64,000 nt of DNA from Gemmatirosa kalamazoonensis (lineage in GTDB: Bacteria > Gemmatimonadota > Gemmatimonadetes > Gemmatimonadales > Gemmatimonadaceae), in contig NZ_CP007128.1 in the NCBI RefSeq assembly GCF_000522985.1, positions 4,200,220 through 4,264,219 of the forward strand, given 5' to 3'. The position numbers and the translations under genes are program-made. The notes under the pieces were generated by a model. It ran no database searches, was not told the origin of the DNA, and saw only the letters and a program-made list of their open reading frames with translations. Positions 1 to 64,000 of this stretch are shown piece after piece; the stretch's first letter is position 1; each line of letters begins with the position of its first letter.

Positions 1-67
1 TGCGTGGCTGCTGCGTGGGGCTGTGTGAGAGCATTTCACGCAGCCACGCAGCCACGCAGCCACGCAG
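1..67. repeat. Inverted array of GCAGCCAC-type units
   Basis: Bases 1-25 carry TGCGTGG/GCTGCGTGG units and bases 38-67 carry the inverse orientation as repeated CACGCAGC units, so the segment can fold into a hairpin. It starts at the window edge and ends 3 bp before the stop codon of the YIP1 gene. It has the same tandem-plus-inverted layout as the arrays at 4055, 6741, 7697, 53198 and 54032 but an unrelated unit. The left part may extend outside the window. Confidence 0.7.
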
Positions 68-70
68 GCG

Positions 71-808
71 TCACCCCGCCATCTGCCGCAGCGCGCTGAG
101 CACGATGAAGGCGCCGCCGAGCAGCCACACCACCGCGGCCGTCATGTAGCCCTGCGTGCGCGACACGCGGCCGACGATCGCGATGCCGATCCCGAGCAGC
201 GCCGTCGTCCACAGCGTGCCGACGTCGAGGCGGCTGAGGAGCGCGGCATATACGGGCGACGCGTCCGCGCCCAGCATGGCGGCGGGGCTCAGCGTGAGGC
301 CGAACTGCGTGCCGACCTCGCGTCCGGTGGCGAGCGAGAAGCCGGTGACGATCGCGCCGAGCAGCAGCCGCGGGAACGACGCGAACGTCGTCACCATCGC
401 CGCCTGGGAGTACGAGGCGCTGCTGCCGAACGCCTTGCCGACGAGCCACAGCACCAGCGCCGTGATGAACAGCGTCAGCGGGATGAGGATGATCGGCACG
501 ATGAGCGCGAACGGCGAGTCGATCGCGCCGCGCATCCGGTTGCCGATGCTCTCCTTCTGGTCGGCGGAGATGTTCGGGTTCGCGTTGATCTTCTCGATCG
601 CCTGGTCCATCTGCCGCTCGAATACGGGACGCATCACCGGACGCGCCGCATAGAGCATCACGGCGCTGAGGATCGCGTAGAGGAGCAGCGCCAGCCCGAA
701 GCCCGCGTTCCGGCGGCGCTCGAACACCGCGGCCGGCTGGTAGAAGACGTCGACGATGTCCTCGAGCACCGAGGGGCTCTTGGTCGCGGTGGCGGCGGGA
801 GCGGTCAT
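71..808 (-). CDS. YIP1 family integral membrane protein
   Basis: Predicted inner-membrane protein of the YIP1 family; its role in bacteria is not established. The 245-residue product has a hydrophilic head (about residues 1-35) and about five hydrophobic segments near residues 37-57, 100-123, 138-160, 193-213 and 222-241. The soluble loop between the first two is charged (FERQMDQAIEKINANP). Length and helix layout fit single-domain Yip1 proteins. It starts at ATG 808, downstream of the speA terminator hairpin, so it is probably transcribed independently. No catalytic motif is visible. The family call rests on the membrane pattern and general resemblance. Confidence 0.7.
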   Translation of the reverse strand: MTAPAATATKSPSVLEDIVDVFYQPAAVFERRRNAGFGLALLLYAILSAVMLYAARPVMRPVFERQMDQAIEKINANPNISADQKESIGNRMRGAIDSPFALIVPIILIPLTLFITALVLWLVGKAFGSSASYSQAAMVTTFASFPRLLLGAIVTGFSLATGREVGTQFGLTLSPAAMLGADASPVYAALLSRLDVGTLWTTALLGIGIAIVGRVSRTQGYMTAAVVWLLGGAFIVLSALRQMAG

Positions 809-839
809 GAGGGCGGGGAGACGACGGGGGGGAAAACTA

Positions 840-868
840 CGGAGGTCCGCTCAGTATGCGGACCTCCG
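840..868 (-). terminator. Intrinsic terminator after speA
   Basis: A perfect 11-bp stem (840-850 with 858-868, CGGAGGTCCGC and its complement) closes a 7-nt loop. Read on the minus strand the stem is followed by TAGTTTTCC. It lies between the speA stop codon and the start of the YIP1 gene. Confidence 0.75.
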
Positions 869-919
869 CGCGCTCCGAGCAAGCCGTCTTACGAAATGCT
901 AACGCGGCGCGCCGACGCG

Positions 920-2878
920 TCAGCGCGCCGCCTCGCCCTCGAGGTACGTGTAGCCCTCGAGCCCCGCGACGTAGTCGGCGACGAACGCGTTCGCCTCCTG
1001 CCGCGAGAGCCCCTTCGCCGAACCGACCTTGCGGCGCCACGTCGTGAGCAGCGTCGCGGCGTGGAACTGCACGTAGTTCAGCACCTCGGTCACCGTGTCG
1101 CCGTGCACGAGGTCCGTGATGTCGTAGCCGCGCTCCGTGAACTTCACGTGCACCGCGTTCGTGTCGCCGAACAGGTTGTGCAGGTCGCCGAGGATCTCCT
1201 GGTACGCGCCGGTCAGGAAGATGCCGAGCACGTAGTCCTCGCCGTCGCGGAACTCGTGCAGCTCGAGGCTCGGCCGGCCGGTCTTGTCGCCGACGAAGCG
1301 ATCGATCTTGCCGTCCGAGTCGCACGTCACGTCCTGCAGCGTGCCGCGCCGCGTCGGCTCCTCGTCGAGCCGGTGGACGGGCATGATCGGGAAGAGCTGG
1401 TCGATCGCCCAGTTGTCGGGGAGCGACTGGAACAGCGAGAAGTTGCAGAAGTACCGGTCGACGAGCGTGGCGTCGAGCTCCTTCAGGATCTCCTCGTACT
1501 CGTCGCGGTCGCCGTTCACGACGCGCGAGATCATGTTCATCTGCGCGAAGTAGATCTGCTCCGCGGCGGCGAGCCCGCGCAGGTCCAGCACGCCGCTGTT
1601 GAACAGCTGCCGCGCGCGGTCCTTGTCGAAGCTCGCGTCGTGGTAGACCTCGAGCACCTTGCGCGGCGTGAGGCGGCCGCGCTTCAGCAGCTCGTAATCC
1701 TCCACCATCTCGTGCAGCAGCGCGTGGTCGTCGTCGGTGATGGTGGGGAGCGGCGGCTCCGCCTGGCTCTCGACGTCGATGACGCGCAGGAGCAGCAGCG
1801 CGTGGTGCGCCGTGAGCGCGCGTCCGCTCTCCGAGATGAGGTGCGGCATCGGCACCTCGTTCTCGCGGCACGCCTCGGCCATCGTGTACACGATGTCGTT
1901 CGCGTACTCCTGCAGCGTGTAGTTCACGCTCGCGTTCGACGACGACGATGCGGTGCCGTCGTAGTCCACGCCCAGACCGCCGCCGACGTCGACGTGCGTG
2001 ACGTCCACCCCGATGTGCCGCATCTCGACGTAGAAGCGCGCGATCTCCTGGAGCCCCGCCTTGATGAAGCGGATGTCGGGGATCTGGCTCCCGAGGTGGA
2101 AGTGCAGCAGCTTGATGATGTCGAGTCGGCCCGCGTCGCGGAGCCGGTCGATGAGCTTCACGATCTGCACGGCGTTCAGCCCGAACTTGGACTTCTCACC
2201 GGCGCTCTGCGCCCACCGGCCCGCGCTCTCGGTGGCGAGCTTGATGCGCACGCCGCACGTCGGCGTCACCCCCAGCTCGTCGGCCACCTCCAGCAGCACG
2301 TCCACCTCGCTCAGCTGCTCGATCACGATGAACACCGTGTGGCCGACCTTCTGCCCCATGAGCGCGAGGCGCATGAACTCGTGGTCCTTGTAGCCGTTGC
2401 ACACGATGATGTGCTCCGTGCTCTCGGACAGCGCGAGCACCGCCTGCAGCTCCGGCTTCGAGCCGCACTCCAGGCCAACCCCGTAGGGTTGGCCATATTC
2501 AACGATCTCCTCGACGACGTGCCGCTGCTGGTTCACCTTGATCGGATACACGGTCGTGTACCCGCCCCCGTACTCGAACTCCTTGATCGCCGCGCGGAAG
2601 CGCTGGCTCAGCTGCTCGATGCGCGAGCGCAGGATGTCCGAGAAGCGCAGCAGCACCGGCAGTGCGACGCCCTGCTCCTCGAGGTCGCGCGCGAGGTCCA
2701 GCAGGTCGAGCTCGCGCTCGGGGTGAGCCCGGTCGGGGCGCACGACGACGGTGCCGCGCTCGCTGATGTCGAAGAAGCCCGCGCCCCATCCCTCGATGTT
2801 GTAGAGGGCGCGCGCGGAGTCGATCGTCCACGGCTCCGCCGGAGCGGGCGTCGTGATGGGGTCGGTCGTGGTCGCCAT
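920..2878 (-). CDS. speA: Biosynthetic arginine decarboxylase (SpeA)
   Basis: PLP-dependent, fold-III decarboxylase converting arginine to agmatine, the first step of agmatine-route polyamine synthesis; cytoplasmic. The 652-residue length matches the SpeA family. The PLP-binding lysine is about Lys114 in the YPIKVNQQ motif. HFHLGSQI and HVDVGGGLGVDY follow, and the SxSGRAL block (ISESGRALTAHH) of the barrel is present. The C-terminal third keeps the family motifs LFQSLPDNWAIDQLFPI and GAYQEILGDLHNLFGDTNAV. It starts at ATG 2878, is divergent from the App1-type gene and is followed by a clear terminator. No agmatinase gene is in the window. Confidence 0.96.
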   Translation of the reverse strand: MATTTDPITTPAPAEPWTIDSARALYNIEGWGAGFFDISERGTVVVRPDRAHPERELDLLDLARDLEEQGVALPVLLRFSDILRSRIEQLSQRFRAAIKEFEYGGGYTTVYPIKVNQQRHVVEEIVEYGQPYGVGLECGSKPELQAVLALSESTEHIIVCNGYKDHEFMRLALMGQKVGHTVFIVIEQLSEVDVLLEVADELGVTPTCGVRIKLATESAGRWAQSAGEKSKFGLNAVQIVKLIDRLRDAGRLDIIKLLHFHLGSQIPDIRFIKAGLQEIARFYVEMRHIGVDVTHVDVGGGLGVDYDGTASSSSNASVNYTLQEYANDIVYTMAEACRENEVPMPHLISESGRALTAHHALLLLRVIDVESQAEPPLPTITDDDHALLHEMVEDYELLKRGRLTPRKVLEVYHDASFDKDRARQLFNSGVLDLRGLAAAEQIYFAQMNMISRVVNGDRDEYEEILKELDATLVDRYFCNFSLFQSLPDNWAIDQLFPIMPVHRLDEEPTRRGTLQDVTCDSDGKIDRFVGDKTGRPSLELHEFRDGEDYVLGIFLTGAYQEILGDLHNLFGDTNAVHVKFTERGYDITDLVHGDTVTEVLNYVQFHAATLLTTWRRKVGSAKGLSRQEANAFVADYVAGLEGYTYLEGEAAR

Positions 2879-2976
2879 GCGCGGAGAACTTAGACGGTGA
2901 CGGTCGCCTTCGGTACCGATTCGGCCGGGGCGGGCTCCGCGGCTCCGTCGCGCAGGCTCCGCGCCGCGGAGGTCGC

Positions 2977-4059
2977 GTGAGCGACCAGCGCCGGTGGGTC
3001 GACCGGCTGCTCCGCATCGCGGAGTCCGTCGAGGACGGCGTGGACCTCGTGCGCCACGAGATCCGCGACCGACTCGGCGGCAAGCGCTCGCTGCGCGTCG
3101 TCGCCTACCGCAGCTACGGCACGCCGCGTCGCGTGCGCGTCGTGGGCCGCGTGCTGCGCGACGAGGCGGTGGCGCCGTCGGTGGAGGGCGCGAGCTCCTG
3201 GCGCAACCTCGTCGACACGTACCGCCGCTTCGAGACCGACGAGGTGCCCGGCGCGCGCGTCGCCGTCGACGTGGGCGGCGTGCGCGTGGAGGCGAGCGCC
3301 GACCGCGAGGGCTACTTCGAGCGCGACATCGACCTGCCTAACCCGGTCGCGCCGGGCGTGCACGAGGCGCGCGTCACACTGCTCGAGCCGCGCGGCGACG
3401 CGCCGGTGACGACGATCGCCCGCGTCCACATCCCCGCGGCGACGGCGCGCTTCGGCATCGTGAGCGACATCGACGACACCGTCATCCGCACCGACGCGAC
3501 CGACATCGTGCGGATGATCCGCGCCGTGCTGCTCGGCAACGCGCACACGCGGCTCCCGTTCCCCGGCGTCGCGGAGCTGTACCGCGCGCTGCGCGCCGGT
3601 CCCGGCGGCGCGTGCGACAACCCGCTGTTCTACGTCTCCAGCTCCCCGTGGAACCTGTACGACGTGCTCGACGAGCTGTTCGCGCTGCGCGACATCCCGC
3701 CCGGGCCGGTGCTGCTGCGCGACTGGGGCTTCGACGCCGAGGGCGGTGGGCTCCCGACGCGGCACGCGGGACACAAGCGCGCCGCCATCGCGCGCATCTT
3801 CGAGACGTTCCCCGCCCTGCCGTTCATCCTCGTCGGCGACAGCGGCCAGGAGGACCCCGAGATCTACGCGTCGCTCATGCGCGACCATCCGCGCCGCGTG
3901 CTCGCCGCGTACATCCGCGACGTCCATCCGGAGGCCTCACGCCGCGACGCCATCACGCGCCTCGCGACGGAGCTCGCCGCCGAGGGCGGCACGCTCGTGC
4001 TCACGCCGGACACCGCGGCGGCGGCGCTCCACGCGCGGCAGCACGGCTGGACCGATTGA
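2977..4059 (+). CDS. App1-family (DUF2183) phosphatase
   Basis: Predicted HAD-like phosphatase of the APP1 catalytic-domain family, whose yeast member is a phosphatidate phosphatase; the bacterial substrate is unproven. The 360-residue protein has an N-terminal beta-rich region (about 35-155) and then the catalytic segment with the DxDxT signature VSDIDDTVIRT (Asp164, Asp166, Thr168). Later motifs are FPGVAELYRAL, FYVSSSPWNLYDVL and FILVGDSGQEDPEIY, in the order expected for this family. No signal peptide is visible, so it is probably cytoplasmic. A GTG start at 2977 follows a GGAGG-like site. Its stop codon lies inside the left arm of the 41-bp hairpin at 4055. Confidence 0.88.
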   Translation: MSDQRRWVDRLLRIAESVEDGVDLVRHEIRDRLGGKRSLRVVAYRSYGTPRRVRVVGRVLRDEAVAPSVEGASSWRNLVDTYRRFETDEVPGARVAVDVGGVRVEASADREGYFERDIDLPNPVAPGVHEARVTLLEPRGDAPVTTIARVHIPAATARFGIVSDIDDTVIRTDATDIVRMIRAVLLGNAHTRLPFPGVAELYRALRAGPGGACDNPLFYVSSSPWNLYDVLDELFALRDIPPGPVLLRDWGFDAEGGGLPTRHAGHKRAAIARIFETFPALPFILVGDSGQEDPEIYASLMRDHPRRVLAAYIRDVHPEASRRDAITRLATELAAEGGTLVLTPDTAAAALHARQHGWTD

Positions 4060-4147
4060 ACCGCAGAGGACGCAGAGGACGCAGAGGACAACCAATCCTT
4101 GTTGGTTTGGTTGTCCTCTGCGTCCCCTGCGTCCTCCGCGGTTCAAT
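4055..4147. repeat. 41-bp inverted repeat of CAGAGGACG units between convergent genes
   Basis: Left arm 4055-4095 and right arm 4107-4147 match at 39 of 41 positions around an 11-nt loop. Each arm contains tandem CAGAGGACG units flanked by ATTGAACC and ACAACCAA. The two mismatches become G-U pairs in a minus-strand transcript. The arms overlap the stop codons of both convergent genes (TGA at 4057-4059 on plus, the permease stop from 4149 to 4147 on minus), so the element could serve as a bidirectional terminator or mRNA 3' stabiliser. Confidence 0.85.
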
Positions 4148-4977
4148 CACTGAAAGGCACGCCGCATGAAGGAGCGCGTGCCGAGCCACGAGAACAGCGC
4201 GAGAAGACCCAGCAGCGCCAGCGACACCACGGCCAGCGGCATGTGCGGCATGCTCGGCGTGAGCGTGCCGCGCATTCCCTCCGCGACGTACACGAGCGGG
4301 TTCGCGAGCACGGCGTACTTCATCACCGGCACCGCGTCCAGCCCGCGCCACGGGTAGTACGCGCAGCCGAAGAAGATCATCGGCGCGATGATCGCGCTGA
4401 ACATCAGCCCCACGTGCTGCGGGCTGATCGCGGTGCCCATCCACAGGCCTAACGCGGAGAACGCGAGCGCGCCGAGCACCGTGACCACGAGCGCCGCGCC
4501 GAGGTGCGAGAGCGTGAGCCCGGGGATCGGGCCCATGAGCAGCCGCGCGATCGGCAGCACCACCGCCGCCCCGAGCACGCCCTGCAGCGCGCCCGCGACG
4601 ATCTTCTGCGCGACGAGCAGCCCGCTCGGGATCGGCGCCAGAAGCCGGTCCTCGATCTCGCGCGTCCACCCGAAGTCGGCCACCATCGGCAGCGCCACCG
4701 ACTGCACCGACGACATCGTGAGGCTCACCGCGAGGATCCCCGGCAGCATCGCCGCGCCGTAGCTGCCCTGCACGAAGCCCATCTTCGGCAGCAGGTAGCC
4801 GAACACGATCACGAACAGGAGCGGCTGCATCAGCGTGCGCACGAGCGTGAACGGCAGCTCGCGCACCGCCACGCGTAAGTCGCGCCGCATGAGCGCCGCG
4901 AACGCCGACGCCGCGGACGGCGCCGCGCGCGTCGCCGCCGCCGCGGGCACCGCGGCCGAGAGAGTGCCGCCGGTCAC
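4147..4977 (-). CDS. ABC-2 type transporter permease
   Basis: Membrane half of a drug- or polymer-exporting ABC-2 transporter that pairs with the ATPase encoded just upstream. The 276-residue product shows six hydrophobic segments, an N-terminal MRRDLRVAVRELP amphipathic region and the FxFGY and IFFGCAYYPW motifs common in DrrB/NodJ-type permeases. I chose the GTG at 4977 because its GTGA overlaps the ATPase stop codon, typical of translational coupling; a longer upstream frame runs through the ATPase and is a shadow. It is the last gene of the PadR-ATPase-permease operon and is likely repressed by the PadR protein. Substrate unknown. Confidence 0.9.
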   Translation of the reverse strand: MTGGTLSAAVPAAAATRAAPSAASAFAALMRRDLRVAVRELPFTLVRTLMQPLLFVIVFGYLLPKMGFVQGSYGAAMLPGILAVSLTMSSVQSVALPMVADFGWTREIEDRLLAPIPSGLLVAQKIVAGALQGVLGAAVVLPIARLLMGPIPGLTLSHLGAALVVTVLGALAFSALGLWMGTAISPQHVGLMFSAIIAPMIFFGCAYYPWRGLDAVPVMKYAVLANPLVYVAEGMRGTLTPSMPHMPLAVVSLALLGLLALFSWLGTRSFMRRAFQ

Positions 4978-5987
4978 GTGAGCTTCCTCCCGGTGAGCGA
5001 GATGAACAGCGTCTCGAGGCTCGGCGGCACGAGGTGGATGTCGTGCACCTGCCGGCCGGCCGCTTCGGCGGCGAGGAGCAGCGGCGGGATCGCCGCGCCG
5101 CCGCGCTCCGCGTACACGCGCAGCACGCGCCCCCGCGCCTCCGCGCGGCTGACGCCCGCGACGCACTCCGCCTGCGCGACCACCGGCGCCGCGTCGTCGT
5201 CGAGCGTCAGCTCCACGAGCGTGCCGCCCGGCGCACGCGCCTTCAGCGCCGCCGGCGTGTCGAGCGCGAGGAGCTTGCCCTGATCGACGATCGCCACGCG
5301 GCCGCAGAGCTGGTCCGCCTCCTCCATGTAATGGGTCGTCATGACGATGGTGCGTCCTTCGGCGTGCAGGCGGCGGAGCACGTCCCACAACGCGTGACGC
5401 GCCTGCGGATCGAGTCCCACCGTCGGCTCGTCGAGGAACACGACCTCGGGCTCGTGGATCAGCGCGCGCGCGATCATGAGGCGCTGCTGCTGACCGCCCG
5501 ACAGCTCGTCCACCTTCCGGTCGCGCTTCTCGGCGATCTCGAACTGCGCGAGCAGCGCGTCGGCGCGCTGCGCGGCGGCCGCGCGCGGCACGCCGTAGTA
5601 CGCGGCGTGGAACAGCAGGTTCTCGACGACGGTCAGGCTGCGATCCGCGTTCGGGCGCTGCGGCACCACGCCGATGCGCCGCCGCACGCCGACGGGATCA
5701 CGCGCGACGTCGGCACTGCCCACGCGCGCCTCGCCCGACGTCGGCAGCACGCGCGTGGTGAGGATGCCGATCGTCGTCGTCTTGCCCGCGCCGTTAGGCC
5801 CGAGGAGCCCGAAGAACTCTCCGGCACCGATCGTCAGGTCGAGCGCGTCGAGCGCCACCACGTCGCCCGCGGGCGGCGGACCCATGGCGGCGCCCGGCGG
5901 CGCGAACGTGGTCGGCCCCCGCGGCGCTTTCCGCGCGGGCGCCCGGTACACCTTGCGCAGCGCGCGAGTCTCGATCGCGACCGACAC
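4974..5987 (-). CDS. ABC transporter ATP-binding protein (DrrA/NodI type)
   Basis: ATPase subunit energising the downstream ABC-2 permease. The 337-residue protein has Walker A GPNGAGKTT, Q-loop GVVPQRPN, signature LSGGQQQR, Walker B VVFLDEP and the switch histidine in MTTHYMEEAD. The C-terminal 100 residues form the usual DrrA-type regulatory tail ending in LETLFISLTGR. An Ala/Pro-rich insert (about residues 15-40) sits between the first strand and the core. Start is GTG 5987, 10 bp after the PadR stop, and the stop overlaps the permease start by 4 bp, so the three genes form one operon. The Walker A Pro-Asn pair is encoded by the CCTAAC octamer motif. Confidence 0.95.
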   Translation of the reverse strand: MSVAIETRALRKVYRAPARKAPRGPTTFAPPGAAMGPPPAGDVVALDALDLTIGAGEFFGLLGPNGAGKTTTIGILTTRVLPTSGEARVGSADVARDPVGVRRRIGVVPQRPNADRSLTVVENLLFHAAYYGVPRAAAAQRADALLAQFEIAEKRDRKVDELSGGQQQRLMIARALIHEPEVVFLDEPTVGLDPQARHALWDVLRRLHAEGRTIVMTTHYMEEADQLCGRVAIVDQGKLLALDTPAALKARAPGGTLVELTLDDDAAPVVAQAECVAGVSRAEARGRVLRVYAERGGAAIPPLLLAAEAAGRQVHDIHLVPPSLETLFISLTGRKLT

Positions 5988-5997
5988 GCGCGCGCCC

Positions 5998-6591
5998 TCA
6001 GCCGAGCGTCTCGATGTCGTGCTCCGCGCGCTCGATGATGTCGCGCACCTTCTTCAGCAGATCGCGGTCGCCGCGCGATTTGCTCGCCGTCTTGAACGCG
6101 GCGCGGCCGAGCGCACCGAACGCGCTCGCCAGCTCGCCGAACAGCTCCACGCCCGCGCCGGCGACGTGGCTCACGCGCTCGAACACGTCGTCCGCCGCCG
6201 TGCGGTGCTCGGCGAGATGCTTCCGCCCCTCGTCGGTGATCTCGTAGATCTTGCGGCCCGCCCCCTCGTCCACGGCGCGCGCGTAGCCGAGCTCCTCGAG
6301 CAGCGTCAGCGTCGGGTAGACGGCGCCGGGGCTCGGCGAGTACATGCCGCTCGTCTTCTCCTCGAGCGCCTTGATGATCTCGTAGCCGTGGCGCGGCTTC
6401 TCCTCGAGCAGCTTGAGGACGACGAGCTTGAGATCCCCCTGCTCGAACATCCGGCCCCAGCCGCCGCGTCGTCCGCCGCCGCCGGGCCGCTTGCCGGCAA
6501 AGATGCCGATGAAGTTGCCGAAGTCGGGGTCGCCCTCCCGGGCGTTGCACCACTGCCAGCCGTCGGCCGTGCGCGAGAATCCAGTGAACAT
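5998..6591 (-). CDS. PadR family transcriptional repressor
   Basis: Winged-helix regulator, probably autoregulating itself and the two ABC genes behind it. The 197-residue protein has a Gly-rich lead (about 30-45), then the PadR core: LKLVVLKLLEEKPRHGYEI, the conserved SPGAVYPTLTLLEELGY recognition/wing region and RKIYEITDEGRKHL. A C-terminal helical part (about 130-195) probably dimerises. ATG 6591 is preceded by GGAGGGATCG, a strong ribosome-binding site. Two copies of an imperfect palindrome lie 24-72 bp upstream and are the obvious operator. PadR repressors beside DrrAB-like exporters commonly respond to the exported compound; the ligand here is unknown. Confidence 0.93.
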   Translation of the reverse strand: MFTGFSRTADGWQWCNAREGDPDFGNFIGIFAGKRPGGGGRRGGWGRMFEQGDLKLVVLKLLEEKPRHGYEIIKALEEKTSGMYSPSPGAVYPTLTLLEELGYARAVDEGAGRKIYEITDEGRKHLAEHRTAADDVFERVSHVAGAGVELFGELASAFGALGRAAFKTASKSRGDRDLLKKVRDIIERAEHDIETLG

Positions 6592-6614
6592 CGATCCCTC
6601 CGGGCGCGGGTCAC

Positions 6615-6663
6615 GATATAACGTGCGATATATCTTTCGCTAAGATATAACGTACGATATATC
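6615..6663. promoter_or_regulatory. Tandem PadR operator
   Basis: Two direct copies of a 20-bp near-palindrome, GATATAACGTRCGATATATC, at 6615-6634 and 6644-6663 (29 bp start to start, one base different). GATATA/TATATC half-sites flank a CGTACG-like centre, matching the AT-rich ATAT-type operators known for PadR proteins. In this GC-rich sequence the 50-bp block stands out and ends 24 bp upstream of the padR start codon, overlapping where the promoter must be. Confidence 0.85.
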
Positions 6664-6740
6664 GCGCAAGATTCGCCGTGCGCGCCGGCTGCAGCGTGCC
6701 CCGCGCTGCCTCCGTGGACGACCGGAACCCCGCGAGTATT

Positions 6741-6812
6741 GGACGCGGATCGCGCGGATCGCGCGGATCACGCGGATCGAACGAATCCGCGCGATCCGCG
6801 TGATCCGCGTTC
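6741..6812. repeat. Tandem and inverted array of CGCGGATC units
   Basis: Four CGCGGATC units in one orientation (from 6744) are followed by three inverse GATCCGCG units (to about 6809), allowing a long hairpin. It lies in the intergenic space between the padR promoter and the 3' end of the AIM24 gene, 47 bp from that stop codon, where it could end AIM24 transcription. Nothing else recognisable lies between 6664 and 6858. Confidence 0.8.
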
Positions 6813-6858
6813 CGACCACACCGGAGCCCGCCCCGCCTCGGAGGGCCGCTCGGCGGAG

Positions 6859-7647
6859 CTACCGATCTCCGTCCAGCAGCGAGCCGAGCCCGCCGAGCAC
6901 CGACCCCTCCTCCCGCCGGCTGCCGCCCGCCCGCGGCGACGCCGCGATGATACGGTCCGCCAGGCGCGAGAACGGCATCGTCTGGAGCACCACGCGCCCG
7001 GGGCCCGTGAGGCTCACGAAGAACAGCCCCTCGCCGCCGAACAGCGCCGTCTTGATCCCCGGCACGGTGCGGATGTCGTACGTCACGCTCGGCTGCATCG
7101 CCACGAGGCAGCCCGTGTCGACGCGCAGCTCCTCGCCCGGCGCGAGATCCATCGACACCAGCGTCCCCGACGCGTGCACGAACGCCAGGCCGTCGCCCTC
7201 GATCTTCTGCAGGATGAACCCTTCACCGCCGAAGAAGCCCGCGCCGAACTTCCGCGTGAACGCCACCGTCACGTTCACGCCGCGCGCCGCGCACAGGAAC
7301 GAGTCCTTCTGACAGATCAGCGTGCCGCCCCACTCGCGCAGGTTGACCGGGAGGATCTTCCCCGGCGTCGGCGACGCGAACGCGACGTCCGTGCGGCGCG
7401 AGCCCGCGTTCGCGAACAGCGTGACGAAGAACGAGTCGCCGGAGAGCAGCCGCTTGCCGCCGGAGAGCAGCTTGGAGAACAGGCCGCCCCCCTGGTTGTT
7501 CGGATCCAGCGTCGTCGCCATCTGGATCCCCTCGCGCATGTACAGCATTGCGCCCGCTTCGGCCACCACGGCCTCGCCGGGGTCGAGCGTCACGACGACC
7601 GCCTGCAGGTCGTCGCCCAGGATCCTGAAATCGATCTCGTCGGCCAT
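6859..7647 (-). CDS. AIM24 family protein
   Basis: Member of the AIM24/TIGR00266 family of tryptophan-RNA-binding-attenuator-like beta-sandwich proteins. The bacterial function is unknown; mitochondrial AIM24 affects cristae organisation. The 262-residue protein has the family's repeated strands, including GEAVVAEAGAMLYM near the N-terminus, LLSGDSFFVTLFAN, GAGFFGGEGFILQKIEGDGLAFVHASGT and GLFFVSLTGPGRVVLQTMP. The last 35 residues are a variable Gly/Arg-rich tail. No signal peptide. Start ATG 7647 with an AGAGAA-type site just upstream; a copy of CGTTAGGC (7661-7668) lies 13 bp upstream of the start. Confidence 0.9.
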   Translation of the reverse strand: MADEIDFRILGDDLQAVVVTLDPGEAVVAEAGAMLYMREGIQMATTLDPNNQGGGLFSKLLSGGKRLLSGDSFFVTLFANAGSRRTDVAFASPTPGKILPVNLREWGGTLICQKDSFLCAARGVNVTVAFTRKFGAGFFGGEGFILQKIEGDGLAFVHASGTLVSMDLAPGEELRVDTGCLVAMQPSVTYDIRTVPGIKTALFGGEGLFFVSLTGPGRVVLQTMPFSRLADRIIAASPRAGGSRREEGSVLGGLGSLLDGDR

Positions 7648-7696
7648 GAGCAGTTCTCTCCGTTAGGCGTGCACCTGCGAGCGCCACCCGAGCGTC

Positions 7697-7754
7697 GAGC
7701 GTGGAGCGGGGAGCGTGGCAGCGAACGGCGCTCCACGCTCCCCGCTCCACGCTC
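7697..7754. repeat. 22-bp perfect inverted repeat of GGAGCG units
   Basis: GAGCGTGGAGCGGGGAGCGTGG-type arms at 7697-7718 and 7733-7754 are perfect complements around a 14-nt loop, with further CCCCGCTC repetition to 7761. The array sits 9 bp beyond the stop of the S9 peptidase gene and can act as its terminator. The same unit family recurs at 54032-54102, 46 kb away, inside the ybbA-ybbP junction. Confidence 0.85.
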
Positions 7755-7763
7755 CCCGCTCAT

Positions 7764-10742
7764 TCAGCGCGGCAGCGTGGCCTGTCCGGCGCTCGTCGCG
7801 GTCGATTGCGCGTTGACGGGTGCCAGCTGATCGCGCCCCTTGTTCACGAACGGGATTCCCTTCTCCATCCACTCCGGCGCCGGCTCCCCCTTCAGCTTCG
7901 CGGCGAAGAACTGCTGCATGCGGCGGTCGATGTCGAGCTGGTTCGCGCGCTTGCGGGGATTGTGCCCCTCGCCGTTGTACTCCACCAGGTACGCTTCCTT
8001 GCCGAAGCGCTTCAGCGCGATGAACAGCTCGATCCCCTGGTACCACGGCACCGCGCCGTCCGCGTCGTTCGACATGATGAGCACCGGCGTCGTGATGCGC
8101 GGCACGTAGAACAGCGGCGAGTTCTCGATGTAGCGCATCGGCGCGTCCCACAGCGTGGCGCCGATGCGGCTCTGCCCGCGCTCGTACTGCTGCACGCGCG
8201 AGTTGCCCGACTCCCAGCGGATGCCGCCGTACGCGCTCGTCATGTTCGCCACCGGCGCGCCGAGGAACGCCGCCGCGAACATCGGCGTCTGCGTCACGAT
8301 GTACGCGCTCTGGTAGCCGCCCCAGCTCTGCCCGCCGATGCCGACGCGCTTCGGATCGACGAAGCCGCGCGCGACGATGGCCTGCACGCCGGGCACCACC
8401 GACTTCAGCGCGCTCTGGCCCGGATAGCCCGTGGTGTACGCGATGTCCGGCGTGAACACGACGTAGCCGTTCGACGCGTACACGGTTGGGTTGATGCGGT
8501 TGCGGCCCGCCGGCGCGTCGTACGCGTACAGGTTGTCGGACATCTGCTCGTAGTACGTGACGAGCATCGGGTACTTCTTGCTCGGGTCGAAGTTCGCCGG
8601 CTTGTACACCACGCCCTGCAGCGGCACGCCGTCGCCGTTCGCCCACTCGAACAGCTCGGCCGAGCCCCACGCGTACTGCTTCTGCTGCGGGTTCGCGTCC
8701 GTGACCTTCGTCAGCCGGTCCAGCCGCTCGCCCACCCACACGTCGGGGAACTCGGTGAAGCTCTGACGCGTGACCGCGTAGACGTCCGCGTCCGCCGCCT
8801 TGATCGGCGCGCCGAACTTGTACGCCGCCATGACGATGCGCTCGGGCGGCGTCGCCGCGTCGAGGCGCTCGCGGTAGAAGCCGGACTCCTTGCTCCTGTC
8901 GTCGAACGCGCTGAGGAGCAGCGGCTGCGACGGGTCGACGACCGTCGCGTCGCCGCCGCGGAAGCGTCCGCGCGCGCCGCCCGTGCTCACGAGGCGGAAC
9001 TGCACGTGGGTCTTCGTGCCCACCGAGTCGGTGACGACCTTCGCCGGACGAGCGCCCGACGGGTCGAGCTCCCACACGTCGTAGTGCGAGTACACGAGCA
9101 CCGACCGGTCGTCGGCGGTCCACGCGGCGACGCCCCACGGCTGCGGGTCGCTCGGCGTGTCCCACGTCTCCTGATCGAACCGCACGCCGGTCAGCTTCGC
9201 CGTGAGGTCGGTCGTCTTGCCGCTCTGCGCGTCGTACGCGTGCCAGCCGTGGTCGGCGAACCACACCACGTAGCGGCCGGCCGGCGACAGCTCGGCGCGG
9301 AAGCGCACGTTCCTCGCCACGGGCTTCCGCGCGCCGGTGCGCGTGTCGAGCAGGTAGACGTCGTTCGCCCCCTCGCCCCACAGCGCCTCGAGCGCGTACG
9401 GCACGTTCGTCACGGCGAGCGCCTCGCGCCCATCCTCGCTCAGCGACACCTGCGGGATGGAGTCGTTCGTGAGCTGCAGCCACTTGCCGGTGCCTAACTG
9501 GTACACCGCGGTGTAGCTGCGGCCGCGGTCGCGCGCCGCCTCGAGCCGCTGCTGCGGCTGGAGCCGCGTGTCCTTGTAGTTCCACAGGTCGAACACCGCC
9601 TTGTCGGCGAGCGAGTCGGCCGGGATCGAGTCGAGCCGCGGAGGCGTCACCGAGAACACGACGGCCGAGCCGTCGCGGGTGAAGCTCACGCCGCGGTCGC
9701 TCAGCAGTCGGTCCGCCGCGAGCCCGGCCGGCGTCACCAGCGCGCGCGTCGTCGGGGTCGCGGCGAGTCGCGCCTGGTACAGCGACATGCGTGGCCGCGC
9801 CGCGGCGGAGTCGGCGTGGTCCGACACGAACGCGACCTGCTTCTGCGCGCGATCGAACGTGAGCGCGCGATAGCTTCCCTTCCCGCTCAGCAGCGCGACC
9901 TCGGCGCCGATGCCGGACGCGCCTAACGCGCGCACGAACGCGCCGTTGTGCGACTCGGCACGCGACGCCGTCGTGTACGCGAGCCAGCGGCCGCTGTCGG
10001 CGAACGCGTACGTCGTGACGTCCTCGATGCGCGTCTCGTTGCCGCTCGCGAGCTCGCGCACCACCAGCGTGGCGCCGGTCTCCTGGCGGCGGCCGCCGCG
10101 GCGCGCCGTGGAGTCGCCACTGATCGGGCGCGGCGTGCCGCCGGGCGTCGCCGCCGCAACGCCGGGCGTTCGCGCGGAGTCGGCTCCGCGGCCGCCCGCG
10201 CTGTCGCCGCCCGCGAGCAGGTACGCGATCCAGCCGCCCGCCTCGCGTGGCATCGCGAACGAGCGCACGCGCGGCACCGTCGTCACCTTCCCGTCGGCCA
10301 GCGACACGATCGCCAGCGACGTCGCCGGCTGGTCGGCCGCACGTCGGCCGCGGCGCGCGCGCTCGAACTCCGCGCGCGACGCGTACGTCAGCGCGGCCAC
10401 GACGCGTCCGTCGTACGAGAACTGCGGCGGCGGCGCGGTGAAGCCGGAGTCGGCGTTCGGCTGCAGCTGCGGCCGGCCGACGTAGCCGCGAGGCACCCGC
10501 CACTCGGTGCTCCCCTTCGTCGAGCGGACGACGAGGTCGCCGTCGCCGACGGCGGGCACGAGCGAGTAGGCGAGCCAGCGGCCGTCGCGCGACAGGGTGG
10601 TCCCCTGGATCGACCGCCAGATGTCGTAGTCGGCCTGGGTGATGACCCGGCCCGCGCCCTGGGCATGGGACTGGGCCGCGCTCAGCGCGGCGCCGAGCGC
10701 CAGGAGCGCGCCGCGGCAGACGGTTCGGTGAAGCGTTCGCAT
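7764..10742 (-). CDS. Secreted S9 family peptidase (prolyl oligopeptidase/acylaminoacyl-peptidase type)
   Basis: Exported serine peptidase that cleaves short peptides. The start at 10742 gives 992 residues with a signal peptide (ALLALGAALSAAQSHAQG); a longer upstream frame adds only unlikely sequence. Residues about 40-700 form the beta-propeller (repeated strands such as GRWLAYSL, SFTRDGSAVVFSV). The alpha/beta-hydrolase domain holds the nucleophile in GGQSWGGYQ (about Ser806), the acid in NDADGAVPWYQG and the catalytic His in GEGHNPRKR (about His927). An internal low-complexity stretch rich in RGADSARTPGV occurs near 210-250. It is followed by the 7697 hairpin. Such peptidases are numerous in Gemmatimonadota and fit peptide scavenging. 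Confidence 0.93.
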   Translation of the reverse strand: MRTLHRTVCRGALLALGAALSAAQSHAQGAGRVITQADYDIWRSIQGTTLSRDGRWLAYSLVPAVGDGDLVVRSTKGSTEWRVPRGYVGRPQLQPNADSGFTAPPPQFSYDGRVVAALTYASRAEFERARRGRRAADQPATSLAIVSLADGKVTTVPRVRSFAMPREAGGWIAYLLAGGDSAGGRGADSARTPGVAAATPGGTPRPISGDSTARRGGRRQETGATLVVRELASGNETRIEDVTTYAFADSGRWLAYTTASRAESHNGAFVRALGASGIGAEVALLSGKGSYRALTFDRAQKQVAFVSDHADSAAARPRMSLYQARLAATPTTRALVTPAGLAADRLLSDRGVSFTRDGSAVVFSVTPPRLDSIPADSLADKAVFDLWNYKDTRLQPQQRLEAARDRGRSYTAVYQLGTGKWLQLTNDSIPQVSLSEDGREALAVTNVPYALEALWGEGANDVYLLDTRTGARKPVARNVRFRAELSPAGRYVVWFADHGWHAYDAQSGKTTDLTAKLTGVRFDQETWDTPSDPQPWGVAAWTADDRSVLVYSHYDVWELDPSGARPAKVVTDSVGTKTHVQFRLVSTGGARGRFRGGDATVVDPSQPLLLSAFDDRSKESGFYRERLDAATPPERIVMAAYKFGAPIKAADADVYAVTRQSFTEFPDVWVGERLDRLTKVTDANPQQKQYAWGSAELFEWANGDGVPLQGVVYKPANFDPSKKYPMLVTYYEQMSDNLYAYDAPAGRNRINPTVYASNGYVVFTPDIAYTTGYPGQSALKSVVPGVQAIVARGFVDPKRVGIGGQSWGGYQSAYIVTQTPMFAAAFLGAPVANMTSAYGGIRWESGNSRVQQYERGQSRIGATLWDAPMRYIENSPLFYVPRITTPVLIMSNDADGAVPWYQGIELFIALKRFGKEAYLVEYNGEGHNPRKRANQLDIDRRMQQFFAAKLKGEPAPEWMEKGIPFVNKGRDQLAPVNAQSTATSAGQATLPR

Positions 10743-10915
10743 GTCCTGCGTGGAAGGGAGGTTGCGCGGCCGCGCAAGGCTCGGCGGCGCCGCACCTAGC
10801 ATACGCGGACGCCGGAGTGGCCGCTGAGCGGCGCCGGCCGCCCAACCATCGGCGGCATTGTTCGTCGGCCCCCGGCGCGGCAGTGTCCGTGGCTCACGAC
10901 CCACCGGAGGATCGG

Positions 10916-11758
10916 ATGGCCACCCAGGCGGTCTCGCCGCCGACCACCGCGCCCGCGCCGCCCGCGCGGCCGAACGCGTTCTGGTCGGATCTGTCCGATC
11001 GCTTCCTCCGCCACGCGGGTCTCCGGCGCGGCATGCGCGTCCTCGACGTCGGCACCGGCGTCGGCGACCTGGCGATCCTCGCGGCGCGCCTCGTCGGGCC
11101 CACCGGGTACGTCGTCGGCATCGACCGGGATCCTACGGCGCTCGCCGTCGCGCGCCGGCGTGTCGACGGCGCGGGGCTGCCGCACGTCGAGCTCCGCCTG
11201 GCCGACCTCCTGGCGTTCGCCGACACGCTCCGTCCCGACCTTGGCGCGTTCGACGCGGTCATCGGCCGCTTCGTGCTCGATCGGATCGCCGACCCGGTGG
11301 CGGCGCTGCGCGAGATCGCGTCGCTCGCGAGGCCGGGCGGTGTCGTCGCGTTTCAGGAGTACGACTTCACCGCCGCGATCGCCGCCGACGCCGTATGGCC
11401 GCCGGTGCCGTCGTTCATCGCGGCGCTCGACCGCATGGTGCACGCGCTCGACGCGTCCGGCGCCGACACGACGATCGGCTGCAAGCTCCGCCGCTACTTC
11501 GAGAGCGCCGGCCTTCCCGAGCCGCTCGTCACCGCGTCGGCGTACATCCAGGGCGGACCCGACTCGACGATGTACGACATGATCGCCGACGTGACGCGAT
11601 CGCTGCTCCCCGCGATCGAGCGCGCGGGACTCGGCACCGCGGCCGAGATCGACGTCGACACCCTCGCTGCCCGGCTGCGCGCCGCGATGACCGCGGCCGA
11701 CGCGAGCGCGCGCTCCCCGGACCTCGTCGCCGCGTGGTGTACGCTGCCGTCGCGATGA
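10916..11758 (+). CDS. Class I SAM-dependent methyltransferase
   Basis: Rossmann-fold methyltransferase of the UbiE/Methyltransf_11 type; acceptor unknown. With ATG 10916 (ACCGGAGGATCGG upstream gives a good ribosome-binding site) it has 280 residues. Motif I is VLDVGTGVGDLAILAA, motif II ends in VGIDRD, and later blocks are VELRLADLLAF, AVIGRFVLDRI and LARPGGVVAFQEYDF. The C-terminal half is helical. It is divergent from the S9 peptidase gene and convergent with the small lipoprotein gene. An upstream in-frame GTG would add about 30 non-conserved residues, so I rejected it. Confidence 0.9.
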   Translation: MATQAVSPPTTAPAPPARPNAFWSDLSDRFLRHAGLRRGMRVLDVGTGVGDLAILAARLVGPTGYVVGIDRDPTALAVARRRVDGAGLPHVELRLADLLAFADTLRPDLGAFDAVIGRFVLDRIADPVAALREIASLARPGGVVAFQEYDFTAAIAADAVWPPVPSFIAALDRMVHALDASGADTTIGCKLRRYFESAGLPEPLVTASAYIQGGPDSTMYDMIADVTRSLLPAIERAGLGTAAEIDVDTLAARLRAAMTAADASARSPDLVAAWCTLPSR

Positions 11759-11768
11759 GCCGCCCCGA

Positions 11769-12242
11769 TCAGTCGACCAGGAACGCCCGGCGATAGACCG
11801 ACGGCGCGGCGCCTTGAACGGACTTGGGTGCGAGAATGAGCGCGTCGGCCGTGATCGTCCCCACGAGGTTCGGTGCGCAGCTCATGAGCGCGTTCGGCGG
11901 GCACGGCGTGAACGAGCCGATCTCCACCTGCGAGCCGCTCACGCGGTACTCCATGTCGCTGCGGTACGTCTCGATGCGCGGCGTCTCGCTCCCGAACCGG
12001 TAGCGGTACGTCGCGCTGCGCGTCACGCGCGGCGGCGGGCCGAACTCGAGCGACTCGAGCACGAGCTGCGTCGTGTCGCCCACGGTGCCCGAGAGGAGGA
12101 TCGGCGGCGTCAGCTCGCCGCTGCGCTCGAGCACGTAGACCTGTCCGGCGATCCGGGTCGGCGCGAGCGCATCGTCGGCACACGACGCGGCGACCGCGAG
12201 CGATCCGACGGCGAGGAGCATGGAGCGGCATGTGTGCATCAT
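11769..12242 (-). CDS. Predicted lipoprotein of unknown function
   Basis: A 157-residue protein starting MMHTCRSMLLAVGSLAVAASCADD: positive n-region, hydrophobic core and lipobox AASC, so it is expected to be lipid-anchored. The mature part is about 125 residues with alternating strand-like segments (GQVYVLERSG, TTQLVLESLEF, ATYRYRFG, MEYRVSGSQVEIGSFTPCPPN). Two cysteines (CPPNALMSCAPN) could form a disulfide. It resembles the beta-barrel lipoproteins of unknown function common in this phylum, but I do not recognise a named family. ATG 12242 and ATG 12239 are both possible starts. It is convergent with the methyltransferase. Confidence 0.8.
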   Translation of the reverse strand: MMHTCRSMLLAVGSLAVAASCADDALAPTRIAGQVYVLERSGELTPPILLSGTVGDTTQLVLESLEFGPPPRVTRSATYRYRFGSETPRIETYRSDMEYRVSGSQVEIGSFTPCPPNALMSCAPNLVGTITADALILAPKSVQGAAPSVYRRAFLVD

Positions 12243-12280
12243 ACGCGAGCATACCCCGCCACGCGTCCCGCCGTCACCGC

Positions 12281-12964
12281 TCACGTCGTCGGCAGCAGGT
12301 CGCAGAACACGAAGCCGTCGCGCTCCACCACCTCGCCGCGCGTGACCTCCACGGGCGCGCGGAAGATCGGGCCGTCGTGGACGAACGTGTGGAACTCGCC
12401 GTTCTCGCCGCACGGGTCGGTGCTCGGCGGCAGATCGGCGAGCAGCGTCTCGTCGTACTCGCGCCCGCAGAGCGACGCATCGATCTGGCGCGGATCGACG
12501 CACACCAGCACGGCGCGGAAGCCGAGTGCCACGAAGCGGTGCGCGAGCGCATGCGTGTCCTCGCCCCAGAGCGGGAACTCCGGCGCGAGCGGCAGCGGCG
12601 CGAGCAGCCGCTCGCGGTAGGCGCGCACGTCCTCCAGGAACAGGTCGCCGAACACCACGCGGCGTCCGCCCTCGGCCGCGTACGCGGCGAGCGCGTCGCG
12701 CGACACCGACTCGTACACGTCGTTCGTGCACCCGCGCGGGATGCGCGCCACCCGGAGCGGCAGCGCGAGCGCGCGCGCCTGCGCCTCGAGCAGCGCCACG
12801 CGCACGCCATGCATGCTGATCCGCTCGTACTCGTCGGTGACCGTCGTGAGCAGCCCGTCCACGTGTGCCGACGGGTCGGCGAGCACGCGGTGGAGCGCGA
12901 GCGAGCTGTCCTTCCCCCCGCTCCAGCTCACGAGCGTGCGGGTGCGTTCGGGCGTCGGGTCCAT
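12281..12964 (-). CDS. PP-loop ATPase, DUF71/Dph6-like (adenine nucleotide alpha hydrolase)
   Basis: ATP-dependent amide ligase-like enzyme of the DUF71 family, whose eukaryotic and archaeal member Dph6 makes diphthamide; bacterial homologues have another, unknown substrate. The 227-residue protein opens with the PP-loop SWSGGKDSSLAL and shows the later family motifs EYERISMHGVR, FGDLFLEDVRAYRE, and CGENGEFHTFVHDGPIF, which is diagnostic. Start ATG 12964; divergent from the DUF502 gene with a 29-bp gap. Since bacteria lack diphthamide, a role in metabolite or vitamin amidation is the usual suggestion. Confidence 0.92.
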   Translation of the reverse strand: MDPTPERTRTLVSWSGGKDSSLALHRVLADPSAHVDGLLTTVTDEYERISMHGVRVALLEAQARALALPLRVARIPRGCTNDVYESVSRDALAAYAAEGGRRVVFGDLFLEDVRAYRERLLAPLPLAPEFPLWGEDTHALAHRFVALGFRAVLVCVDPRQIDASLCGREYDETLLADLPPSTDPCGENGEFHTFVHDGPIFRAPVEVTRGEVVERDGFVFCDLLPTT

Positions 12965-12993
12965 GCGCGGACGATAACGAGTAACTTCCCGGC

Positions 12994-13569
12994 ATGCGTG
13001 CCCTGATCAACTACTTCCTGCGCGGCCTCGTCGTCGTCGCGCCGCTCGCGTTCACCGCCTACGTATGCTGGCGGCTGTTCGTCGCGATCGACAGCTGGCT
13101 GCCGTTCGCCGTGCCGGGCGTGGGCTTCGTCGTCGCGATCGGGCTGTTCACGCTCGTCGGCTTCCTCGCCTCCACGTTCCTCGCGCGCGGCCTGTTCGCG
13201 ATCGTCGAGTCGGTGCTCACGCGGCTCCCGTTCGTGCGACTGCTCTACACGTCGACGAAGGATCTGCTGAACGCGTTCGTCGGCGAGCAGCGGCGCTTCG
13301 ACAAGCCCGTCCTGGTCACGATCCTCCCGGAGGCGGGCGGCCGCGCGATCGGCTTCGTCACCCAGGACGCGCTCGAGCACCTCGGCCTCGAGGGTCAGGT
13401 CGCGGTGTACTTCCCGCTGTCGTACAGCGTCGCGGGGCACATGGTGCTGTTTCCCGCCACGCGCGTGGAGCCGCTGCGCGCCGACAGCGCCGAGGTGATG
13501 GCGTTCATCGTCTCCGGCGGCGTCACGCGCATCGCGGCGCCCGCCGCGCCCGGACCGACGAGCGTCTGA
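12994..13569 (+). CDS. DUF502 family membrane protein
   Basis: 191-residue inner-membrane protein of the DUF502 family, function unknown. Two N-terminal transmembrane helices (about residues 7-28 and 38-66) precede the conserved cytoplasmic segment: LPFVRLLYTSTKDLLNAFVGE, FDKPVLVTILP, GFVTQDAL and VAVYFPLSYSVAGHMVLFPATRVEPL. The order and spacing of these blocks are typical of the family. Start ATG 12994. It ends 17 bp before the convergent kinase gene. Confidence 0.92.
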   Translation: MRALINYFLRGLVVVAPLAFTAYVCWRLFVAIDSWLPFAVPGVGFVVAIGLFTLVGFLASTFLARGLFAIVESVLTRLPFVRLLYTSTKDLLNAFVGEQRRFDKPVLVTILPEAGGRAIGFVTQDALEHLGLEGQVAVYFPLSYSVAGHMVLFPATRVEPLRADSAEVMAFIVSGGVTRIAAPAAPGPTSV

Positions 13570-13586
13570 CCGCGCGCTTCAGCGCG

Positions 13587-15791
13587 TCACAGCGCGGACA
13601 GCTGCTCGCAGAGCGCCGCGGCGCTCTGCGGTCGGTCGGCGGGATCCTTCGCCAGCGCGCGCAGCACGATGTCGGCGAGCGCGCGCGGCACCTGCGGGTT
13701 GAGCGCCACGGGATCGACGGGCGCCGACTCCAGCGCTTGCGTGAGCACGGTGAGCGGCGACTCTCCGCCGGAGAACGGCGGCCGCCCGACGAGCGTCTCG
13801 TACAGCACGACGCCCACCGCGTAGATGTCGACGCGCGGGTCCACCGGACCGCCGCGCAGCAGCTCCGGCGCCATGTACGCCGGCGTCCCGAACAGGGCGC
13901 CCGATTCCGTTAGGCCGCGCGTCGACTCCAGCAGCCGCGCCGTGCCGAGGTCCATCACCTTCAGCACGCCCGCCGGCGTGACGACGAGGTTGTGCGGCTT
14001 GATGTCGCGGTGCACCACGCCGCGCGCGTGCGCGTGGTCGAGCGCGCGACAGAGCTGCTTGCCGAGTCCAAGCACCACCGGCACCGGCAGCCGCCCGCGC
14101 TCGAGCAGGATCTGACGCAGCGTCGGTCCCTCGACGTACTCCATCGTGAGGAAGTGCAGCCCGTCGGCCTCGCCCAGCTCGTACGTCTGCACGATGTTCG
14201 GGTGCGACAGCCGCTGCGCGACGTGCACCTCGCGCTCGAGCCGGCTCTGCGACACGGGGTCCGACTGCAGCACGTCGGGGCGCAGCACCTTCAGCGCGAC
14301 CGGCTGACCGTTCGATTCGTCGGTCGTGAGGAACACGACGCCGACGCCGCCGGCGCCGATCATGCGACGCACTCGGTAGCGCCCCGCGAATCGCTGGCCG
14401 CTGCGCAGCGCCGCGGCGGCGGCGAACGCGTCGAGCGGCGCCGCCGGGGCCTTCGCCGCGGCGGGAGCCGCGTGAGGCGCCGCGTGAGGCGCCGCGTGAG
14501 GCGCCGCGTTAGGCGCCGCGCTCGGCGGCGCGGCCGCGGGATCCGCCGACACCGCCACCTGGCCGCTCGGCGTGCGCACGGTGGTGTCGTGCGCGCGCGC
14601 CGACCCCGGCTCGCCGATCGGCCGCAGATCCCCCGACGGCGTGGTCTGCGGCGGGCGCACCGGTGTCAGGCGCGCGAACTCCACCAGCACCTGCTTCTCG
14701 CGCAGGTCGACCAGCATGCTGCGGAACGCCTCCGCCAGCACGCCCACCTCGTCGCCCGTGCGCGCGCGCGGATCGGCCGAGTAGTCGCCCGCGGCCGCCT
14801 GCCGCGCCGCCGTCACGAGCCGCGCGAGCGGCCGCGTGGTCTGTCGCGCCACCGCGAAGCTCACGACGAGCGCCAGCCCGAGTCCCGCGATCCCGGCGAG
14901 CAGGATCGTGCGCTCCAGCTCGCGGAACGGCCGCAGCTCCGCCGCCTGCGAGTGCAGCACCGCGAGGCCGCCCAGCACGCGCCCGTCCGCCGCGCGCAGC
15001 GGCGTCGCCAGCCCGTAGAACTCCTCGCCGCCGAGCCGCACCTCCGACGCGCGCGCATCGGCCGGACGCGCGGCGAGGGCCTGCACGGCGCGCTGCAGCG
15101 TCGGCGCGTCCGGCAGCGTCGACGCCACGACTCGCGGCGTTGCGCCCTCGGAGCCGTCGGGCTGCAGGTACACCACCACGTCGCCGCCGGCCGCGGTGCC
15201 TAACGCGCGCGCCGCCGCGGCGTCGAGCGGCAGCGCCGCCATGAGCGCGCCGGCGAGCTGTCCCGGCGTGGGCCCCTCGACCGGCACCGCCACGGCGTGG
15301 AACAGCGACGAGTCGCCCGCGCGCCCGTACGCCGCCACTGCCTCGCCGGCGAGCGCGCGCTGGATCAGCGACATCGAGCCGAGCGCCACCGGCGGCGCGT
15401 GCGGCTCGTCGCTCTTCGCGAGCCGCACGCCGCGCGCGTCGGTGAGCTGCACCCACTCGGCGCCGAGTCGGTCCGCAGCCTCGCGCGCCTGGTCCAGCGC
15501 GTCGTCGGGCGAGCCGTTGGCGAGCAGCGAGCGGAACGCCGGGATCTGCACGAACACCCGCGCCGCGTCGAGCAGCACGCGTGCGCGCGCGTCGAGCTGC
15601 GTCGCCACCTGGGCGCGGATCGCCGCGATGCCCCGCTCCGCCGCCGCCGCCGCCGCGCGCTGCGCGGCGCGCGCCGTGAGGTACAGGCTCCCGCCTAACA
15701 CGGCGGCGACGACCAGGGCGGTGCCGAGGAAGATCCGCCACGCGAGCGGGAAGCGCACTCGCGCGCGCGGCGAGGCGTCAGTAGGCGTCAC
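13587..15791 (-). CDS. Membrane sensor Ser/Thr protein kinase with HAMP domain
   Basis: Transmembrane receptor kinase of 734 residues. One helix (about 19-40) leads into a periplasmic sensor region (about 45-290, Cache-like by pattern), a second helix (about 293-312) and a HAMP segment (RPLARLVTAARQAAAGDYSAD). After a Pro/Ala linker comes a PknB-type kinase domain with IGAGGVGVVF, VALKVLRP, HRDIKPHN (about 593) and MDLGTARL (about 612; Leu replaces Phe of DFG). APE is present as AYMAPELL. The linker carries four AAPH/AAPN repeats. Start GTG 15791 overlaps the end of the cupredoxin gene by 14 bp, so the two are translationally coupled. The periplasmic sensor plus the secreted copper protein suggests redox or copper sensing (inference). 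Confidence 0.9.
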   Translation of the reverse strand: MTPTDASPRARVRFPLAWRIFLGTALVVAAVLGGSLYLTARAAQRAAAAAAERGIAAIRAQVATQLDARARVLLDAARVFVQIPAFRSLLANGSPDDALDQAREAADRLGAEWVQLTDARGVRLAKSDEPHAPPVALGSMSLIQRALAGEAVAAYGRAGDSSLFHAVAVPVEGPTPGQLAGALMAALPLDAAAARALGTAAGGDVVVYLQPDGSEGATPRVVASTLPDAPTLQRAVQALAARPADARASEVRLGGEEFYGLATPLRAADGRVLGGLAVLHSQAAELRPFRELERTILLAGIAGLGLALVVSFAVARQTTRPLARLVTAARQAAAGDYSADPRARTGDEVGVLAEAFRSMLVDLREKQVLVEFARLTPVRPPQTTPSGDLRPIGEPGSARAHDTTVRTPSGQVAVSADPAAAPPSAAPNAAPHAAPHAAPHAAPAAAKAPAAPLDAFAAAAALRSGQRFAGRYRVRRMIGAGGVGVVFLTTDESNGQPVALKVLRPDVLQSDPVSQSRLEREVHVAQRLSHPNIVQTYELGEADGLHFLTMEYVEGPTLRQILLERGRLPVPVVLGLGKQLCRALDHAHARGVVHRDIKPHNLVVTPAGVLKVMDLGTARLLESTRGLTESGALFGTPAYMAPELLRGGPVDPRVDIYAVGVVLYETLVGRPPFSGGESPLTVLTQALESAPVDPVALNPQVPRALADIVLRALAKDPADRPQSAAALCEQLSAL
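14467..14514 (-). repeat. Four 12-bp tandem repeats in the kinase linker
   Basis: Four head-to-tail copies of GCCGCGTGAGGC (plus strand) encode AAPH units of the kinase linker. The fourth copy differs by one base, GCCGCGTTAGGC, which turns His into Asn and creates a perfect copy of the dispersed octamer CGTTAGGC. Confidence 0.9.
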
Positions 15792-16785
15792 GCGTGACCA
15801 TGGAGTACGGCTGCCCGAACTTGTTCAGGTGCGCGGTGGGCCGGAAGCTGCGGGCGTCGAGCGTGACCTGAACGTCGGGCAACGGACGCTCGCCGACGGT
15901 GATGGTCGTCACCTGCTCCGGCGCGCGCTCGTGCCATGCGTGCACGCGATACCGCCCCGCGGGCACCCCGTCGATGGAGAACGCCCCGTCCGGGCGCACC
16001 TGCGCGTGAAGCGCCGACGGCACCGCGACGACGAACGCGCTCATCTTCGAGTGGATGTTGCAGTAGATCGCGTACGTCCCCGCGCGGCGGAACGTCACGC
16101 CGCGGCTCTCACCTCGCGAGTAGAGCCCGAGGTCGAACGCGCCGCCCGACGTCGTCGAGAACACGTTGTGGCTGAACGGATCGCGGTTCGGGAACTCGAC
16201 GAGCCCGCCCACCTCCACGACGCGCACGTGCGGCTCGAACGTCTTCTGCCGCATCGCCATCACCGTGGAGCGGATGGCGCGCGGCGCGGGCAGGGCTGCC
16301 GGTGCGACGCTCTCGATCGGTGCCGGTCGCGGCGTCGTGGCGGGCACCGACACCGCGGGCGCGCTGTCCACCAGCACGCCGGCCGGGAGCGTCGCCGCCG
16401 GGCCGCCCGCGAGCTGCACGCGCAGCTGCCGCACCGCGTCGCGCAGCTCGGCTACCGTCTGTCGCAGCTCGCGCATCATCTCCCACAGCGCGGACACGGT
16501 GTCGCGCGGCGCGGCCGCCGCGAGGGGTGGCGGCGTCGGCGCGGGCGTCGGTGCCGGCGCGACGGCCACGGGACGCGGCGGTGGCGCGACCAGCTCGAGG
16601 TACACGATCGCGTCACCCACCTCGCGCGACGGGCGCGCGTCGGGGCCGAGCAGCGTCACGTGGCCGCTCACCGTGGTCGGCGCCACGAGTCGTGCGGGTT
16701 CGCGCTGGCGTGCGGCGCCATTCGCCGAGATGATAGACGCGCCCGCACCCACTCCGAGAGCGGCGACTGCCCTGAGCTTGACCAT
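15778..16785 (-). CDS. Secreted cupredoxin-domain protein
   Basis: Exported type-1-copper-like protein of 335 residues. An N-terminal hydrophobic segment (AVAALGVGAGASIISANGAA) is a likely signal peptide. A Pro/Ala-rich linker with a short helical stretch (LWEMMRELRQTVAELRDAVRQLR) follows, then a plastocyanin-like domain with candidate copper ligands His206 (FSHNVF), Cys242, His245 and Met248 (YCNIHSKM). A C-terminal carboxypeptidase-regulatory-like beta domain (GAFSIDGVPAGRYRVHAWHE) ends the protein. The cupredoxin resembles those annotated as methylamine utilization proteins. Its stop overlaps the kinase start. It is divergent from the porin gene. An electron-transfer or copper-sensing partner of the kinase is my inference. 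Confidence 0.88.
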   Translation of the reverse strand: MVKLRAVAALGVGAGASIISANGAARQREPARLVAPTTVSGHVTLLGPDARPSREVGDAIVYLELVAPPPRPVAVAPAPTPAPTPPPLAAAAPRDTVSALWEMMRELRQTVAELRDAVRQLRVQLAGGPAATLPAGVLVDSAPAVSVPATTPRPAPIESVAPAALPAPRAIRSTVMAMRQKTFEPHVRVVEVGGLVEFPNRDPFSHNVFSTTSGGAFDLGLYSRGESRGVTFRRAGTYAIYCNIHSKMSAFVVAVPSALHAQVRPDGAFSIDGVPAGRYRVHAWHERAPEQVTTITVGERPLPDVQVTLDARSFRPTAHLNKFGQPYSMVTRDAY

Positions 16786-16814
16786 TGGTGGCTCACATGT
16801 CCGGGAAGAGGTCC

Positions 16815-18173
16815 ATGATCCGACTCGTCGCCGTACGCCAGAGCCCGCCGGTGATGCTGGCGGCCGTGCTCACGTGCCTGTGCGCCGCGCCCGTCGTCGC
16901 GCAGACACCCGATCAATCCCCACAATCCACCATTCCGCGAACGCTCGCCGATACGGCGACCGATTCGCTGCTCGTGCGACTCCGACGAGCCGAAGAGGCC
17001 ATCGCGCTGCTGCAGCAGCAGCTCGCCGCGCAGGCGGCGAGCGCCACGCAGACGGAATCGCGCTCGAGGTTCGACATCGGCGGTCGAGTGCTGATGAACA
17101 CGTTCTACAACACGTGGCGCGTGAACAACGCCGACGTCCCGCAGTTCGCCCGCCCCGACACGAATGTCGCCGGCCGGTTGTTGCACGGCGGACTCGGCGC
17201 GGGACTGCGGCAGTCTACGCTGCGCGGCACGGCGTTCGTGCCGCAAGTAGTCGGCGCCGACTTCAACGGAGATATCGAGGTCGACTTCTACGGCGGTCAG
17301 CAAGCGAGCCCAGGCGGACGCAACTTCCCGCTGCTGCGCATTCGCACCGCGCGCGGCGCGCTGCGCTGGCCGTGGGCCGAGGTCATGATCGGCCAGGACA
17401 ATCCGCTCGTCGCGCCGGTCGAGCCGGTGAGCGTCGCGGCCGTCGGCGTGCCGGAGTTCGGCACCGCGGGCAACCTCTGGCTGTGGCTCCCGCAGCTGCG
17501 CCTGACGATCGAGCACGCCGACAGCGGGCTCCGCGCCGGGTTGCAGCTCGCGGTGCTCGCGCCGACGAACGGCGACGCGGCGGGCCTCTTCGACACCGGT
17601 GTCGACCAGGCCGAGCGCTCGCGGCGACCGTATCTCGAGGCGAGGGCGCGCGTGCGCTGGGGCCCGGAGGACACGGGTGGCGAGATCGGCTTCGGCGTGC
17701 ACCGCGGATGGCTCGCGGCGGCGAACAACGACACGCTCATCGGCACCGACGCGCTCGTCGCGAGCGCGATCCTGCCGTTCCACTTCATCGAGCTGCGCGG
17801 CGAGGCGTTCACCGGCAAGGCGCTGCGCGGCCTCGGCGGTGGCGGCATCGCGCAGAGCGTGAACGCGCGGGGCGAGCCGGTGCGCACGAAGGGCGCGTGG
17901 GCGCAGATCAATCTCCGCGTCGCGTCGCTCGTCACGCTCGGCGGCGGCTGCGGCGCCGACACGCCGAACCGCGCCGATCTCCCGACGCCGACCCCCGCAG
18001 CGGTCGCCGCGACGCGCCTGCGCAACGCGGTGTGCGAGGGGCACGTCGTCGCGCGCCCCGACGGACCGATCGTGCTCGGCTTCACGACGCGCCGCACGTG
18101 GACGACGTACGCGCCGCCGATCTACTCCAAGGCCAACCAGCACTTCAACCTCACGGTCGGCTACGCGTTCTGA
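16815..18173 (+). CDS. Outer-membrane porin-like beta-barrel protein
   Basis: 452-residue exported protein. A signal peptide (VMLAAVLTCLCAAPVVAQ) is followed by a short coiled coil (LLVRLRRAEEAIALLQQQLAAQ) of the kind that trimerises porins, and then a long run of alternating strands. It ends TVGYAF, with the C-terminal aromatic residue expected by the BAM machinery. The barrel contains RFDIGGRVLMNTFYN, GDIEVDFYGGQ and FGTAGNLWLWLPQ, as in DcaP-like porins. I chose ATG 16815 (GAAGAGG upstream) because the upstream ATG 16785 would overlap the start codon of the divergent cupredoxin gene. Substrate unknown. Confidence 0.85.
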   Translation: MIRLVAVRQSPPVMLAAVLTCLCAAPVVAQTPDQSPQSTIPRTLADTATDSLLVRLRRAEEAIALLQQQLAAQAASATQTESRSRFDIGGRVLMNTFYNTWRVNNADVPQFARPDTNVAGRLLHGGLGAGLRQSTLRGTAFVPQVVGADFNGDIEVDFYGGQQASPGGRNFPLLRIRTARGALRWPWAEVMIGQDNPLVAPVEPVSVAAVGVPEFGTAGNLWLWLPQLRLTIEHADSGLRAGLQLAVLAPTNGDAAGLFDTGVDQAERSRRPYLEARARVRWGPEDTGGEIGFGVHRGWLAAANNDTLIGTDALVASAILPFHFIELRGEAFTGKALRGLGGGGIAQSVNARGEPVRTKGAWAQINLRVASLVTLGGGCGADTPNRADLPTPTPAAVAATRLRNAVCEGHVVARPDGPIVLGFTTRRTWTTYAPPIYSKANQHFNLTVGYAF

Positions 18174-18260
18174 TCGGGCGGTCGCGCGAGTGACGGGCGC
18201 GCCGCCGCGCGAGTTGGATTCTCCGAGTGCGTCGACCACCCCGGACCGTTAGGCACCGCC

Positions 18261-19034
18261 ATGGCATTCCTCGTTCAGCTCGGACGGTCGCGACAGATGC
18301 AGGGATACAACTTCACCGAGCATGTCCGCCGCCTGCTCGCGATGGCTCGCGAGGAGGCGATCCGTCTGCATCACGAGTACGTCGGCACGGAGCACATCGT
18401 GCTCGGCCTCGTGCGACTGCGCGAGGGCGTCGCCGTGACCGTGCTCCACAACCTCGGCATCGACGTCGACCGCATCAGACGGACGATCGACGCCACCGTG
18501 AAGGCGGGTCAGCCGGAGGGACGCCCGGGGCCGGACCTGCCTTACACGTCGCGGGCGAAGAAGGTGCTCGAGCTCGCGATGACCGAGGCGCGCGAGATGC
18601 ACCACACGTACGTCGGCAGCGAGCACCTGCTGCTCGGGCTCCTGCGCGAGGAGCGCGGCATCGGCGCGCAGGTGCTCGTCGACGCCGGCCTCTCGCTCGC
18701 CGCCGCGCGTCAGGAGACGCTGCGACTCGTCGGCGCCGGCACCCAGCCGATCCAGCTGCCGCCCCTGCCGCCGCCGCTCGAGCCTCCTCCTGCGGCACCG
18801 CCGTCGCCGGCGAAGAGCGTCGACCGCGACCGCGAGGAGATCGCGTGGCGCCGCCTTCACCACGCGCTGGACATCTCGCAGCGCCTCGGCACGCGTCCGA
18901 CGCTCTCGCTGGTGCGCGACGCGACAGGCAATCGCCTCACGGTGTCGCTCGGCCCCGACCTCACGCTCACCGTCGAGTTCCCGCCCGACGTCGACATCGG
19001 CGTGAAGCCGACCGGCGAGCCGCCTAACGCCTGA
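18261..19034 (+). CDS. Stand-alone double Clp-N (ClpC N-terminal-like) protein
   Basis: 257 residues carrying two Clp repeats and no AAA+ module: [29 protein letters not shown] and, after a linker, [33 protein letters not shown]. The arrangement matches the N-domain of ClpC, which binds adaptors and substrates. The last 90 residues have a Pro-rich linker and a small beta segment ([17 protein letters not shown]) not found in ClpC. It may act as a free adaptor or decoy for ClpC (inference). A CGTTAGGC copy (18247-18254) sits 6 bp upstream of the start, where a ribosome-binding site would be. The 3' end overlaps the convergent hydrolase gene by 11 bp. Confidence 0.88.
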
Positions 19035-19923
19035 GGAAGTCGACCAGCGCTGCGTTCACGGCGTCGGGCGCATCGGACTGCACGAAGTGGTGCGCGTCGG
19101 CGAGTCGCACCACGCGCAGATCGCGCACCCACCGCTCGAGCCCCTCGGCGTTCGCCGGCACGAGCGCGCCGTCGCGCATCCCCCACACGACGAGCGTCGG
19201 CTGGGTCGTGGGCGCGTGCTCGACGGCCGCGCTCTGCACGAGCGATCGCTTCAACGCGCGATAGTACGACAGCGCCGCCTTGAGGGCGCCCGGGATGCGC
19301 CACGACGCGCGGTACGCATCGAGCGCCGCGTCGCTCGGCGCGCGATCTCGACCGTGCTCGACGCGCAGCACGCGCGCGAGCGCGGCGAAGTCGTCGCGCC
19401 GCAGCAGGAGCTCCGGCAGCCACGGGATCTGCACCGCGCCCACGTACCACGACCGCGCGAGCTGCGCCGGGTGTCGCGCCAGCTCGCGATAGCGTGCCGG
19501 ATGCGGCGCGTTCATCACGACGAGCCGCTCGAGCGCGTCCGCGTGGCGCACGGAGAGTCGCCACGCGATCACGCCGCCCCAGTCGTGTCCGACCACGGCG
19601 CGCGCCGGTCCGCCGAGTCGCGCGATGGCTGCGGCGACGTCGGCGGCGACGCGCGCGCGCGTGTAGTCCTCGACGCGCGGCGGTCGCCCCGACAAGTTGT
19701 ATCCTCGGAGGTCGAGCGCGACGGCGCGGTAGCCCGCTGCCGCGAGCACGGCGAGCTGGTGTCGCCAGCCGAACCAGAACTCCGGAAAGCCGTGCAGCAG
19801 CACCACGAGCGGTCCGCTGCCGCGCACCACGTAGTGCAGCCGCACGCCGTCGCCCTTCACCCAGCCGTCCGTGCCGCCGCCGAGCGCCGCGCCGCTCGTC
19901 GGCATCGCGCGCCAATCCGTCAT
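19024..19923 (-). CDS. Alpha/beta hydrolase, epoxide-hydrolase-like
   Basis: 299-residue cytoplasmic alpha/beta-fold hydrolase. The oxyanion motif is [15 protein letters not shown], the nucleophile elbow is [11 protein letters not shown] with Asp as in epoxide hydrolases and haloalkane dehalogenases, and the catalytic His is in [11 protein letters not shown]. The acid is probably the Asp in [11 protein letters not shown]. The cap region includes a tyrosine-bearing segment ([18 protein letters not shown]). Start ATG 19923, 21 bp from the divergent amidohydrolase start. The stop codon TAG is formed by CGTTAGGC (19022-19029 on plus) and the last 11 bp overlap the convergent Clp-N gene. Confidence 0.9.
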
Positions 19924-19944
19924 CGCGCACCCGCCGTCATTCGC

Positions 19945-21276
19945 ATGCTCTCTCCTCGTTCTCGCCGCGTCGCGCTGGTCACGCTCGGCATGCCGTGCAC
20001 GATCGTCGGCGCATCTCGCGCGCCCGCGCAGCCGGCGCCGTCGGCACCCGACACGAGCGTCGCCGTCCTGCTCCGCCCCGACCGCGTGTACGACGGCACC
20101 GACGCCGCCGCGCACGCCGGATGGGTCGTGCTCGTGCGCGGCGATCGCATCGTTGCCGCCGGCCCCGCGTCGTCGGTCGCGGCGCCGGCGGGCGCGCGCA
20201 CGGTGGATCTCGCGGGCACCACGCTCATGCCGGGGCTCATCGACGCGCACTCGCACGTGCTGCTGCACCCGTACAACGAGACGCCGTGGGACGACCAGGT
20301 GCTGCACGAGCCGCTCGCGCTCCGCGTGGCGCGCGCCACGAACCATCTGCGAGCGACGCTCATGGCCGGCTTCACCACGCTGCGCGACCTCGGCACCGAA
20401 GGCGCCGGCGACGCCGACGTGGGGCTCAAGCAGGCGATCGACCGCGGCATCATCCTTGGCCCGCGCCTCATTCCGTCGACGCGCGCGATCGTCGCCACGG
20501 GCAGCTACGGGCCGAAGGGGTTCGATCCGCGCTGGGACGTGCCGCAGGGCGCGCAGGAAGCGGACGGCGTCGAGGGTGTCACGCACGTCGTGCGCGAGCA
20601 GATCGGCCATGGCGCGGAGTGGATCAAGCTCTACGCCGACTACCGCTGGGGGCCTAACGGTGAGACGCGCCCGACGTTCTCGGAGGACGAGCTGCGCGCG
20701 GCGGTCGAGACGGCACGCTCGTCGGGGCGCGCGGTCGTCGTGCATTCGAGCACGCCGGAGGGGATGCGCCGCGCCGTGGTGGCCGGTGTGGAGACCATCG
20801 AGCACGGCGACGGCGGCACGCCGGAGGTCTTCCGGCTCATGGCGCAGAAGGGCGTCGCGCTCTGCCCCACGCTCGCCGCGGGCGACGCCATCCTGCAGTA
20901 CCGCGGGTGGAAGAAGGGCGTCGATCCCGACCCGCCGTCCATCCGCGCGAAGAAGGCGTCGTTCAAGGCCGCCCTCGACGCCGGCGTCACGATCGCGAGC
21001 GGCAGCGACGTGGGCGTGTTCTCCCACGGCGACAACGCGCGCGAGCTCGAGATGCTGGTCGACTACGGCATGACGCCGATCCAGGCACTACGCGCCGCCA
21101 CGTCCGTCGACGCGAAGGTGCTGCGCCTGGACGACCGAATCGGCCGGGTCGCGCCCGGACTGCTCGCCGATCTCGTGGCGGTCGCCGGCGATCCCACGCG
21201 CGACATCGCCGCGGTGCGGCAGGTGCGGTTCGTGATGAAGGGCGGGCGCGTCGTCCGCTCGCCCGCCCTTCCCTGA
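19945..21276 (+). CDS. Secreted amidohydrolase family protein
   Basis: 443-residue metal-dependent hydrolase of the amidohydrolase superfamily (imidazolonepropionase/prolidase-like branch), probably exported: [17 protein letters not shown] near the N-terminus reads as a signal peptide. Metal-site motifs are [12 protein letters not shown], the lysine in [27 protein letters not shown] and the Asp of IASGSDVG. The C-terminal beta-sandwich closes with [29 protein letters not shown] 19945 is chosen as the first ATG before the signal-like segment; the frame is open far upstream, but that part is antisense to the hydrolase gene. Likely hydrolyses dipeptides or cyclic amides. Confidence 0.9.
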
Positions 21277-21298
21277 GTCCCGCCCGCCCGCGTGGCGA

Positions 21299-22009
21299 CT
21301 ACGGCGTCTTCGCCGCCGGCACCGGTGGGGGCGTCGTCGTCTTCTGCGGGTGGACGACCGCGGAGTTCGCCGGCGCTACCGGCTTCGGCGGCGCGGAGTC
21401 CTTCGCGATCGGCGCGCGCAGCACCTTGGCGGCGGTCGTGAAGAAGCTCCGCACCTCCTGGCCCTGCTGCGCGAGCGGCTTCGTGAGCGAGATGACCGTC
21501 GCCTTGTCGTTCAGCGGCTGCGCGGCGGTCGTCTGCCGGAGCGCGTAGCCCACGGCGAAGAACGCAGCCTGCGTGGCGTTCGTGTACTGGCTCGCCTTCA
21601 GGTTCGGCATCCGCAGCGTGTCGGCCATCGCGCGGATCATGTTCACCTGCACGCCGGCGAGCGGCACGCGCTCCTGGAGAGCCCCGGCGAGCAACTGCAG
21701 TCCGTCACCGACGTAGGCCGCCTGCTGATCGCCGCCGCTCGGCATCTTCGACGTGTCGGCCCACGTCGCGAACTGCGCGGACGGGCCGGCGGCGGCCGCC
21801 GGTGCCGTCACGGGCGCGGGCGGTACGTTCTTGGCCGCGGCGGCCGCCGCGGAGTCGGTGGCCGGCGTGGCGGCCGTCGAGTCGGCGAGGGCGGGCGTCC
21901 CGCCGCCGCGCCGAGCGAGAATCGCCCACACGATCGCGGCCACGACGAGCAGGGCGAGCACCACCTTCCAGAGGGGCGTGCCCCGGCGTTCGAATTCGAT
22001 CTCTGCCAT
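21299..22009 (-). CDS. Membrane-anchored protein of unknown function
   Basis: 236-residue protein with a short cytoplasmic head (MAEIEFERRGTPLWK), one transmembrane helix (about 16-32, VVLALLVVAAIVWAIL), an Ala/Thr-rich linker and a helical periplasmic domain (about 80-205; GDGLQLLAGALQERV, GVQVNMIRAMADTLR, TNATQAAFFAVGYAL). The C-terminus is Pro-rich. I do not recognise a named family. ATG 22009 is preceded by ACAGGAA. Convergent with the amidohydrolase gene and downstream of the M3 peptidase on the same strand, separated by a hairpin. Confidence 0.8.
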   Translation of the reverse strand: MAEIEFERRGTPLWKVVLALLVVAAIVWAILARRGGGTPALADSTAATPATDSAAAAAAKNVPPAPVTAPAAAAGPSAQFATWADTSKMPSGGDQQAAYVGDGLQLLAGALQERVPLAGVQVNMIRAMADTLRMPNLKASQYTNATQAAFFAVGYALRQTTAAQPLNDKATVISLTKPLAQQGQEVRSFFTTAAKVLRAPIAKDSAPPKPVAPANSAVVHPQKTTTPPPVPAAKTP

Positions 22010-22076
22010 CTGGCGTGTTCCTGTGATCCCATGTGAAAGCGCGCCCCGATCCTCGGGGGCGCATGGGAACACAAGC

Positions 22077-22116
22077 GGGGCCGGGCGTCCGTGGCAAGCG
22101 GCGCAGACCCGGCCCC
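22077..22116 (-). terminator. Hairpin after the M3 peptidase gene
   Basis: GGGGCCGGG (22077-22085) pairs with CCCGGCCCC (22108-22116), 12 bp past the peptidase stop codon on the minus strand. No T-run follows, so it is terminator-like rather than canonical. A second weaker stem lies at about 22041-22062. Confidence 0.55.
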
Positions 22117-22128
22117 GACGACCCTCGT

Positions 22129-23835
22129 TCAGCGCGCGATCGCGGCCTCGCGCATCCGGTCGATCTCCTCCTCCACGAGCGCCACCAGCTCGCCCATGCC
22201 CTCGGCGTCGAACACGAGCCGCGCCCCGGCGGCCTCGTAGATCTCTGGCAGCGAGCGCGTGCCGCCGAGCGCCAGCGCCCCGCGGTAGCGCCGCACCGCC
22301 TCGGCGTGGTCCGTTAGGCTGCGGCGCCACACCTGCAGCGCGCCGAGCTGCGCGATGCCGTACTCGATGTAGTAGAACGGGATCTCGAAGATGTGGAGCT
22401 GGCGGTACCACCGCGCGATGCGCTCCGGCTCCAGCCCCGTCCAGTCGGCCTCGCGGTCGAACCGCTGCCGGATCTCGAGCCATGCCGCGTCGCGCGCCGC
22501 GGCATCGCCCCCGCGGCCGCTCGTGTAGATCCAGCTCTGGAACGCGTCCACGCTCGCGATGTGGGCGAGGCTCTCCAGCACGTCGACGAGGTGCTCGATC
22601 CGCGCGGCGCGCGCGTCGTCGTCGTCGTAGAAGCCCACCGGGCGCGCGAGCGACGGCGCGGCCAGCAGCTCCATCGACATCGAGGCCAGCTCCGCCGCCT
22701 CGTGCCCCGTGGTGCGCTGCCACACGAGCGGCAGCCGCGTCATCGCGAAGTCGTGGAAGCAGTGCCCGGCTTCGTGCACGAGCGTCGAGACGTCGTCCGG
22801 CACGCCGACGGCGTTCATGAAGATGAACGGCCGGCCGCGCACGTGCAGGTTCGTGCAGTAGCCGCCCGGCGCCTTCCCCGGCCGGCTCTCGAGGTCGAGC
22901 AGCCGCTCGTCGGCGAGGATGTCGAACTGCGCGCCCAGCTCGGGATCGACCTGATGGAACACGCGCCGCGCGCCGCCCACGAAGTCGTCGACGGTGTCGA
23001 ACGGCTTCAGCGGCGCGCCGCCACGCTCGACGTCCACCTGGAGATCCCACGGACGCAGCACGTCCACGCCGAGCCGCGACTTGCGGTACGCGGACAGGCG
23101 CTCGAGCGCGGGCACGACCGTCCGCTCGACCGCGTCGTGGAAGCGCCGACAGTCGGCGGGCGTGTAGTCGAAGCGGTGCTTCGCCGCGAAGCAGAAATCC
23201 TCGTAGTTCCCGAAGCCGGCATTCTCCGCGACGCGCGTGCGCAGCGCGTACATGCGGTCGAACAGGTCGGCCAGCTCGTCGCGCTTCTCGAGGTACGCGC
23301 CGGCACCCAGCCGGAACGCGCGCTCGCGCACCGCGCGGTCGGGGCTCTTCAGGAACGGCTGCAGCTGGGGGATGGTCTTGCGCTGCCCGTCCCACTCGGC
23401 CGAGAGCCCGCCGGTGATCTTCTGGTACGCGGCGGACAGCTCCTCCAGCTCCGAGAACAGCGGCACGTTCGCCTCGCGGAAGATCTCGGCGTCGGTGCGG
23501 AAGCGACGCACGGTCGTCGCGAGGTCGGGCGGCGCGTAGCCGACGTCCAGCAGCCGCTTCGCGAGCCGCACCTGCTGCTCATCGACGAGCGGGAAGATCT
23601 GCATCGAGAAGCGGAGGTGCGCCGCTTCCTTCGCGGGATCGGCCGTGTCGCCGGTGTACGCGATCATCGCGACGGTGCCCGCCTCGCTCAACAGCTCCTC
23701 GAGACGCGACCACGTCGCGAGCCATTCGGCGACCGTCGTCTCGTCGAGTGGGGCCGCGGCGAGGGCCTCGAAGTACGGCGCGATGTCGCTCCAGGTCGCA
23801 TCGGCGAACGCCGCCGGAGAATCGGGTAGGTTCAT
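22129..23835 (-). CDS. M3 family oligoendopeptidase
   Basis: Zinc metallopeptidase of the M3 (PepF/thimet) family, cytoplasmic, degrading short peptides. The 568-residue product from ATG 23835 contains the zinc motif LVHEAGHCFHDFA (HExxH at about 354-358) and the downstream glutamate segment EAAELASMSMELL, with GGYCTNLHVRGRPFIFMN before it, all characteristic. A TTG start at 23865 would add ten residues; ATG fits better because conservation usually begins near MNLPDSPAAF. The sequence just before ATG (CTATCTTACCCCC) has no ribosome-binding site but a TATCTT element, so a leaderless transcript is possible. Confidence 0.93.
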   Translation of the reverse strand: MNLPDSPAAFADATWSDIAPYFEALAAAPLDETTVAEWLATWSRLEELLSEAGTVAMIAYTGDTADPAKEAAHLRFSMQIFPLVDEQQVRLAKRLLDVGYAPPDLATTVRRFRTDAEIFREANVPLFSELEELSAAYQKITGGLSAEWDGQRKTIPQLQPFLKSPDRAVRERAFRLGAGAYLEKRDELADLFDRMYALRTRVAENAGFGNYEDFCFAAKHRFDYTPADCRRFHDAVERTVVPALERLSAYRKSRLGVDVLRPWDLQVDVERGGAPLKPFDTVDDFVGGARRVFHQVDPELGAQFDILADERLLDLESRPGKAPGGYCTNLHVRGRPFIFMNAVGVPDDVSTLVHEAGHCFHDFAMTRLPLVWQRTTGHEAAELASMSMELLAAPSLARPVGFYDDDDARAARIEHLVDVLESLAHIASVDAFQSWIYTSGRGGDAAARDAAWLEIRQRFDREADWTGLEPERIARWYRQLHIFEIPFYYIEYGIAQLGALQVWRRSLTDHAEAVRRYRGALALGGTRSLPEIYEAAGARLVFDAEGMGELVALVEEEIDRMREAAIAR

Positions 23836-23865
23836 GGGGGTAAGATAGCGCGGGACGAAGCCCAA

Positions 23866-24334
23866 TCGGCCTAACCGATCCCCGAAACGGAAGCCCCCGG
23901 CGCGATCGCTCGCGTCGGGGGCTTCTTCGCGCTGGCGTCTGACGTCCGGCGGTGGTTCGAACCCGCCGCGCTCACGTTCGACATCGCCGCTCTTTGCCGC
24001 GCTGCACCGGAGGTGCGCGCCTCACGTACGAGGCGATCTCGCTCATGACCGCTGCGACCCGTTCGTCCGACTTCCCGTCCGCCGTGCGGTTACGGCGACC
24101 GAGTGTACCGGATTGCTCCGGCCCCTGCGACTGCGGCCAGCGACCTCGCAGCCCCCCCGGTGAGTTCGAACGCTCACCAGGACGCCTAGCGACGGCGTCC
24201 CGTCGATCGGCCGGGCATCGAAGCAGTGACCGCGACTCCGTTGCCCGACGCGATTATTCAATGCGAGTCGTTCACCGTCAACGGAGAAGATCCGCCGAAA
24301 CCGACGGCCTCGACGAGCTCCGCGCGCGACGTCG
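23866..24334. other. 469-bp interval without a convincing gene
   Basis: No frame here looks like protein. Visible structures are a strong stem at 23890-23925, a GGTGGTTCGAACCCGCC stem-loop at 23951-23967, GGTGAGTTCGAACGCTCACC at 24159-24178 and a 7-bp stem GGACGCC/GGCGTCC at 24180-24200. On the minus strand GGTACACT near 24112 could be a -10 element for a short transcript running to the 23890 stem. No tRNA, tmRNA or SRP RNA fold fits. Confidence 0.5.
23890..23925 (-). terminator. Strong hairpin upstream of the M3 gene
   Basis: GAAGCCCCCG (23890-23899) pairs perfectly with CGGGGGCTTC (23916-23925). On the minus strand it is followed by CGTTTCGGGG, on plus by TTCGC. There is no plus-strand gene immediately before it, so it most likely ends a minus-strand transcript arising in the 23.9-24.3 kb interval. 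Confidence 0.55.
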
Positions 24335-24805
24335 TCAGAGGTCGTCCGCGTGCGCGACGCGACGCCGGCCCATGCCGCACGAGACGGTGCGGCAGCCGCG
24401 AAGCTCCGCCACGCGCTGGTCGTCCGGCAGCGCCTCGACGACCGCGACGCCGAGCGGCGTGATCGTGTACCAGCCGCTCCCGAGCGACTCCACGAGGCCG
24501 CGCGCCGCGGCGCGCCGCAGGATGTCGTGCGCGTTGCGCAGCGTACCGGCGAGTCGCTCCTCGCGCCGCGGGAACAGGGCGCGGATGTCGGCGCCGCAGA
24601 TCGCGTCGCGCCGCAGTCGCTGCTGCAGGAAGTACGCGATGCCGAGCGCGGCGTACGCCGGGCGCAGCTCGCACCCCTTCGCGCGCAGGAACTCCAGCAC
24701 GTCGCGCCGATGCTCGACGTCGTACTTCGGGTGATAGGCGCGCGACAGCGGGCGGGCGGTGGACACGGTCGGCAAGAGCTCGGCGGCAGCGGAGGAAGCG
24801 CGCAT
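24335..24805 (-). CDS. Small winged-helix-like protein, function unknown
   Basis: 156-residue protein. The central part (about 25-130) has a helix-rich pattern followed by a wing-like hairpin: HRRDVLEFLRAKGCEL, YFLQQRLRRDAICGADI, AHDILRRAAARGLVESLG, then GWYTITPLGVAVVEAL. The last pattern is typical of winged-helix DNA-binding domains. The C-terminus ends in an Arg/Cys-rich tail (CRTVSCGMGRRRVAHADDL). ATG 24805 is favoured; ATG 24850 would add a basic stretch. I do not recognise a specific family. Upstream of it are a perfect palindrome (24869-24887) and an AT-richer stretch around 24945-24990 that could hold the promoter. Confidence 0.6.
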   Translation of the reverse strand: MRASSAAAELLPTVSTARPLSRAYHPKYDVEHRRDVLEFLRAKGCELRPAYAALGIAYFLQQRLRRDAICGADIRALFPRREERLAGTLRNAHDILRRAAARGLVESLGSGWYTITPLGVAVVEALPDDQRVAELRGCRTVSCGMGRRRVAHADDL

Positions 24806-24868
24806 CGCGGGATTCGGATCGGACGGTCGGCAGCGGCGGCGGGGGCGCATGGGCACGGGCCGTCGTGA

Positions 24869-24887
24869 GCGGTGGCCAGGCCACCGC
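24869..24887. promoter_or_regulatory. 19-bp palindrome upstream of the winged-helix gene
   Basis: GCGGTGGCC-A-GGCCACCGC is a perfect inverted repeat with a one-base centre, 64 bp upstream of the proposed start at 24805. It could be an autoregulatory operator for that protein; this is inferred only from position. Confidence 0.35.
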
Positions 24888-25006
24888 CCGCGACGTGCAC
24901 CCACACCCGAAACTGGAAGCGCCCCGGAGGGCACCCGATGAGCCTTGCAAGCTCGGGACCAATTGCTTGGGATCGCAAACAATGGTCGCTCGACCGTATG
25001 TGGGAA

Positions 25007-25045
25007 CACGGGCGGGGGCGGCTGATCGACCGCCCCCGCCCCGTG
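25007..25045 (-). terminator. Terminator-like stem after the glycine-zipper gene
   Basis: A 15-nt arm (25007-25021) pairs with 25030-25045 through one bulged C, around an 8-nt loop. It lies 17 bp beyond the stop of the glycine-zipper lipoprotein gene. The G/C stem is strong; the minus-strand flank is GTTCCC, with no long T-run. Confidence 0.6.
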
Positions 25046-25062
25046 CCGTGCATGACGGGCCG

Positions 25063-25635
25063 TCAGGGCACCGTCTTCTTCTTCTTGTCGACGTTGTTCC
25101 CGATGATGCCGCCGAGGATCGCGCCCGCCGCGCCGCCGATGACTCCACCCTTGATCTTGTCCCGACTGGTCGTCGCGCCGATGATCGCGCCCGCCGCGGC
25201 GCCGATCGCCGCGTCACGCTTCGTATGCTTCACCGTCTCGGTATGCGGGGCCGGCGCGCTGTACACCGGCGCCGACTCGGACGAGCCGCTGGACGAGCTG
25301 CCCGACGAGCTCCCCGACGAGCTGCTCGAGCGCGCGACCTCGCCGCCGCTCGACGAGCGGTGTCGCACGGTGCTGCGGCGCGTGCTGGAGGAGGACGTCG
25401 AGCGCGCCGGAGCCGCAGCGACCGCGGCCGGAGCGGCCGCCGCCGGTGCCGTCGCCGAGCCCATGCGCTCGAGCGCGGAAACCGTGTCTGCGTACGGGGC
25501 GGGCGGAAGCTGCGACGCGGTGGTGAGATCGCGGCTCAGCGAGCTGTCCACGAGCGCCGAGCGATCGTTGCCACGACTGCACGCCGCCGAGGCGAGCGCT
25601 GCCGCGAGAAGAGCCGTTCTACCGAGTCTATGCAT
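25063..25635 (-). CDS. Glycine-zipper lipoprotein
   Basis: 190-residue lipoprotein: MHRLGRTALLAAALASAACS gives a signal peptide with lipobox SAAC. A Ser-rich low-complexity region (about 100-130) leads into a glycine-zipper membrane hairpin, RDAAIGAAAGAIIGA and KGGVIGGAAGAILGGIIGN, ending in a KKKK cluster. Such two-helix domains occur in SlyB/YMGG-type outer-membrane proteins thought to stabilise the envelope. ATG 25635 is preceded by ACAGGAGACG, a good ribosome-binding site. Followed by a strong stem at 25007-25045. The precise role is unknown. Confidence 0.85.
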   Translation of the reverse strand: MHRLGRTALLAAALASAACSRGNDRSALVDSSLSRDLTTASQLPPAPYADTVSALERMGSATAPAAAAPAAVAAAPARSTSSSSTRRSTVRHRSSSGGEVARSSSSSGSSSGSSSSGSSESAPVYSAPAPHTETVKHTKRDAAIGAAAGAIIGATTSRDKIKGGVIGGAAGAILGGIIGNNVDKKKKTVP

Positions 25636-25954
25636 CAGGTCGTCTCCTGTGTCGTGTGTTTGTGGCACTCCGACCAAAGGCAGCGCCCGTGCCATGCGAG
25701 CGCGTGCGCAGGAGCATTCGACAATTCCGTGTGCGATGAGTCACGCCGACGAGCCCGAGCGTGTGGGTATCCTCCGGCGGTACGGCTCAAGTCGCGGGGC
25801 GGATCGACCGATCCTCTCCCGTGAGATGTAGCGGTAGAAGCAGCAGCCGAACTCGAGGCTGCGGATGCCCCGGGGCACTCCGCGGCCCCCACGGCCGCGT
25901 CGGGGTGAGCCCACCCCGTCGCGGCCGTGCCACGTTCGGCAGCCGTGCGGGGGG
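25636..25954. other. 319-bp intergenic interval
   Basis: It lies upstream of the glycine-zipper gene and downstream of the CPIC lipoprotein gene, both on minus. It holds the 17-bp stem at 25891-25928 and presumably the promoter of the glycine-zipper gene near 25650-25720 (TGTTTGTGGCACTCC is the least GC-rich part). I see no open frame with protein-like composition and no recognised RNA. Confidence 0.5.
25891..25928 (-). terminator. 17-bp hairpin after the CPIC lipoprotein gene
   Basis: ACGGCCGCGTCGGGGTG (25891-25907) and CACCCCGTCGCGGCCGT (25912-25928) pair with one mismatch around a 4-nt loop. It lies 27 bp past the stop codon at 25955 on the minus strand. No T-run follows. Confidence 0.6.
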
Positions 25955-26422
25955 CTAGCGCCGCGTCGTGAAGATCGGACGTCGGCAGATCGGGCACGGC
26001 CCCAGTCGGGGCGCGTCGCCGAGGCGGACGACCACCGGGCCACGCACCACCCGCTGGTGCTGCACGGTGTCGTCGACCGTCACCGTGACGGTGAGCACGG
26101 CACCCTCGAGCCGCCCGGCGAACCGCGCCGGCAGCGATGGGCCCACCGCGATCGGATAGGCCCGGAGCACGTAGCTCCCACCGACGTCGAAGCGCCCCGA
26201 CGCGTCGAGCGGCACGCGCCCCGACAGGTCGCCGAACGTACAGGCGATGTGCAGGTGCGCCGCCGTGTCGCTCACGATGAACCCCGCGCTGTCGCCACCC
26301 CACGTGCCGAGCGGCAGGTCCGCGGGCGCGGCCGCGAACTCCGACGCGGCGGCGCGGCACGCGGCCGCGCCGACCGCGGCGAGGAGAACGATCCGTCTCA
26401 CTGACCCGGGTATGGCTCGCAC
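25955..26422 (-). CDS. Predicted lipoprotein with C-terminal CPIC motif
   Basis: 155-residue protein starting MRAIPGSVRRIVLLAAVGAAAC: signal peptide and lipobox GAAAC. The mature part is beta-rich (LPLGTWGGDSAGFIVSD, GSYVLRAYPIAVGP, LEGAVLTVTVTVDD, VVRGPVVVRLGD) and ends in GPCPICRRPIFTTRR, a lone CxxC that might bind metal or form a disulfide. I do not recognise a family. It directly follows the Asp-box hydrolase start-to-stop order in the opposite sense: the hydrolase gene ends 34 bp upstream of this start on the same strand, so the two may be co-transcribed. Confidence 0.75.
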   Translation of the reverse strand: MRAIPGSVRRIVLLAAVGAAACRAAASEFAAAPADLPLGTWGGDSAGFIVSDTAAHLHIACTFGDLSGRVPLDASGRFDVGGSYVLRAYPIAVGPSLPARFAGRLEGAVLTVTVTVDDTVQHQRVVRGPVVVRLGDAPRLGPCPICRRPIFTTRR

Positions 26423-26456
26423 CTGCCGCCGTACCCGGGCGCCGGGCCTCCGGTCA

Positions 26457-29315
26457 CTACTTCGCGTCGACGGAGCGCGGGTCGGGCTTCACCGTGAACG
26501 TCTGGGTGTACGAGCGCCCGCCGACCGTGAGCCGCGCCGTGAACGCGCCGAACAGCGGTGCGCCGCCCCGCCCGAAGCCGCCGCCGCCCCCACCGCCACC
26601 ACCGCCACGGCCCACCGCGGCGGCGACGGGGTTCCACACCACGCGATGCATGCCCGCGGACGTGGCGAACGGCTCCGGCGCCGGCCGCCAGAGCGGCGAC
26701 GTGTTCGGGATGCCGCCCGCGCCCCCGCGGCCGCCCGCGCCGGGCGTCGGCGGCACGTTCGTGCCGTACGCGCGCACGACGGATCCGGTGGAGTCCACGA
26801 TCTCGAGCGTCACCGGAGCGGCGGCCGCTGCGCGGAGCCAGTAGTCGATCGCGACGCCGTTAGGCGGGTTCGCGGCCTGCGGCTCGTCCTTCTGCAGCGG
26901 CGTGCCGTTGTCGCTCGTCGCGACGTAGTTGATCGCGTCGCTCGGCTTGAACAGGAACGCATCGGCGGAGAGCAGCGCCGGATCGAACTGCCGCAGCGGC
27001 GCGATGTCGTCGATCACCCAGAAGCCGCGCCCGTGCGTCGCGACGATCAGGTCGTCCTCGTAGATCTCGAGGTCGCGCATCGACGTCGTGGGAAGGTTGA
27101 GCTGCAGCGGGAGCCACTGCTCGCCGTCGTCGAACGACACGAACAGCGCGCGCTCGGTGCCGCAGAACAGCAGCCCGCGACGTACCCGGTCCTCCTTCAC
27201 GGTGTGCACCCAGCCCTCGGCGGGGAGGCCGTTCGTGATGCGCTGCCACGTCTTGCCGCCGTCGCGCGTGCGGTAGACGTACGGCGCGAAGTCCTGCAGC
27301 TGGTGACGGTCGACGCTCGCGTACGCGGTGCCGGCGTCGAAGTGCGACGCGTCGATCATCGTCACGCGACTCCACGCGCTGACGGCCTTCGGCGTCACGT
27401 CCTGCCACGTCGCACCGTCGTCGGAGGTGACGTGGATCCGCCCGTCGTCGGTGCCGGCCCAGACGAGCGGCGCGCGCAGCGGGGACGGCGCGATGGTGTA
27501 CACGACGCCGCGCTTGCCGTTGCGGTCCACGTGCTTCGCCGCGGTCTCGTCGAGGTTCGGCGGCGGCGGACCCTCGGGACGGGTGAGATCGGGGCTGATG
27601 CGCGTCCACGACTTCGCGCCGTCGGTGGTCTTGAACACGAACTGGCTTCCGTAGTACAGCGCGTGCGGGTCCGCCTTCGAGAACACGAGCGGCTGCGTCC
27701 AGTCGGCGCGCATGGTCTCGTCGGCGCGCGGCGGCACGGTGCCGTTGATCGGCACGTTCTGCGCGAGATCGTAGCGACCGCCCATGCCGCCGAAGATGAT
27801 GCCGGGGTGCAGCGGGTCGCCGGCGGTGTAGCCGCTCTCGCCGCCGGCGCCGATCGGCTCCCAGTCGCGCGTGGAGATCTCGGCGAACTTGCCGCGCGAC
27901 CGCACGGCGACCGCGCCGCTGTCCTGCTGCGCGCCGGTGACCCAGTACGGGAAGCGGTAGTCGACCGACAGGTGGTAGAGCTGCGCGGTGGGCTGGTTCA
28001 GCCACGACGTCCACGTCACCTCGCGCGGATCGGCGGCGCGCGCCTGACGCGTGATGACGGCGCCCTGGTCGCTCGCCACGATCGCGGTGTTCGGATCGTC
28101 CGGCGACACCCAGAACTGGTGATAGTCGTCGCCGCCCGGCGAGCCGCGGAGCACCTGCCACGTGTGCCCACCGTCCATCGACCGGTTGACGGCGACGTTA
28201 GGCACGTAGACGGTGTCCGGATCTTTCGGGTCGACCGTCACCTTCTCGAAGTACCAGCCGCGTCCCCACAGCGCGGTGTCGCCGGAGAGCTTCGTCCACG
28301 TCGCGCCGGCGTCGTCGGAGCGGAAGAATCCGCCCTGGCCCGGCGGCTGCGGCGCGGCGCCCGGCGCGTTAGGCGCGGCGGGCGCCGACGCGTTCGGGTC
28401 GGGCACGAGGCAGTCGACGACCGCGTAGACGCGGCGCGGGTTCGTCGGCGACACGGCGATGCCGGTGCGGCCGATGCCCTGCGCCGGCAGCCCGTTCGTG
28501 AGCTGCGTCCACGTGCTGCCGCCATCGGTCGACTTGAAGATGCCGCCGCCCGGGCCGTTCGTCGGCGCGTACGTGTACCAGGGCGGGCGGCGCGTATTCC
28601 ACAGCCCCGCGTAGACGACCCGGGAGTCGGTGGGGTCGATCACCACCTCCACCGCGCCGACGTCGGGGCCCTTGTAGAGCACCTTCTCCCACGTGCGGCC
28701 GCCGTCGCGCGTGCGGAAGACACCGCGCGTGGGATTCGCCGCGTAGAGGTGCCCGATGGCGGCGACGAACGCGACGTTCGGGTCGCGCGGGTCGATCGCG
28801 ATCTTGCCGATGTGCTGCGTGTCGTCGAGGCCGAGGTGCGTCCACGTGCGGCCCGCGTCGGTCGACTTGTAGACGCCGTTGCCGTAGCCGGCCGAGTCGC
28901 GGAGCGTGGACTCGCCGGTGCCGACGTAGACGACGTCGGGCGCCGACGGCGCGACGGCGAGCGCGCCGATCGACGGGACGGGCTGATCGTCGAACACGGG
29001 GTCCCACGTGCGGCCGCCGTCGACGGTCTTCCAGACGCCGCCGTTGACGTGCCCGAAGTAGAACTCGTGCGGTCGCCCCGGCACTCCGCTCACGGCGTCG
29101 ACGCGGCCGCCGCGGAACGGCCCGAGCATCCGCCACCGGAGCCCGCCGTAGAGCCGCGCGAGCTCCGCCGCGGTCGGGGGCGCGTCGGGCGCCGAGTGCG
29201 AGCCGAGCGCGCGGGTGACCCGCGGCCCGAGGAGCGAGAGCGCGGCACCGAGCTGGCCGGCGCGCAGCACGAAGTCGCGGCGGGAGACGCCGGGAAGGTC
29301 CGGGGGCGTGGTCAT
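26457..29315 (-). CDS. Tat-exported Asp-box (BNR/VPS10-like) beta-propeller hydrolase
   Basis: 952-residue exported protein. The N-terminus has a twin-arginine signal (VSRRDFVLRAGQLGAALSLLG). The body is a pair of beta-propellers marked by about ten Asp-boxes: VDGGRTW, TDAGRTW, RDGGRTW, TDGGSTW, DDAGATW, MDGGHTW, TDGAKSW, DDGATW, RDGGKTW and FDDGEQW. This is the sortilin/VPS10-like glycosyl-hydrolase architecture widely annotated as glycosyl hydrolase, but no catalytic acid pair can be assigned by eye. The C-terminus (about 840-952) is a Gly-rich segment and a beta domain (RLTVGGRSYTQTFTVKPDPR). Three Pro-Asn pairs are encoded by the CCTAAC octamer. Substrate unknown. Confidence 0.88.
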   Translation of the reverse strand: MTTPPDLPGVSRRDFVLRAGQLGAALSLLGPRVTRALGSHSAPDAPPTAAELARLYGGLRWRMLGPFRGGRVDAVSGVPGRPHEFYFGHVNGGVWKTVDGGRTWDPVFDDQPVPSIGALAVAPSAPDVVYVGTGESTLRDSAGYGNGVYKSTDAGRTWTHLGLDDTQHIGKIAIDPRDPNVAFVAAIGHLYAANPTRGVFRTRDGGRTWEKVLYKGPDVGAVEVVIDPTDSRVVYAGLWNTRRPPWYTYAPTNGPGGGIFKSTDGGSTWTQLTNGLPAQGIGRTGIAVSPTNPRRVYAVVDCLVPDPNASAPAAPNAPGAAPQPPGQGGFFRSDDAGATWTKLSGDTALWGRGWYFEKVTVDPKDPDTVYVPNVAVNRSMDGGHTWQVLRGSPGGDDYHQFWVSPDDPNTAIVASDQGAVITRQARAADPREVTWTSWLNQPTAQLYHLSVDYRFPYWVTGAQQDSGAVAVRSRGKFAEISTRDWEPIGAGGESGYTAGDPLHPGIIFGGMGGRYDLAQNVPINGTVPPRADETMRADWTQPLVFSKADPHALYYGSQFVFKTTDGAKSWTRISPDLTRPEGPPPPNLDETAAKHVDRNGKRGVVYTIAPSPLRAPLVWAGTDDGRIHVTSDDGATWQDVTPKAVSAWSRVTMIDASHFDAGTAYASVDRHQLQDFAPYVYRTRDGGKTWQRITNGLPAEGWVHTVKEDRVRRGLLFCGTERALFVSFDDGEQWLPLQLNLPTTSMRDLEIYEDDLIVATHGRGFWVIDDIAPLRQFDPALLSADAFLFKPSDAINYVATSDNGTPLQKDEPQAANPPNGVAIDYWLRAAAAAPVTLEIVDSTGSVVRAYGTNVPPTPGAGGRGGAGGIPNTSPLWRPAPEPFATSAGMHRVVWNPVAAAVGRGGGGGGGGGGFGRGGAPLFGAFTARLTVGGRSYTQTFTVKPDPRSVDAK

Positions 29316-29498
29316 GGCCGTGGGGCGATCGTGGGACGACGAGCTGCGGGCGGCGACCTGGAGCGAGCGACTCTCAAGGTAGTGGCGCGCGCCTCATTCT
29401 TGCTCCGCCTCCCCCACCCCGCCCGCCGTCGCCCCGGTCCGACGGCGGGCACGGCCGCGCCCGCTGCCGGGCGCAACCTTTGCGAGACGATCGACCCG

Positions 29499-30389
29499 AT
29501 GGGCTCCCACGTGCTCCCCCCCGCGTCCGTTCAGGCCGTGCGCTCCACCGAGCCGCTGCGCCAGAAGATCGAGGCGATCGAGGCGCGCTCGCGGCCGAAG
29601 GCGCTCGCCGTCGCGATGCGCGACCTCGGCACGGGGCTGACGTTCGACCACCACGCGGACCGGTGGTTCCACGCCGCGAGCACCATCAAGGTCGGCATCC
29701 TGCTCGGCGTGTACGGCGCGATCCACGAGGGGCGGCTCGTCGCGCAGTCGCGCGTACACGTGCGCAATCGCTTCAGCAGCGCGTGGGACGGGAGCCCGTT
29801 TCGCGTGGCGAGCGAGCGCGACGCGAACTCGGAGGTGCATCAGCACATCGGGTCGACGATGCGCGTGAGCGAGCTCGCGCTGCACATGATCGCGACGAGC
29901 AGCAATCTCGCGACCAACCTGCTGCTCGACCTCGTGGGGCTCGACACGGTGCAGCGCTGCCTGGAGTCGCTGCACATCCACGGCGTCGACGTGCGGCGCG
30001 GCGTGGAGGACGAGCGCGCGTTCGAGCATCACGTCAACAACCGCGTCACGGCCGACGGCCTCGCCGCGCTGCTGCGCGCGATCGCGGAGGAGCGCGCATT
30101 CTCGCCGGAGATCTCGCGGCAGATGGTGGACGTGCTGCACGCGCAGGAGTTCAAGAGCGGCATTCCGGCGCGGCTGCCGAAGGCCGTGCGCGTCGCCCAC
30201 AAGACGGGAGAGATCTCGACGGTCGCGCACGACGCCGGGATCGTCTATCCGCCCGACTGTCCGCCGTACGTGCTCGTCGTGCTCACGGAGTGGGAGCCGG
30301 ACGGCACGGGGCGCTCGGCGACGATCGCCGAGGTCTCGCGCGCGATCTACGAGTTCCTCCACGCCGACGGGGGGGCCGCGCGTGCCTGA
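29499..30389 (+). CDS. Class A beta-lactamase-fold serine hydrolase without signal peptide
   Basis: 296-residue penicillin-binding/beta-lactamase-fold hydrolase. The nucleophile motif SxxK is S61TIK64; the SDN-equivalent is S134SN136; EHHVN (Glu176, Asn180) matches the Glu166-x3-Asn170 spacing of the omega loop; and K235TG237 matches KTG. So all class A active-site elements are recognisable. There is no signal peptide: the N-terminus (MGSHVLPPASVQAV) is hydrophilic, so it is predicted cytoplasmic, unlike a resistance enzyme. ATG 29499 is the first ATG after the divergent hydrolase. Its 3' end overlaps the M15-like gene by 8 bp, making it the first gene of a compact operon. Substrate is probably a peptide or amide rather than a drug (inference). 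Confidence 0.85.
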   Translation: MGSHVLPPASVQAVRSTEPLRQKIEAIEARSRPKALAVAMRDLGTGLTFDHHADRWFHAASTIKVGILLGVYGAIHEGRLVAQSRVHVRNRFSSAWDGSPFRVASERDANSEVHQHIGSTMRVSELALHMIATSSNLATNLLLDLVGLDTVQRCLESLHIHGVDVRRGVEDERAFEHHVNNRVTADGLAALLRAIAEERAFSPEISRQMVDVLHAQEFKSGIPARLPKAVRVAHKTGEISTVAHDAGIVYPPDCPPYVLVVLTEWEPDGTGRSATIAEVSRAIYEFLHADGGAARA

Positions 30390-31017
30390 CACGTCGACGC
30401 GGTTCGCGCTGCGCGTCGTCGACGGGCGGCGGCTGGAAGCGCCGATGCGCGAGGCGCTGCATCCCGGCGGACTGTTGTGCGACCGCGAGGGGCGCGCGCG
30501 GAGGCTGCCGCGCTACTTCTATGAAGTGACGTCGTGGGCGGAGGCGCGCGAGACGCCGCTGTCGCCGCACTTCTATCTCTGGGAGTTCATTCACACCGAC
30601 GTGCGCGAGGCGCCGGCACTGCTCGCGTTCCCGCGCTACGTGCCGTGCGCGCTGCCGCTGCTCGCCGCGGCGCTCGAGCAGTTCCGCGACGCGGTGGGCA
30701 CGTACGTGCACATCTCCGCGAACGGCGGCTATCGCTCGCCGCGCCACGGGCTGACGTGCAACGCGTCGACGCACGCGTGGGGCACGGCGGTCAACATCTA
30801 TCGCATCGGCGACACGTGGCTCGACACGCGCGAGGCGATCGAGCGGTACGCGAGCGTGGCGCGCGACACCATTCCCGGCGTGTACACGCGCCCCTACGGC
30901 CACGGCACGGAGGAGACGGACGACCATCTGCATCTCGACCTCGGCTACGTCGTGTCGGTGCCGCGCGACGTGCCGGGCGATACGTACAACCCGAAGCTCG
31001 ACGACGATCCTCTGTAG
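30382..31017 (+). CDS. M15-like (Peptidase_M15_3) D,D-peptidase-family protein
   Basis: 211-residue cytoplasmic protein resembling the M15_3/DUF882 murein peptidases: SPHFYLWEFIHTD, LLAAALEQFRDAVG, ISANGGYRSPRHG, the zinc block STHAWGTAVNI and the terminal DDHLHLDLG. In the usual SxHxxGxAxD zinc motif the Asp is replaced by Asn here, so metal binding may be altered or lost. There is no signal peptide, which is unusual for a wall peptidase. GTG 30382 overlaps the preceding gene by 8 bp and the amidoligase-like gene starts 12 bp after its stop. I infer action on a soluble peptide in the same pathway as its neighbours. Confidence 0.75.
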   Translation: MPDTSTRFALRVVDGRRLEAPMREALHPGGLLCDREGRARRLPRYFYEVTSWAEARETPLSPHFYLWEFIHTDVREAPALLAFPRYVPCALPLLAAALEQFRDAVGTYVHISANGGYRSPRHGLTCNASTHAWGTAVNIYRIGDTWLDTREAIERYASVARDTIPGVYTRPYGHGTEETDDHLHLDLGYVVSVPRDVPGDTYNPKLDDDPL

Positions 31018-31029
31018 CCCCGCAGGCCC

Positions 31030-32325
31030 ATGGATGCCGTAGCCAAGAAGCAGCAGCGCCGCGAGCGCGCCACCGCGCGCCGGCAGCTCGGCCAGCGCGC
31101 CGCGATCGGACTGGAGGCCGAGTTCGCGGTGATGCTGGACGGCGAGCAGGTCAAGCCGGAAGACGTGTTCGGCAGCCCGCGCGCGATCGTGCGCGGCCCG
31201 TTGATGCACCGCGTCGGGCGCTCGTATCACCTGCCCACGGGTGGCGCCGTGTACTTCGACACCGGCGTGGTGGAGATCGCGACGCCGATGATCGAGCTCG
31301 CGCCGGGATGCGCCGCGCGCGCCGGCCGCTCGCTGTGGGAGAGCATCCGCTTCCTGCGCGAGGAGCTCGACGACTGGGAGCGGCGCGACGGCCGGTCGGT
31401 GCAGCTCGCCGGGTTCAGCGCGCACTACAACGTGTCGTTCGACGTGCCCGCGGAGGAGCAGCGCGCGGGCCGCACCGTGCACGACCTCGCGGTGCTGCTG
31501 ACGTACCTGCTTCCCTTCCCCGTGATGCTGCTCGCGGCGAATCGCGAGAGCACGGGCATCGGCGTGCGACCGCGCGGCAACCGCATCGAGATCACCGCCG
31601 ACTTCACGCCCGACCCCGCCCTCATGATCGCCGCCGCGACGCTGATCGTGGGCGTGGTGCGCGAGGTGATGACGTGGCCGAGCTACGAGCTGCGCGAGCT
31701 CGATGCGCGGGACGTTCCGGTGCCGGGCCAGTTCGCGCCGATCCCGCACAGCTCACGGAAAGGCTGGGTGGCGAAGTACACGTGCTTCCCGGCGAACCCG
31801 TTCCAGTCGGACGTCGACGTACCGCTGTGGGACACGCGCCGCGGCGAGCGACTGTCGCTGCGCGAGATCGCGGGACGCACGACGCGCTACTTCTCCCGCA
31901 GCATCCGGCAGTTCGCGGACCCCGTGTCGCTGCGACTGATCGGATCCGTGATGCGCGGCCGCGCGCCGTCGCTGCTGGAGCTCGCGGAGCGCCCCGCCGC
32001 GTACTGCGACGTCGGGCGGCTGTGCACGTGGGGCGACCTGTTCCCCGAGCACATGCTGCCGCGCTCGGAGTACGAGCAGGTGCTGCTGTACGCGGTGCAG
32101 CGGCAGCCGTTGTGGGTGGACGACGACTGGGCGGAGCCGACGGGCGTGCGCGGCTGGACGCAGGTCGTCTTCCGCCGGCGCGGCGACGGGAGCCGACGCG
32201 TGTACTCGCTCGACGACCTGCTCGCGTACCTGCGCGACTGGGGCACGGGACGCGGCGCGCGGGCCGGGCGCACGCGCCGGCGCACGGTGCCGTCGCGCGC
32301 GGCGGCGCGGCGCGCGGCGCGTTAG
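31030..32325 (+). CDS. Glutamine-synthetase-fold carboxylate-amine ligase-like (amidoligase-like) protein
   Basis: 431-residue protein that I place tentatively in the GCS2/amidoligase group of ATP-dependent carboxylate-amine ligases. The opening AAIGLEAEFAVMLDG is like the ExE metal motif, VYFDTGVVEIATPMIEL like the second ligand strand, GFSAHYNVSFD like the His/Asn strand, and GNRIEITADFTPDPALMIAAATLIVG like the Arg/Glu strand before the helical part of the fold. No signal peptide; the C-terminus is very basic (RTRRRTVPSRAAARRAAR). It is the last gene of the tight operon with the serine hydrolase and M15-like gene. The stop codon TAG lies in a CGTTAGGC copy. Substrate unknown; family call moderate. 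Confidence 0.55.
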   Translation: MDAVAKKQQRRERATARRQLGQRAAIGLEAEFAVMLDGEQVKPEDVFGSPRAIVRGPLMHRVGRSYHLPTGGAVYFDTGVVEIATPMIELAPGCAARAGRSLWESIRFLREELDDWERRDGRSVQLAGFSAHYNVSFDVPAEEQRAGRTVHDLAVLLTYLLPFPVMLLAANRESTGIGVRPRGNRIEITADFTPDPALMIAAATLIVGVVREVMTWPSYELRELDARDVPVPGQFAPIPHSSRKGWVAKYTCFPANPFQSDVDVPLWDTRRGERLSLREIAGRTTRYFSRSIRQFADPVSLRLIGSVMRGRAPSLLELAERPAAYCDVGRLCTWGDLFPEHMLPRSEYEQVLLYAVQRQPLWVDDDWAEPTGVRGWTQVVFRRRGDGSRRVYSLDDLLAYLRDWGTGRGARAGRTRRRTVPSRAAARRAAR

Positions 32326-32498
32326 GCGGCGGCGACCCGCGGCATCCCCGGGGCGGACGGTCGGCGGTCGGTGAAGCGTCGACCGGTCTTGCCAGGATCG
32401 CGCGGCGATCGAAATATGGACGTGCAGCATCTCCGTCGCGTCGCCCCGGACGGCGCGGTCCAACGAGAGGACGTCACCGTCCCGCGCACCGCGCGCCC

Positions 32499-32957
32499 AT
32501 GGCCGCCGTCAAGATCGGTCGACCCGCCCTCATCGGGCTGGCGCTCCTCGCCTTCGGGTGGAGCCTCACCGCGCTCAAGGTCGTGCCGCAGGGCGTGCTG
32601 CTCGTCCTGCCGCTCGTCGCGCTGGCGATCGACCGGCTGGCGGACGGCGACGCGCGTCGCGTGGCGTTCGTGCTCACCACCTCCGCCGTCGCGCTGGGCG
32701 GCTACCTGTTCGCGGCCTCCACGCTGGCGGCCGCCGCCGACGGCTGGCTCTTTCCCACGGCTCACCGCGCCATGCCCGTGGGGCCGCTGCTGCTCGGCGC
32801 GGCGGTGGGGCTCGCGCTGTTCGCGCTCACGTATTTCGTCGCGCTGAAGCCGGCCGCGCGCGACGCGCCGGCGCGGCGCTTCTGGCTCGTCGCGATCCTC
32901 GTCACCGGGCTCGTCGCGTGGGCGATCGACCGCCTCCCGGCCCTCGCGAATCGTTAG
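32499..32957 (+). CDS. Small four-helix membrane protein
   Basis: 152-residue inner-membrane protein with four hydrophobic helices (about residues 9-26, 29-45, 56-78 and 92-115, with a fifth possible at 128-145) and short loops. No enzyme motif and no family I recognise. ATG 32499 is inside a GC-rich leader; the gene starts 173 bp after the amidoligase-like gene and ends with TAG inside a CGTTAGGC copy. The papain-like gene follows 29 bp downstream, so the pair is likely co-transcribed; it could be an immunity or membrane partner (inference). Confidence 0.7.
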   Translation: MAAVKIGRPALIGLALLAFGWSLTALKVVPQGVLLVLPLVALAIDRLADGDARRVAFVLTTSAVALGGYLFAASTLAAAADGWLFPTAHRAMPVGPLLLGAAVGLALFALTYFVALKPAARDAPARRFWLVAILVTGLVAWAIDRLPALANR

Positions 32958-32986
32958 GCCCACGTCCTCTGCTCCGGAGCGACCGC

Positions 32987-33733
32987 ATGAAGACCGCACA
33001 ACAGTGGGTGGCGGACCTGGGCACGAGCAAGGCCCAGGCGTTCCCGAACATCAAGCGCGCCGACGTCGTGAACGGCTTGAACGACCGCCTCGCGAAGCCG
33101 AGCCTGATCAACCAGTCCAACACGAGCCTCTGCGGCGCGGCGTCGCTGATGTACACGTTGGCGCGGCTGAAGCCGGAGGTCTACGCGCAATACGTGACGG
33201 AGCTCTACACGACGGGGGAGGCCAAGCTCGGCACGCACTCCGTGAAGCCGGGCCCCGACTGCAAGCGGTACGCGGCGACCACGACGAGCGGGATTCACCC
33301 AGCGGACTGGGTGGCCCTGGCCAGCCTGCGCGACTCGGAGAACGACACCTTCAAGTACGACAGCCCGAGCGCGGAGGTCGGCGGCATCACGATGCCGGGA
33401 GATCTGCTGGACTGGTTCAAATACGCAGGGTTCAGCAAGGACTCGAACGTCACCAACCTCGTGTGGACGAAGGACGAGTCGGATCTGAAGACCGCGGGCT
33501 CGAAGTTCAGCCTGAGCCAGACCGTCTGCCTGTTCATCAACGCGAACCTGCTGCAGCACCCCGACAACGGCTCCACGTTCCCCGACCACTGGGTGGTGCT
33601 CGAGTCGCCGGTGAGCATCACGAAGGGCAACGTGGACCTCACCGTCTACACCTGGGGCGGCACGCAACAGGTCAGTCTGCCGGTGAGCAAGTTCTGCACG
33701 AACTTCTACGGCTTCATCGCCTGCTCGCCGTGA
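32987..33733 (+). CDS. Papain-like (C39-type) cysteine-enzyme-like protein
   Basis: 248-residue protein without signal peptide or membrane segment. INQSNTSLCGAASLMYTLA places a candidate nucleophile Cys49 at a helix start after a Gln/Asn, and PDHWVVLE places His201 at a strand start, the order and surroundings of papain/C39-fold cysteine peptidases. A Trp-Gly-Gly turn (VYTWGG) follows. Long soluble loops between them (HSVKPGPDCKRYAATTTSG) have no family I recognise. ATG 32987 follows CTCCGGAGCG. Composition is less Arg/Ala-rich than neighbours, and similar domains occur in polymorphic toxins and effectors, so an effector role is possible. Convergent with the TonB receptor gene, 10 bp apart. 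Confidence 0.65.
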   Translation: MKTAQQWVADLGTSKAQAFPNIKRADVVNGLNDRLAKPSLINQSNTSLCGAASLMYTLARLKPEVYAQYVTELYTTGEAKLGTHSVKPGPDCKRYAATTTSGIHPADWVALASLRDSENDTFKYDSPSAEVGGITMPGDLLDWFKYAGFSKDSNVTNLVWTKDESDLKTAGSKFSLSQTVCLFINANLLQHPDNGSTFPDHWVVLESPVSITKGNVDLTVYTWGGTQQVSLPVSKFCTNFYGFIACSP

Positions 33734-33743
33734 CGCACGCCGC

Positions 33744-36110
33744 CTAACGGAGCAGCGCGAACGGGGCCGCGACGCGCACGCTCACGTTGCGGCCCATGCC
33801 GAGCGTGAACCCCTTCTGCGTGTCGAGGAAGTCGCGATACGGAAGGTCGGTGAGGTTCTGCGCCTCGACGGAGACATCGAGCGGCTGCGCGCGCAGCGTG
33901 AGCCGGCCGCCCAGCCCGGCGTCGAACGTCTCGTACGACGGCGTCGAGCCGAGCCCCGGGCCAGTCGGCGCGAAGTCGGCGTCGGAGAAGGGCTCGGTCC
34001 TGCCCGCGACCCGCTTGTGGCGCACGTACCGGGTGCCGAGCCTCACGTACGGCGCCTGCAGCCGGCCGAGGCGCGTCGGAGCCCAGCGCACCGAGCCGCG
34101 CAGGTTGTCGGCGGGCATGAGCGGCAGCTGCTCGCCGGTGGTCTCGTTGCGCGTGCGGATAGCGGAGTAGCTCCCCTCCACGAACAGATGCGTCGCGACC
34201 TCGGACTCGGCGGCGATCTCCACGCCGCGGAGCGTGGCGTCGGTCTGCGACAGCGCGAACACGGAGCGCGTCTGCGTGGCGACCTGCCGCGTGCGTCCGG
34301 TGTTCAGCATGAAGACGTAATCGCGCACGCGGTTGCGGTACGCGGCAACGCTGCCGCTCACGCGCGGCGCGTCGAAGCGCAGCGCCGTCTCGGTGCTGAG
34401 CGAGCGCTCCGGGCGCAGCATCGGGTTCCCCTCCAGCCAGCCGAACGCCGGGCGGTTCTCGTCGGTGTAGAGATCCTGGATCGACGGCGCGCGGAACCCG
34501 CTGCCGACGCTGCTCGTCCACGTGAGCGCCTCGGAGAGCCGCACGCCGAGGCCGAACGAGCCCGTGGCGACGTCGAACGTGCGATGCAGCGCCGCCGCCC
34601 GTTGATCCGCCGGGAGCTCGCCGACGAGCGAGCCGAGGTCGGCGCGCTGGTCGCGCTGGTCGTACCGCGCGCCGCCGGAGAGCGTGAACCGGCCGCGCCG
34701 GTACTCCTCGAGCACGAACGCCGCGGCGTCGCGAACGTCGGACGATGGCTCGATGGCAGAACGGCGCGTCGTGCCGAGCTGATACTGGTACTCGATGCCG
34801 AGCTTCCCGGTGAACGCGCGCAGCGGCGCGTGCTCCAGCTCCACGCGCGACGTGTAGACCTGCTTGCCGAGGTCCTGGTCCCAGCCGTCGGTCGCGCGCG
34901 CGTCCTCGTAGCGCAGCGCGGCGGTGGCCGCGCGCTGAATGCGTAAGCTCTGGTAGGTGACGTTCGGCTTCAGCACCCATGGACCGCGCACGAGCGTGCC
35001 CCGCATCCGCAGCTCGTGGTTCTGGTTCCGCACGCCGGTCGGCCGGCCGTTCGCGTTCAGGAAGTTGTTGTAGCCGACGAAGCCGTCGTACATCGCCTGC
35101 ACCTGTCCCCACGCGCCGGCGGTGCCGAGCTGCCCGTAGGACGCGACCTGGTCGTAGTTCGTGTGGGCGAGGCGCCCAGCGAACACCGGCGCGTGCGGCA
35201 GGCGGCTCACGCCGAACGGCGTCGCATCGGGCGTGGCCATGTCGCCGGCGGTACGGCGGTTGACACCGACGCGCAGACCCACGCCGCTGCGCAGCGCGCT
35301 CGCGAGCTCGCCGTTCGCGTAGCGCTCGTGGTTGTTCGAGCCGTACTGCGTCTCGACGAGCGCGCTCACCGTCGCGCCATCACGCTCGGCGCGCGGCAGC
35401 GACTTCGGGAGGATGTTCACGGCGCCGCCCATCGCGCTCGAGCCATACAGCACGCTCGCCGGCCCGCGGATGACCTCGACGCGGTCGGCGGATCCGAGCG
35501 AGATGGGCGGCGTCCACCGACTCGTGCCCGCGAACGACTCGACGCCGACGCCGTCGCGCACGAGGCGGATCTGTCCCTGCGACATACCGCGCAGCACGGG
35601 GTTCCCGGCCATCGCGCCCGTGGAGATGCTCGACACGCCGGGGATGCGCTCCAGCGTTCGGCCTAACGACGCCGTGGCGAACGTCTTCAGCTTCTCCGGC
35701 GCGAGCGCGGCGACGTCGAGCGGCGTGGCGCGATCGGCGGTGGTCGCCGTGCCGGAGACGACCATCGACGCCAGCTGCACGGTCGCCGGCGCGAGCGTGA
35801 GGTCGAGCCGCACCGGCACGCCGCCGTGCACGACGATCCGCCGCGTCACCGAGCGGTAGCCGAGCGCGCGCACGTGCACGGCGAGCGTCGACGCCGGCAG
35901 GTTGCGGAGCATGAAGCTGCCGTCGCGATCGGTCGCGACGTCGCGGTCGAGCGTGGGGAGCGAGATCGTCGCGCCGCCGATGGGCGACCCCGCGCCATCG
36001 CGCACGGTGCCGGCGAGCATGCCGGGCGTCTGGGCGCCTGCCATGGCGGGAGCCGCGAGGACGACGACGGCGACGGACGCGACGGCGAGATGGACGCGGC
36101 GAGGGGACAT
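33744..36110 (-). CDS. TonB-dependent outer-membrane receptor
   Basis: 788-residue outer-membrane transporter. Signal peptide (VASVAVVVLAAPAMAGAQ), then a carboxypeptidase-regulatory-like domain (about 30-115: LAGTVRDGAGSPIGGATI, DGSFMLRNLPAS), a plug domain (LGRTLERIPGVSSIS, IRGPASVLYGSSAMGGAVNILPK) and a 22-strand barrel ending APFALLR. It is CirA/BtuB-like rather than SusC-like and has no SusD partner next to it. The ligand is unknown (metal-siderophore or cobalamin are typical). Stop codon TAG is inside CGTTAGGC. The sigma-54 activator gene lies 143 bp upstream on the same strand and may control it. Confidence 0.92.
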   Translation of the reverse strand: MSPRRVHLAVASVAVVVLAAPAMAGAQTPGMLAGTVRDGAGSPIGGATISLPTLDRDVATDRDGSFMLRNLPASTLAVHVRALGYRSVTRRIVVHGGVPVRLDLTLAPATVQLASMVVSGTATTADRATPLDVAALAPEKLKTFATASLGRTLERIPGVSSISTGAMAGNPVLRGMSQGQIRLVRDGVGVESFAGTSRWTPPISLGSADRVEVIRGPASVLYGSSAMGGAVNILPKSLPRAERDGATVSALVETQYGSNNHERYANGELASALRSGVGLRVGVNRRTAGDMATPDATPFGVSRLPHAPVFAGRLAHTNYDQVASYGQLGTAGAWGQVQAMYDGFVGYNNFLNANGRPTGVRNQNHELRMRGTLVRGPWVLKPNVTYQSLRIQRAATAALRYEDARATDGWDQDLGKQVYTSRVELEHAPLRAFTGKLGIEYQYQLGTTRRSAIEPSSDVRDAAAFVLEEYRRGRFTLSGGARYDQRDQRADLGSLVGELPADQRAAALHRTFDVATGSFGLGVRLSEALTWTSSVGSGFRAPSIQDLYTDENRPAFGWLEGNPMLRPERSLSTETALRFDAPRVSGSVAAYRNRVRDYVFMLNTGRTRQVATQTRSVFALSQTDATLRGVEIAAESEVATHLFVEGSYSAIRTRNETTGEQLPLMPADNLRGSVRWAPTRLGRLQAPYVRLGTRYVRHKRVAGRTEPFSDADFAPTGPGLGSTPSYETFDAGLGGRLTLRAQPLDVSVEAQNLTDLPYRDFLDTQKGFTLGMGRNVSVRVAAPFALLR

Positions 36111-36253
36111 GGCGGGGACGGAGGGGATGGGGTGCAGCGCCGACCCACCCCCAAGGCACGCCGCGTACCGGACGCGCTCGTCGTGCTAAGCCGCTGCGAG
36201 CGCTCGACTTGCGCCAGTAGCACCGAGCCGCATCCGCGACGATCCGTCAAATT

Positions 36254-37831
36254 TCACGGGCGCTCCCCGTGATATGTGCTGGCGTCACGGAACCGCGACC
36301 AGTCGATGCCGAGCTTTCGCATCCGCGCGCGGAGCGTATGCGGGTTGATGCCGAGCAGCATCGCCGCACCGTCCTTCCCCTCGATGCGGCCGCCCGTCGC
36401 GCGCAGCGCCGAGACGACGTGGCGGCGGATCGCCTCGTCGAGCGGCGCGATGTCCTCAGGCACCGGCAGGGCGGCCCCGCGCTCGCGCGTGCCCGTGCCG
36501 TCCGCGCGGCCGAGCGCGAGATCGATGCGCAGACGACGGCCGTCGCCGAGGATCGCGGCCCGCTCGACGACCGCCGCGAGCTCGCGCACGTTCCCCGGCC
36601 AGTCGTAGCGGGCGAGCAGCGCGACGTCCTCCGGCGCGAGCGCGAGCGGCGCTCCGCCGAGTCGCACGCCGGCGCGGGCCGCGAAGTGCGACGCGAGCGC
36701 CGCGACGTCCTGCGGGCGCGCGCGCAGCGGGGGGATGTCGATCGGGAAGACGCTGATGCGGTACCAGAGATCCTCGCGGAACGAGCCGCGGCGGACCATG
36801 TCGGCGAGGTCGCGGTGCGTCGCGGCGACGATGCGCACGTCGACGTTCAGCGAGCGCTGGCCGCCGACCCGCTCGAACGTGCCGTCCTGCAGGATGCGCA
36901 GCAGCCGCACCTGCGCATCGAGCGGCAGCTCGGCCACCTCGTCGAGGAACAGCGTGCCGCCGTCGGCGCGCTCGAACCACCCCTTGCGCGCGCTCACCGC
37001 GCCGGTGAACGAGCCGCGCTCGTGGCCGAACAGCTCCGAGTCGAGCAGCCCCGCCGGCAGCGCGCCGCAGTTCACGCGCACGATCGGTCCGCTCGCGCGG
37101 CGCGAGCGCTGGTGGATCGCGCGCGCGACCACTTCCTTGCCCGACCCGGTCTCGCCGAACAGCAGCACCGGCGCATCGGTCGGCGCCACCTGGTCGACGC
37201 GCGCGATGACGTGCCGCAGCCCCGAGTCGGCGCCGACGATGCTGTCGACGACGGCGACGCGGTCGAGCCGCTGCAGCAGCGCCGCGCGGTCGGCCTCGAG
37301 CGCCTCGCGCAGGCGCGCGAACTCCTGCAGCCGCAGGTCGCCGGCGAGCGCGGTGCCTAACGGTGCCGCCATCGCGGCGGCGAGCGCCGCGGCGGCGTCG
37401 TCGAACCGGCCGCGGGCGCGCGACGCGAGCGCGAACACACCGGTCGGCCCGTCGCCGTCGCCCAACGGGGCGGCGAGGCACTCGGCCGCGTCGCCGACGG
37501 GACCCAGCAGCCGCGCACGACGATCCGCCGTTCCGTCGAGCACCGCGGGCGTCGGCTGCCGCGCCCACGCGCCGAGCGTCACGAGATCGTCCGGCGACAG
37601 CTCGCTCGTGACCAGCGGCCACGGCGCGGCGGCAGGGCGCAGCGCGGCCGCGGCGACGGTCGTGAGGCGTCCGCGGTCGCGATCGAGATGGCGGACGACG
37701 AGCTGCTCGGCCCTCACGGTCGACGCGAGCAGCTCGGCGATGCGCGGGAGCGTGACGGCGAGCGGCTCGTGCCGCGCGGCCTCGCGCCACGCCGCGGTGA
37801 GGATCGTGGAGGTTCGGTCGGGCTCGGGCAT
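36254..37831 (-). CDS. Sigma-54-dependent transcriptional activator with GAF domain
   Basis: 525-residue enhancer-binding protein. An N-terminal GAF-like sensor (about 20-165) is followed by the AAA+ module: Walker A LLFGETGSGKE, the sigma-54 loop ERGSFTGA (Ser in place of the usual first Ala of GAFTGA), Walker B GGTLFLDEVAELP, sensor FREDLWYRISVFPI and DWPGNVRELA. The C-terminal Fis-type helix-turn-helix is IEGKDGAAMLLGINPHTLRARMRKLGIDW. ATG 37831 is chosen because upstream codons read as low-complexity Arg-rich sequence. It is divergent from the susC gene (299-bp gap) and precedes the TonB receptor. No clear -24/-12 promoter was found in either gap. Confidence 0.93.
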   Translation of the reverse strand: MPEPDRTSTILTAAWREAARHEPLAVTLPRIAELLASTVRAEQLVVRHLDRDRGRLTTVAAAALRPAAAPWPLVTSELSPDDLVTLGAWARQPTPAVLDGTADRRARLLGPVGDAAECLAAPLGDGDGPTGVFALASRARGRFDDAAAALAAAMAAPLGTALAGDLRLQEFARLREALEADRAALLQRLDRVAVVDSIVGADSGLRHVIARVDQVAPTDAPVLLFGETGSGKEVVARAIHQRSRRASGPIVRVNCGALPAGLLDSELFGHERGSFTGAVSARKGWFERADGGTLFLDEVAELPLDAQVRLLRILQDGTFERVGGQRSLNVDVRIVAATHRDLADMVRRGSFREDLWYRISVFPIDIPPLRARPQDVAALASHFAARAGVRLGGAPLALAPEDVALLARYDWPGNVRELAAVVERAAILGDGRRLRIDLALGRADGTGTRERGAALPVPEDIAPLDEAIRRHVVSALRATGGRIEGKDGAAMLLGINPHTLRARMRKLGIDWSRFRDASTYHGERP

Positions 37832-38046
37832 CGTGGCGGGGTGCGGGAGCCGGGCGGCTCGGGCGAATATCGCTCGCGCGCGACGTTCGCGTGACCCCCG
37901 CATCCGCCTGCTACCGCGGCGGCACGTCGGGGTGAGCAAAGCGCTCGCTCTAGCGGACGCTCGCCGTTAGGCAACCCGGCGTGACACGAGTCGCACGCGC
38001 CCGGGCTGGCGCGACGCCGCACACGCATGGATTTTGGCGCGTCTCG

Positions 38047-38088
38047 CGTTCGTACGAACGTCGTATCAAGAAAGGGGGGACCCCCCTT
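38047..38088. promoter_or_regulatory. Palindrome and G/C hairpin in the susC leader
   Basis: CGTTCGTACGAACG (38047-38060) is a perfect 14-bp palindrome, and AAGGGGGG-A-CCCCCCTT (38072-38088) is an 8-bp stem with a one-base loop. Both lie 43-84 bp upstream of the susC ATG in the 299-bp gap to the divergent sigma-54 activator. The first could be an operator, the second a leader structure. Nothing else definite is visible in 37832-38130 apart from a CGTTAGGC copy at 37965. Confidence 0.5.
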
Positions 38089-38130
38089 CTCGTCCCGCCT
38101 CCGACGTCACCCCCCACCCGGAGCATCCCC

Positions 38131-41100
38131 ATGCGCTGGTCGTCCCTGTCCGTGCTCTCGCCCGCCCTCATCCTGTGCACGGCCGCACCCGGTGAGGCGC
38201 AGCAACGCGAGCCGACGATCGCCGCCGCGTACCGCACGACCGGCGGTCGTCACACAGAGCTGAAACGACAGGTCGAGACGGGCACAGTGAGCGGGGTCGT
38301 CACCGACTCCGCGACCGGCGCGCCGGTGAGCGGCGCGCAGGTCGGCATCACCGGCACCGCGCTCGGCACCACCACCGGCACGACCGGGCGGTTCACCATC
38401 GCGAACGTGCCCGTCGGGACCCACACGGTGCAGGTGAGGATGATCGGCTTCGGGGTGCTGGAGCGCACCGTCACGGTCGCCGACGGCCAGGTGGCGACGG
38501 TGAACTTCCAGATCTCGCGCACGGCGGTGGTGCTGCACGAGATCGTGACCGTCGGCTACGGCACGCAGCGGCGCGCGAACGTCACCGGCGCGGTGGACCA
38601 GGTCGGGAGCGAGGCGCTCGAGAACCGTCCGATGGCGAACCTCACGCAGGGACTGCAGGGCGTCATCCCGAACGTGAACATTCGCCTGCTCGACGGCCGC
38701 CCGACGCAGGCGCCACGCATCAACGTCCGCGGCACCACGTCCATCGGCCAGGGCGGCAACGCGCTCGTGCTGATCGACGGCGTCGAGGGCGACCCGAGCA
38801 TGCTGAACCCGAACGACGTCGAGTCGATCTCGGTGCTGAAGGATGCCGCGGCCGCGGCGGTGTACGGCGCGCGCGGCGCGTTCGGCGTGCTGCTCATCAC
38901 GACGAAGAAGCCGGCGCGCGACGGGTTCGCGATCACCTACGAGACGAACTACGGCATGCGCAAGCCGACGGTGCCCGCGGGCTACGTCACCGACGGCTAC
39001 ACGTACGCGAAGATGTTCAACGAGTCGTTCTTCAACTTCGAGGGAACGAACCCGCAGAACGTCAACAAGACGCAGAGCTTCTCGCAGCAGTACCTCGCGG
39101 AGTTCGAGAAGCGCTCGAAGGACCCGAACGCGAAGACCGTCGAGGTGGGCCCCGACGGACAGTACGTGTACTACGCGAGCACCGACTGGTACGGCCTGCT
39201 CTACAAGGACCAGACGCCGACGTCGGAGCAGAGCCTCTCGGTCTCGCGCAGCACGGACAAGGCGAGCTTCCTGATCTCCGGGCGCTACCTGAACCAGCCG
39301 GGTCTCTTCCGATACAGCTCCGACGACTATCGGCTGCTGAACATCCGCGCGACCGGCACGCTGCAGCTCTACTCGTGGCTGCAGATGAACAACAACCTGA
39401 TGGCGTCGAACCGGAAGTACTTCAACCCGCTGAACATCGGCGAGGGCGGCGGCATCTGGCGCAACCTCGCGGACGAGGGACATCCGAGCGAGCCGATGCT
39501 GAACCCGGACGGCACGCTGACGTGGTCGGGCGCGTACACCGTCGGCGACTACTACTACGGCAAGAACGGGAGCGACTTCAACCGGAACCTGGTGCGCAAC
39601 ACCACGGGCCTAACGGCGACGCTCTTCGACAGCAAGTTCCGGATCAACGGCGACTTCTCGTTCCAGAACACCGACGACGCCGAGCGGCGTCGCCGCGTGG
39701 AGATCCCCTACTCGCGCTCGCCCGGCGTCATCGAGTACCTCGGCACGTCGACGAACGACCTCCGCAACCTGAACGACAACGGGCTCTACCTCGCCAGCAA
39801 CCTCTATGGCGACTACCGCGGCACGTTCCGCGACAAGCACAACGTGAACGTGGTGCTCGGCACGAACTACGAGCAGTCGACGGCCGAGCGGCTGGACGTG
39901 ACGCGCAATGGATTGATCTTCCCGGACGCCGAGAACATCAACCTCGCGCTCGGCCAGGCGATCACCACCGGCGGCAACTACGAGAAGTGGGCGATCCTCG
40001 GCGGGTTCTATCGCGTGAACTACAACTACGACGAGCGCTACCTCCTCGAGTTCGACGGCCGCTACGACGGCTCGTCGAAGTTCCCGTCCAACCAGCGCTA
40101 CGCGTTCTTCCCATCGGTGTCGGCCGGCTGGCACCTGTCGAGCGAGCCGTTCTGGAAGGTGTCGAAGAACCTCGTCTCCGACCTCAAGTTCCGCGGCTCC
40201 TACGGCTCGATGGGCAACGGCAACATCGCCGCGTACACGTTCAACGAGCTGTTCAACATCACGAAGTCGGGGCGCATCCTGAACGGCATCCAGCCGCAGT
40301 ACACCGGCGCGCCCGCGGTGCTGCCGGACGGGCTGACGTGGGAGACGGTGACGACGAAGAACGCCGGCCTCGATCTCGACATGCTCGCCGGCCGGCTGCA
40401 GTTCACCGGCGACGTGTACTCCCGTCTGACGACGGACATGTACACGATCGGCATGACGCTCCCCGCGACGTTCGGCGCCACGTCGCCGAAGGGGAACTAC
40501 GCCGACATGAAGACGAACGGCTGGGAGGCGCAGCTCTCCTGGCAGGACCGCTTCGACCTCGCGTCGCGCCCGTTCGGCTACAACGTCCGCGTGTCGCTCT
40601 CCGACTACAGCTCGCGGATCCTGAAGTACAACAATCCGGACAAGTTCCTCACCGACTACTACGTCGGTCAGCAGGTCGGTGAGATCTGGGGCTACGTGAA
40701 CGAGGGCTTCTTCAGCTCGGCCGAGCAGATCGCGTCGCACGCGGATCAGAGCCTGTTCCGGTCGCACTCGTCCGGGAAGTGGCAGGTCGGCGACATCATG
40801 CTGAAGGACCTGAACGGCGATGGGAAGATCACCCCGGGAAAGAACACGGCCGACGACGCGGGGGACCGGATCATCATCGGCAACACCACGCCGCGCTACC
40901 GCTTCGGCATCAACCTCGGCGCGAACTACCGCAACGTCTTCCTCAACGGCTTCTTCCAGGGCGTCGCGAAGCAGGACTGGTATCCGAGCCCCGAGTCGAA
41001 CGCGTTCTGGGGACAGTACAATCGCCCGTACGGCTTCGTGCCGAAGTGGCAACTGAAGCCCGGGATGATCTGGACGCCGGACAACCCCGACGCGTTCCTC

Positions 41101-41445
41101 CCGCGCTACGCGTCGCGTCTGTCGAACAACGCCGCCGGCATCCTGCGCGCGCCGCAGTCGAAGTACGTGATGAACGCGGCGTACGTGCGGCTGAAGAACA
41201 TCCAGCTCGGCTACGATCTCCCGCGGTCGCTCGCGTCGCGCATCGGCGCGCGCTCGACCCGCGTCTATCTCACCGGCGAGAACCTCTGGACGTACTCGCC
41301 GCTGTACAAGTACTCGGACAACATCGACGTGGAGAACGCGACGGCACCGTCGGACCAGTTCGCGAGCCCGGGCGGCAACTCGGGTGACGGCTACAACTAC
41401 CCCATGCTGCGCAGCTTCAGCATCGGCGCGACCGTCACCTTCTGA
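38131..41445 (+). CDS. SusC/RagA family TonB-linked outer-membrane protein
   Basis: 1104-residue SusC-type transporter that with the adjacent SusD-like lipoprotein imports oligomeric nutrients. Signal peptide (SVLSPALILCTAAPGEAQ), N-terminal carboxypeptidase-like domain (GTVSGVVTDSATGAPVSGAQV), SusC box VTVGYGTQRRANVTGAV, plug motifs PRINVRGTTSIGQGGNALVLIDGVEG and VLKDAAAAAVYGARGAFGVLLITTKK, then a large barrel ending SIGATVTF. ATG 38131 follows CCCGGAGCATCCCC, giving a ribosome-binding site. Only 12 bp separate it from susD. No carbohydrate-active enzyme is adjacent, so the substrate could be peptide or glycan. Confidence 0.96.
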   Translation: MRWSSLSVLSPALILCTAAPGEAQQREPTIAAAYRTTGGRHTELKRQVETGTVSGVVTDSATGAPVSGAQVGITGTALGTTTGTTGRFTIANVPVGTHTVQVRMIGFGVLERTVTVADGQVATVNFQISRTAVVLHEIVTVGYGTQRRANVTGAVDQVGSEALENRPMANLTQGLQGVIPNVNIRLLDGRPTQAPRINVRGTTSIGQGGNALVLIDGVEGDPSMLNPNDVESISVLKDAAAAAVYGARGAFGVLLITTKKPARDGFAITYETNYGMRKPTVPAGYVTDGYTYAKMFNESFFNFEGTNPQNVNKTQSFSQQYLAEFEKRSKDPNAKTVEVGPDGQYVYYASTDWYGLLYKDQTPTSEQSLSVSRSTDKASFLISGRYLNQPGLFRYSSDDYRLLNIRATGTLQLYSWLQMNNNLMASNRKYFNPLNIGEGGGIWRNLADEGHPSEPMLNPDGTLTWSGAYTVGDYYYGKNGSDFNRNLVRNTTGLTATLFDSKFRINGDFSFQNTDDAERRRRVEIPYSRSPGVIEYLGTSTNDLRNLNDNGLYLASNLYGDYRGTFRDKHNVNVVLGTNYEQSTAERLDVTRNGLIFPDAENINLALGQAITTGGNYEKWAILGGFYRVNYNYDERYLLEFDGRYDGSSKFPSNQRYAFFPSVSAGWHLSSEPFWKVSKNLVSDLKFRGSYGSMGNGNIAAYTFNELFNITKSGRILNGIQPQYTGAPAVLPDGLTWETVTTKNAGLDLDMLAGRLQFTGDVYSRLTTDMYTIGMTLPATFGATSPKGNYADMKTNGWEAQLSWQDRFDLASRPFGYNVRVSLSDYSSRILKYNNPDKFLTDYYVGQQVGEIWGYVNEGFFSSAEQIASHADQSLFRSHSSGKWQVGDIMLKDLNGDGKITPGKNTADDAGDRIIIGNTTPRYRFGINLGANYRNVFLNGFFQGVAKQDWYPSPESNAFWGQYNRPYGFVPKWQLKPGMIWTPDNPDAFLPRYASRLSNNAAGILRAPQSKYVMNAAYVRLKNIQLGYDLPRSLASRIGARSTRVYLTGENLWTYSPLYKYSDNIDVENATAPSDQFASPGGNSGDGYNYPMLRSFSIGATVTF

Positions 41446-41457
41446 TTCGAGCGGACC

Positions 41458-43269
41458 ATGACCAGACGATTCCTCTCTCTCCTGCTCGCGAGCGCGCTGG
41501 CCGTCGGGACCACCGGCTGCGACTCGCTCGAGCAGAACCCGGTCGCGACGTCGAGCAAGGACGCGGTGTTCGGCTCCGAGAACGGGCTCGCGCTGTATAC
41601 GAACTCGCTGGACAACTGGATGCCGGACGCGAACAACATCATCCAGGCCGAATCGATGTCGGACTACGCGGCGCGCCGCGACGTGCCGCAGTTCGTGCGG
41701 CCGGGCGTGTACAACCCGCGCGTCACCGACCTCACGAGCTCCGGCCAGTACGAGGTGGTGGCGCTCGGCGGCGACGTGAACTGGCGCTGGAACACGCTGC
41801 GCAGCATCAACTACTTCCTCGCGAACAACGTCGACGCGAGCGTGCCGGAGCGGGTGCGGAACAACTACAACGGGATCGCCCGCTTCTTCCGCGCATGGTT
41901 CTACTTCGAGAAGGTGAAGCGCTACGGCGACGTGCCGTGGATCGACAAGCCGCTCGACGTCTCCGACCCGGCGCTGTACGGCCCGCGCGACTCGCGCACC
42001 GTCGTGATGGATCACGTGCTCGAGGACCTCGACTTCGCGATCGCGAACATCACCGCGCAGAACGAGGCGTCGCGCACGCTCATCACGAAGGACGTCGCGC
42101 TCGCGCTGAAGTCGCGCGTCGCGCTGTTCGAGGGGACGTTCCGGAAGTACCACCCGGAGTTCAACCTCCAGAGCAGCGCGGACAAGTTCCTGAACGAGTC
42201 GGCGAACGCGGCGAAGGTGCTGATCGACGGCAAGCGCTACAGCCTGTACACCGGCTCCGGCGTGACCGACTCGTACCGGCAGGTCTTCACCCGCGACGTG
42301 CCGATCGCGCAGGAAGTCATCCTCACGAACCTGCAGAGCACGTCGTTAGGCGTCCGGCATCAGGCGAACTGGATCTACACGAGCGCGACGACCGGCGTGC
42401 GATTCAGCTTCATCCGGCAGTTCATCAACACCTACCTGAACGCGGACGGCACGCCCTTCACCGACCGGGCGGGCTACCAGACGATGACGTTCCAGCAGGA
42501 GACGAAGGGACGCGACGCGCGGCTGAGCCAGACGATCCGCACGCCCGGGTACAAGCGGGTGCAGTCGGGCACGCAGGTCGCCGCACCGCCGGCGTTCACG
42601 TACACGTACACCGGCTACCACCCGATCAAGTTCAGCACCGACGATGCGTCGCAGGACGGCGGCCAGCTCAACACGAACGCCGTGCACATCTTCCGCTACG
42701 CCGAGGTGCTGCTGAACTACGCCGAGGCGAAGGCGGAGCTCGGGCAGCTCACCGCCGCGGACTGGGCGGCGACGGTGGGCGCGACGCGCGCGCGCGCCGG
42801 CATCACCGGCGGCCTGACGTCGCTGCCGACGACGGTGGATCCGTACCTGAAGTCCGTGTACTTCCCGGACATCTCGAACCCGGTGATCCTCGAGATCCGC
42901 CGCGAGCGCGGGATCGAGCTGGCGATGGAGGGGCTGCGCTTCTACGACATCGTGCGGTGGGCGCGCGGGCCGCTCATGGAGATGGAGTGGCGCGGCATCT
43001 ACGTGCCGGCGGCGAACACGAACCTCGACCTCGACGAGAACGGCACGCCGGACGTCAACTTCTTCACGGTGAACCCCACGAACCGCGTCAACGGCGTGAC
43101 GTACATCTCGGTGACGGGGAGCGACTTCAAGCTCGCGAACGGCACGTCGGGGGAGATCGTGTGGCGCAACGACATCCCGCGGAAGTGGGACCAGAAGCTG
43201 TATCTGTATCCGATCCCGGAGTCGGACCTGCTCACGAACCCGGCGCTGAAGCAGAACCCGGGCTGGTGA
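41458..43269 (+). CDS. SusD/RagB family outer-membrane lipoprotein
   Basis: 603-residue lipoprotein forming the nutrient-binding lid over the SusC channel. Signal peptide with lipobox TTGC (LLLASALAVGTTGCDSL). TPR-like helices and family motifs are present: GIARFFRAWFYFEKVKRYGDVPWIDKPL, ALKSRVALFEGTFRKYH, IFRYAEVLLNYAEAKAELGQL and the C-terminal ERGIELAMEGLRFYDIVRWARG and YLYPIPESDLLTNPALKQNPGW. It immediately follows susC and is terminated by the 43289 hairpin, so the two genes form one operon. Confidence 0.96.
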   Translation: MTRRFLSLLLASALAVGTTGCDSLEQNPVATSSKDAVFGSENGLALYTNSLDNWMPDANNIIQAESMSDYAARRDVPQFVRPGVYNPRVTDLTSSGQYEVVALGGDVNWRWNTLRSINYFLANNVDASVPERVRNNYNGIARFFRAWFYFEKVKRYGDVPWIDKPLDVSDPALYGPRDSRTVVMDHVLEDLDFAIANITAQNEASRTLITKDVALALKSRVALFEGTFRKYHPEFNLQSSADKFLNESANAAKVLIDGKRYSLYTGSGVTDSYRQVFTRDVPIAQEVILTNLQSTSLGVRHQANWIYTSATTGVRFSFIRQFINTYLNADGTPFTDRAGYQTMTFQQETKGRDARLSQTIRTPGYKRVQSGTQVAAPPAFTYTYTGYHPIKFSTDDASQDGGQLNTNAVHIFRYAEVLLNYAEAKAELGQLTAADWAATVGATRARAGITGGLTSLPTTVDPYLKSVYFPDISNPVILEIRRERGIELAMEGLRFYDIVRWARGPLMEMEWRGIYVPAANTNLDLDENGTPDVNFFTVNPTNRVNGVTYISVTGSDFKLANGTSGEIVWRNDIPRKWDQKLYLYPIPESDLLTNPALKQNPGW

Positions 43270-43288
43270 CGCGAACCGCCTAAGGGTG

Positions 43289-43321
43289 TGAATGAGGCCC
43301 CGCCCGGCGGGGCCTCATTCA
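43289..43321 (+). terminator. Intrinsic terminator after susD
   Basis: TGAATGAGGCCCCGCC and its complement form a 16-bp perfect stem (43289-43304 with 43306-43321), followed by TTT. It lies 20 bp after the susD stop codon. Confidence 0.85.
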
Positions 43322-43442
43322 TTTCGGGACCGATGAACGTCTTTCAGCGCGCGACGATCTTGCGACGCGCGGCAGGTGCCATAGGTTCGCGAGAACTGGC
43401 GACGACACCGTCGCGCCGTGACTCGCACCGACCGAGGCTCAC

Positions 43443-44486
43443 ATGCCCAGCCGCGCCGCACTCCGCCGCTGGTCGCTGGCCATCGCCAGCGCCGTCGCCC
43501 TCCTCGCAGTCACGCCCCCCACCGCGTCTGCACAGCGGTACTCGTCGCTCACGTTCTTCGGCGACAGCTTCACCGACATGGGGATGGCGGACCTCCTCGC
43601 GGCGCTCGGCGGCATCGCCGACCCCAGTCCGACACCGCCCTACGCGCCCGGCACGTTCACAAACGGGCCGACGTGGGCCGGGTACTTCGCGCAGCTGCTC
43701 GGCCACCCGGCGGACGCGGCGCCGGCGCTCGCCGGTGGGAACAACTTCGCGATCGGCGGCGCGCGCACCGGGTTGCTCGGCACCGGCGGCTTCCCGATCG
43801 GCATGCTCTCGCAGCTCGGCCTCTTCGACGGCGTGGCGGCGATCCCGGGCCTGCCGCCGCTCGCCCCCCGCGTGATCGACCCGACCGGCCTGTACGTCGT
43901 GTGGGGCGGCGTGAACGACATCCGCGATGCCGCGACGCTTCCCGCCGCGCAGCAGCTGCCGGCGGTCCAGAACGCGGTGACGAATATCGCGTTCATCACG
44001 AACGCGCTCGCCACGGCCGGCGCGAACACGCTGCTCGTGCCGCTCGCGGCCAACTCCGGGCTGGCGCCGGAGGTGGCCGGCACGCCGTTCGCCGGCATTC
44101 GCAGCAACCTGACCGACGTCTTCAACAACCTGCTGCTCGGCGCGCTGGGCAACCTCCAGTCGATGTTCCCGCTGGTGCACCTCGGCACGTTCGACCCGAA
44201 CACGCTGTACGCGGCGATCGCGGCGGACGCGCTCACGGGCGGCACGCGATTCGGGATCACGAACCTCACGGATCCCTGCCTGCCGGGCTTCGCCACGTCG
44301 GTCCCGCCGATCAGCTGCAACGTCTCGCTGTTCGCGGACGGGCTGCATCCGACGACGCGGGCGCAGGCGATCCTCGGTCGGTACGCGCTGGGTTCCGTGG
44401 TGCCCGAGCCGGCGACGGTGACGCTCGTCGGCGTCGGGCTCGTGATGCTCGGCGTGGGCGGGCGTCGCCGGGCACGGCGCGGTTAG
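43443..44486 (+). CDS. GDSL/SGNH esterase with PEP-CTERM anchor
   Basis: 347-residue exported hydrolase. Signal peptide (LAIASAVALLAVTPPTASAQ). SGNH blocks: I = FFGDSFTDMG (Ser nucleophile), II = NNFAIGGARTG, III = YVVWGGVNDIRD, V = FADGLHPTTRAQ with the catalytic Asp-x-x-His. The C-terminus VPEPAT, a hydrophobic helix and RRRARRG form a PEP-CTERM sorting signal processed by an exosortase encoded elsewhere. It resembles autotransporter-less GDSL lipases that act on lipids or acetylated polysaccharide. Its stop TAG lies in GGTTAGGC, a one-base variant of the octamer. Followed by a bidirectional terminator. Confidence 0.93.
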   Translation: MPSRAALRRWSLAIASAVALLAVTPPTASAQRYSSLTFFGDSFTDMGMADLLAALGGIADPSPTPPYAPGTFTNGPTWAGYFAQLLGHPADAAPALAGGNNFAIGGARTGLLGTGGFPIGMLSQLGLFDGVAAIPGLPPLAPRVIDPTGLYVVWGGVNDIRDAATLPAAQQLPAVQNAVTNIAFITNALATAGANTLLVPLAANSGLAPEVAGTPFAGIRSNLTDVFNNLLLGALGNLQSMFPLVHLGTFDPNTLYAAIAADALTGGTRFGITNLTDPCLPGFATSVPPISCNVSLFADGLHPTTRAQAILGRYALGSVVPEPATVTLVGVGLVMLGVGGRRRARRG

Positions 44487-44510
44487 GCGCCGGCAAGCGC
44501 GATCGTCGAA

Positions 44511-44556
44511 AAACGAGAAGCACCACGGGCATCGAGCCTCGTGGTGCTTCTCGTTT
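44511..44556. terminator. Bidirectional intrinsic terminator
   Basis: A perfect 17-bp stem (44511-44527 with 44540-44556, beginning AAACGAGAAGCACCACG) around a 12-nt loop. Its arms end in AAA/TTT, and on minus the stem runs into a stretch of T residues (44508-44513). It separates the PEP-CTERM esterase gene from the 3' end of the opposing tRNA-Pro gene and can stop both transcripts. Confidence 0.9.
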
Positions 44557-44560
44557 CCCA

Positions 44561-44634
44561 TCGGGACGGCGGGATTCGAACCCGCGACCCCCTGAACCCC
44601 ATTCAGGTGCGCTACCGGGCTGCGCTACGTCCCG
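44561..44634 (-). tRNA. tRNA-Pro(GGG)
   Basis: Cloverleaf on the minus strand: acceptor CGGGACG with its complement, anticodon arm CCTGA-ATGGGGT-TCAGG with anticodon GGG, T-arm GCGGGTTCGAATCCCGC, discriminator A. CCA is not encoded. The terminator at 44511-44556 lies 4 bp downstream. Confidence 0.95.
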
Positions 44635-44739
44635 TCCCCGCGTTCACCGGGTACAGCCCGGCGCCGCTGCGGACTCCCCAACCTAACCGTCGGCAGGGGC
44701 CGATACAACCGAGCCGAGCCCGCCTCGGCTCCTCGCCGG

Positions 44740-45627
44740 CTACTGGCCGAGCACCGAGGCGACCCACTCCGACGGCGACACGACGCGACCGACGTAGAAA
44801 TCGCCGAACGACGCGTACTTCGCGCTCACCTCGTCGAACCGCATCTCCGTCACGATCCGCTTGAACTCCAGCGGATCCGCCGCGAACAGCGTCACGCCCC
44901 ACTCCCACGCGGCGAAGCCCACCGACCCGGTGACGATCTGGAACACCTTCCCGGCGTACCGGCGACCGGTCTTGCCGTGGTCCCACATCAGGCGGCTCCG
45001 CTCCTCGAGCGACAGCGCGTACCAGTTCTGCTCCGCCTCGCGCTTCTTGGACATCGGGTAGAAGCAGACGTACGGCATCGCCTCGCCGGGCGCGGGCGGG
45101 AAGAGCCGCTTCTGCACGTGCGCCGATGCGCGCTCGCTCTCCAGCAGCTCGGCGAGCCGCGCGTTGTACTCGGCGTCGCCCACGGTGCCGCCACGGGCCG
45201 CGGTCTCCTTCGCGGCCTTCACGGCGACGGAGTACATCCCGGCCTCGGTGACGCTGAGGAAGTCGTAGGTGCGGCGCAGTACGTCGCCGAGCGGCTCCGT
45301 CAGCACGGCGCGGCCGGCGGCGCCGAGGCCGTCGAGCGAGGGGCGCATGTGGATCAGCATCAGGTCGGCCGGAGCGCCGACGAGCTGCACCGCGGCCGTC
45401 CATCCGCCGTCGGCCGGCGAGACGAGCCGCGCGATCGCTCCGCGCATCGCCTCGCCGGCGGCGCGGCGATAGTCCACCGAGAGCGCGCGCAGCGCGGCGC
45501 GATCGACGGTGAAGAGCTGGTGATGCGAGTACCAACCCTCGAGCGTGAGCGCCGGAGCGACGTACGTCGGCTCGGCGGCGGCGGCGGGCGCGGCGGGGCG
45601 CTGGGGCGCGGCGGCGGGTGCCGTCAT
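44740..45627 (-). CDS. chdC: Coproheme decarboxylase / chlorite dismutase family (ChdC, HemQ)
   Basis: 295-residue haem-pathway enzyme that oxidatively decarboxylates coproheme III to haem b in the coproporphyrin-dependent route. Core motifs: LEGWYSHHQLFTVDR, FYPMSKKREAEQNWYALS with the reactive Tyr at about 190, MWDHGKTGRRYAGKV with the proximal His at about 217, and FAAWEWGVTLFA. The first 40 residues are an Ala/Pro-rich extension. ATG 45627 lies 5 bp after the stop of the HMA gene, so both are in one operon. Haem made here may serve respiration. Confidence 0.93.
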   Translation of the reverse strand: MTAPAAAPQRPAAPAAAAEPTYVAPALTLEGWYSHHQLFTVDRAALRALSVDYRRAAGEAMRGAIARLVSPADGGWTAAVQLVGAPADLMLIHMRPSLDGLGAAGRAVLTEPLGDVLRRTYDFLSVTEAGMYSVAVKAAKETAARGGTVGDAEYNARLAELLESERASAHVQKRLFPPAPGEAMPYVCFYPMSKKREAEQNWYALSLEERSRLMWDHGKTGRRYAGKVFQIVTGSVGFAAWEWGVTLFAADPLEFKRIVTEMRFDEVSAKYASFGDFYVGRVVSPSEWVASVLGQ

Positions 45628-45632
45628 CCCCG

Positions 45633-45839
45633 TTAGGCCCCGGCGGGCTCGTAGCCCGCGTCGCGCACGGCGTCGAGCAGCTCGCGCTTCGGCGTCCGCG
45701 CCGGATCGTACGCGACGGTGGCCGAGCCCACGTCCACGCGCTCCACCTCGACGCCCGGCAGCTCGGCGAGCGCGTCGCGCACCGCCTTCACGCAGTGCGC
45801 GCAGCTCATGCCGTCGATCTGCATCGTCATGCGGTCCAT
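45633..45839 (-). CDS. Heavy-metal-associated (HMA) copper-chaperone-like protein
   Basis: 68-residue ferredoxin-like HMA protein with the metal motif GMSCAHC (Cys13, Cys16), the following helix VKAVRDALAEL, strands VERVDVGSATVAYDP and the helix KRELLDAVRDAGYEP. This is a CopZ-like copper carrier by family knowledge. ATG 45839 is preceded by GAGGAGAGACG. It overlaps nothing but ends 5 bp before chdC; the stop TAA is inside a GCCTAACG copy (coding strand). Co-occurrence with a haem enzyme suggests a shared metal or respiratory context. Confidence 0.92.
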   Translation of the reverse strand: MDRMTMQIDGMSCAHCVKAVRDALAELPGVEVERVDVGSATVAYDPARTPKRELLDAVRDAGYEPAGA

Positions 45840-45954
45840 CGTCTCTCCTCGTTCGGTCCTACGGGAAAGGTAGACCCCACCGACACCCGGCGTGCAGTCC
45901 CTGGGGGCGACTGCCGTATCTCTCCCGTCGCATCTCCGTCTCTGTCCAAGGTAC

Positions 45955-45975
45955 TCCCACGACAAATCCCACGAC
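45955..45975. repeat. Left direct repeat of the phage-like module
   Basis: TCCCACGACAAATCCCACGAC: two TCCCACGA words 12 bp apart. Matches the right boundary 49973-49991 apart from the four spacer bases. Candidate attachment-site half. Confidence 0.55.
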
Positions 45976-46136
45976 AACGTCCGGGTGCCTAACGGCAATC
46001 CGGTGGGCTCGTGGCGGGGGCAGACGACGGGGCCGATGCCCTGTTGCGACGAGACGCTCTCATCCGTTGACGTGGCGGTCCAGGACGACGGCGCCGGCGC
46101 ACGTGCCGGCCGCGCTGCCGACCGACCGCGCGTACC

Positions 46137-46436
46137 GCCGATCCGTCGTGGTGGGACATTGCGGCGGCCGACGAGGAAAGCTACCTCCGTGGCTATGCGA
46201 TACCGAACACGGGCACGAAGGCGTGGTGGGCGCTGCCGAAAGGGCTGCCCGAGCACCATTGGACGACCGCCCCGGGCATCTTCGACGCCGTGCGCCGCGG
46301 GTACGTCGACGAGCCGTCGCTGAAAAGCTCCCGCTCTGCAACGCGGCGTGGCTCGCGGCGCGCACCGAGCGCGCACCGAGCGAATCCGGCGCCGACGCCT
46401 CCCCTCGCTGTCGCCTTCCGCTTCGAGGCTCCCGAC
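46137..46436 (+). pseudogene. Possible broken phage coding fragment
   Basis: In the frame of the downstream 135-residue gene, 46137-46322 reads as natural-looking protein (ADPSWWDIAAADEES, YAIPNTGTKAWWALP, TAPGIFDAVRRGYVDEPS), then degenerates to Arg/Ala/Pro-rich residues up to the ATG at 46437. No start codon with a ribosome-binding site precedes it. A plausible continuation (EKLPLCNAAWLAARTERAP) lies in another frame just after 46320, suggesting a frameshift. I read it as the decayed 3' part of a phage gene truncated by the left boundary. Confidence 0.35.
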
Positions 46437-46844
46437 ATGGCCACGGTATTCAACACGATCACGAAGAACACGATGCTCGACAGCATCGACGCGGCCTTCA
46501 ACGGCGGCACGCTGGAGATTCGCACCGGCGCGCCGCCGGGGCCGGGGGCCGCGCCCACCGGCACGCTGCTCGTGAGCATCACGCTCCCGGCCGACCTGTG
46601 GGCCGCCGCGTCGAATGCCGTGAAGCCGCTGAATGCCGCGCTCACGCCCACGGCGGCCGTCGGCGCCGGCACCGCGGGGCATTTCCGCATCAAGGCGGCG
46701 GGCGACACCGGCGCCGTCTCGACCACGCAGCACCGCATCGAGGGCACGATCACGGTGACGGGCGGCGGGGGCGACATCACGCTCGATAACACGTCGATCG
46801 CCGTCGGGCAGAACGTGACGATCTCGACGCTCAGCCTCACGTAG
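46437..46844 (+). CDS. Phage structural-like small protein, unknown function
   Basis: 135-residue protein starting MATVFNTITKNTMLDSID: no signal peptide, then a Gly/Ala/Thr-rich beta pattern (GTLEIRTGAPPG, GTLLVSITLPADLW, TQHRIEGTITVTGGGGDITLDNTS, TISTLSLT). This type of short protein is found immediately before tail-fibre or receptor-binding genes in tailed phages and prophages. The ORF is open upstream, but the ATG at 46437 begins the region of sensible composition. It ends 15 bp before the large tail gene; GTTAGCC TCCCGCCCT between them is purine-poor, so the ribosome-binding site is weak. Confidence 0.6.
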   Translation: MATVFNTITKNTMLDSIDAAFNGGTLEIRTGAPPGPGAAPTGTLLVSITLPADLWAAASNAVKPLNAALTPTAAVGAGTAGHFRIKAAGDTGAVSTTQHRIEGTITVTGGGGDITLDNTSIAVGQNVTISTLSLT

Positions 46845-46859
46845 TTAGCCTCCCGCCCT

Positions 46860-49800
46860 ATGGCCTTCGCCGGCTATTTCACCGTCACCATCCCCGCCGA
46901 CGGCTCGCTCGCCGCCGACGTGACGGGGTTCACGGTCGCGGTGCGCCTGAGCGCCGCGGAGCTGGCGAGCGTGGCGAACGGCGGGCTGTGTCGCGCCGAC
47001 GCGCGCGACATCGTGCCCTACGCCAGCTACTCGGGCGGCGCGTTCGTCACGCAGCTCACCTTCGAGCGCACGCGCTACGACGCGTCGGCCGGCGAGGTCG
47101 TGCTCTACGTTGCCGGTCGCACCGTCTCCAAGACCGCGGATCAGACCTTCGTCGTCGCGTTAGGCGATGGCTCGCAGGCCACGGACTACAGCTCGGCGGC
47201 GGCCTGGGACACCAGCACGTTCGCGTTCGTCTGCCACATGGGGAACGGCGCCACGTGGGTGGGCACCGACGCGACGGCGGGCGGGCGCAACCTCACGATC
47301 ACCGGCGCCGGCACGCCGAGCCTCGACAAGAGCGGCGACGGCCAGGTCGCCGGCGACGGCGCGAGCTACGGCGAGCATAACGGGGCGAGCGACGTGGTGC
47401 CGGACAAGAATGTCCTCACGCTCGAGGCGATCTTCGAGACGACGGCCTCGATCACGGCGGGCACCTCCTCGCTGGTCGACCTCGGGGACTTCGCGTCGCC
47501 GGAGATTCCGTACGAGCTGAGCGTCCGCCCGACGGACTCGATGCGCTCGCAGAACCTGACGAACGCCGTCAACGCGGCGAACGGCGCGATCGCGGTGGGG
47601 GTCAACTACGGAGCCGCCGTGTTCGACCTCCAGAACGCGACCGCCGCCGCGCGGCGCATCCTCGACGTGAACGGCGTCACGACGACGGGGACCGTCCAGA
47701 CCCCGATCGCGAGCGCGCCGCAGGACATCAGCGTCGGCACGCGCCGGCTGAATGGCGCCACGCGCACGCAGATCCTGCCGGCGACCATCAAGCTGCGCGA
47801 GGTCCGCATCTACAAGACGGCGCGCACGGCGGATCAGCGGCGCGCGGTGCGCAGGAACTTCACCGACGCGGCGTTCTACTCGGTCGGCAGCTTCACGAGC
47901 GCGTCTGTCGGCGGCAACGCCCCCCCCACAGCGACGATCACCGCGCCGGCCGCGGGGACGGTGGTGACGCAGGGGAGCGCGACGACGCTCACCGGCACGG
48001 CCACCGACGCCGAGGACGGCACGCTCACCGGCGCCTCGCTCGCCTGGACCTCGAGCCTCGACGGCGCGTTAGGCACCGGCACGAGCATCTCCCCGACCCT
48101 CTCGCTCGGCACGCACACGATCACGCTCACCGCGACGGACTCGGCGAGCGCCACGGACACCGACGCCGTCACCGTCATCGTTCGCACCGCCGCGCGCATC
48201 GCCAACGACGCCCTCATCGCGGCGACGGGCGGCGACGCGGTCTGGCTGGCGGTCGCGGACTCGCGCGAGAACGTGACGAAGGACGGGAGCGATCGCGTGA
48301 GCGCGTGGGACGACGTGCGCGGCGCGGGCGCGGGCTTCCTCAACACGCTCGCGCAGGCGACGGCGGGGAGCCAGCCGCTGTGGACCGCGAGCGGGATCGT
48401 GTTCAGCGCCGCCCGCCAGGACCACCTGATCGCCGCGCTCGATTCGGCGATCAACCTCGCCGCGACGGACGCGCTGCACATCTTCGCGGTGGTGAGGTCG
48501 CCCTCGGCCGGCGCGCACCTCGTGAGCCTCTCGCCCGATCCGACGCTTACCACCGCGCTGCCCTACTGCAACCTCACCACGCGGCCGGGCGGCACCTACG
48601 GGCTCCAGGCGAACGCGGGGCCGAGCGGCACCACCAACCTCGTGACGCTCGACAGCAAGAGCACGGCGGGGAGCACGGTGCGCGCCGTCATCGCGGGGCG
48701 CGAGCAGAACGTCGCCGCGGCGCTCGGCGGGCCGCACGTCTACCAGCTGCATGTGCGCGGCCGGCAGGGCGTGAAGCGCCACCGCCTTCCGGTGGCGACG
48801 AGCAGATCGCTCCAAGTGGCGTTAGGCCGGTGGGGCACGACCTACGCCGACATGACCGTGCTCTGGGTCGGCGTCAGCTCGGCCACGCGGAGCCGCGCGC
48901 TCGACGACGCGTTCGAGGCGTTCGCCCGCGCGCAGTTCGGCGCCGCGCCCGACCTCTCGAAGATGGGGACGATCGTCAACATCGGCGCCTCCAACGATCG
49001 CGGCTTCGGCACCTCCTCGCCGGTGGATGACGCGGGGGACACGGCGGGCGCGAACGGCACCGGGTGGTGGTTCACGACCTGTGCGCAGCGCAAGTCGGGC
49101 GCAGGGACGTTCGCCGCGCTGGGGCTCGAGGACGACCCGAACAAGGTGAGTGCCGCGCACAACGGCGCTGGATTCGTGGAGTTCGATACGACGTGGGACT
49201 ACCGCGTGGCGCTGGAGCTCGATACCCGGCGCGGGGGGCCGCACCTCCTCCTCACGGGGTTCGTCCTCAACCCGATCATCTCGACCTACGTCAACGCGGG
49301 CGACGTGCCGACGGTGATCTCGCTCTTCACGGCGTTCGTCGCGCGGGCGGTGGCGCTCGGCTTCAAGGTGATCGGCCAGACCTCGATCGACTACGACCAG
49401 CTCTACACGCCGACCAAGACGGGCACGATCAACCAGAAGGGCGTGAACGTGAAGCTGTGGAACGACTGGTTGCGCGACCCCGCGGGGTTCCTCGCGCTGC
49501 CGGGCGTGGTGGGTCTGCTCGACTTCGAGGCGATGAACGACGGTGGCGTGCGCTTCCTCCAGATCGACCGCGCGCCCTCGCACGCGTGCGCGAATACGGC
49601 CTACTACGACGCGCTCTCGGAGCACTACAGCACGGCCGCGGCGCCGAAGCTCGGCAACTTCGCCAAGGACTGGTTCGACGCGCACCCCCAGGTGCTCGGC
49701 TCCCCGACCTGGGGAGCGACGCTCGCCACCCAGCCGGCGATCATCGGCGCCGGCACCGTCGGCACGCCCGGCTCGATCACCGGCATCGGGACGCTGACGA

Positions 49801-49931
49801 GCGCGCCGGTGGTGGCGGGCACGGGGGTGGTGCTCGTCAGCGGCGGGGGGACGCTCATGGTCCCGCCGGCCGTAGCAGGTGATGGGGCGGTGCTCGTCAG
49901 CGGCGGGGGCGTGCTGGTGGTCGGGTCGTAG
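46860..49931 (+). CDS. Large modular phage tail-fibre-like protein
   Basis: 1023 residues, no signal peptide. Order of parts: DUF2341-like N-terminus (about 1-110, FAGYFTVTIPADGSLAAD); LamG/concanavalin-like sandwich (about 120-345); PKD/Ig-like domain (about 353-445, APPTATITAPAAGTVV to TDAVTVIV); a second sandwich (about 450-690); an SGNH-like region (about 700-945) with VNIGASNDRG at block I and DRAPSHACANTAYYDAL resembling block V; and a Gly/Val-rich tail with two VLVSGGG repeats. This matches receptor-binding or glycan-degrading tail proteins rather than a host enzyme. Three Leu-Gly pairs use TTAGGC. The gene is the main content of the 45.96-49.99 kb module. Confidence 0.6.
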   Translation: MAFAGYFTVTIPADGSLAADVTGFTVAVRLSAAELASVANGGLCRADARDIVPYASYSGGAFVTQLTFERTRYDASAGEVVLYVAGRTVSKTADQTFVVALGDGSQATDYSSAAAWDTSTFAFVCHMGNGATWVGTDATAGGRNLTITGAGTPSLDKSGDGQVAGDGASYGEHNGASDVVPDKNVLTLEAIFETTASITAGTSSLVDLGDFASPEIPYELSVRPTDSMRSQNLTNAVNAANGAIAVGVNYGAAVFDLQNATAAARRILDVNGVTTTGTVQTPIASAPQDISVGTRRLNGATRTQILPATIKLREVRIYKTARTADQRRAVRRNFTDAAFYSVGSFTSASVGGNAPPTATITAPAAGTVVTQGSATTLTGTATDAEDGTLTGASLAWTSSLDGALGTGTSISPTLSLGTHTITLTATDSASATDTDAVTVIVRTAARIANDALIAATGGDAVWLAVADSRENVTKDGSDRVSAWDDVRGAGAGFLNTLAQATAGSQPLWTASGIVFSAARQDHLIAALDSAINLAATDALHIFAVVRSPSAGAHLVSLSPDPTLTTALPYCNLTTRPGGTYGLQANAGPSGTTNLVTLDSKSTAGSTVRAVIAGREQNVAAALGGPHVYQLHVRGRQGVKRHRLPVATSRSLQVALGRWGTTYADMTVLWVGVSSATRSRALDDAFEAFARAQFGAAPDLSKMGTIVNIGASNDRGFGTSSPVDDAGDTAGANGTGWWFTTCAQRKSGAGTFAALGLEDDPNKVSAAHNGAGFVEFDTTWDYRVALELDTRRGGPHLLLTGFVLNPIISTYVNAGDVPTVISLFTAFVARAVALGFKVIGQTSIDYDQLYTPTKTGTINQKGVNVKLWNDWLRDPAGFLALPGVVGLLDFEAMNDGGVRFLQIDRAPSHACANTAYYDALSEHYSTAAAPKLGNFAKDWFDAHPQVLGSPTWGATLATQPAIIGAGTVGTPGSITGIGTLTSAPVVAGTGVVLVSGGGTLMVPPAVAGDGAVLVSGGGVLVVGS

Positions 49932-49972
49932 CGGGCGCGGGGGGACGTCCTCAGCGGCGTGCGCGTGCCGAG

Positions 49973-49991
49973 TCCCACGATTCGTCCCACG
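49973..49991. repeat. Right direct repeat of the phage-like module
   Basis: TCCCACGATTCGTCCCACG, matching the left repeat except for its 4-base spacer. It lies between the end of the tail gene and the stop codon of the DUF4440-type gene at 50016. Confidence 0.55.
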
Positions 49992-50015
49992 CCACTGCCG
50001 CCGCACGCCGGAGAA

Positions 50016-50867
50016 TCACGAGTGATCGTGGATCATCCGCCATCCGGCGGGCGTGCGCGCCCACACCGTGGTGAACCAGCCGGTGCGATCGGGACGTCCG
50101 CCACCGGTGAGCACGAACTGCCCCGTGACGAGCGCGTGGCCGGTGCCTAACGGACGCACGACGACGTGCTCGTAGTGGAGCGTCTGCAGCGGCCGCCCGG
50201 TGCGCCAGAAGCCGGCGCGCATCTGCGCCTCGATCGCCGCGATGCCGCGCTCCGGGCCGTTGCTGCCCATCGACGTGGCGGTGTCGACGTACGCCCACAG
50301 ATAGCGTGACAGGTCGCCGCGGTTCCAGCCGGCGGCGGTGGAGTCGAGCACCGCGCGGATGGCGGCCGCGTCGTCGACGCGCCGGCAGGTGAGCGAGTCG
50401 CCGAGCGCCCATGCCTGGCCGTCGCGCGAGACCTCGTAGGTCATGCGGAACGTGGAGTCCGATGCGCGCCGATAGGTGAAGCGCTCGCGGCGTCCCGCGG
50501 TGGTGTCCGTCGTGAACGCGAGCGTCCCGCCCTGCCACGGCGCCGCGCGGAAGCGGCGCGCGCCGCCGAAGTTGTCGGTGAGAACCGAGAGCAGCCCGCC
50601 GCTCGCGTCGCCGCCCCACTGCAGCCGCGCCGCGAAGCGGTTCGGCGCCCGATCGACGTGGGCGCCGGCGAGCCACGCCGAGTCGAGCGTCGGCGCGAAC
50701 GAGATGTCCGACTCGATCGGGCGTCCGTTCGCGAACGCGCCGGCGCACGACCATTCGCCGCTGAAGAACGCGACGACGTCGCTCGGGACACGCGGGGGGC
50801 GCGTGGGCTGTGCCGCGGCCGGCGAGGCCGCGGCGAGGCACGCCGCGGCGGCGAGAAGGCGACGCAT
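50016..50867 (-). CDS. Secreted two-domain protein with DUF4440/SnoaL-like C-terminus
   Basis: 283-residue exported protein: signal peptide MRRLLAAAACLAAASPAAAQ, a lipocalin-like beta domain (about 25-155: FFSGEWSCAGAFANGRP, GGLLSVLTDNFGGARRF, TFRMTYEVSRDG) and an NTF2-fold domain of the DUF4440/SnoaL type (about 160-283: IRAVLDSTAAGWNRGDLSRYLWAYVDTATS, GHALVTGQFVLTGGG, WFTTVWARTPAGWRMIHDHS). Both folds bind small hydrophobic ligands in other proteins; the ligand is unknown here. ATG 50867 is preferred because the frame upstream runs into the tRNA terminator and tRNA-Gly. Confidence 0.85.
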   Translation of the reverse strand: MRRLLAAAACLAAASPAAAQPTRPPRVPSDVVAFFSGEWSCAGAFANGRPIESDISFAPTLDSAWLAGAHVDRAPNRFAARLQWGGDASGGLLSVLTDNFGGARRFRAAPWQGGTLAFTTDTTAGRRERFTYRRASDSTFRMTYEVSRDGQAWALGDSLTCRRVDDAAAIRAVLDSTAAGWNRGDLSRYLWAYVDTATSMGSNGPERGIAAIEAQMRAGFWRTGRPLQTLHYEHVVVRPLGTGHALVTGQFVLTGGGRPDRTGWFTTVWARTPAGWRMIHDHS

Positions 50868-50890
50868 CGGGAGCGGGTGCGGGGGAAACG

Positions 50891-50928
50891 AAAAAAGGCC
50901 GGCGGAGCACCGAGGTGCCTCGCCGGCC
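50891..50928 (-). terminator. Intrinsic terminator of the tRNA cluster
   Basis: GGCCGGCGGAGCACC (50897-50911) pairs with GGTGCCTCGCCGGCC (50914-50928) with two mismatches; on the minus strand it is followed by six T (complement of 50891-50896). It sits 14 bp after the tRNA-Gly 3' end. Confidence 0.9.
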
Positions 50929-50941
50929 GTGGTCTTTCGAG

Positions 50942-51014
50942 AGCGGGAGACGGGGTTCGAACCCGCGACATCCAGCTTGGGAAGCTGGCGCTCTACCAAC
51001 TGAGCTACTCCCGC
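50942..51014 (-). tRNA. tRNA-Gly(CCC)
   Basis: Minus-strand cloverleaf: acceptor GCGGGAG, anticodon arm CCAGC-TTCCCAA-GCTGG with anticodon CCC, T-arm GCGGGTTCGAACCCCGT, discriminator U. Last gene of the eight-tRNA array. Confidence 0.95.
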
Positions 51015-51044
51015 AGAGCCTGCATCGAGATGCCTCAACAATCT

Positions 51045-51076
51045 GCGCCTCTTGCGGGCGAGGCCGCAAGAGGCGC
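51045..51076. repeat. Spacer hairpin between tRNA-Gly and tRNA-Thr
   Basis: GCGCCTCTTGCGG (51045-51057) and CCGCAAGAGGCGC (51064-51076) are perfect complements around a 6-nt loop. It lies inside the tRNA array, where it may direct RNase processing or cause partial termination. Confidence 0.75.
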
Positions 51077-51083
51077 TGGAGAG

Positions 51084-51155
51084 AGCCACAGGTCGGGATT
51101 GAACCGACGACCGCCCGATTACGAATCGGGTGCTCTACCACTGAGCTACTGTGGC
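51084..51155 (-). tRNA. tRNA-Thr(CGT)
   Basis: Minus-strand cloverleaf: acceptor GCCACAG, anticodon arm CCCGA-TTCGTAA-TCGGG with anticodon CGT, T-arm GTCGGTTCAATCCCGAC, discriminator U. Confidence 0.95.
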
Positions 51156-51197
51156 AATGGGACGTTCAGACGTTCCGCGCTGCGAAGAATGCTTGCA

Positions 51198-51279
51198 TGC
51201 CCTGGCGCGGACTCGAACCGCGACGCCTTTCGGCACCACCCCCTCAAGATGGCGTGTCTACCAATTTCACCACCAGGGC
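51198..51279 (-). tRNA. tRNA-Leu(GAG)
   Basis: Minus-strand class II tRNA, 82 nt with a variable arm (GGTGCCGAAAGGCG). Acceptor GCCCTGG, anticodon arm CCATC-TTGAGGG-GGTGG with anticodon GAG, T-arm GCGGTTCGAGTCCGC, discriminator A. Confidence 0.95.
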
Positions 51280-51309
51280 GCGAACAAGCGATCCAGCGTT
51301 TTCAAGCAA

Positions 51310-51384
51310 CGGGGCCGACGGGGCTCGAACCCGCGACCTCTCGAGTGACAGTCGAGTGCTCTAACCAAACTGAGCTACGGCCCC
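51310..51384 (-). tRNA. tRNA-Asp(GTC)
   Basis: Minus-strand cloverleaf: acceptor GGGGCCG, anticodon arm CTCGA-CTGTCAC-TCGAG with anticodon GTC, T-arm GCGGGTTCGAGCCCCGT, discriminator G as expected for Asp. Confidence 0.95.
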
Positions 51385-51425
51385 TTTCCAACGACGGCCG
51401 CGAGGCCGTTGCCACATCCTGCTGA

Positions 51426-51498
51426 TAGCCCCAACGGGAGTCGAACCCGTCTCTCCACCTTGAAAGGGTAGCGTCCTAAACCGATAGACGATGGGGCC
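51426..51498 (-). tRNA. tRNA-Glu(TTC)
   Basis: Minus-strand cloverleaf: 5' GGCCCCA pairs with TGGGGCT (a terminal G-U), anticodon arm CTACC-CTTTCAA-GGTGG with anticodon TTC, T-arm ACGGGTTCGACTCCCGT. Adjacent to a second tRNA-Glu with anticodon CTC. Confidence 0.93.
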
Positions 51499-51549
51499 GA
51501 CTCGTGTCGAGCAAGCACCCTTTCGAAGGGGGGTTCCCGAGGGAGCCGA

Positions 51550-51622
<73 letters not shown>

Positions 51623-51713
51623 GTGTTCGTCGCGCAACGCGCTGTGCGAACGAGACTTGAAACCTAATCGGCCCCGTTTCGCATTTCAACCGGCGCTCGG
51701 GTGAGCGCTCCTA

Positions 51714-51786
51714 CAGGCCCGGAGGGAATCGAACCCCCAACCGCCGGTTTTGGAGACCGGTGCTCTACCAATTGAGCTACGGACCT
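51714..51786 (-). tRNA. tRNA-Trp(CCA)
   Basis: Minus-strand cloverleaf: acceptor AGGTCCG with CGGGCCT, anticodon arm CCGGT-CTCCAAA-ACCGG with anticodon CCA, T-arm GGGGGTTCGATTCCCTC, discriminator G. Confidence 0.95.
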
Positions 51787-51818
51787 ACACCACGTCGTCG
51801 ACTTCGTCGTGCGAGAGG

Positions 51819-51893
51819 GGTGACTAACGGGACTTGAACCCGCAACCCCCGGAGCCACAGTCCGGTGCTCTAACCAGTTGAGCTATAGTCACC
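51819..51893 (-). tRNA. tRNA-His(GTG)
   Basis: Minus-strand cloverleaf: acceptor GTGACTA with TAGTCAC, encoded extra G at -1 (51893) opposite discriminator C, the His identity pair. Anticodon arm CCGGA-CTGTGGC-TCCGG with anticodon GTG. First tRNA of the array, 77 bp after the efp stop codon. Confidence 0.95.
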
Positions 51894-51970
51894 ATGACCC
51901 CCGCCCTCACGAGCGGGGAACTCTGAATCTATGCGGCCCCGTCCGGGGCTACAACCTCACCGCGCGCCGC

Positions 51971-52537
51971 TCACTCCTTCGCGCGGTCCATGTACTCGCC
52001 CGTCGACGGATTGATGCGCAGCCGCTCGCCGGTGCTGATGAACTCGGGCACGTTCACCGTCACGCCGTTCTCGAGCTTCGCCGGCTTCGACGACGCCGTC
52101 TTCGTCGCCGTCTTCATCACGGGCGCGGTGTCCACGACCTCGAGCACGACGTACTGGGGCAGCTCGATGCCGATCGGCTTCCCGTCGTAGTACTCGGCCA
52201 GGATCTTCATCCCCGGCTGCAGCCACTGCGCGTTGTCGCCGAGCATCTCGTCGTCCATCTCGAGCTGATCGTAGTTCTCCGTGTTCATGAAGTGGTACGT
52301 GTCACCACCCTGATACAGAAACTCCAGCTCGTGGGTCTCCATGTCCGCCTTCTCGATCGAGTCGGCCGCGCGGAAGCGATGCTCGAAGCTGGAGCCCGTG
52401 CGCAGGTTCTTGAGCTTCGCCTGCACCATCGCGCGCAGGTTGCCCGGAGTGTGATGGCGGAACTCGATCACGCGGCACGGCTGCCCCTCGAACACGAGGA
52501 CCATGCCGCGGCGGATCTGGGTGGCCGGCATTGCCAT
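51971..52537 (-). CDS. efp: Translation elongation factor P
   Basis: 188-residue EF-P that relieves ribosome stalling at polyproline. The three OB-like domains are complete: N-terminal KOW-like domain (about 1-65), middle domain (ETHELEFLYQGGDTYHFMNTENYDQ) and C-terminal domain (LENGVTVNVPEFISTGERLRINPSTGEYMDRA). At the tip of the first domain the sequence is HHTPGNLRAMVQ, placing Asn33 where Lys34 of E. coli EF-P is lysylated. So it is not a substrate for EpmA-type modification. ATG 52537 follows CAGGACTCC. The tRNA array lies downstream on the same strand and may share its transcript. Confidence 0.96.
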   Translation of the reverse strand: MAMPATQIRRGMVLVFEGQPCRVIEFRHHTPGNLRAMVQAKLKNLRTGSSFEHRFRAADSIEKADMETHELEFLYQGGDTYHFMNTENYDQLEMDDEMLGDNAQWLQPGMKILAEYYDGKPIGIELPQYVVLEVVDTAPVMKTATKTASSKPAKLENGVTVNVPEFISTGERLRINPSTGEYMDRAKE

Positions 52538-52547
52538 AGTCGGAGTC

Positions 52548-52592
52548 CTGACGAAGTTAATCTAAGTGGTTACAGCCTTTCAGTTTACGCAG
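52548..52592 (-). promoter_or_regulatory. Probable efp promoter region
   Basis: The minus strand reads GTAAACTGAAAGGCTG, then TAACCACTTAGATTAACTTC before the efp leader. This is one of the most AT-rich stretches of the window and is 10-55 bp upstream of the efp start codon. A TAGATT/TTAGAT -10 element is likely, but no consensus -35 box is clear. Confidence 0.5.
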
Positions 52593-52606
52593 TCTTCCGC
52601 GACAGG

Positions 52607-53362
52607 TCAACCCGTCCCCGCGGCCGTCGCTGCGGTCGCCGCGCGCAGCGCCGGCTCGATCGCCTTCCACACGGTCTCGGTCACGATCCGCTCGCCGGCG
52701 TCGTTCGGGTGGATGCCGTCGGCCTGGTTGAGCCGCCCGATGCCGGCGACGCCCTGGAGGAGGAACGGCGCGAGCGTGACGCCCTCCGTCCGCGCGACGT
52801 CGGGGAACATGGCGTGGAACGCCGCCGTGTAGCGCTGGCCGAGGTTCGGCGGCGCCTCCATCTGCACGAGGACCACGCGCGCCTCGGGCAGCTTCGCCCG
52901 GATGCGGCGCACGATGGCGACGAGGTTCGCGCGCGTCGAATCCACCTGCAGCGCGCGGAGGCCGTCATTCGCCCCGGTCTCCAGCACGACGACGTCGGCG
53001 GGCTCGCGCAGCACCCAATCGATGCGCCGCAGCGCGCCGGCAGACGTCTCGCCGCTCACGCCGGCGTTGACGGCCTGGATGGCGATGCCGGCGGAGTCGG
53101 CCTTACGCTGGACGCGCGCCGGATACGCGCTGTCCGGGTCGAGGCCGAGCCCGGCGGTGAGGCTCGTGCCGATGAACAGGACACGCAGCGGGGGTCGGGC
53201 CTCGGGACTGGGAACTCGGGACTCGAGTGCGGCGCGCGATGCTCCATCCGAGCTCGGCGTGCTCCCGGCGTCCCGTCTGGAGCACGCACCCGCGCTTAGC
53301 ATTAGCAGTGAGACGAACCCGAGTCCCGAGTCTCGAGTCCCGAGTCCCGACAAGATCTTCAT
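52607..53362 (-). CDS. tesA: TesA-like GDSL arylesterase / lysophospholipase, lipoprotein form
   Basis: SGNH hydrolase of the TesA/arylesterase group. Block [23 protein letters not shown] (Ser nucleophile), block [14 protein letters not shown], block [17 protein letters not shown] and block [16 protein letters not shown]. Divergent from a YbbA/YbbP-type ABC pair, the gene order found in E. coli, which supports the call. With ATG 53362 the product has 251 residues and an N-terminus [27 protein letters not shown], a signal sequence with lipobox partly encoded by the GGGACTC repeat array. Its start codon overlaps that of the divergent ABC gene (CATG). An internal ATG 53302 is the alternative. 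Confidence 0.88.
53198..53350. repeat. Inverted array of GGGACTC units flanking the tesA signal-peptide region
   Basis: 53198-53227 carries CTCGGGACT units and 53318-53350 carries the inverse CCCGAGT units (five in a row). The two parts face each other across about 90 bp that encode the tesA lipobox region. Both arms are inside the proposed tesA reading frame, so the repeat contributes residues ([11 protein letters not shown] and [13 protein letters not shown]). Confidence 0.8.
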
Positions 53363-54076
53363 GCTCGTCGCCCGTGAGTTGACGAAGGAGTTCCAGAGCG
53401 GCGGCCGGCCGCTGGCCGTACTACGCGACGTGTCGTTCAGCGTTCCGCAAGGAGCGTTCGTCGCCATCGTCGGCCCTTCCGGCAGCGGCAAGACGACGCT
53501 CCTCGGCCTGCTCGCCGGGCTCGACCTCGCCACGCGCGGCACGGTGCTGCTCGACGGGCAGGACCTGGGCGCGCTCGACGAGGATGCGCGCGCGCGCGGC
53601 TGCGCGGCGAGAAGGTCGGCTTCGTGTTCCAGAGCTTCCAGCTCATCCCCACGCTCACGGCGCAGGAGAACGTGCAGGTGCCGCTCGAGCTGCGAGGCGC
53701 CACCGACGCCGCGGCGCGCGCCCGCGAGCTGCTGGAGCGCGTGGGCCTCGGCGGGCGCGGGCACCACTTCCCCGCCCAGCTCTCCGGCGGCGAGCAGCAG
53801 CGCGTCGCGATCGCCCGCGCGTTCGTGAACGCCCCGCGCATCCTGTTCGCCGACGAGCCGACCGGAAATCTCGACGCGACGACGGGCGCGCGTATCGTGG
53901 AGCTGCTCGAGTCGCTGAACCGCGAGTCGCGCACGACGATCGTGCTCGTGACGCACGACCTCAATCTCGCCGCGCGCACGCAGCGCATCATCCGGCTCGC
54001 CGACGGCGCCGTCGTCGAGGACACCGAGCGTGGAGCGTGGAGCGGCGAGCGTGGAGCGCCGGAGGCACTCCCGTGA
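53361..54076 (+). pseudogene. ABC transporter ATPase (YbbA/LolD type), frameshifted
   Basis: ATPase partner of the downstream FtsX-family permease. Residues from ATG 53361 give Walker [20 protein letters not shown] and the A-loop region, then the frame is lost at a GC-dinucleotide tract (53586-53598). The rest, from [19 protein letters not shown] through the signature [15 protein letters not shown], Walker B RILFADEPTG and LVTHDLNLA, is in the frame 2 bases on. Removing one GC unit gives exactly 714 nt, 237 residues, normal for the family. So the gene carries a +2 shift, or a sequencing error. Its C-terminal codons are made of the GGAGCG repeat, and its stop overlaps the permease start by 4 bp. 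Confidence 0.85.
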
Positions 54077-54102
54077 GATCCACGCTCGCCGCTCCACGCT
54101 CC
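54032..54102 (+). repeat. Perfect 24-bp hairpin with the permease start site in its loop
   Basis: 54032-54055 and 54079-54102 are perfect 24-bp complements made of GGAGCGTGGAGCGG-type units, the same family as 7697-7754. The 23-nt loop (54056-54078) contains GGAGG (54061-54065), the GTG start of the permease (54073) and the TGA stop of the ATPase. The array codes for the end of one protein and the start of the next. Confidence 0.9.
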
Positions 54103-56648
54103 GCGCTCCGCGTGCTTCTGGCGCTGGCGTGGCGCGAGAGCCGCACGGCGCGCCGTCGCCTGCTGCTCTACATGTCGTCCATCGCGCTCGGCGTCGCGGC
54201 GCTCGTCGCCATCGACTCCTTCGCGAGCAACGTCGCGCAGTCGGCGCGCACGCAGTCGCGCGCGCTGCTCGGCGGCGACCTGTCGTTCGGCAGGAACTCG
54301 CCGATGCCGAAGCCGGTGTCGGCGTGGCTCGACTCGCTCGCCGAGCGCGGCGCGCCGGTGGCGCGGCAGGTGACGTTCGCGTCGATGGGGCTCGTGCCGC
54401 GCACGGGCGGCACGCGACTGGTGCAGGTGCGCGCGGTGTCGGCGTCGCTGCCGCTCTACGGCGAGGTCACGACGCAGCCCGCGGGACGTTGGGCGCAGCT
54501 GCAGACCGGTCCGCACGCGCTCGTCGACCGCTCGCTGCTCGTCGCGCTCGACGCCGACGTCGGCGACACGCTGGTGCTCGGCTACACGCGCTTCGCGATC
54601 ATCGGAGCGCTGGAGAACGTGCCGGGCGACCCGGGCATCGCGGCGGTGCTCGGGCCGCGCGTGTACATCCCGGAGCGCTACCTCGCGGAGACGCATCTGC
54701 TGGGCTTCGGCGCGCGCGCGCGCAGTACGAGTCGTTCGTGGCGATGCCGGAGGCGCAGGCGCGCGCGATCGTGCGCGACGTGCGCAAGCGCTTCGATCCG
54801 CTCGGCGTGCGCACGCGCACGGTGGCCGACGAGGAGCGTGGTCTCACGCGCGCGATCGATCGGCTCACCGACTTCCTGTCGATCGTCGGCCTCATCGCGC
54901 TGCTGCTGGGCGGCGTGGGTGTGGCGAGCGGCGTGAGCGCGTTCGTGACACGGAAGATCGACACGGTCGCGGTGCTGCGCTGTCTCGGCGCGACGAGCCG
55001 ACAGGTGCTGGCGATCTACGTCACGCAGGCGGCGGCGATGGGACTCGTGGGCGCGGCGTTCGGCGCGCTGCTCGGCGTCGGGCTGCAGCTCGCTCTGCCG
55101 CACGCGGTCGGCGAGTTCCTGCCGGTGGACGTGCAGGTGACGCTCGCGCCGGCGGCGATCACGACGGGGCTCGCGGTGGGCGTGTGGGTGGCGCTCGTGT
55201 TCGCGCTGCGCCCGCTGCTCGCGCTCCGGCGCGTGTCGCCGCTGCAGGCGATTCGCCGCGACGTGGACCCCGGCGCGCTGCGGCGGCGCGGCATCGATTG
55301 GCCGCGACGGCTCGTGGAGCTCGGGATCGTCGCGAGCGTGGTCGCGCTCACGGTGACGCGCACCGGCCGCGTGCGCGAGGGCGTGTGGCTCAGCGTCGGC
55401 ATCGGCGGGGCGCTCGTCGTGCTGTGGCTGTCGGCGTTCGCGACGACGTGGGCGGCGCGCCGGCTGCTGCGCGCCGGGTGGCCGTACGTCGTCCGCCAGG
55501 GGATCGCGAACCTGTACCGCCCCGGCAACCAGACGCGCGCGGTGACCCTGGCGCTGGGCTTCGGCGCGTTCCTCGTGTCGACCGTGTTTCTCGTGCAGAC
55601 CAACCTGCTGCGTCAGTTCAGCGGCGCGGGGTTCACGTCGCGCGCGAACGTGATCCTGTTCGACATCCAGGAGGACCAGATCGCGTCGGTGACGGAGCGC
55701 GTGCGGGCGAACGGCGAGCTGCTGCAGGCGACGCCGATCGTGACCATGCGCATCGCCGAGATCAACGGCCGGCCGGTCGCGTCGCTCGTCGGCGACACGA
55801 CGCGGCGGCAGGGGATGTGGGCGCTCCGCCGCGAGTACCGGTCGACGTACCGCGACACGCTCACGAGCACCGAGCGTCTCGCGGGCGGACGGTGGTCGAC
55901 CGCGCCGACGCGAGACGAGAGGGGCGCCACGGTGTACGGCGTGTCGCTCGACCGCAACCTCGCGAACGACCTGCGCGTGAAGCTCGGCGATCGAATCACC
56001 TGGGACGTCCAGGGCGTGAAGGTGCCGACGCGCGTGAACAGTCTGCGCGAGATCGACTGGGAGCGCTTCGAGCTGAACTTCTTCGCGCTGTTCCCGACCG
56101 CGGCGATCGACCGCGCGCCGAAGCAGTTCGCGGTGCTCGCACGCGTGCCGGATCCCACGCGCGTCGCGCGGCTGCAGCGCGACGTCGTCACGGCGCACCC
56201 GAACGTGTCGAGCGTGGACCTGTCGCTCGTGCAGGCGACGATCGGACGCATCATCGATCGCGTGAGCATGGCGGTGCGCTTCCTCGCGCTGTTCTCGCTC
56301 GCGAGCGGGCTGCCGGTGCTGTTCAGCGCCGTCGCGGCGACGCGGCGCGATCGGCTGCGCGAGGCGGTGCTGCTGAAGACGCTCGGCGCGACGCGCCGTC
56401 AGATCCTGCGCATCCTCCTCTCGGAGTACGGGGTGCTCGGCGCGTTAGGCGCGGCGGCGGGGATGGTGCTCGCGTTCGGCGGCGCGTGGGGATTGGTGCA
56501 CTTCGTGTTCGAGGGGCGCTTCCAGCCGGACTGGCTCGCGGCCGCGGGCATCGCGGCGCTGATGATGGCGATCACGGTCACCATCGGTCTGCTGACGGCG
56601 CGGGACGGCTATCGGGAGACGCCGATGGCGTCGCTGAGGGAGTCCTGA
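54073..56648 (+). pseudogene. FtsX-family ABC permease (YbbP type), frameshifted
   Basis: Large permease with two FtsX modules. Frame 1 from GTG 54073 gives LLALAWRESRTARRRLLLYMSS and the first periplasmic domain up to LLGFGARAR. At a (GC)7 tract (54710-54723) the frame breaks, and QYESFVAMPEAQARAIV onward continues two bases away through IALLLGGVGVASGVSAFV, the second module and the C-terminal LPVLFSAVAATRRDRLREAVLLKTLGA to ETPMASLRES. Removing one GC unit leaves 2574 nt, 857 residues, a normal YbbP size. The total length and intact later sequence argue for a single recent indel or a base-calling error. Probably exports or releases lipids or lipoproteins with the ATPase and TesA-like esterase. 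Confidence 0.85.
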
Positions 56649-56780
56649 CGCGGAAAGGGCTCAAGGGACGTCAGGCTCGCGGCGCTCATGCCGATCGGCT
56701 CGGGAGGTCCTCGCGATCGTCGTCGGATCCCCATCGGTGTGCTCTCGCCTTCCATCGAGCCCCTCGCGCCGTCGCCTCCG

Positions 56781-59237
56781 TCACGGCACGCGCGCGATCG
56801 CGATGCCCAACGGCGGCGCGGCGGCACCGGGCGTGAGGGAGCGGACCTCGAGGAGCTGACGCGCGACGGTGGGTCCGCTCAGCTCGAAGAACACGGCGCC
56901 GCCGCCGCGCACCCCGTTAGGCACGTCGACGACGAAGTCGCCGAACGAGAGCGCACGCGGCTGCAGTGGGAAGGCGCGCGGGAAGCGCGGGTCGCCGGTC
57001 GCGCTCGCGCCGGCGAGCACGTCGCGCAGCCGCCAGCTCGGCTCGCCGAGCGTCGCGCGCTGCGGCACGAATCCCGGCCGATCGTCGAGGGCGGTGGCGA
57101 GCCACCACTCGCCGAGCAGATCGGGCCACGGGCGGCCGACGCGGGCCGCGACGTTGTCGGCGCCCGTCTGCGGGCCCGCGACGAGCGCGCGGAAGAACGG
57201 CGGGTCGGTCGGGCCGGCGTGGTCGGCGGCCCAGCGCAGCAGCCACCACGCGCCGCCGTAGAACGCGCCACCGGGATCGAGCGCGGGATCGGTCACCACC
57301 GGCGTGAGCGCCGCCGGATCGACCAGCATGGCGTGCAGGCGCGCGAACGCGTCGGAGAACGCGACGGGGATCAGGTCGCACCCGCCTAACGTCGGTCGCA
57401 GCTCGCACTCCAGGCTCTCGGCGTAGCCCGTCTCGCGCCGAGTCGGCAGCGCGCGTACGGCGCGCGCGAACAGCTCCTCGGCGACGAGCGCGCTTCCCTC
57501 CTCGACCCACGGCTCCTCGAACGGCGCGGACCGCGCGAGCCGCTCGGCGTACGACGCGACGTGCTTCGTCTCGTGGGCGGCGATGGCGCGGATGCGGCGG
57601 CGCCACGCGGCGCGCGTGCCCGTGAAGCGGCCGTCGCCGAAGCCGGGTGCCGAGGACGTGGGCACGGCGAGGTAGACGATCTGCTGCTCGTTGCTCGCGC
57701 GCGCCGTCGACGACGGCAGCAGGTCGCAGTTGAACGACATGCCCAACACCCCGCGCGCGTTCACCTCCGGCGTGAAGAGCAACGCGATGCGCCCCGTGCG
57801 TCCGAGCCGCGCGTCGACGGCGAGCGGATTGCCGAACGTCGATTCGACGAGCGGGAACGTGACGTCGTCGTACTCCTGCGCGATAGCGCGGTAGTCGTCG
57901 TCCATGGTGCCGGCGAGCGGCGCAGCGACGTCCTCCAGCACCGTGACGCGCTGGCCGACGACCACCGTGCGCGCCCGCACGTCGACCGCGGGGTCGCCGC
58001 AGCCACGCGCGCCTGCCGTCAGAACGTGCAGGGTGACCGTGTCGCCGAGGGCGGCGATGCGCGCGTCAGGCAGGGCCGCGCTCGTCGCGCGCACTGCGTG
58101 CGCGGCGGCCACGGACGCGAGCCGCTCGCTCGCCGCCGCGGGGTCGACCGGGGGCGGTGCGACGCTCGGCGCGCCGCGAAGGGCGAACGGGACCGCGGTG
58201 CTCGACGTCGACGGATCGAACACGGCGACGACGTAGCGGCCGGTGGCGGGCGCCAGCTCGTTGCACGCGCTCTGCGCCGGATCGGACAGCACGATGGCCT
58301 GCCCCTCGGGCAGCGTGCGCCGCTGCGCGACCTGCAGCGATGCGGCAAGCGAGCCGCTCTCGCCGGCGACGGTGACGGTGACGGGCACGTCGCGCGTGGG
58401 CACGCAGCCGTAGCCGGTGCTCGCGACCGTCGCCGTGAGCTGGGTGGCGCTCGCCGTGCGCACCGTCGCGACGACGCCGCCGATCGTGACGGTGTTCGAC
58501 GTGCGGTTGGCGGAGAAGCCGCTGCCGGCGATGGTCACGGTCGCGCCGGGAACGAGCACCGCCGGCGCGACGCTCGTCACGTGCACGCTGGACGGACGGG
58601 TGACGACGACGATGCCGCGGCCGGCCACCGCGTCGACGGTCGCCAGGATCTCGGCGCGTCCCGGCGCGAGGGCCGTGACGCGTCCGTCCCCATCGACGGT
58701 GGCGACGTCGGGCGCGGTCGACAGCCACTCGGGCCGCACGCCGGCGATGGGCTGGCCGGCGACGTCGCGCGCCGTCGCGGTGAAGTCGACGATCACCGAC
58801 GCCGCGACCGCGGTGGATTCCGGCAGCACCGAGACGGTGAACGCGAGCGGCCGCAGCACCTGCACCTCCACCGTGCCGCGCGCGGTACCGACGGTCGCGG
58901 TGATGGTCGTGGTGCCGGGCGCGAGACCGAGCACGAGCCCCGACGACGACACCGACGCGACGCGCGGGTCGCTGGACTCCCATCGCGTGGCGACGCCCTG
59001 CAGCGTGTGGCCGGTAGAGTCGAACGCCGCGGCGTTCGCGCGGAGCGTGTCGCCGACGTGGAGCGTGCGCATCGGCACGGCGATGGACACCGATACGGCG
59101 ACGGGGTCGCCGGGGTCCGTGCCGCCGCGGTGGCCACACCCGGCGGCGATGCCACACGCCACCAGCGTGGCGAGCGAAGGCAGCGTGTCGACGCGCGCGT
59201 CGGCGCGTCGGCGGTTCCACCGCCACGGCGCGATCAT
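56781..59237 (-). CDS. Surface lipoprotein metallopeptidase with Ig-like (BIG2, IPT/TIG) domains
   Basis: 818-residue protein from ATG 59237 with signal peptide and lipobox AAGC (LPSLATLVACGIAAGC). Two BIG2-like domains (about 40-210; RVASVSSSGLVLGLAPGTTTITATV and DVATVDGDGRVTALAPGRAEILATV), an IPT/TIG-like domain (about 215-300; VTSVAPAVLVPGATVTIAGSGFSANR), and a peptidase-like region with IRAIAAHETKHVASYAERL (HExxH at about 555-559) followed by WVEEGSALVAEEL, the third glutamate of gluzincins. The C-terminal domain is beta-rich. Related exported peptidases are annotated as M30-like, but I am not certain of the family. Convergent with ybbP; the 132-bp gap holds no gene. Confidence 0.8.
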   Translation of the reverse strand: MIAPWRWNRRRADARVDTLPSLATLVACGIAAGCGHRGGTDPGDPVAVSVSIAVPMRTLHVGDTLRANAAAFDSTGHTLQGVATRWESSDPRVASVSSSGLVLGLAPGTTTITATVGTARGTVEVQVLRPLAFTVSVLPESTAVAASVIVDFTATARDVAGQPIAGVRPEWLSTAPDVATVDGDGRVTALAPGRAEILATVDAVAGRGIVVVTRPSSVHVTSVAPAVLVPGATVTIAGSGFSANRTSNTVTIGGVVATVRTASATQLTATVASTGYGCVPTRDVPVTVTVAGESGSLAASLQVAQRRTLPEGQAIVLSDPAQSACNELAPATGRYVVAVFDPSTSSTAVPFALRGAPSVAPPPVDPAAASERLASVAAAHAVRATSAALPDARIAALGDTVTLHVLTAGARGCGDPAVDVRARTVVVGQRVTVLEDVAAPLAGTMDDDYRAIAQEYDDVTFPLVESTFGNPLAVDARLGRTGRIALLFTPEVNARGVLGMSFNCDLLPSSTARASNEQQIVYLAVPTSSAPGFGDGRFTGTRAAWRRRIRAIAAHETKHVASYAERLARSAPFEEPWVEEGSALVAEELFARAVRALPTRRETGYAESLECELRPTLGGCDLIPVAFSDAFARLHAMLVDPAALTPVVTDPALDPGGAFYGGAWWLLRWAADHAGPTDPPFFRALVAGPQTGADNVAARVGRPWPDLLGEWWLATALDDRPGFVPQRATLGEPSWRLRDVLAGASATGDPRFPRAFPLQPRALSFGDFVVDVPNGVRGGGAVFFELSGPTVARQLLEVRSLTPGAAAPPLGIAIARVP

Positions 59238-59300
59238 GCGTGCAAGCTCTTCGGCGGCACGGCCCCCTGCAAGGGCGGTCCATGCACCGGGCGAAGGCAC

Positions 59301-59339
59301 GCGTGGCCCCGCGCGACCGAAGTCGTCGCGGGGCCACGC
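59301..59339 (-). terminator. Hairpin after the SusCD-DUF4397 operon
   Basis: GCGTGGCCCCGCG (59301-59313) pairs perfectly with CGCGGGGCCACGC (59327-59339), 24 bp past the DUF4397 stop codon on minus. It separates that operon from the BIG2 metallopeptidase gene. No T-run follows. Confidence 0.7.
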
Positions 59340-59362
59340 GCTGAGGCGAGCCGCCGCTCAGC

Positions 59363-60181
59363 TCACCGGTTCGCGGTGTTGTCGAGCTGCGGGCGGTTGG
59401 CCGCCGTCGTCGAGGTCACCGTCATGTCCCCGCGCGCAGCGACCGTGAACGCGCGACCACCGGACAGCGCGGGGAACGAGACCGCGGCGCGGCTGATGAG
59501 CGCCGCGGCCGTGCTGCCGGCCCGCACGACGAGGTCGTACGTGCCGCCCGGGATCGCCGCGAACGCGCCCGCCGTCTTGTACGGCACGGCACCGCCGATC
59601 GGGTGCTCGACGCCGGCCGAGTCCTTCACGAACAGCGTCATCGGGGTGGAATTGGAGATCGCGTTGACGAAGCGCACGTTGACGATCGACGGGCCCGTCG
59701 ACGTCGGGAGCACGTCCTCGATCAGGAACGCGTCGGCCTTCTTCGTCGCCGCGTCATAGATGCCGCTGGTGTAGTACGAGTAGTACTTCCCGTCGGCGAG
59801 CGCCCCGGCGACGCTGGAGATCGCCAGCCCGTTGTCGGTCGCGGCGGCGATGCGGCCCTGGAACGTGTACTGCCCCGGCACGATCTCGTTGTACAGGCCA
59901 CCGTTGCCGGCGGAGCCCGACGCGACGCCGGTCGTCGACGGCAGCCCGGTGGTGAGGCAGGCCGGATTGTTCGGCGGGGTGCACCCGCCCGTGCTCACGG
60001 CCGTGATCTTCTGCTCGTTGGCGTAGAAGTCCACCCCGGGCGCGCCGACGGCGAAGTTGAAGAACTTCACGAAGGCACCGGCGGTGGGGGCGGTGATCTG
60101 CTGCACGCCGTCCCCACTGCACCCGGTCAGCGCGGCGGCGACGAGGAGCGCGGCCAGCGTTCGATTGCGGTTCCGGTTCAT
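59363..60181 (-). CDS. DUF4397 domain lipoprotein
   Basis: 272-residue outer-membrane-type lipoprotein: MNRNRNRTLAALLVAAALTGC gives signal peptide and lipobox LTGC. The mature part follows the DUF4397 pattern of paired immunoglobulin-like strands: GAFVKFFNFAVGAPGVDFYANEQKI, GQYTFQGRIAAATDNG, YYSYYTSGIYD, PSIVNVRFVNAISNSTPMTLFVKD, GGTYDLVVRAGST. DUF4397 proteins commonly accompany SusCD pairs as extra surface binders. It starts 13 bp after the susD stop and is the last gene before the 59301 hairpin, so it is in the same operon. Confidence 0.9.
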   Translation of the reverse strand: MNRNRNRTLAALLVAAALTGCSGDGVQQITAPTAGAFVKFFNFAVGAPGVDFYANEQKITAVSTGGCTPPNNPACLTTGLPSTTGVASGSAGNGGLYNEIVPGQYTFQGRIAAATDNGLAISSVAGALADGKYYSYYTSGIYDAATKKADAFLIEDVLPTSTGPSIVNVRFVNAISNSTPMTLFVKDSAGVEHPIGGAVPYKTAGAFAAIPGGTYDLVVRAGSTAAALISRAAVSFPALSGGRAFTVAARGDMTVTSTTAANRPQLDNTANR

Positions 60182-60194
60182 GAGTGGGTGATCG

Positions 60195-61784
60195 TTACGG
60201 TTGGACGATCCAGAGCGGCTTCGTCTGGTAGTCGGCGTCGAGCCCACCGATCACCTGGAGCCCGGGCTTGTTCCACACGTACTCCGAGTTGTAGCGCGGG
60301 CGGATGCGATACGCCGGCTTGCCGCCGTTGTCCGGGTACAGGTTCGTGGGGATCGCGAACGCCGGGAAAACCTGCTTCCCGCTCGCCGGGTCCGCGTCGG
60401 TGTAGTGATACCGCCGCATGTCCATCCACATCTCGTTGTGCCCCCAGCCCCACTGCGCGATGTACTTCTGCGACATGATCTGCGTGAGCGTGAGCGCGTT
60501 CGGATCGGTCGGCACGACGGCCGTGCTGGCGAGGAACGCGTTCTTCTCCGCCGCCGAGATCGGCGGGTTCGCCGCATTGCCCACCTCGGCCAGCCGCGCG
60601 TTCACGAAATCGATGTGCGAGGAGATGCCGTTCTTGTAGGCCGCGAGCGCCGTCGACTTGTCGCCGCGCCGATACGCCGCCTCCGCTTTCACGAACTGGA
60701 GCTGGGCATACGTCATGACCGGCATCTTGACCTTGTCGTCGAACAGGTAGCGTCCGGGCGTCGGGCGGGCCGTGCCGGGCGCGCCGTAGAAGTCGTTCGG
60801 GTACGTCTGGCTGTTCGTCGGGATCGGCCCGTTCGGGTTGTTCGGGTCGAGGCCGCGGAACTGGCCGTCGGGCGACGGCGCGAGCATGCGGGTCAGTCGC
60901 GGGTCGACGACGCCGAAGTCCGTGCCGTCCATGAGGGCGACGGCGAACTGCGTCTGCCGGTACCCCTGGAAATTGCCGCGGCTCTGGCCGAGGAAGTTGT
61001 AGTCCGCGAACGCGGGATCGGCGTTCGTGAAGCCGAACACCGCATCGTCGGCGCTGCTCGTGAACGAGCTGTCGACGTAGGCGACGACCTGCGCGGGGTT
61101 GTACGTCGACTTGTTCGTGAAGTGGTTGCGGCTCAGCGCCCGCAGGCCGTAGGCGAACTTCAGCCACTTCGTGCGGTCGCCGTTGTAGAGCTTATCGCCG
61201 CGCGCGAGGTACACCTGATCGACGGCGCCGTCGGTGCGCTTCAGGTTCTTGATCGCCTCGCCGAGCAGGCTGTCGACGACCTGATACGCGTACTCCTGCG
61301 TGTCGTAGTCGAAGCTGAAGCGCGTCTGGTCGAACGCCTCCTTGATGATGATCTCGCCGTGGAGGTCGGTGAGCACCTGCCACCCCCACGCCTTGAGCAC
61401 CTGGCCGACGCCGAGCAGGTCCCAGCGCTGCTCGGCCTGAGCCTTCGTCATCATGTCGACGAGGTTCTGGCCGTACGTCCAGTACACGTCGCGCCACTGC
61501 TCGCCGCCGTTGTCGCTCGACGGGTCGTAGCCCATGCGATCCCATGTGGACGGCGTGCTGGTCGTGACCGGCACGGTCCACTCCTGTGTGTAGCGGCCCA
61601 CGAAGCGGGCGTCGTACATCGGCGAGGTCACGAGCCAGTGGATCATCGGCGGCAGGTAGAGATTCGCCGTGACGGTCGTGGGCGCGTTGGGGTTCGTGTT
61701 GACGTCGAGGAAGTCCTTGCAACCGGCGGCGAGGCTCACGGCCGCCGCGGCGACGGCGAGGGACAGCGTGCGGAGTGTCGTCAT
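60195..61784 (-). CDS. SusD/RagB family lipoprotein (SusD-like-2 type)
   Basis: 529-residue nutrient-binding lipoprotein. Signal peptide and lipobox AAGC (LAVAAAAVSLAAGCKDFLDVNTNPN, the usual SusD start FLDVNTNPN). Family segments: WRDVYWTYGQNLVDMM, LKAWGWQVLTDLHGEIIIKEAF, KLYNGDRTKWLKFAYGLRALSRN, YAQLQFVKAEAAYRRG and QKYIAQWGWGHNEMWMDMRR. Start could be ATG 61784 or ATG 61838, one base after the susC stop (GAGATG); the shorter gives the better signal peptide. It follows susC and precedes the DUF4397 gene in one operon. Confidence 0.94.
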   Translation of the reverse strand: MTTLRTLSLAVAAAAVSLAAGCKDFLDVNTNPNAPTTVTANLYLPPMIHWLVTSPMYDARFVGRYTQEWTVPVTTSTPSTWDRMGYDPSSDNGGEQWRDVYWTYGQNLVDMMTKAQAEQRWDLLGVGQVLKAWGWQVLTDLHGEIIIKEAFDQTRFSFDYDTQEYAYQVVDSLLGEAIKNLKRTDGAVDQVYLARGDKLYNGDRTKWLKFAYGLRALSRNHFTNKSTYNPAQVVAYVDSSFTSSADDAVFGFTNADPAFADYNFLGQSRGNFQGYRQTQFAVALMDGTDFGVVDPRLTRMLAPSPDGQFRGLDPNNPNGPIPTNSQTYPNDFYGAPGTARPTPGRYLFDDKVKMPVMTYAQLQFVKAEAAYRRGDKSTALAAYKNGISSHIDFVNARLAEVGNAANPPISAAEKNAFLASTAVVPTDPNALTLTQIMSQKYIAQWGWGHNEMWMDMRRYHYTDADPASGKQVFPAFAIPTNLYPDNGGKPAYRIRPRYNSEYVWNKPGLQVIGGLDADYQTKPLWIVQP

Positions 61785-61839
61785 TCGACGGAGCGGTGCG
61801 GGCCCGTTGGGCGTCCGGCGCGCGAAGAGAGGTCGCATC

Positions 61840-64000
61840 TCAGAAGCCCAGCTTGAGGCCGAAGTTGAAGCCGCGCGGCGTCGGGAAGTTCGCGTAGTCG
61901 ATGCCGACGGCGCCCGACCCGCCGACGGCGGCCGTGTTGCCGTTGGTCATCGGGTCCAGGCCGGTGTAGTTCGTGGAGAGGAACAGGTCCGTGCCCGTGA
62001 CGAAGATGCTCGCGTTACGCGCGATGCGTGGCGGGATCTGGTAGCGGAGCGTCACGTCGCGCAGCCACACCCAGTTGATGTTGCGCTCGATGAACAGCTC
62101 CTCGCTCATGCCGGTGTAGTAGCCGGTGTTCACCGCCGGCACGACGACGACGTTGTTCGGCGTCGGGTTCGCCGAGTTCTCCTTGCCGTCACGCAGCACG
62201 CCCGGGATGATGCGCGGGGTGAAGCGGTCGAGCGTGCTGGTCGCGAGGCCGCGCGCCGTGAGGAACTGCTCGGTCGCGTTGAAGATGTCGCCGCCGCGGC
62301 GGAAATCGACGAGGAAGTCGAGCGACAGCTTGCGGTAGCGGATCGTGTTCGACACGCCGACCGTGTACTTCGGCGTCCGGTCGTAGCCGGCGTCGATGAA
62401 GTCGGCCGATCGAATCGGCAGGCCGGACGTCGGATCGATGAGCAGCTGCCCGGCCTTGTTGCGCAGGTAGAACAGCCCCGTGAGCGACTCGGTCGACAGG
62501 CCGGGCATGGTGCCCGCGCGCACGTTGCCGTAGAGCCACGTGTCGGAGACGTACGACTCCACGAGGTCGTGCGGCAGCGAGAGCACCTTGCCGTGGTGCT
62601 TGTCGAAGTTCACCAGCACGTCCCAGCTAAGGTCCCGCCGCTGGAGTGGCGTGCCGCGCAGCACGAGCTCGAGCCCCTGATTGCGCGTCGTCGCGCCGTT
62701 GAGGTTGAACAGGATGAAGCCCGTGCCGTAGCTGCCGCGGATGTTCTGGACGATCTGGTCCGTCGTCTGGCTGCGATAGAACGTCGGCTCGACGGCGAAG
62801 CGATCGTTGAAGAACGCCAGCTCGGCGCCGACCTCGTACTCCTTCTTGAACTCCGGCTTGAGGTTCCGGTTCGGGCCCCAGAAGCCGTAGCCGTAGCCAT
62901 TGCCGGCCGTGGTCTTGTACTCGAGCGCGGGCGTGTACGCGTACGGCGCCGCGTCACGGCCGGCGTCGGCGTACGCCGCCTTGAGCCGCCCGGTCACGAA
63001 GCGTCGCACCGACGGGAACGCGTCGGAGAACACGAAGCTCGTCGACAGCGACGGGTAGAAGAACGAGTTGTTCGGGCGCGGGATCGTCGACGTCCAGTCG
63101 TTGCGACCCTGCACGTTCACGTACAGGTAGTGATTGAAATCGAACGACGCCTGGCCGAACGCGCCGATGCGGCGGAGCCGCCCGAGCGTCGTCAGGCTGG
63201 CGCGGCTCGACGTATTGTTGATGGAGACGAAGTTCGGATCGAGGAAGTTCGTCCCCGTCAGCGCGACCACGTTCGACTGGTTGTCGTAGATCGCGTTGCC
63301 GAGGATCCCGTTCACCCACAGGTGGTTCGGGAGGATCGGCTGCGCGTTCAGCGTGAAGATCGTCTGCGACGTGAGGTTGCGCGTGACGTCGTTCGCCTGA
63401 TCCAGGATACCGTTGTTGCTGAAGCCGTACGCGCTCTCCGGGTTGCGGAGGATCAGGTTCTGGTTCGTGTAGCTGTCCGACCCCAGCTGCGTCTTGAGGC
63501 TCCCCCACGAGAACGGCGTGAGCGTGAACGTCAGGTTCGCGATCAGGCGGTTGTTCTTCGAGTTGATCTTGTTCTTGGCGACGTTGAAGAACGGGTTGTC
63601 GACCTCGGCCCCCTGCGTCAGCGTCGTGACGCGGCGGCGGGTGCCGGCCGGCGTGAGGTAGTCGGCCGCGTTGTTGTTCACCGGCCACACGAGCAGGCCG
63701 ACGAGCGGGCCGTTGTCGCCCTTGAAGGGCTGATCGTTCGTGGCGTACGAGTAGTTCATCGACAGATCCGCGTCGAGCCACTTCGTCGCTTGCCCGTTCG
63801 ACGCGCCCGTCACGTTCACGCGGTCGTACTTCGAGTTCGGGATCACGCCCTCGGTGCGGACGAGCCCCGACGAGACGCGGTAGTTCAGGCGTCCATCCGC
63901 CGCGCCGCCGCTGAAGTTCAGGTTGTGGTTCTGCGACAGGCCGGTCTGGAAGAAGGCTGCGACGTTGTCGTAGAAGTGCGTGGTGTCGGCGTACGGCGTG
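61840..64000 (-). CDS. SusC/RagA family TonB-linked protein, partial (N-terminus beyond window)
   Basis: The C-terminal 720 residues of a SusC-type outer-membrane transporter; the frame is open through the last base of the window, so the plug domain and signal peptide lie outside. Visible barrel strands include LSQNHNLNFSGGAADGRLNYRVSSG, LIANLTFTLTPFSWG, GAFGQASFDFNHYLYVNVQGRND and the family C-terminus LFLSTNYTGLDPMTNG ending FGLKLGF with an aromatic last residue. Its stop is one base upstream of the alternative susD start. It is the second SusCD pair in the window and is not closely similar to the 38-43 kb pair by eye. Confidence 0.95.
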   Translation of the reverse strand, partial: TPYADTTHFYDNVAAFFQTGLSQNHNLNFSGGAADGRLNYRVSSGLVRTEGVIPNSKYDRVNVTGASNGQATKWLDADLSMNYSYATNDQPFKGDNGPLVGLLVWPVNNNAADYLTPAGTRRRVTTLTQGAEVDNPFFNVAKNKINSKNNRLIANLTFTLTPFSWGSLKTQLGSDSYTNQNLILRNPESAYGFSNNGILDQANDVTRNLTSQTIFTLNAQPILPNHLWVNGILGNAIYDNQSNVVALTGTNFLDPNFVSINNTSSRASLTTLGRLRRIGAFGQASFDFNHYLYVNVQGRNDWTSTIPRPNNSFFYPSLSTSFVFSDAFPSVRRFVTGRLKAAYADAGRDAAPYAYTPALEYKTTAGNGYGYGFWGPNRNLKPEFKKEYEVGAELAFFNDRFAVEPTFYRSQTTDQIVQNIRGSYGTGFILFNLNGATTRNQGLELVLRGTPLQRRDLSWDVLVNFDKHHGKVLSLPHDLVESYVSDTWLYGNVRAGTMPGLSTESLTGLFYLRNKAGQLLIDPTSGLPIRSADFIDAGYDRTPKYTVGVSNTIRYRKLSLDFLVDFRRGGDIFNATEQFLTARGLATSTLDRFTPRIIPGVLRDGKENSANPTPNNVVVVPAVNTGYYTGMSEELFIERNINWVWLRDVTLRYQIPPRIARNASIFVTGTDLFLSTNYTGLDPMTNGNTAAVGGSGAVGIDYANFPTPRGFNFGLKLGF

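What the first reader, a model, noticed from the sequence alone, without database searches (positions are those of the whole stretch)
29499..32325. Compact operon of beta-lactamase-fold hydrolase, M15-like peptidase and amidoligase-like enzyme
Seen: 8-bp overlap, then 12-bp gap; all three proteins lack signal peptides. The first keeps S61xxK64, S134xN136, Glu176/Asn180 and K235TG. The second has M15_3-type zinc motifs. The third has GCS2/glutamine-synthetase-like metal strands. Known: amidoligases of this fold are predicted to make amide-linked peptides and often neighbour peptidases. Inference: a cytoplasmic pathway that builds and trims an unusual peptide or amide, or recycles a peptidoglycan-like conjugate. 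I know of no description of this three-gene set.
Basis: partly seen in the sequence, partly recalled or inferred. Interest (0 to 1): 0.7.

Follow-up and report, generated by a model that had tools for sequence, protein, structure and literature searches.

The report
Conserved muropeptide-linked peptidase–ligase operon
Three genes that always travel together in soil bacteria of five phyla encode two enzymes resembling cell-wall peptide cutters and one resembling the ligase that attaches the bacterial protein tag Pup, and their company suggests that they help recycle cell-wall peptides inside the cell.

Summary
The operon is real. The beta-lactamase-fold serine hydrolase (29499-30389), M15-like protein (30382-31017) and ligase (31030-32325) overlap by 8 bp, then lie 12 bp apart. 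The order is the same in 29 of 30 Gemmatimonadota loci. It is also the same in 78 of 80 loci from a second collection, spanning Gemmatimonadota, Ramlibacter/Caenimonas, Acidobacteria, Verrucomicrobia and Rhodothermaceae; every exception lies at a contig end. No fourth gene is universal.

The third protein is a glutamine-synthetase-fold carboxylate-amine ligase, but not of Pfam Amidoligase_2 or GCS2. Its AlphaFold model is closest to Dop (Z 21.0) and PafA (18.3), including their C-terminal domain, and it keeps the PafA/Dop catalytic-Asp loop. The window genome has no Pup and no PF03136 match.

New evidence ties the trio to murein recycling. The ligase Mpl lies beside it in 14 of 38 Gemmatimonadota loci, in two arrangements. 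Forty of 46 trio genomes carry Mpl against 29 of 344 others; by genus it is 18/18 against 15/120. Verrucomicrobia place a gamma-glutamyl-hydrolase-type peptidase (12/16) and a POT peptide transporter (10/16) beside it.

Best reading: a cytoplasmic murein-peptide salvage module. The ligase's substrate and direction are unproven. I found no description of the set.

The parts
29499..30389 (+). Protein 1 (296 aa): class-A-beta-lactamase-fold serine hydrolase, no signal peptide seen
   Evidence: PF13354 E 1.2e-49; best PDB match 4ewf E 2.2e-24; S61, K64, S134, N136, K235, G237 invariant
29679..29690 (+). STIK motif (S61xxK64)
   Evidence: invariant in the sequences read
29898..29906 (+). SSN motif (S134xN136)
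   Evidence: invariant
30201..30209 (+). KTG motif (K235-G237)
   Evidence: K and G invariant, T 91/93
30382..31017 (+). Protein 2 (211 aa): M15/hedgehog-fold zinc-peptidase-like protein, GTG start inside gene 1 (8-bp overlap)
   Evidence: PF08291 sub-threshold, 18.2 of 23.2 bits; AlphaFold pLDDT 88.5; Zn DD-peptidase 1lbu Z 10.0, hedgehogs Z about 7
30772..30795 (+). HAWGTAVN: first metal motif, HxxGxAx[N/D]
   Evidence: H131 99/99; position 138 N in 85, D in 14
30919..30939 (+). DDHLHLD: second metal motif (D181xxH184)
   Evidence: D181 98/99, H184 96/99, D186 97/99
31030..32325 (+). Protein 3 (431 aa): GS-fold carboxylate-amine ligase, PafA/Dop-like
   Evidence: AlphaFold pLDDT 84.6; Dop 5lrt Z 21.0 over model 23-411, PafA 4bjr Z 18.3, YbdK Z 17.5-18.0 only to 333; hhalign to PafA/Dop better than to GCS2
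31108..31125 (+). GLEAEF: core strand 1 GhExE ATP/Mg motif (E29, E31)
   Evidence: G27 99/99, E29 and E31 98/99
31228..31296 (+). HLPTGGAVYFDTGVVEIATPMIE: catalytic-Asp loop (D77), counterpart of PafA [22 protein letters not shown]
   Evidence: D77 99/99; PafA/Dop sequences; this region carries the hhalign match

Best explanation
A cytoplasmic module that processes and salvages murein (peptidoglycan) stem peptides. Proposed steps: stem peptides released from imported turnover products are trimmed at D-amino-acid bonds by the serine hydrolase (D,D-peptidase-like) and the M15-fold metalloprotein (D,D- or L,D-peptidase-like). The PafA/Dop-like enzyme uses ATP to phosphorylate a side-chain carboxylate, most plausibly the gamma-carboxylate of the D-Glu residue, and makes (less likely removes) an amide there. 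The product then feeds Mpl, which joins the tripeptide to UDP-MurNAc, alongside the L,D-carboxypeptidase LdcA. Shown: the conserved operon, the folds, intact ligase and serine-hydrolase motifs, adjacency to Mpl, and co-occurrence with Mpl and an S66 family. Inferred: cytoplasmic location, catalytic activity of each protein, the murein substrate, and the ligase's direction. The ligase direction is favoured because the enzyme lacks the Dop-loop.
For: Trio order fixed in 29/30 and 78/80 loci, with gene trees that keep the same groups. TIGR01081 Mpl, scoring above cut-off in the three tested, sits beside the trio in 14 of 38 Gemmatimonadota loci, divergent upstream (37-69 bp) in one group and convergent downstream (6-3117 bp) in the others. 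Mpl in 40/46 trio genomes against 29/344 others, Fisher p 2e-29; by genus 18/18 against 15/120, p 6e-14. S66 (LdcA family) in 45/46 against 114/339. Mpl in 16 of 18 trio genomes of other phyla. Verrucomicrobia: C26 peptidase 9-53 bp upstream in 12/16, POT transporter in 10/16, DUF885 in 9/16. Fold and motif evidence. E-to-catalytic-Asp spacing is 48 here and in solved PafA against 86 in solved Dop and 92 in Verrucomicrobia sequences of the Dop type.
Against: Mpl is 410 kb away in the window's own genome and scores just under its cut-off (373.6 of 388.7). Six trio genomes show no Mpl; G143 and G176 are 99% complete. Mpl occurs without the trio in 29 genomes, so the trio is not needed for recycling. 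Co-occurrence is not corrected for phylogeny beyond the genus count, and no unrelated gene family was run as a control. LdcA is already present, so a trimming role for the M15 and serine proteins may be redundant. The usual Asn at the metal site makes the M15 protein's catalysis uncertain. Profile similarity of protein 3 to PafA/Dop is modest (hhalign E 1e-4, single pair).
Confidence: 0.5

Rival explanations
1. Biosynthesis of a small amide-linked metabolite: the ligase joins a glutamyl or aspartyl carboxylate to an amine, and the two hydrolases trim or activate the product, without a murein substrate.
For: GS-fold ligase with all active-site motifs. Iyer et al. 2008 (PMC2588565) predicted metabolite synthesis for GS-fold ligases that neighbour a thiol peptidase or a gamma-glutamyl cyclotransferase. 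A C26 gamma-glutamyl-hydrolase-type gene stands beside the trio in Verrucomicrobia.
Against: No transporter, synthase or tailoring enzyme is conserved with the trio in Gemmatimonadota; the recurrent neighbour there is Mpl; POT and C26 are also at home in peptide salvage.
Confidence: 0.25
2. Peptide scavenging: the module degrades imported D-amino-acid or gamma-glutamyl peptides as food; the third protein works like Dop, as an ATP-primed amide hydrolase.
For: POT peptide transporter, DUF885 and C26 peptidase next to the trio in Verrucomicrobia; Dop is the closest solved structure.
Against: Spacing before the catalytic Asp equals that of PafA and leaves no room for the Dop-loop; the association with Mpl points to reuse rather than breakdown.
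Confidence: 0.13
3. A protein-tagging system in the manner of pupylation, with an unrecognised tag.
For: Closest folds are PafA and Dop, with the same catalytic-Asp loop and C-terminal domain.
Against: No Pup (PF05639) and no PF03136 match in the genome; no small conserved ORF or proteasome gene was seen to accompany the trio; true PafA and Dop occur separately in some trio-bearing Verrucomicrobia.
Confidence: 0.05
4. Antibiotic detoxification or self-resistance: a cytoplasmic beta-lactamase with accessory enzymes.
For: PF13354 with the class A signatures except the standard ExxLN.
Against: No signal peptide, whereas beta-lactam targets are periplasmic; far below the curated class A cut-off (112 of 200 bits); strict coupling to a ligase and an M15 protein is not a resistance context.
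Confidence: 0.04

Closest known systems
PafA / Dop (Pup ligase and depupylase, PF03136)
   Same: GS fold plus C-terminal domain (Dop Z 21.0, PafA Z 18.3); GhExE; Y-x-D catalytic loop; HxN; E-to-D spacing of 48 as in solved PafA
   Different: Below HMM detection for PF03136; no Pup, proteasome ATPase or second paralogue; coupled to two hydrolases; about 12% identity in structural alignment
GCS2 / YbdK carboxylate-amine ligases (PF04107) and Amidoligase_2 (PF12224)
   Same: Same superfamily and metal-site layout; YbdK and its Salmonella relative Z 17.5-18.0
   Different: No HMM match; the YbdK match stops at residue 333; profile comparison to GCS2 at background level
Class A beta-lactamases and PF13354 relatives (4ewf, TLL2115)
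   Same: SxxK, SxN, KTG; whole-domain match
   Different: No signal peptide; RGVED in place of the ExxLN omega loop; a conserved HVRNRF stretch with invariant N90
M15 / LAS peptidases (S. albus Zn DD-peptidase 1lbu, VanX/VanY, hedgehog)
   Same: Fold and first His / Asp-x-x-His metal motif
   Different: Metal Asp usually Asn; under the PF08291 cut-off; no signal peptide
Murein tripeptide recycling (Mpl, LdcA)
   Same: Recurrent neighbour and co-occurring partners
   Different: The trio is an extra module that is not part of the described pathway as I know it

Membership tests
Carboxylate-amine ligase superfamily (GS fold) | GhExE on strand 1, acidic residues on strands 2-3, [HQ]x[NH] on strand 4, conserved Arg (as listed in PMC2588565) | tested here: met
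   G27, E29, E31, D77, E82, H132, N134 and R185 at 98-99 of 99
PafA/Dop (Pup ligase family PF03136) | Overall fold including the C-terminal domain | tested here: met
   Dop Z 21.0, 341 aligned residues, model 23-411; PafA Z 18.3
PafA/Dop (Pup ligase family PF03136) | Catalytic Asp in the loop NG-x-R-x-Y-x-D | tested here: met
   TGGAVYFD77, 99/99; same place in PafA and Dop
PafA/Dop (Pup ligase family PF03136) | Match to the PF03136 profile | tested here: not met
   none at E up to 1; none in the whole genome; hence not filed as a member
PafA/Dop (Pup ligase family PF03136) | Pup encoded nearby or in the genome | tested here: not met
   PF05639 absent; no conserved small ORF seen by the trio
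GCS2 (PF04107) | Profile match | tested here: not met
   the single GCS2 match in the genome lies elsewhere
Amidoligase_2 (PF12224) | Profile match | tested here: not met
   at E up to 1; the genome search had no positive control and counts for nothing
PF13354 Beta-lactamase2 | Profile match and SxxK, SxN, KTG | tested here: met
   169.1 bits of 22; motifs conserved
True class A beta-lactamase (NF033103) | Curated score and Glu166 of ExxLN | tested here: not met
   112 of 200 bits; omega loop reads RGVED
Peptidase M15_3 (PF08291) | Gathering score | tested here: not met
   18.2 of 23.2 bits
LAS/M15 fold | Fold with His, Asp, His metal ligands and an acidic base | tested here: inconclusive
   Fold met (1lbu Z 10.0); one ligand position Asn in 85/99 and Asp in 14/99
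Murein recycling pathway | Genomic link to Mpl / LdcA | tested here: met
Murein recycling pathway | Activity on murein peptides | not testable with these tools
   needs biochemistry

The most novel reading that the evidence does not exclude
A PafA/Dop-like ligase has been recruited outside pupylation to build or reshape murein peptides, or to attach them to another molecule, using two D-peptidases as partners: an ATP-driven branch of cell-wall recycling that nobody has described, and possibly close to the ancestral chemistry from which pupylation arose.
Probability: 0.3. Interest if true: 0.85.

Novelty: new variant of a known kind. Interest (0 to 1): 0.66.

Why it matters
Pupylation enzymes are usually viewed as a closed pair derived from glutathione-type ligases. 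A third lineage with the same fold and catalytic loop, coupled to D-peptidase-like proteins and linked to murein recycling in soil phyla, offers a testable non-tagging role for this fold and an unexplored branch of peptidoglycan recycling. It also warns annotators against calling the first gene a beta-lactamase or the third a glutamate-cysteine ligase.

Tried and rejected
phmmer and hmmsearch of proteins 2 and 3 (and of alignments A1, A2) against PDB sequences found nothing at E up to 10. Plasmid and phage collections: no match. Amidoligase_2 across 150 genomes: nothing, but no positive control rang. Global hhalign and separate C-terminal halves (E 0.055) gave no significant match, so the C-terminal domain rests on structure alone. 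A first hhalign hit between proteins 2 and 3 (E 5e-90) was an artefact, most likely of one contaminated row, L050, where a frame runs through both genes; it vanished when the alignments were cleaned. L050 is not claimed as a fusion because its M15 part lacks the second metal motif. Idea that the trio replaces LdcA: rejected, S66 is present in 45/46 trio genomes. Idea of a Pup-like small tag gene: none found. Pairing the trio with the downstream 248-aa protein: rejected, it is not conserved there. The 2009 amidoligase survey by Iyer and colleagues is not in the library, so I could not check whether it lists this trio.

Full report
What is there. Three same-strand genes lie at 29499-30389, 30382-31017 and 31030-32325. 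The second starts with GTG inside the end of the first (8-bp overlap) and the third follows after 12 bp. The window lies on a 5,311,527-base contig of a 7.48-Mb genome; from memory this is the size of the Gemmatirosa kalamazoonensis chromosome.

Is it more than chance? The third protein is found in 46 of 395 Gemmatimonadota genomes, in 18 of 138 genera, at 45-66% identity. Proteins 1 and 2 lie directly upstream in 29 of 30 of the loci fetched, all except one cut by a contig end. Overlaps of 1 to 11 bp between genes 1 and 2 are the rule. A scan of 84,980 species genomes gave 103 relatives and 80 loci. All three genes stand in the same order in 78 of these; the two exceptions lie at contig ends. 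The holders are Gemmatimonadota, Ramlibacter and Caenimonas, Acidobacteria, Verrucomicrobia (Chthoniobacter and Spartobacteria types), Rhodothermaceae/Rubrivirga and a MAG labelled Bacteroidetes. In quick trees of each gene the Ramlibacter rows form one fully supported group, as do the Verrucomicrobia rows. In the ligase tree the Ramlibacter group sits among Gemmatimonadota, which suggests transfer as a unit (quick method, not tested further). No fourth gene is universal.

Protein 1. PF13354 at E 1.2e-49; best solved relatives are 4ewf and TLL2115. S61, K64, S134, N136, K235 and G237 are invariant, so the serine-hydrolase site looks intact. It scores far under the curated class A beta-lactamase cut-off.

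Protein 2. The profile match to M15_3 is below threshold, but the AlphaFold model (pLDDT 88.5) matches the Zn DD-peptidase 1lbu at Z 10.0 and hedgehogs, VanX and LdcB/VanY proteins at Z 5-7. H131, D181, H184 and D186 are kept; the position of the usual metal Asp is Asn in 85 and Asp in 14 of 99. Acidobacteria mostly have Asp, Ramlibacter always Asn. Activity is therefore plausible but open.

Protein 3. No Pfam or NCBIfam match (the one Pfam line, HTH_17 at E 0.74, is noise). The model (pLDDT 84.6) gives Foldseek best hits PafA and Dop (E 6e-9 and 5e-8), then YbdK and glutamine synthetases. VIA-align: Dop 21.0 over 341 residues (model 23-411), PafA 18.3, YbdK and its Salmonella relative 17.5-18.0 but only to residue 333, plant GCL 15.3, glutamine synthetases about 10. 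The stretch HLPTGGAVYFDTGVVEIATPMIE matches the catalytic-Asp loop of PafA, [22 protein letters not shown], and its Asp is invariant in 99 sequences. hhalign of the family against ten PF03136 proteins from Verrucomicrobia gives E 1.7e-4 (N-terminal part 1.1e-4) against 0.35-0.41 for GCS2 and 0.2 for unrelated controls. This is modest on its own but agrees with the structure. The query was a PafA stretch written from memory; only the solved sequences it retrieved are used as evidence. Spacing from the first Glu to the catalytic Asp is 48, as in solved PafA; Dop has 86, so there is no room for a Dop-loop. It works like a carboxylate-amine ligase by all visible motifs (criteria of PMC2588565), but fails the PF03136 profile and has no Pup, so it is called PafA/Dop-like and not a Pup ligase. 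Only one of 390 Gemmatimonadota genomes sampled has a PF03136 match.

What it does. In 14 of 38 Gemmatimonadota loci the neighbour is an Mpl-type ligase; the three tested score above the curated TIGR01081 cut-off. It lies divergently upstream in one group and convergently downstream in others, so the adjacency probably arose more than once. Mpl occurs in 40 of 46 trio genomes and 29 of 344 others (p 2e-29), and in all 18 trio genera against 15 of 120 others (p 6e-14). The LdcA family S66 occurs in 45 of 46 against 114 of 339. The samples differ by a few genomes (395, 390, 385), so G390, counted as lacking both, may not have been searched. Outside the phylum 16 of 18 trio genomes have Mpl, though Mpl is common in proteobacteria anyway. 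In Verrucomicrobia the trio is flanked by a C26 gamma-glutamyl-hydrolase-type peptidase (12/16), DUF885 (9/16) and a POT peptide transporter (10/16). Mpl links L-Ala-gamma-D-Glu-mDAP to UDP-MurNAc (family description). The common theme is murein or gamma-glutamyl peptides in the cytoplasm.

Mechanism, with steps marked. Shown: operon, folds, motifs, genomic links. Inferred: the two hydrolase-like proteins act on D-amino-acid bonds of stem peptides, and the ligase activates a carboxylate with ATP and forms an amide, most plausibly at D-Glu. The direction of the ligase and the exact product are guesses; rivals are given with their tests.

Novelty. Literature searches found pupylation and murein recycling papers but none describing this trio. 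The library is partial, and the most relevant amidoligase survey (2009) is not held, so novelty is provisional.

Noticed in passing
32987-33733 (+): 248-aa protein without a Pfam match; stretches NTSLCGAAS and DHWVVLE look like a papain-type Cys/His pair. Not conserved beside the trio elsewhere.
   Followed up: partly
L137 and L136 (genome G240, Gemmatimonadota): Two tandem divergent PF03136 proteins follow an AAA+ ATPase gene and precede an FtsZ/tubulin-like ORF with a twin-arginine-type N-terminus: an odd Pup-like locus, the only PF03136 match in 390 Gemmatimonadota genomes sampled.
   Followed up: no
L131, L132, L134, L135 (genomes G397, G401): Verrucomicrobia that carry the trio also carry separate true PafA and Dop genes, the L131 one next to a proteasome-type ATPase.
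   Followed up: partly
L050:7754-9193: In one draft genome one frame runs from the M15 gene into the ligase gene, with the M15 second metal motif lost and a later frameshift; decayed copy or assembly error.
   Followed up: partly
L038, L040, L042, L049, L022 (M15 C-termini): The M15 protein of one Gemmatimonadota family ends in an acidic tail such as DETETAGAGA or DVTETAEAGA, absent in the window's copy.
   Followed up: no
L108, L112, L114, L120: Acidobacterial ligases appear to carry an insert, as the query matches in two pieces, and some have a wider gap before the ligase gene.
   Followed up: no
26457-29315 (-): 952-aa sortilin/VPS10-BNR repeat protein whose 5' end begins about 180 bp upstream of the trio, divergently.
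   Followed up: no
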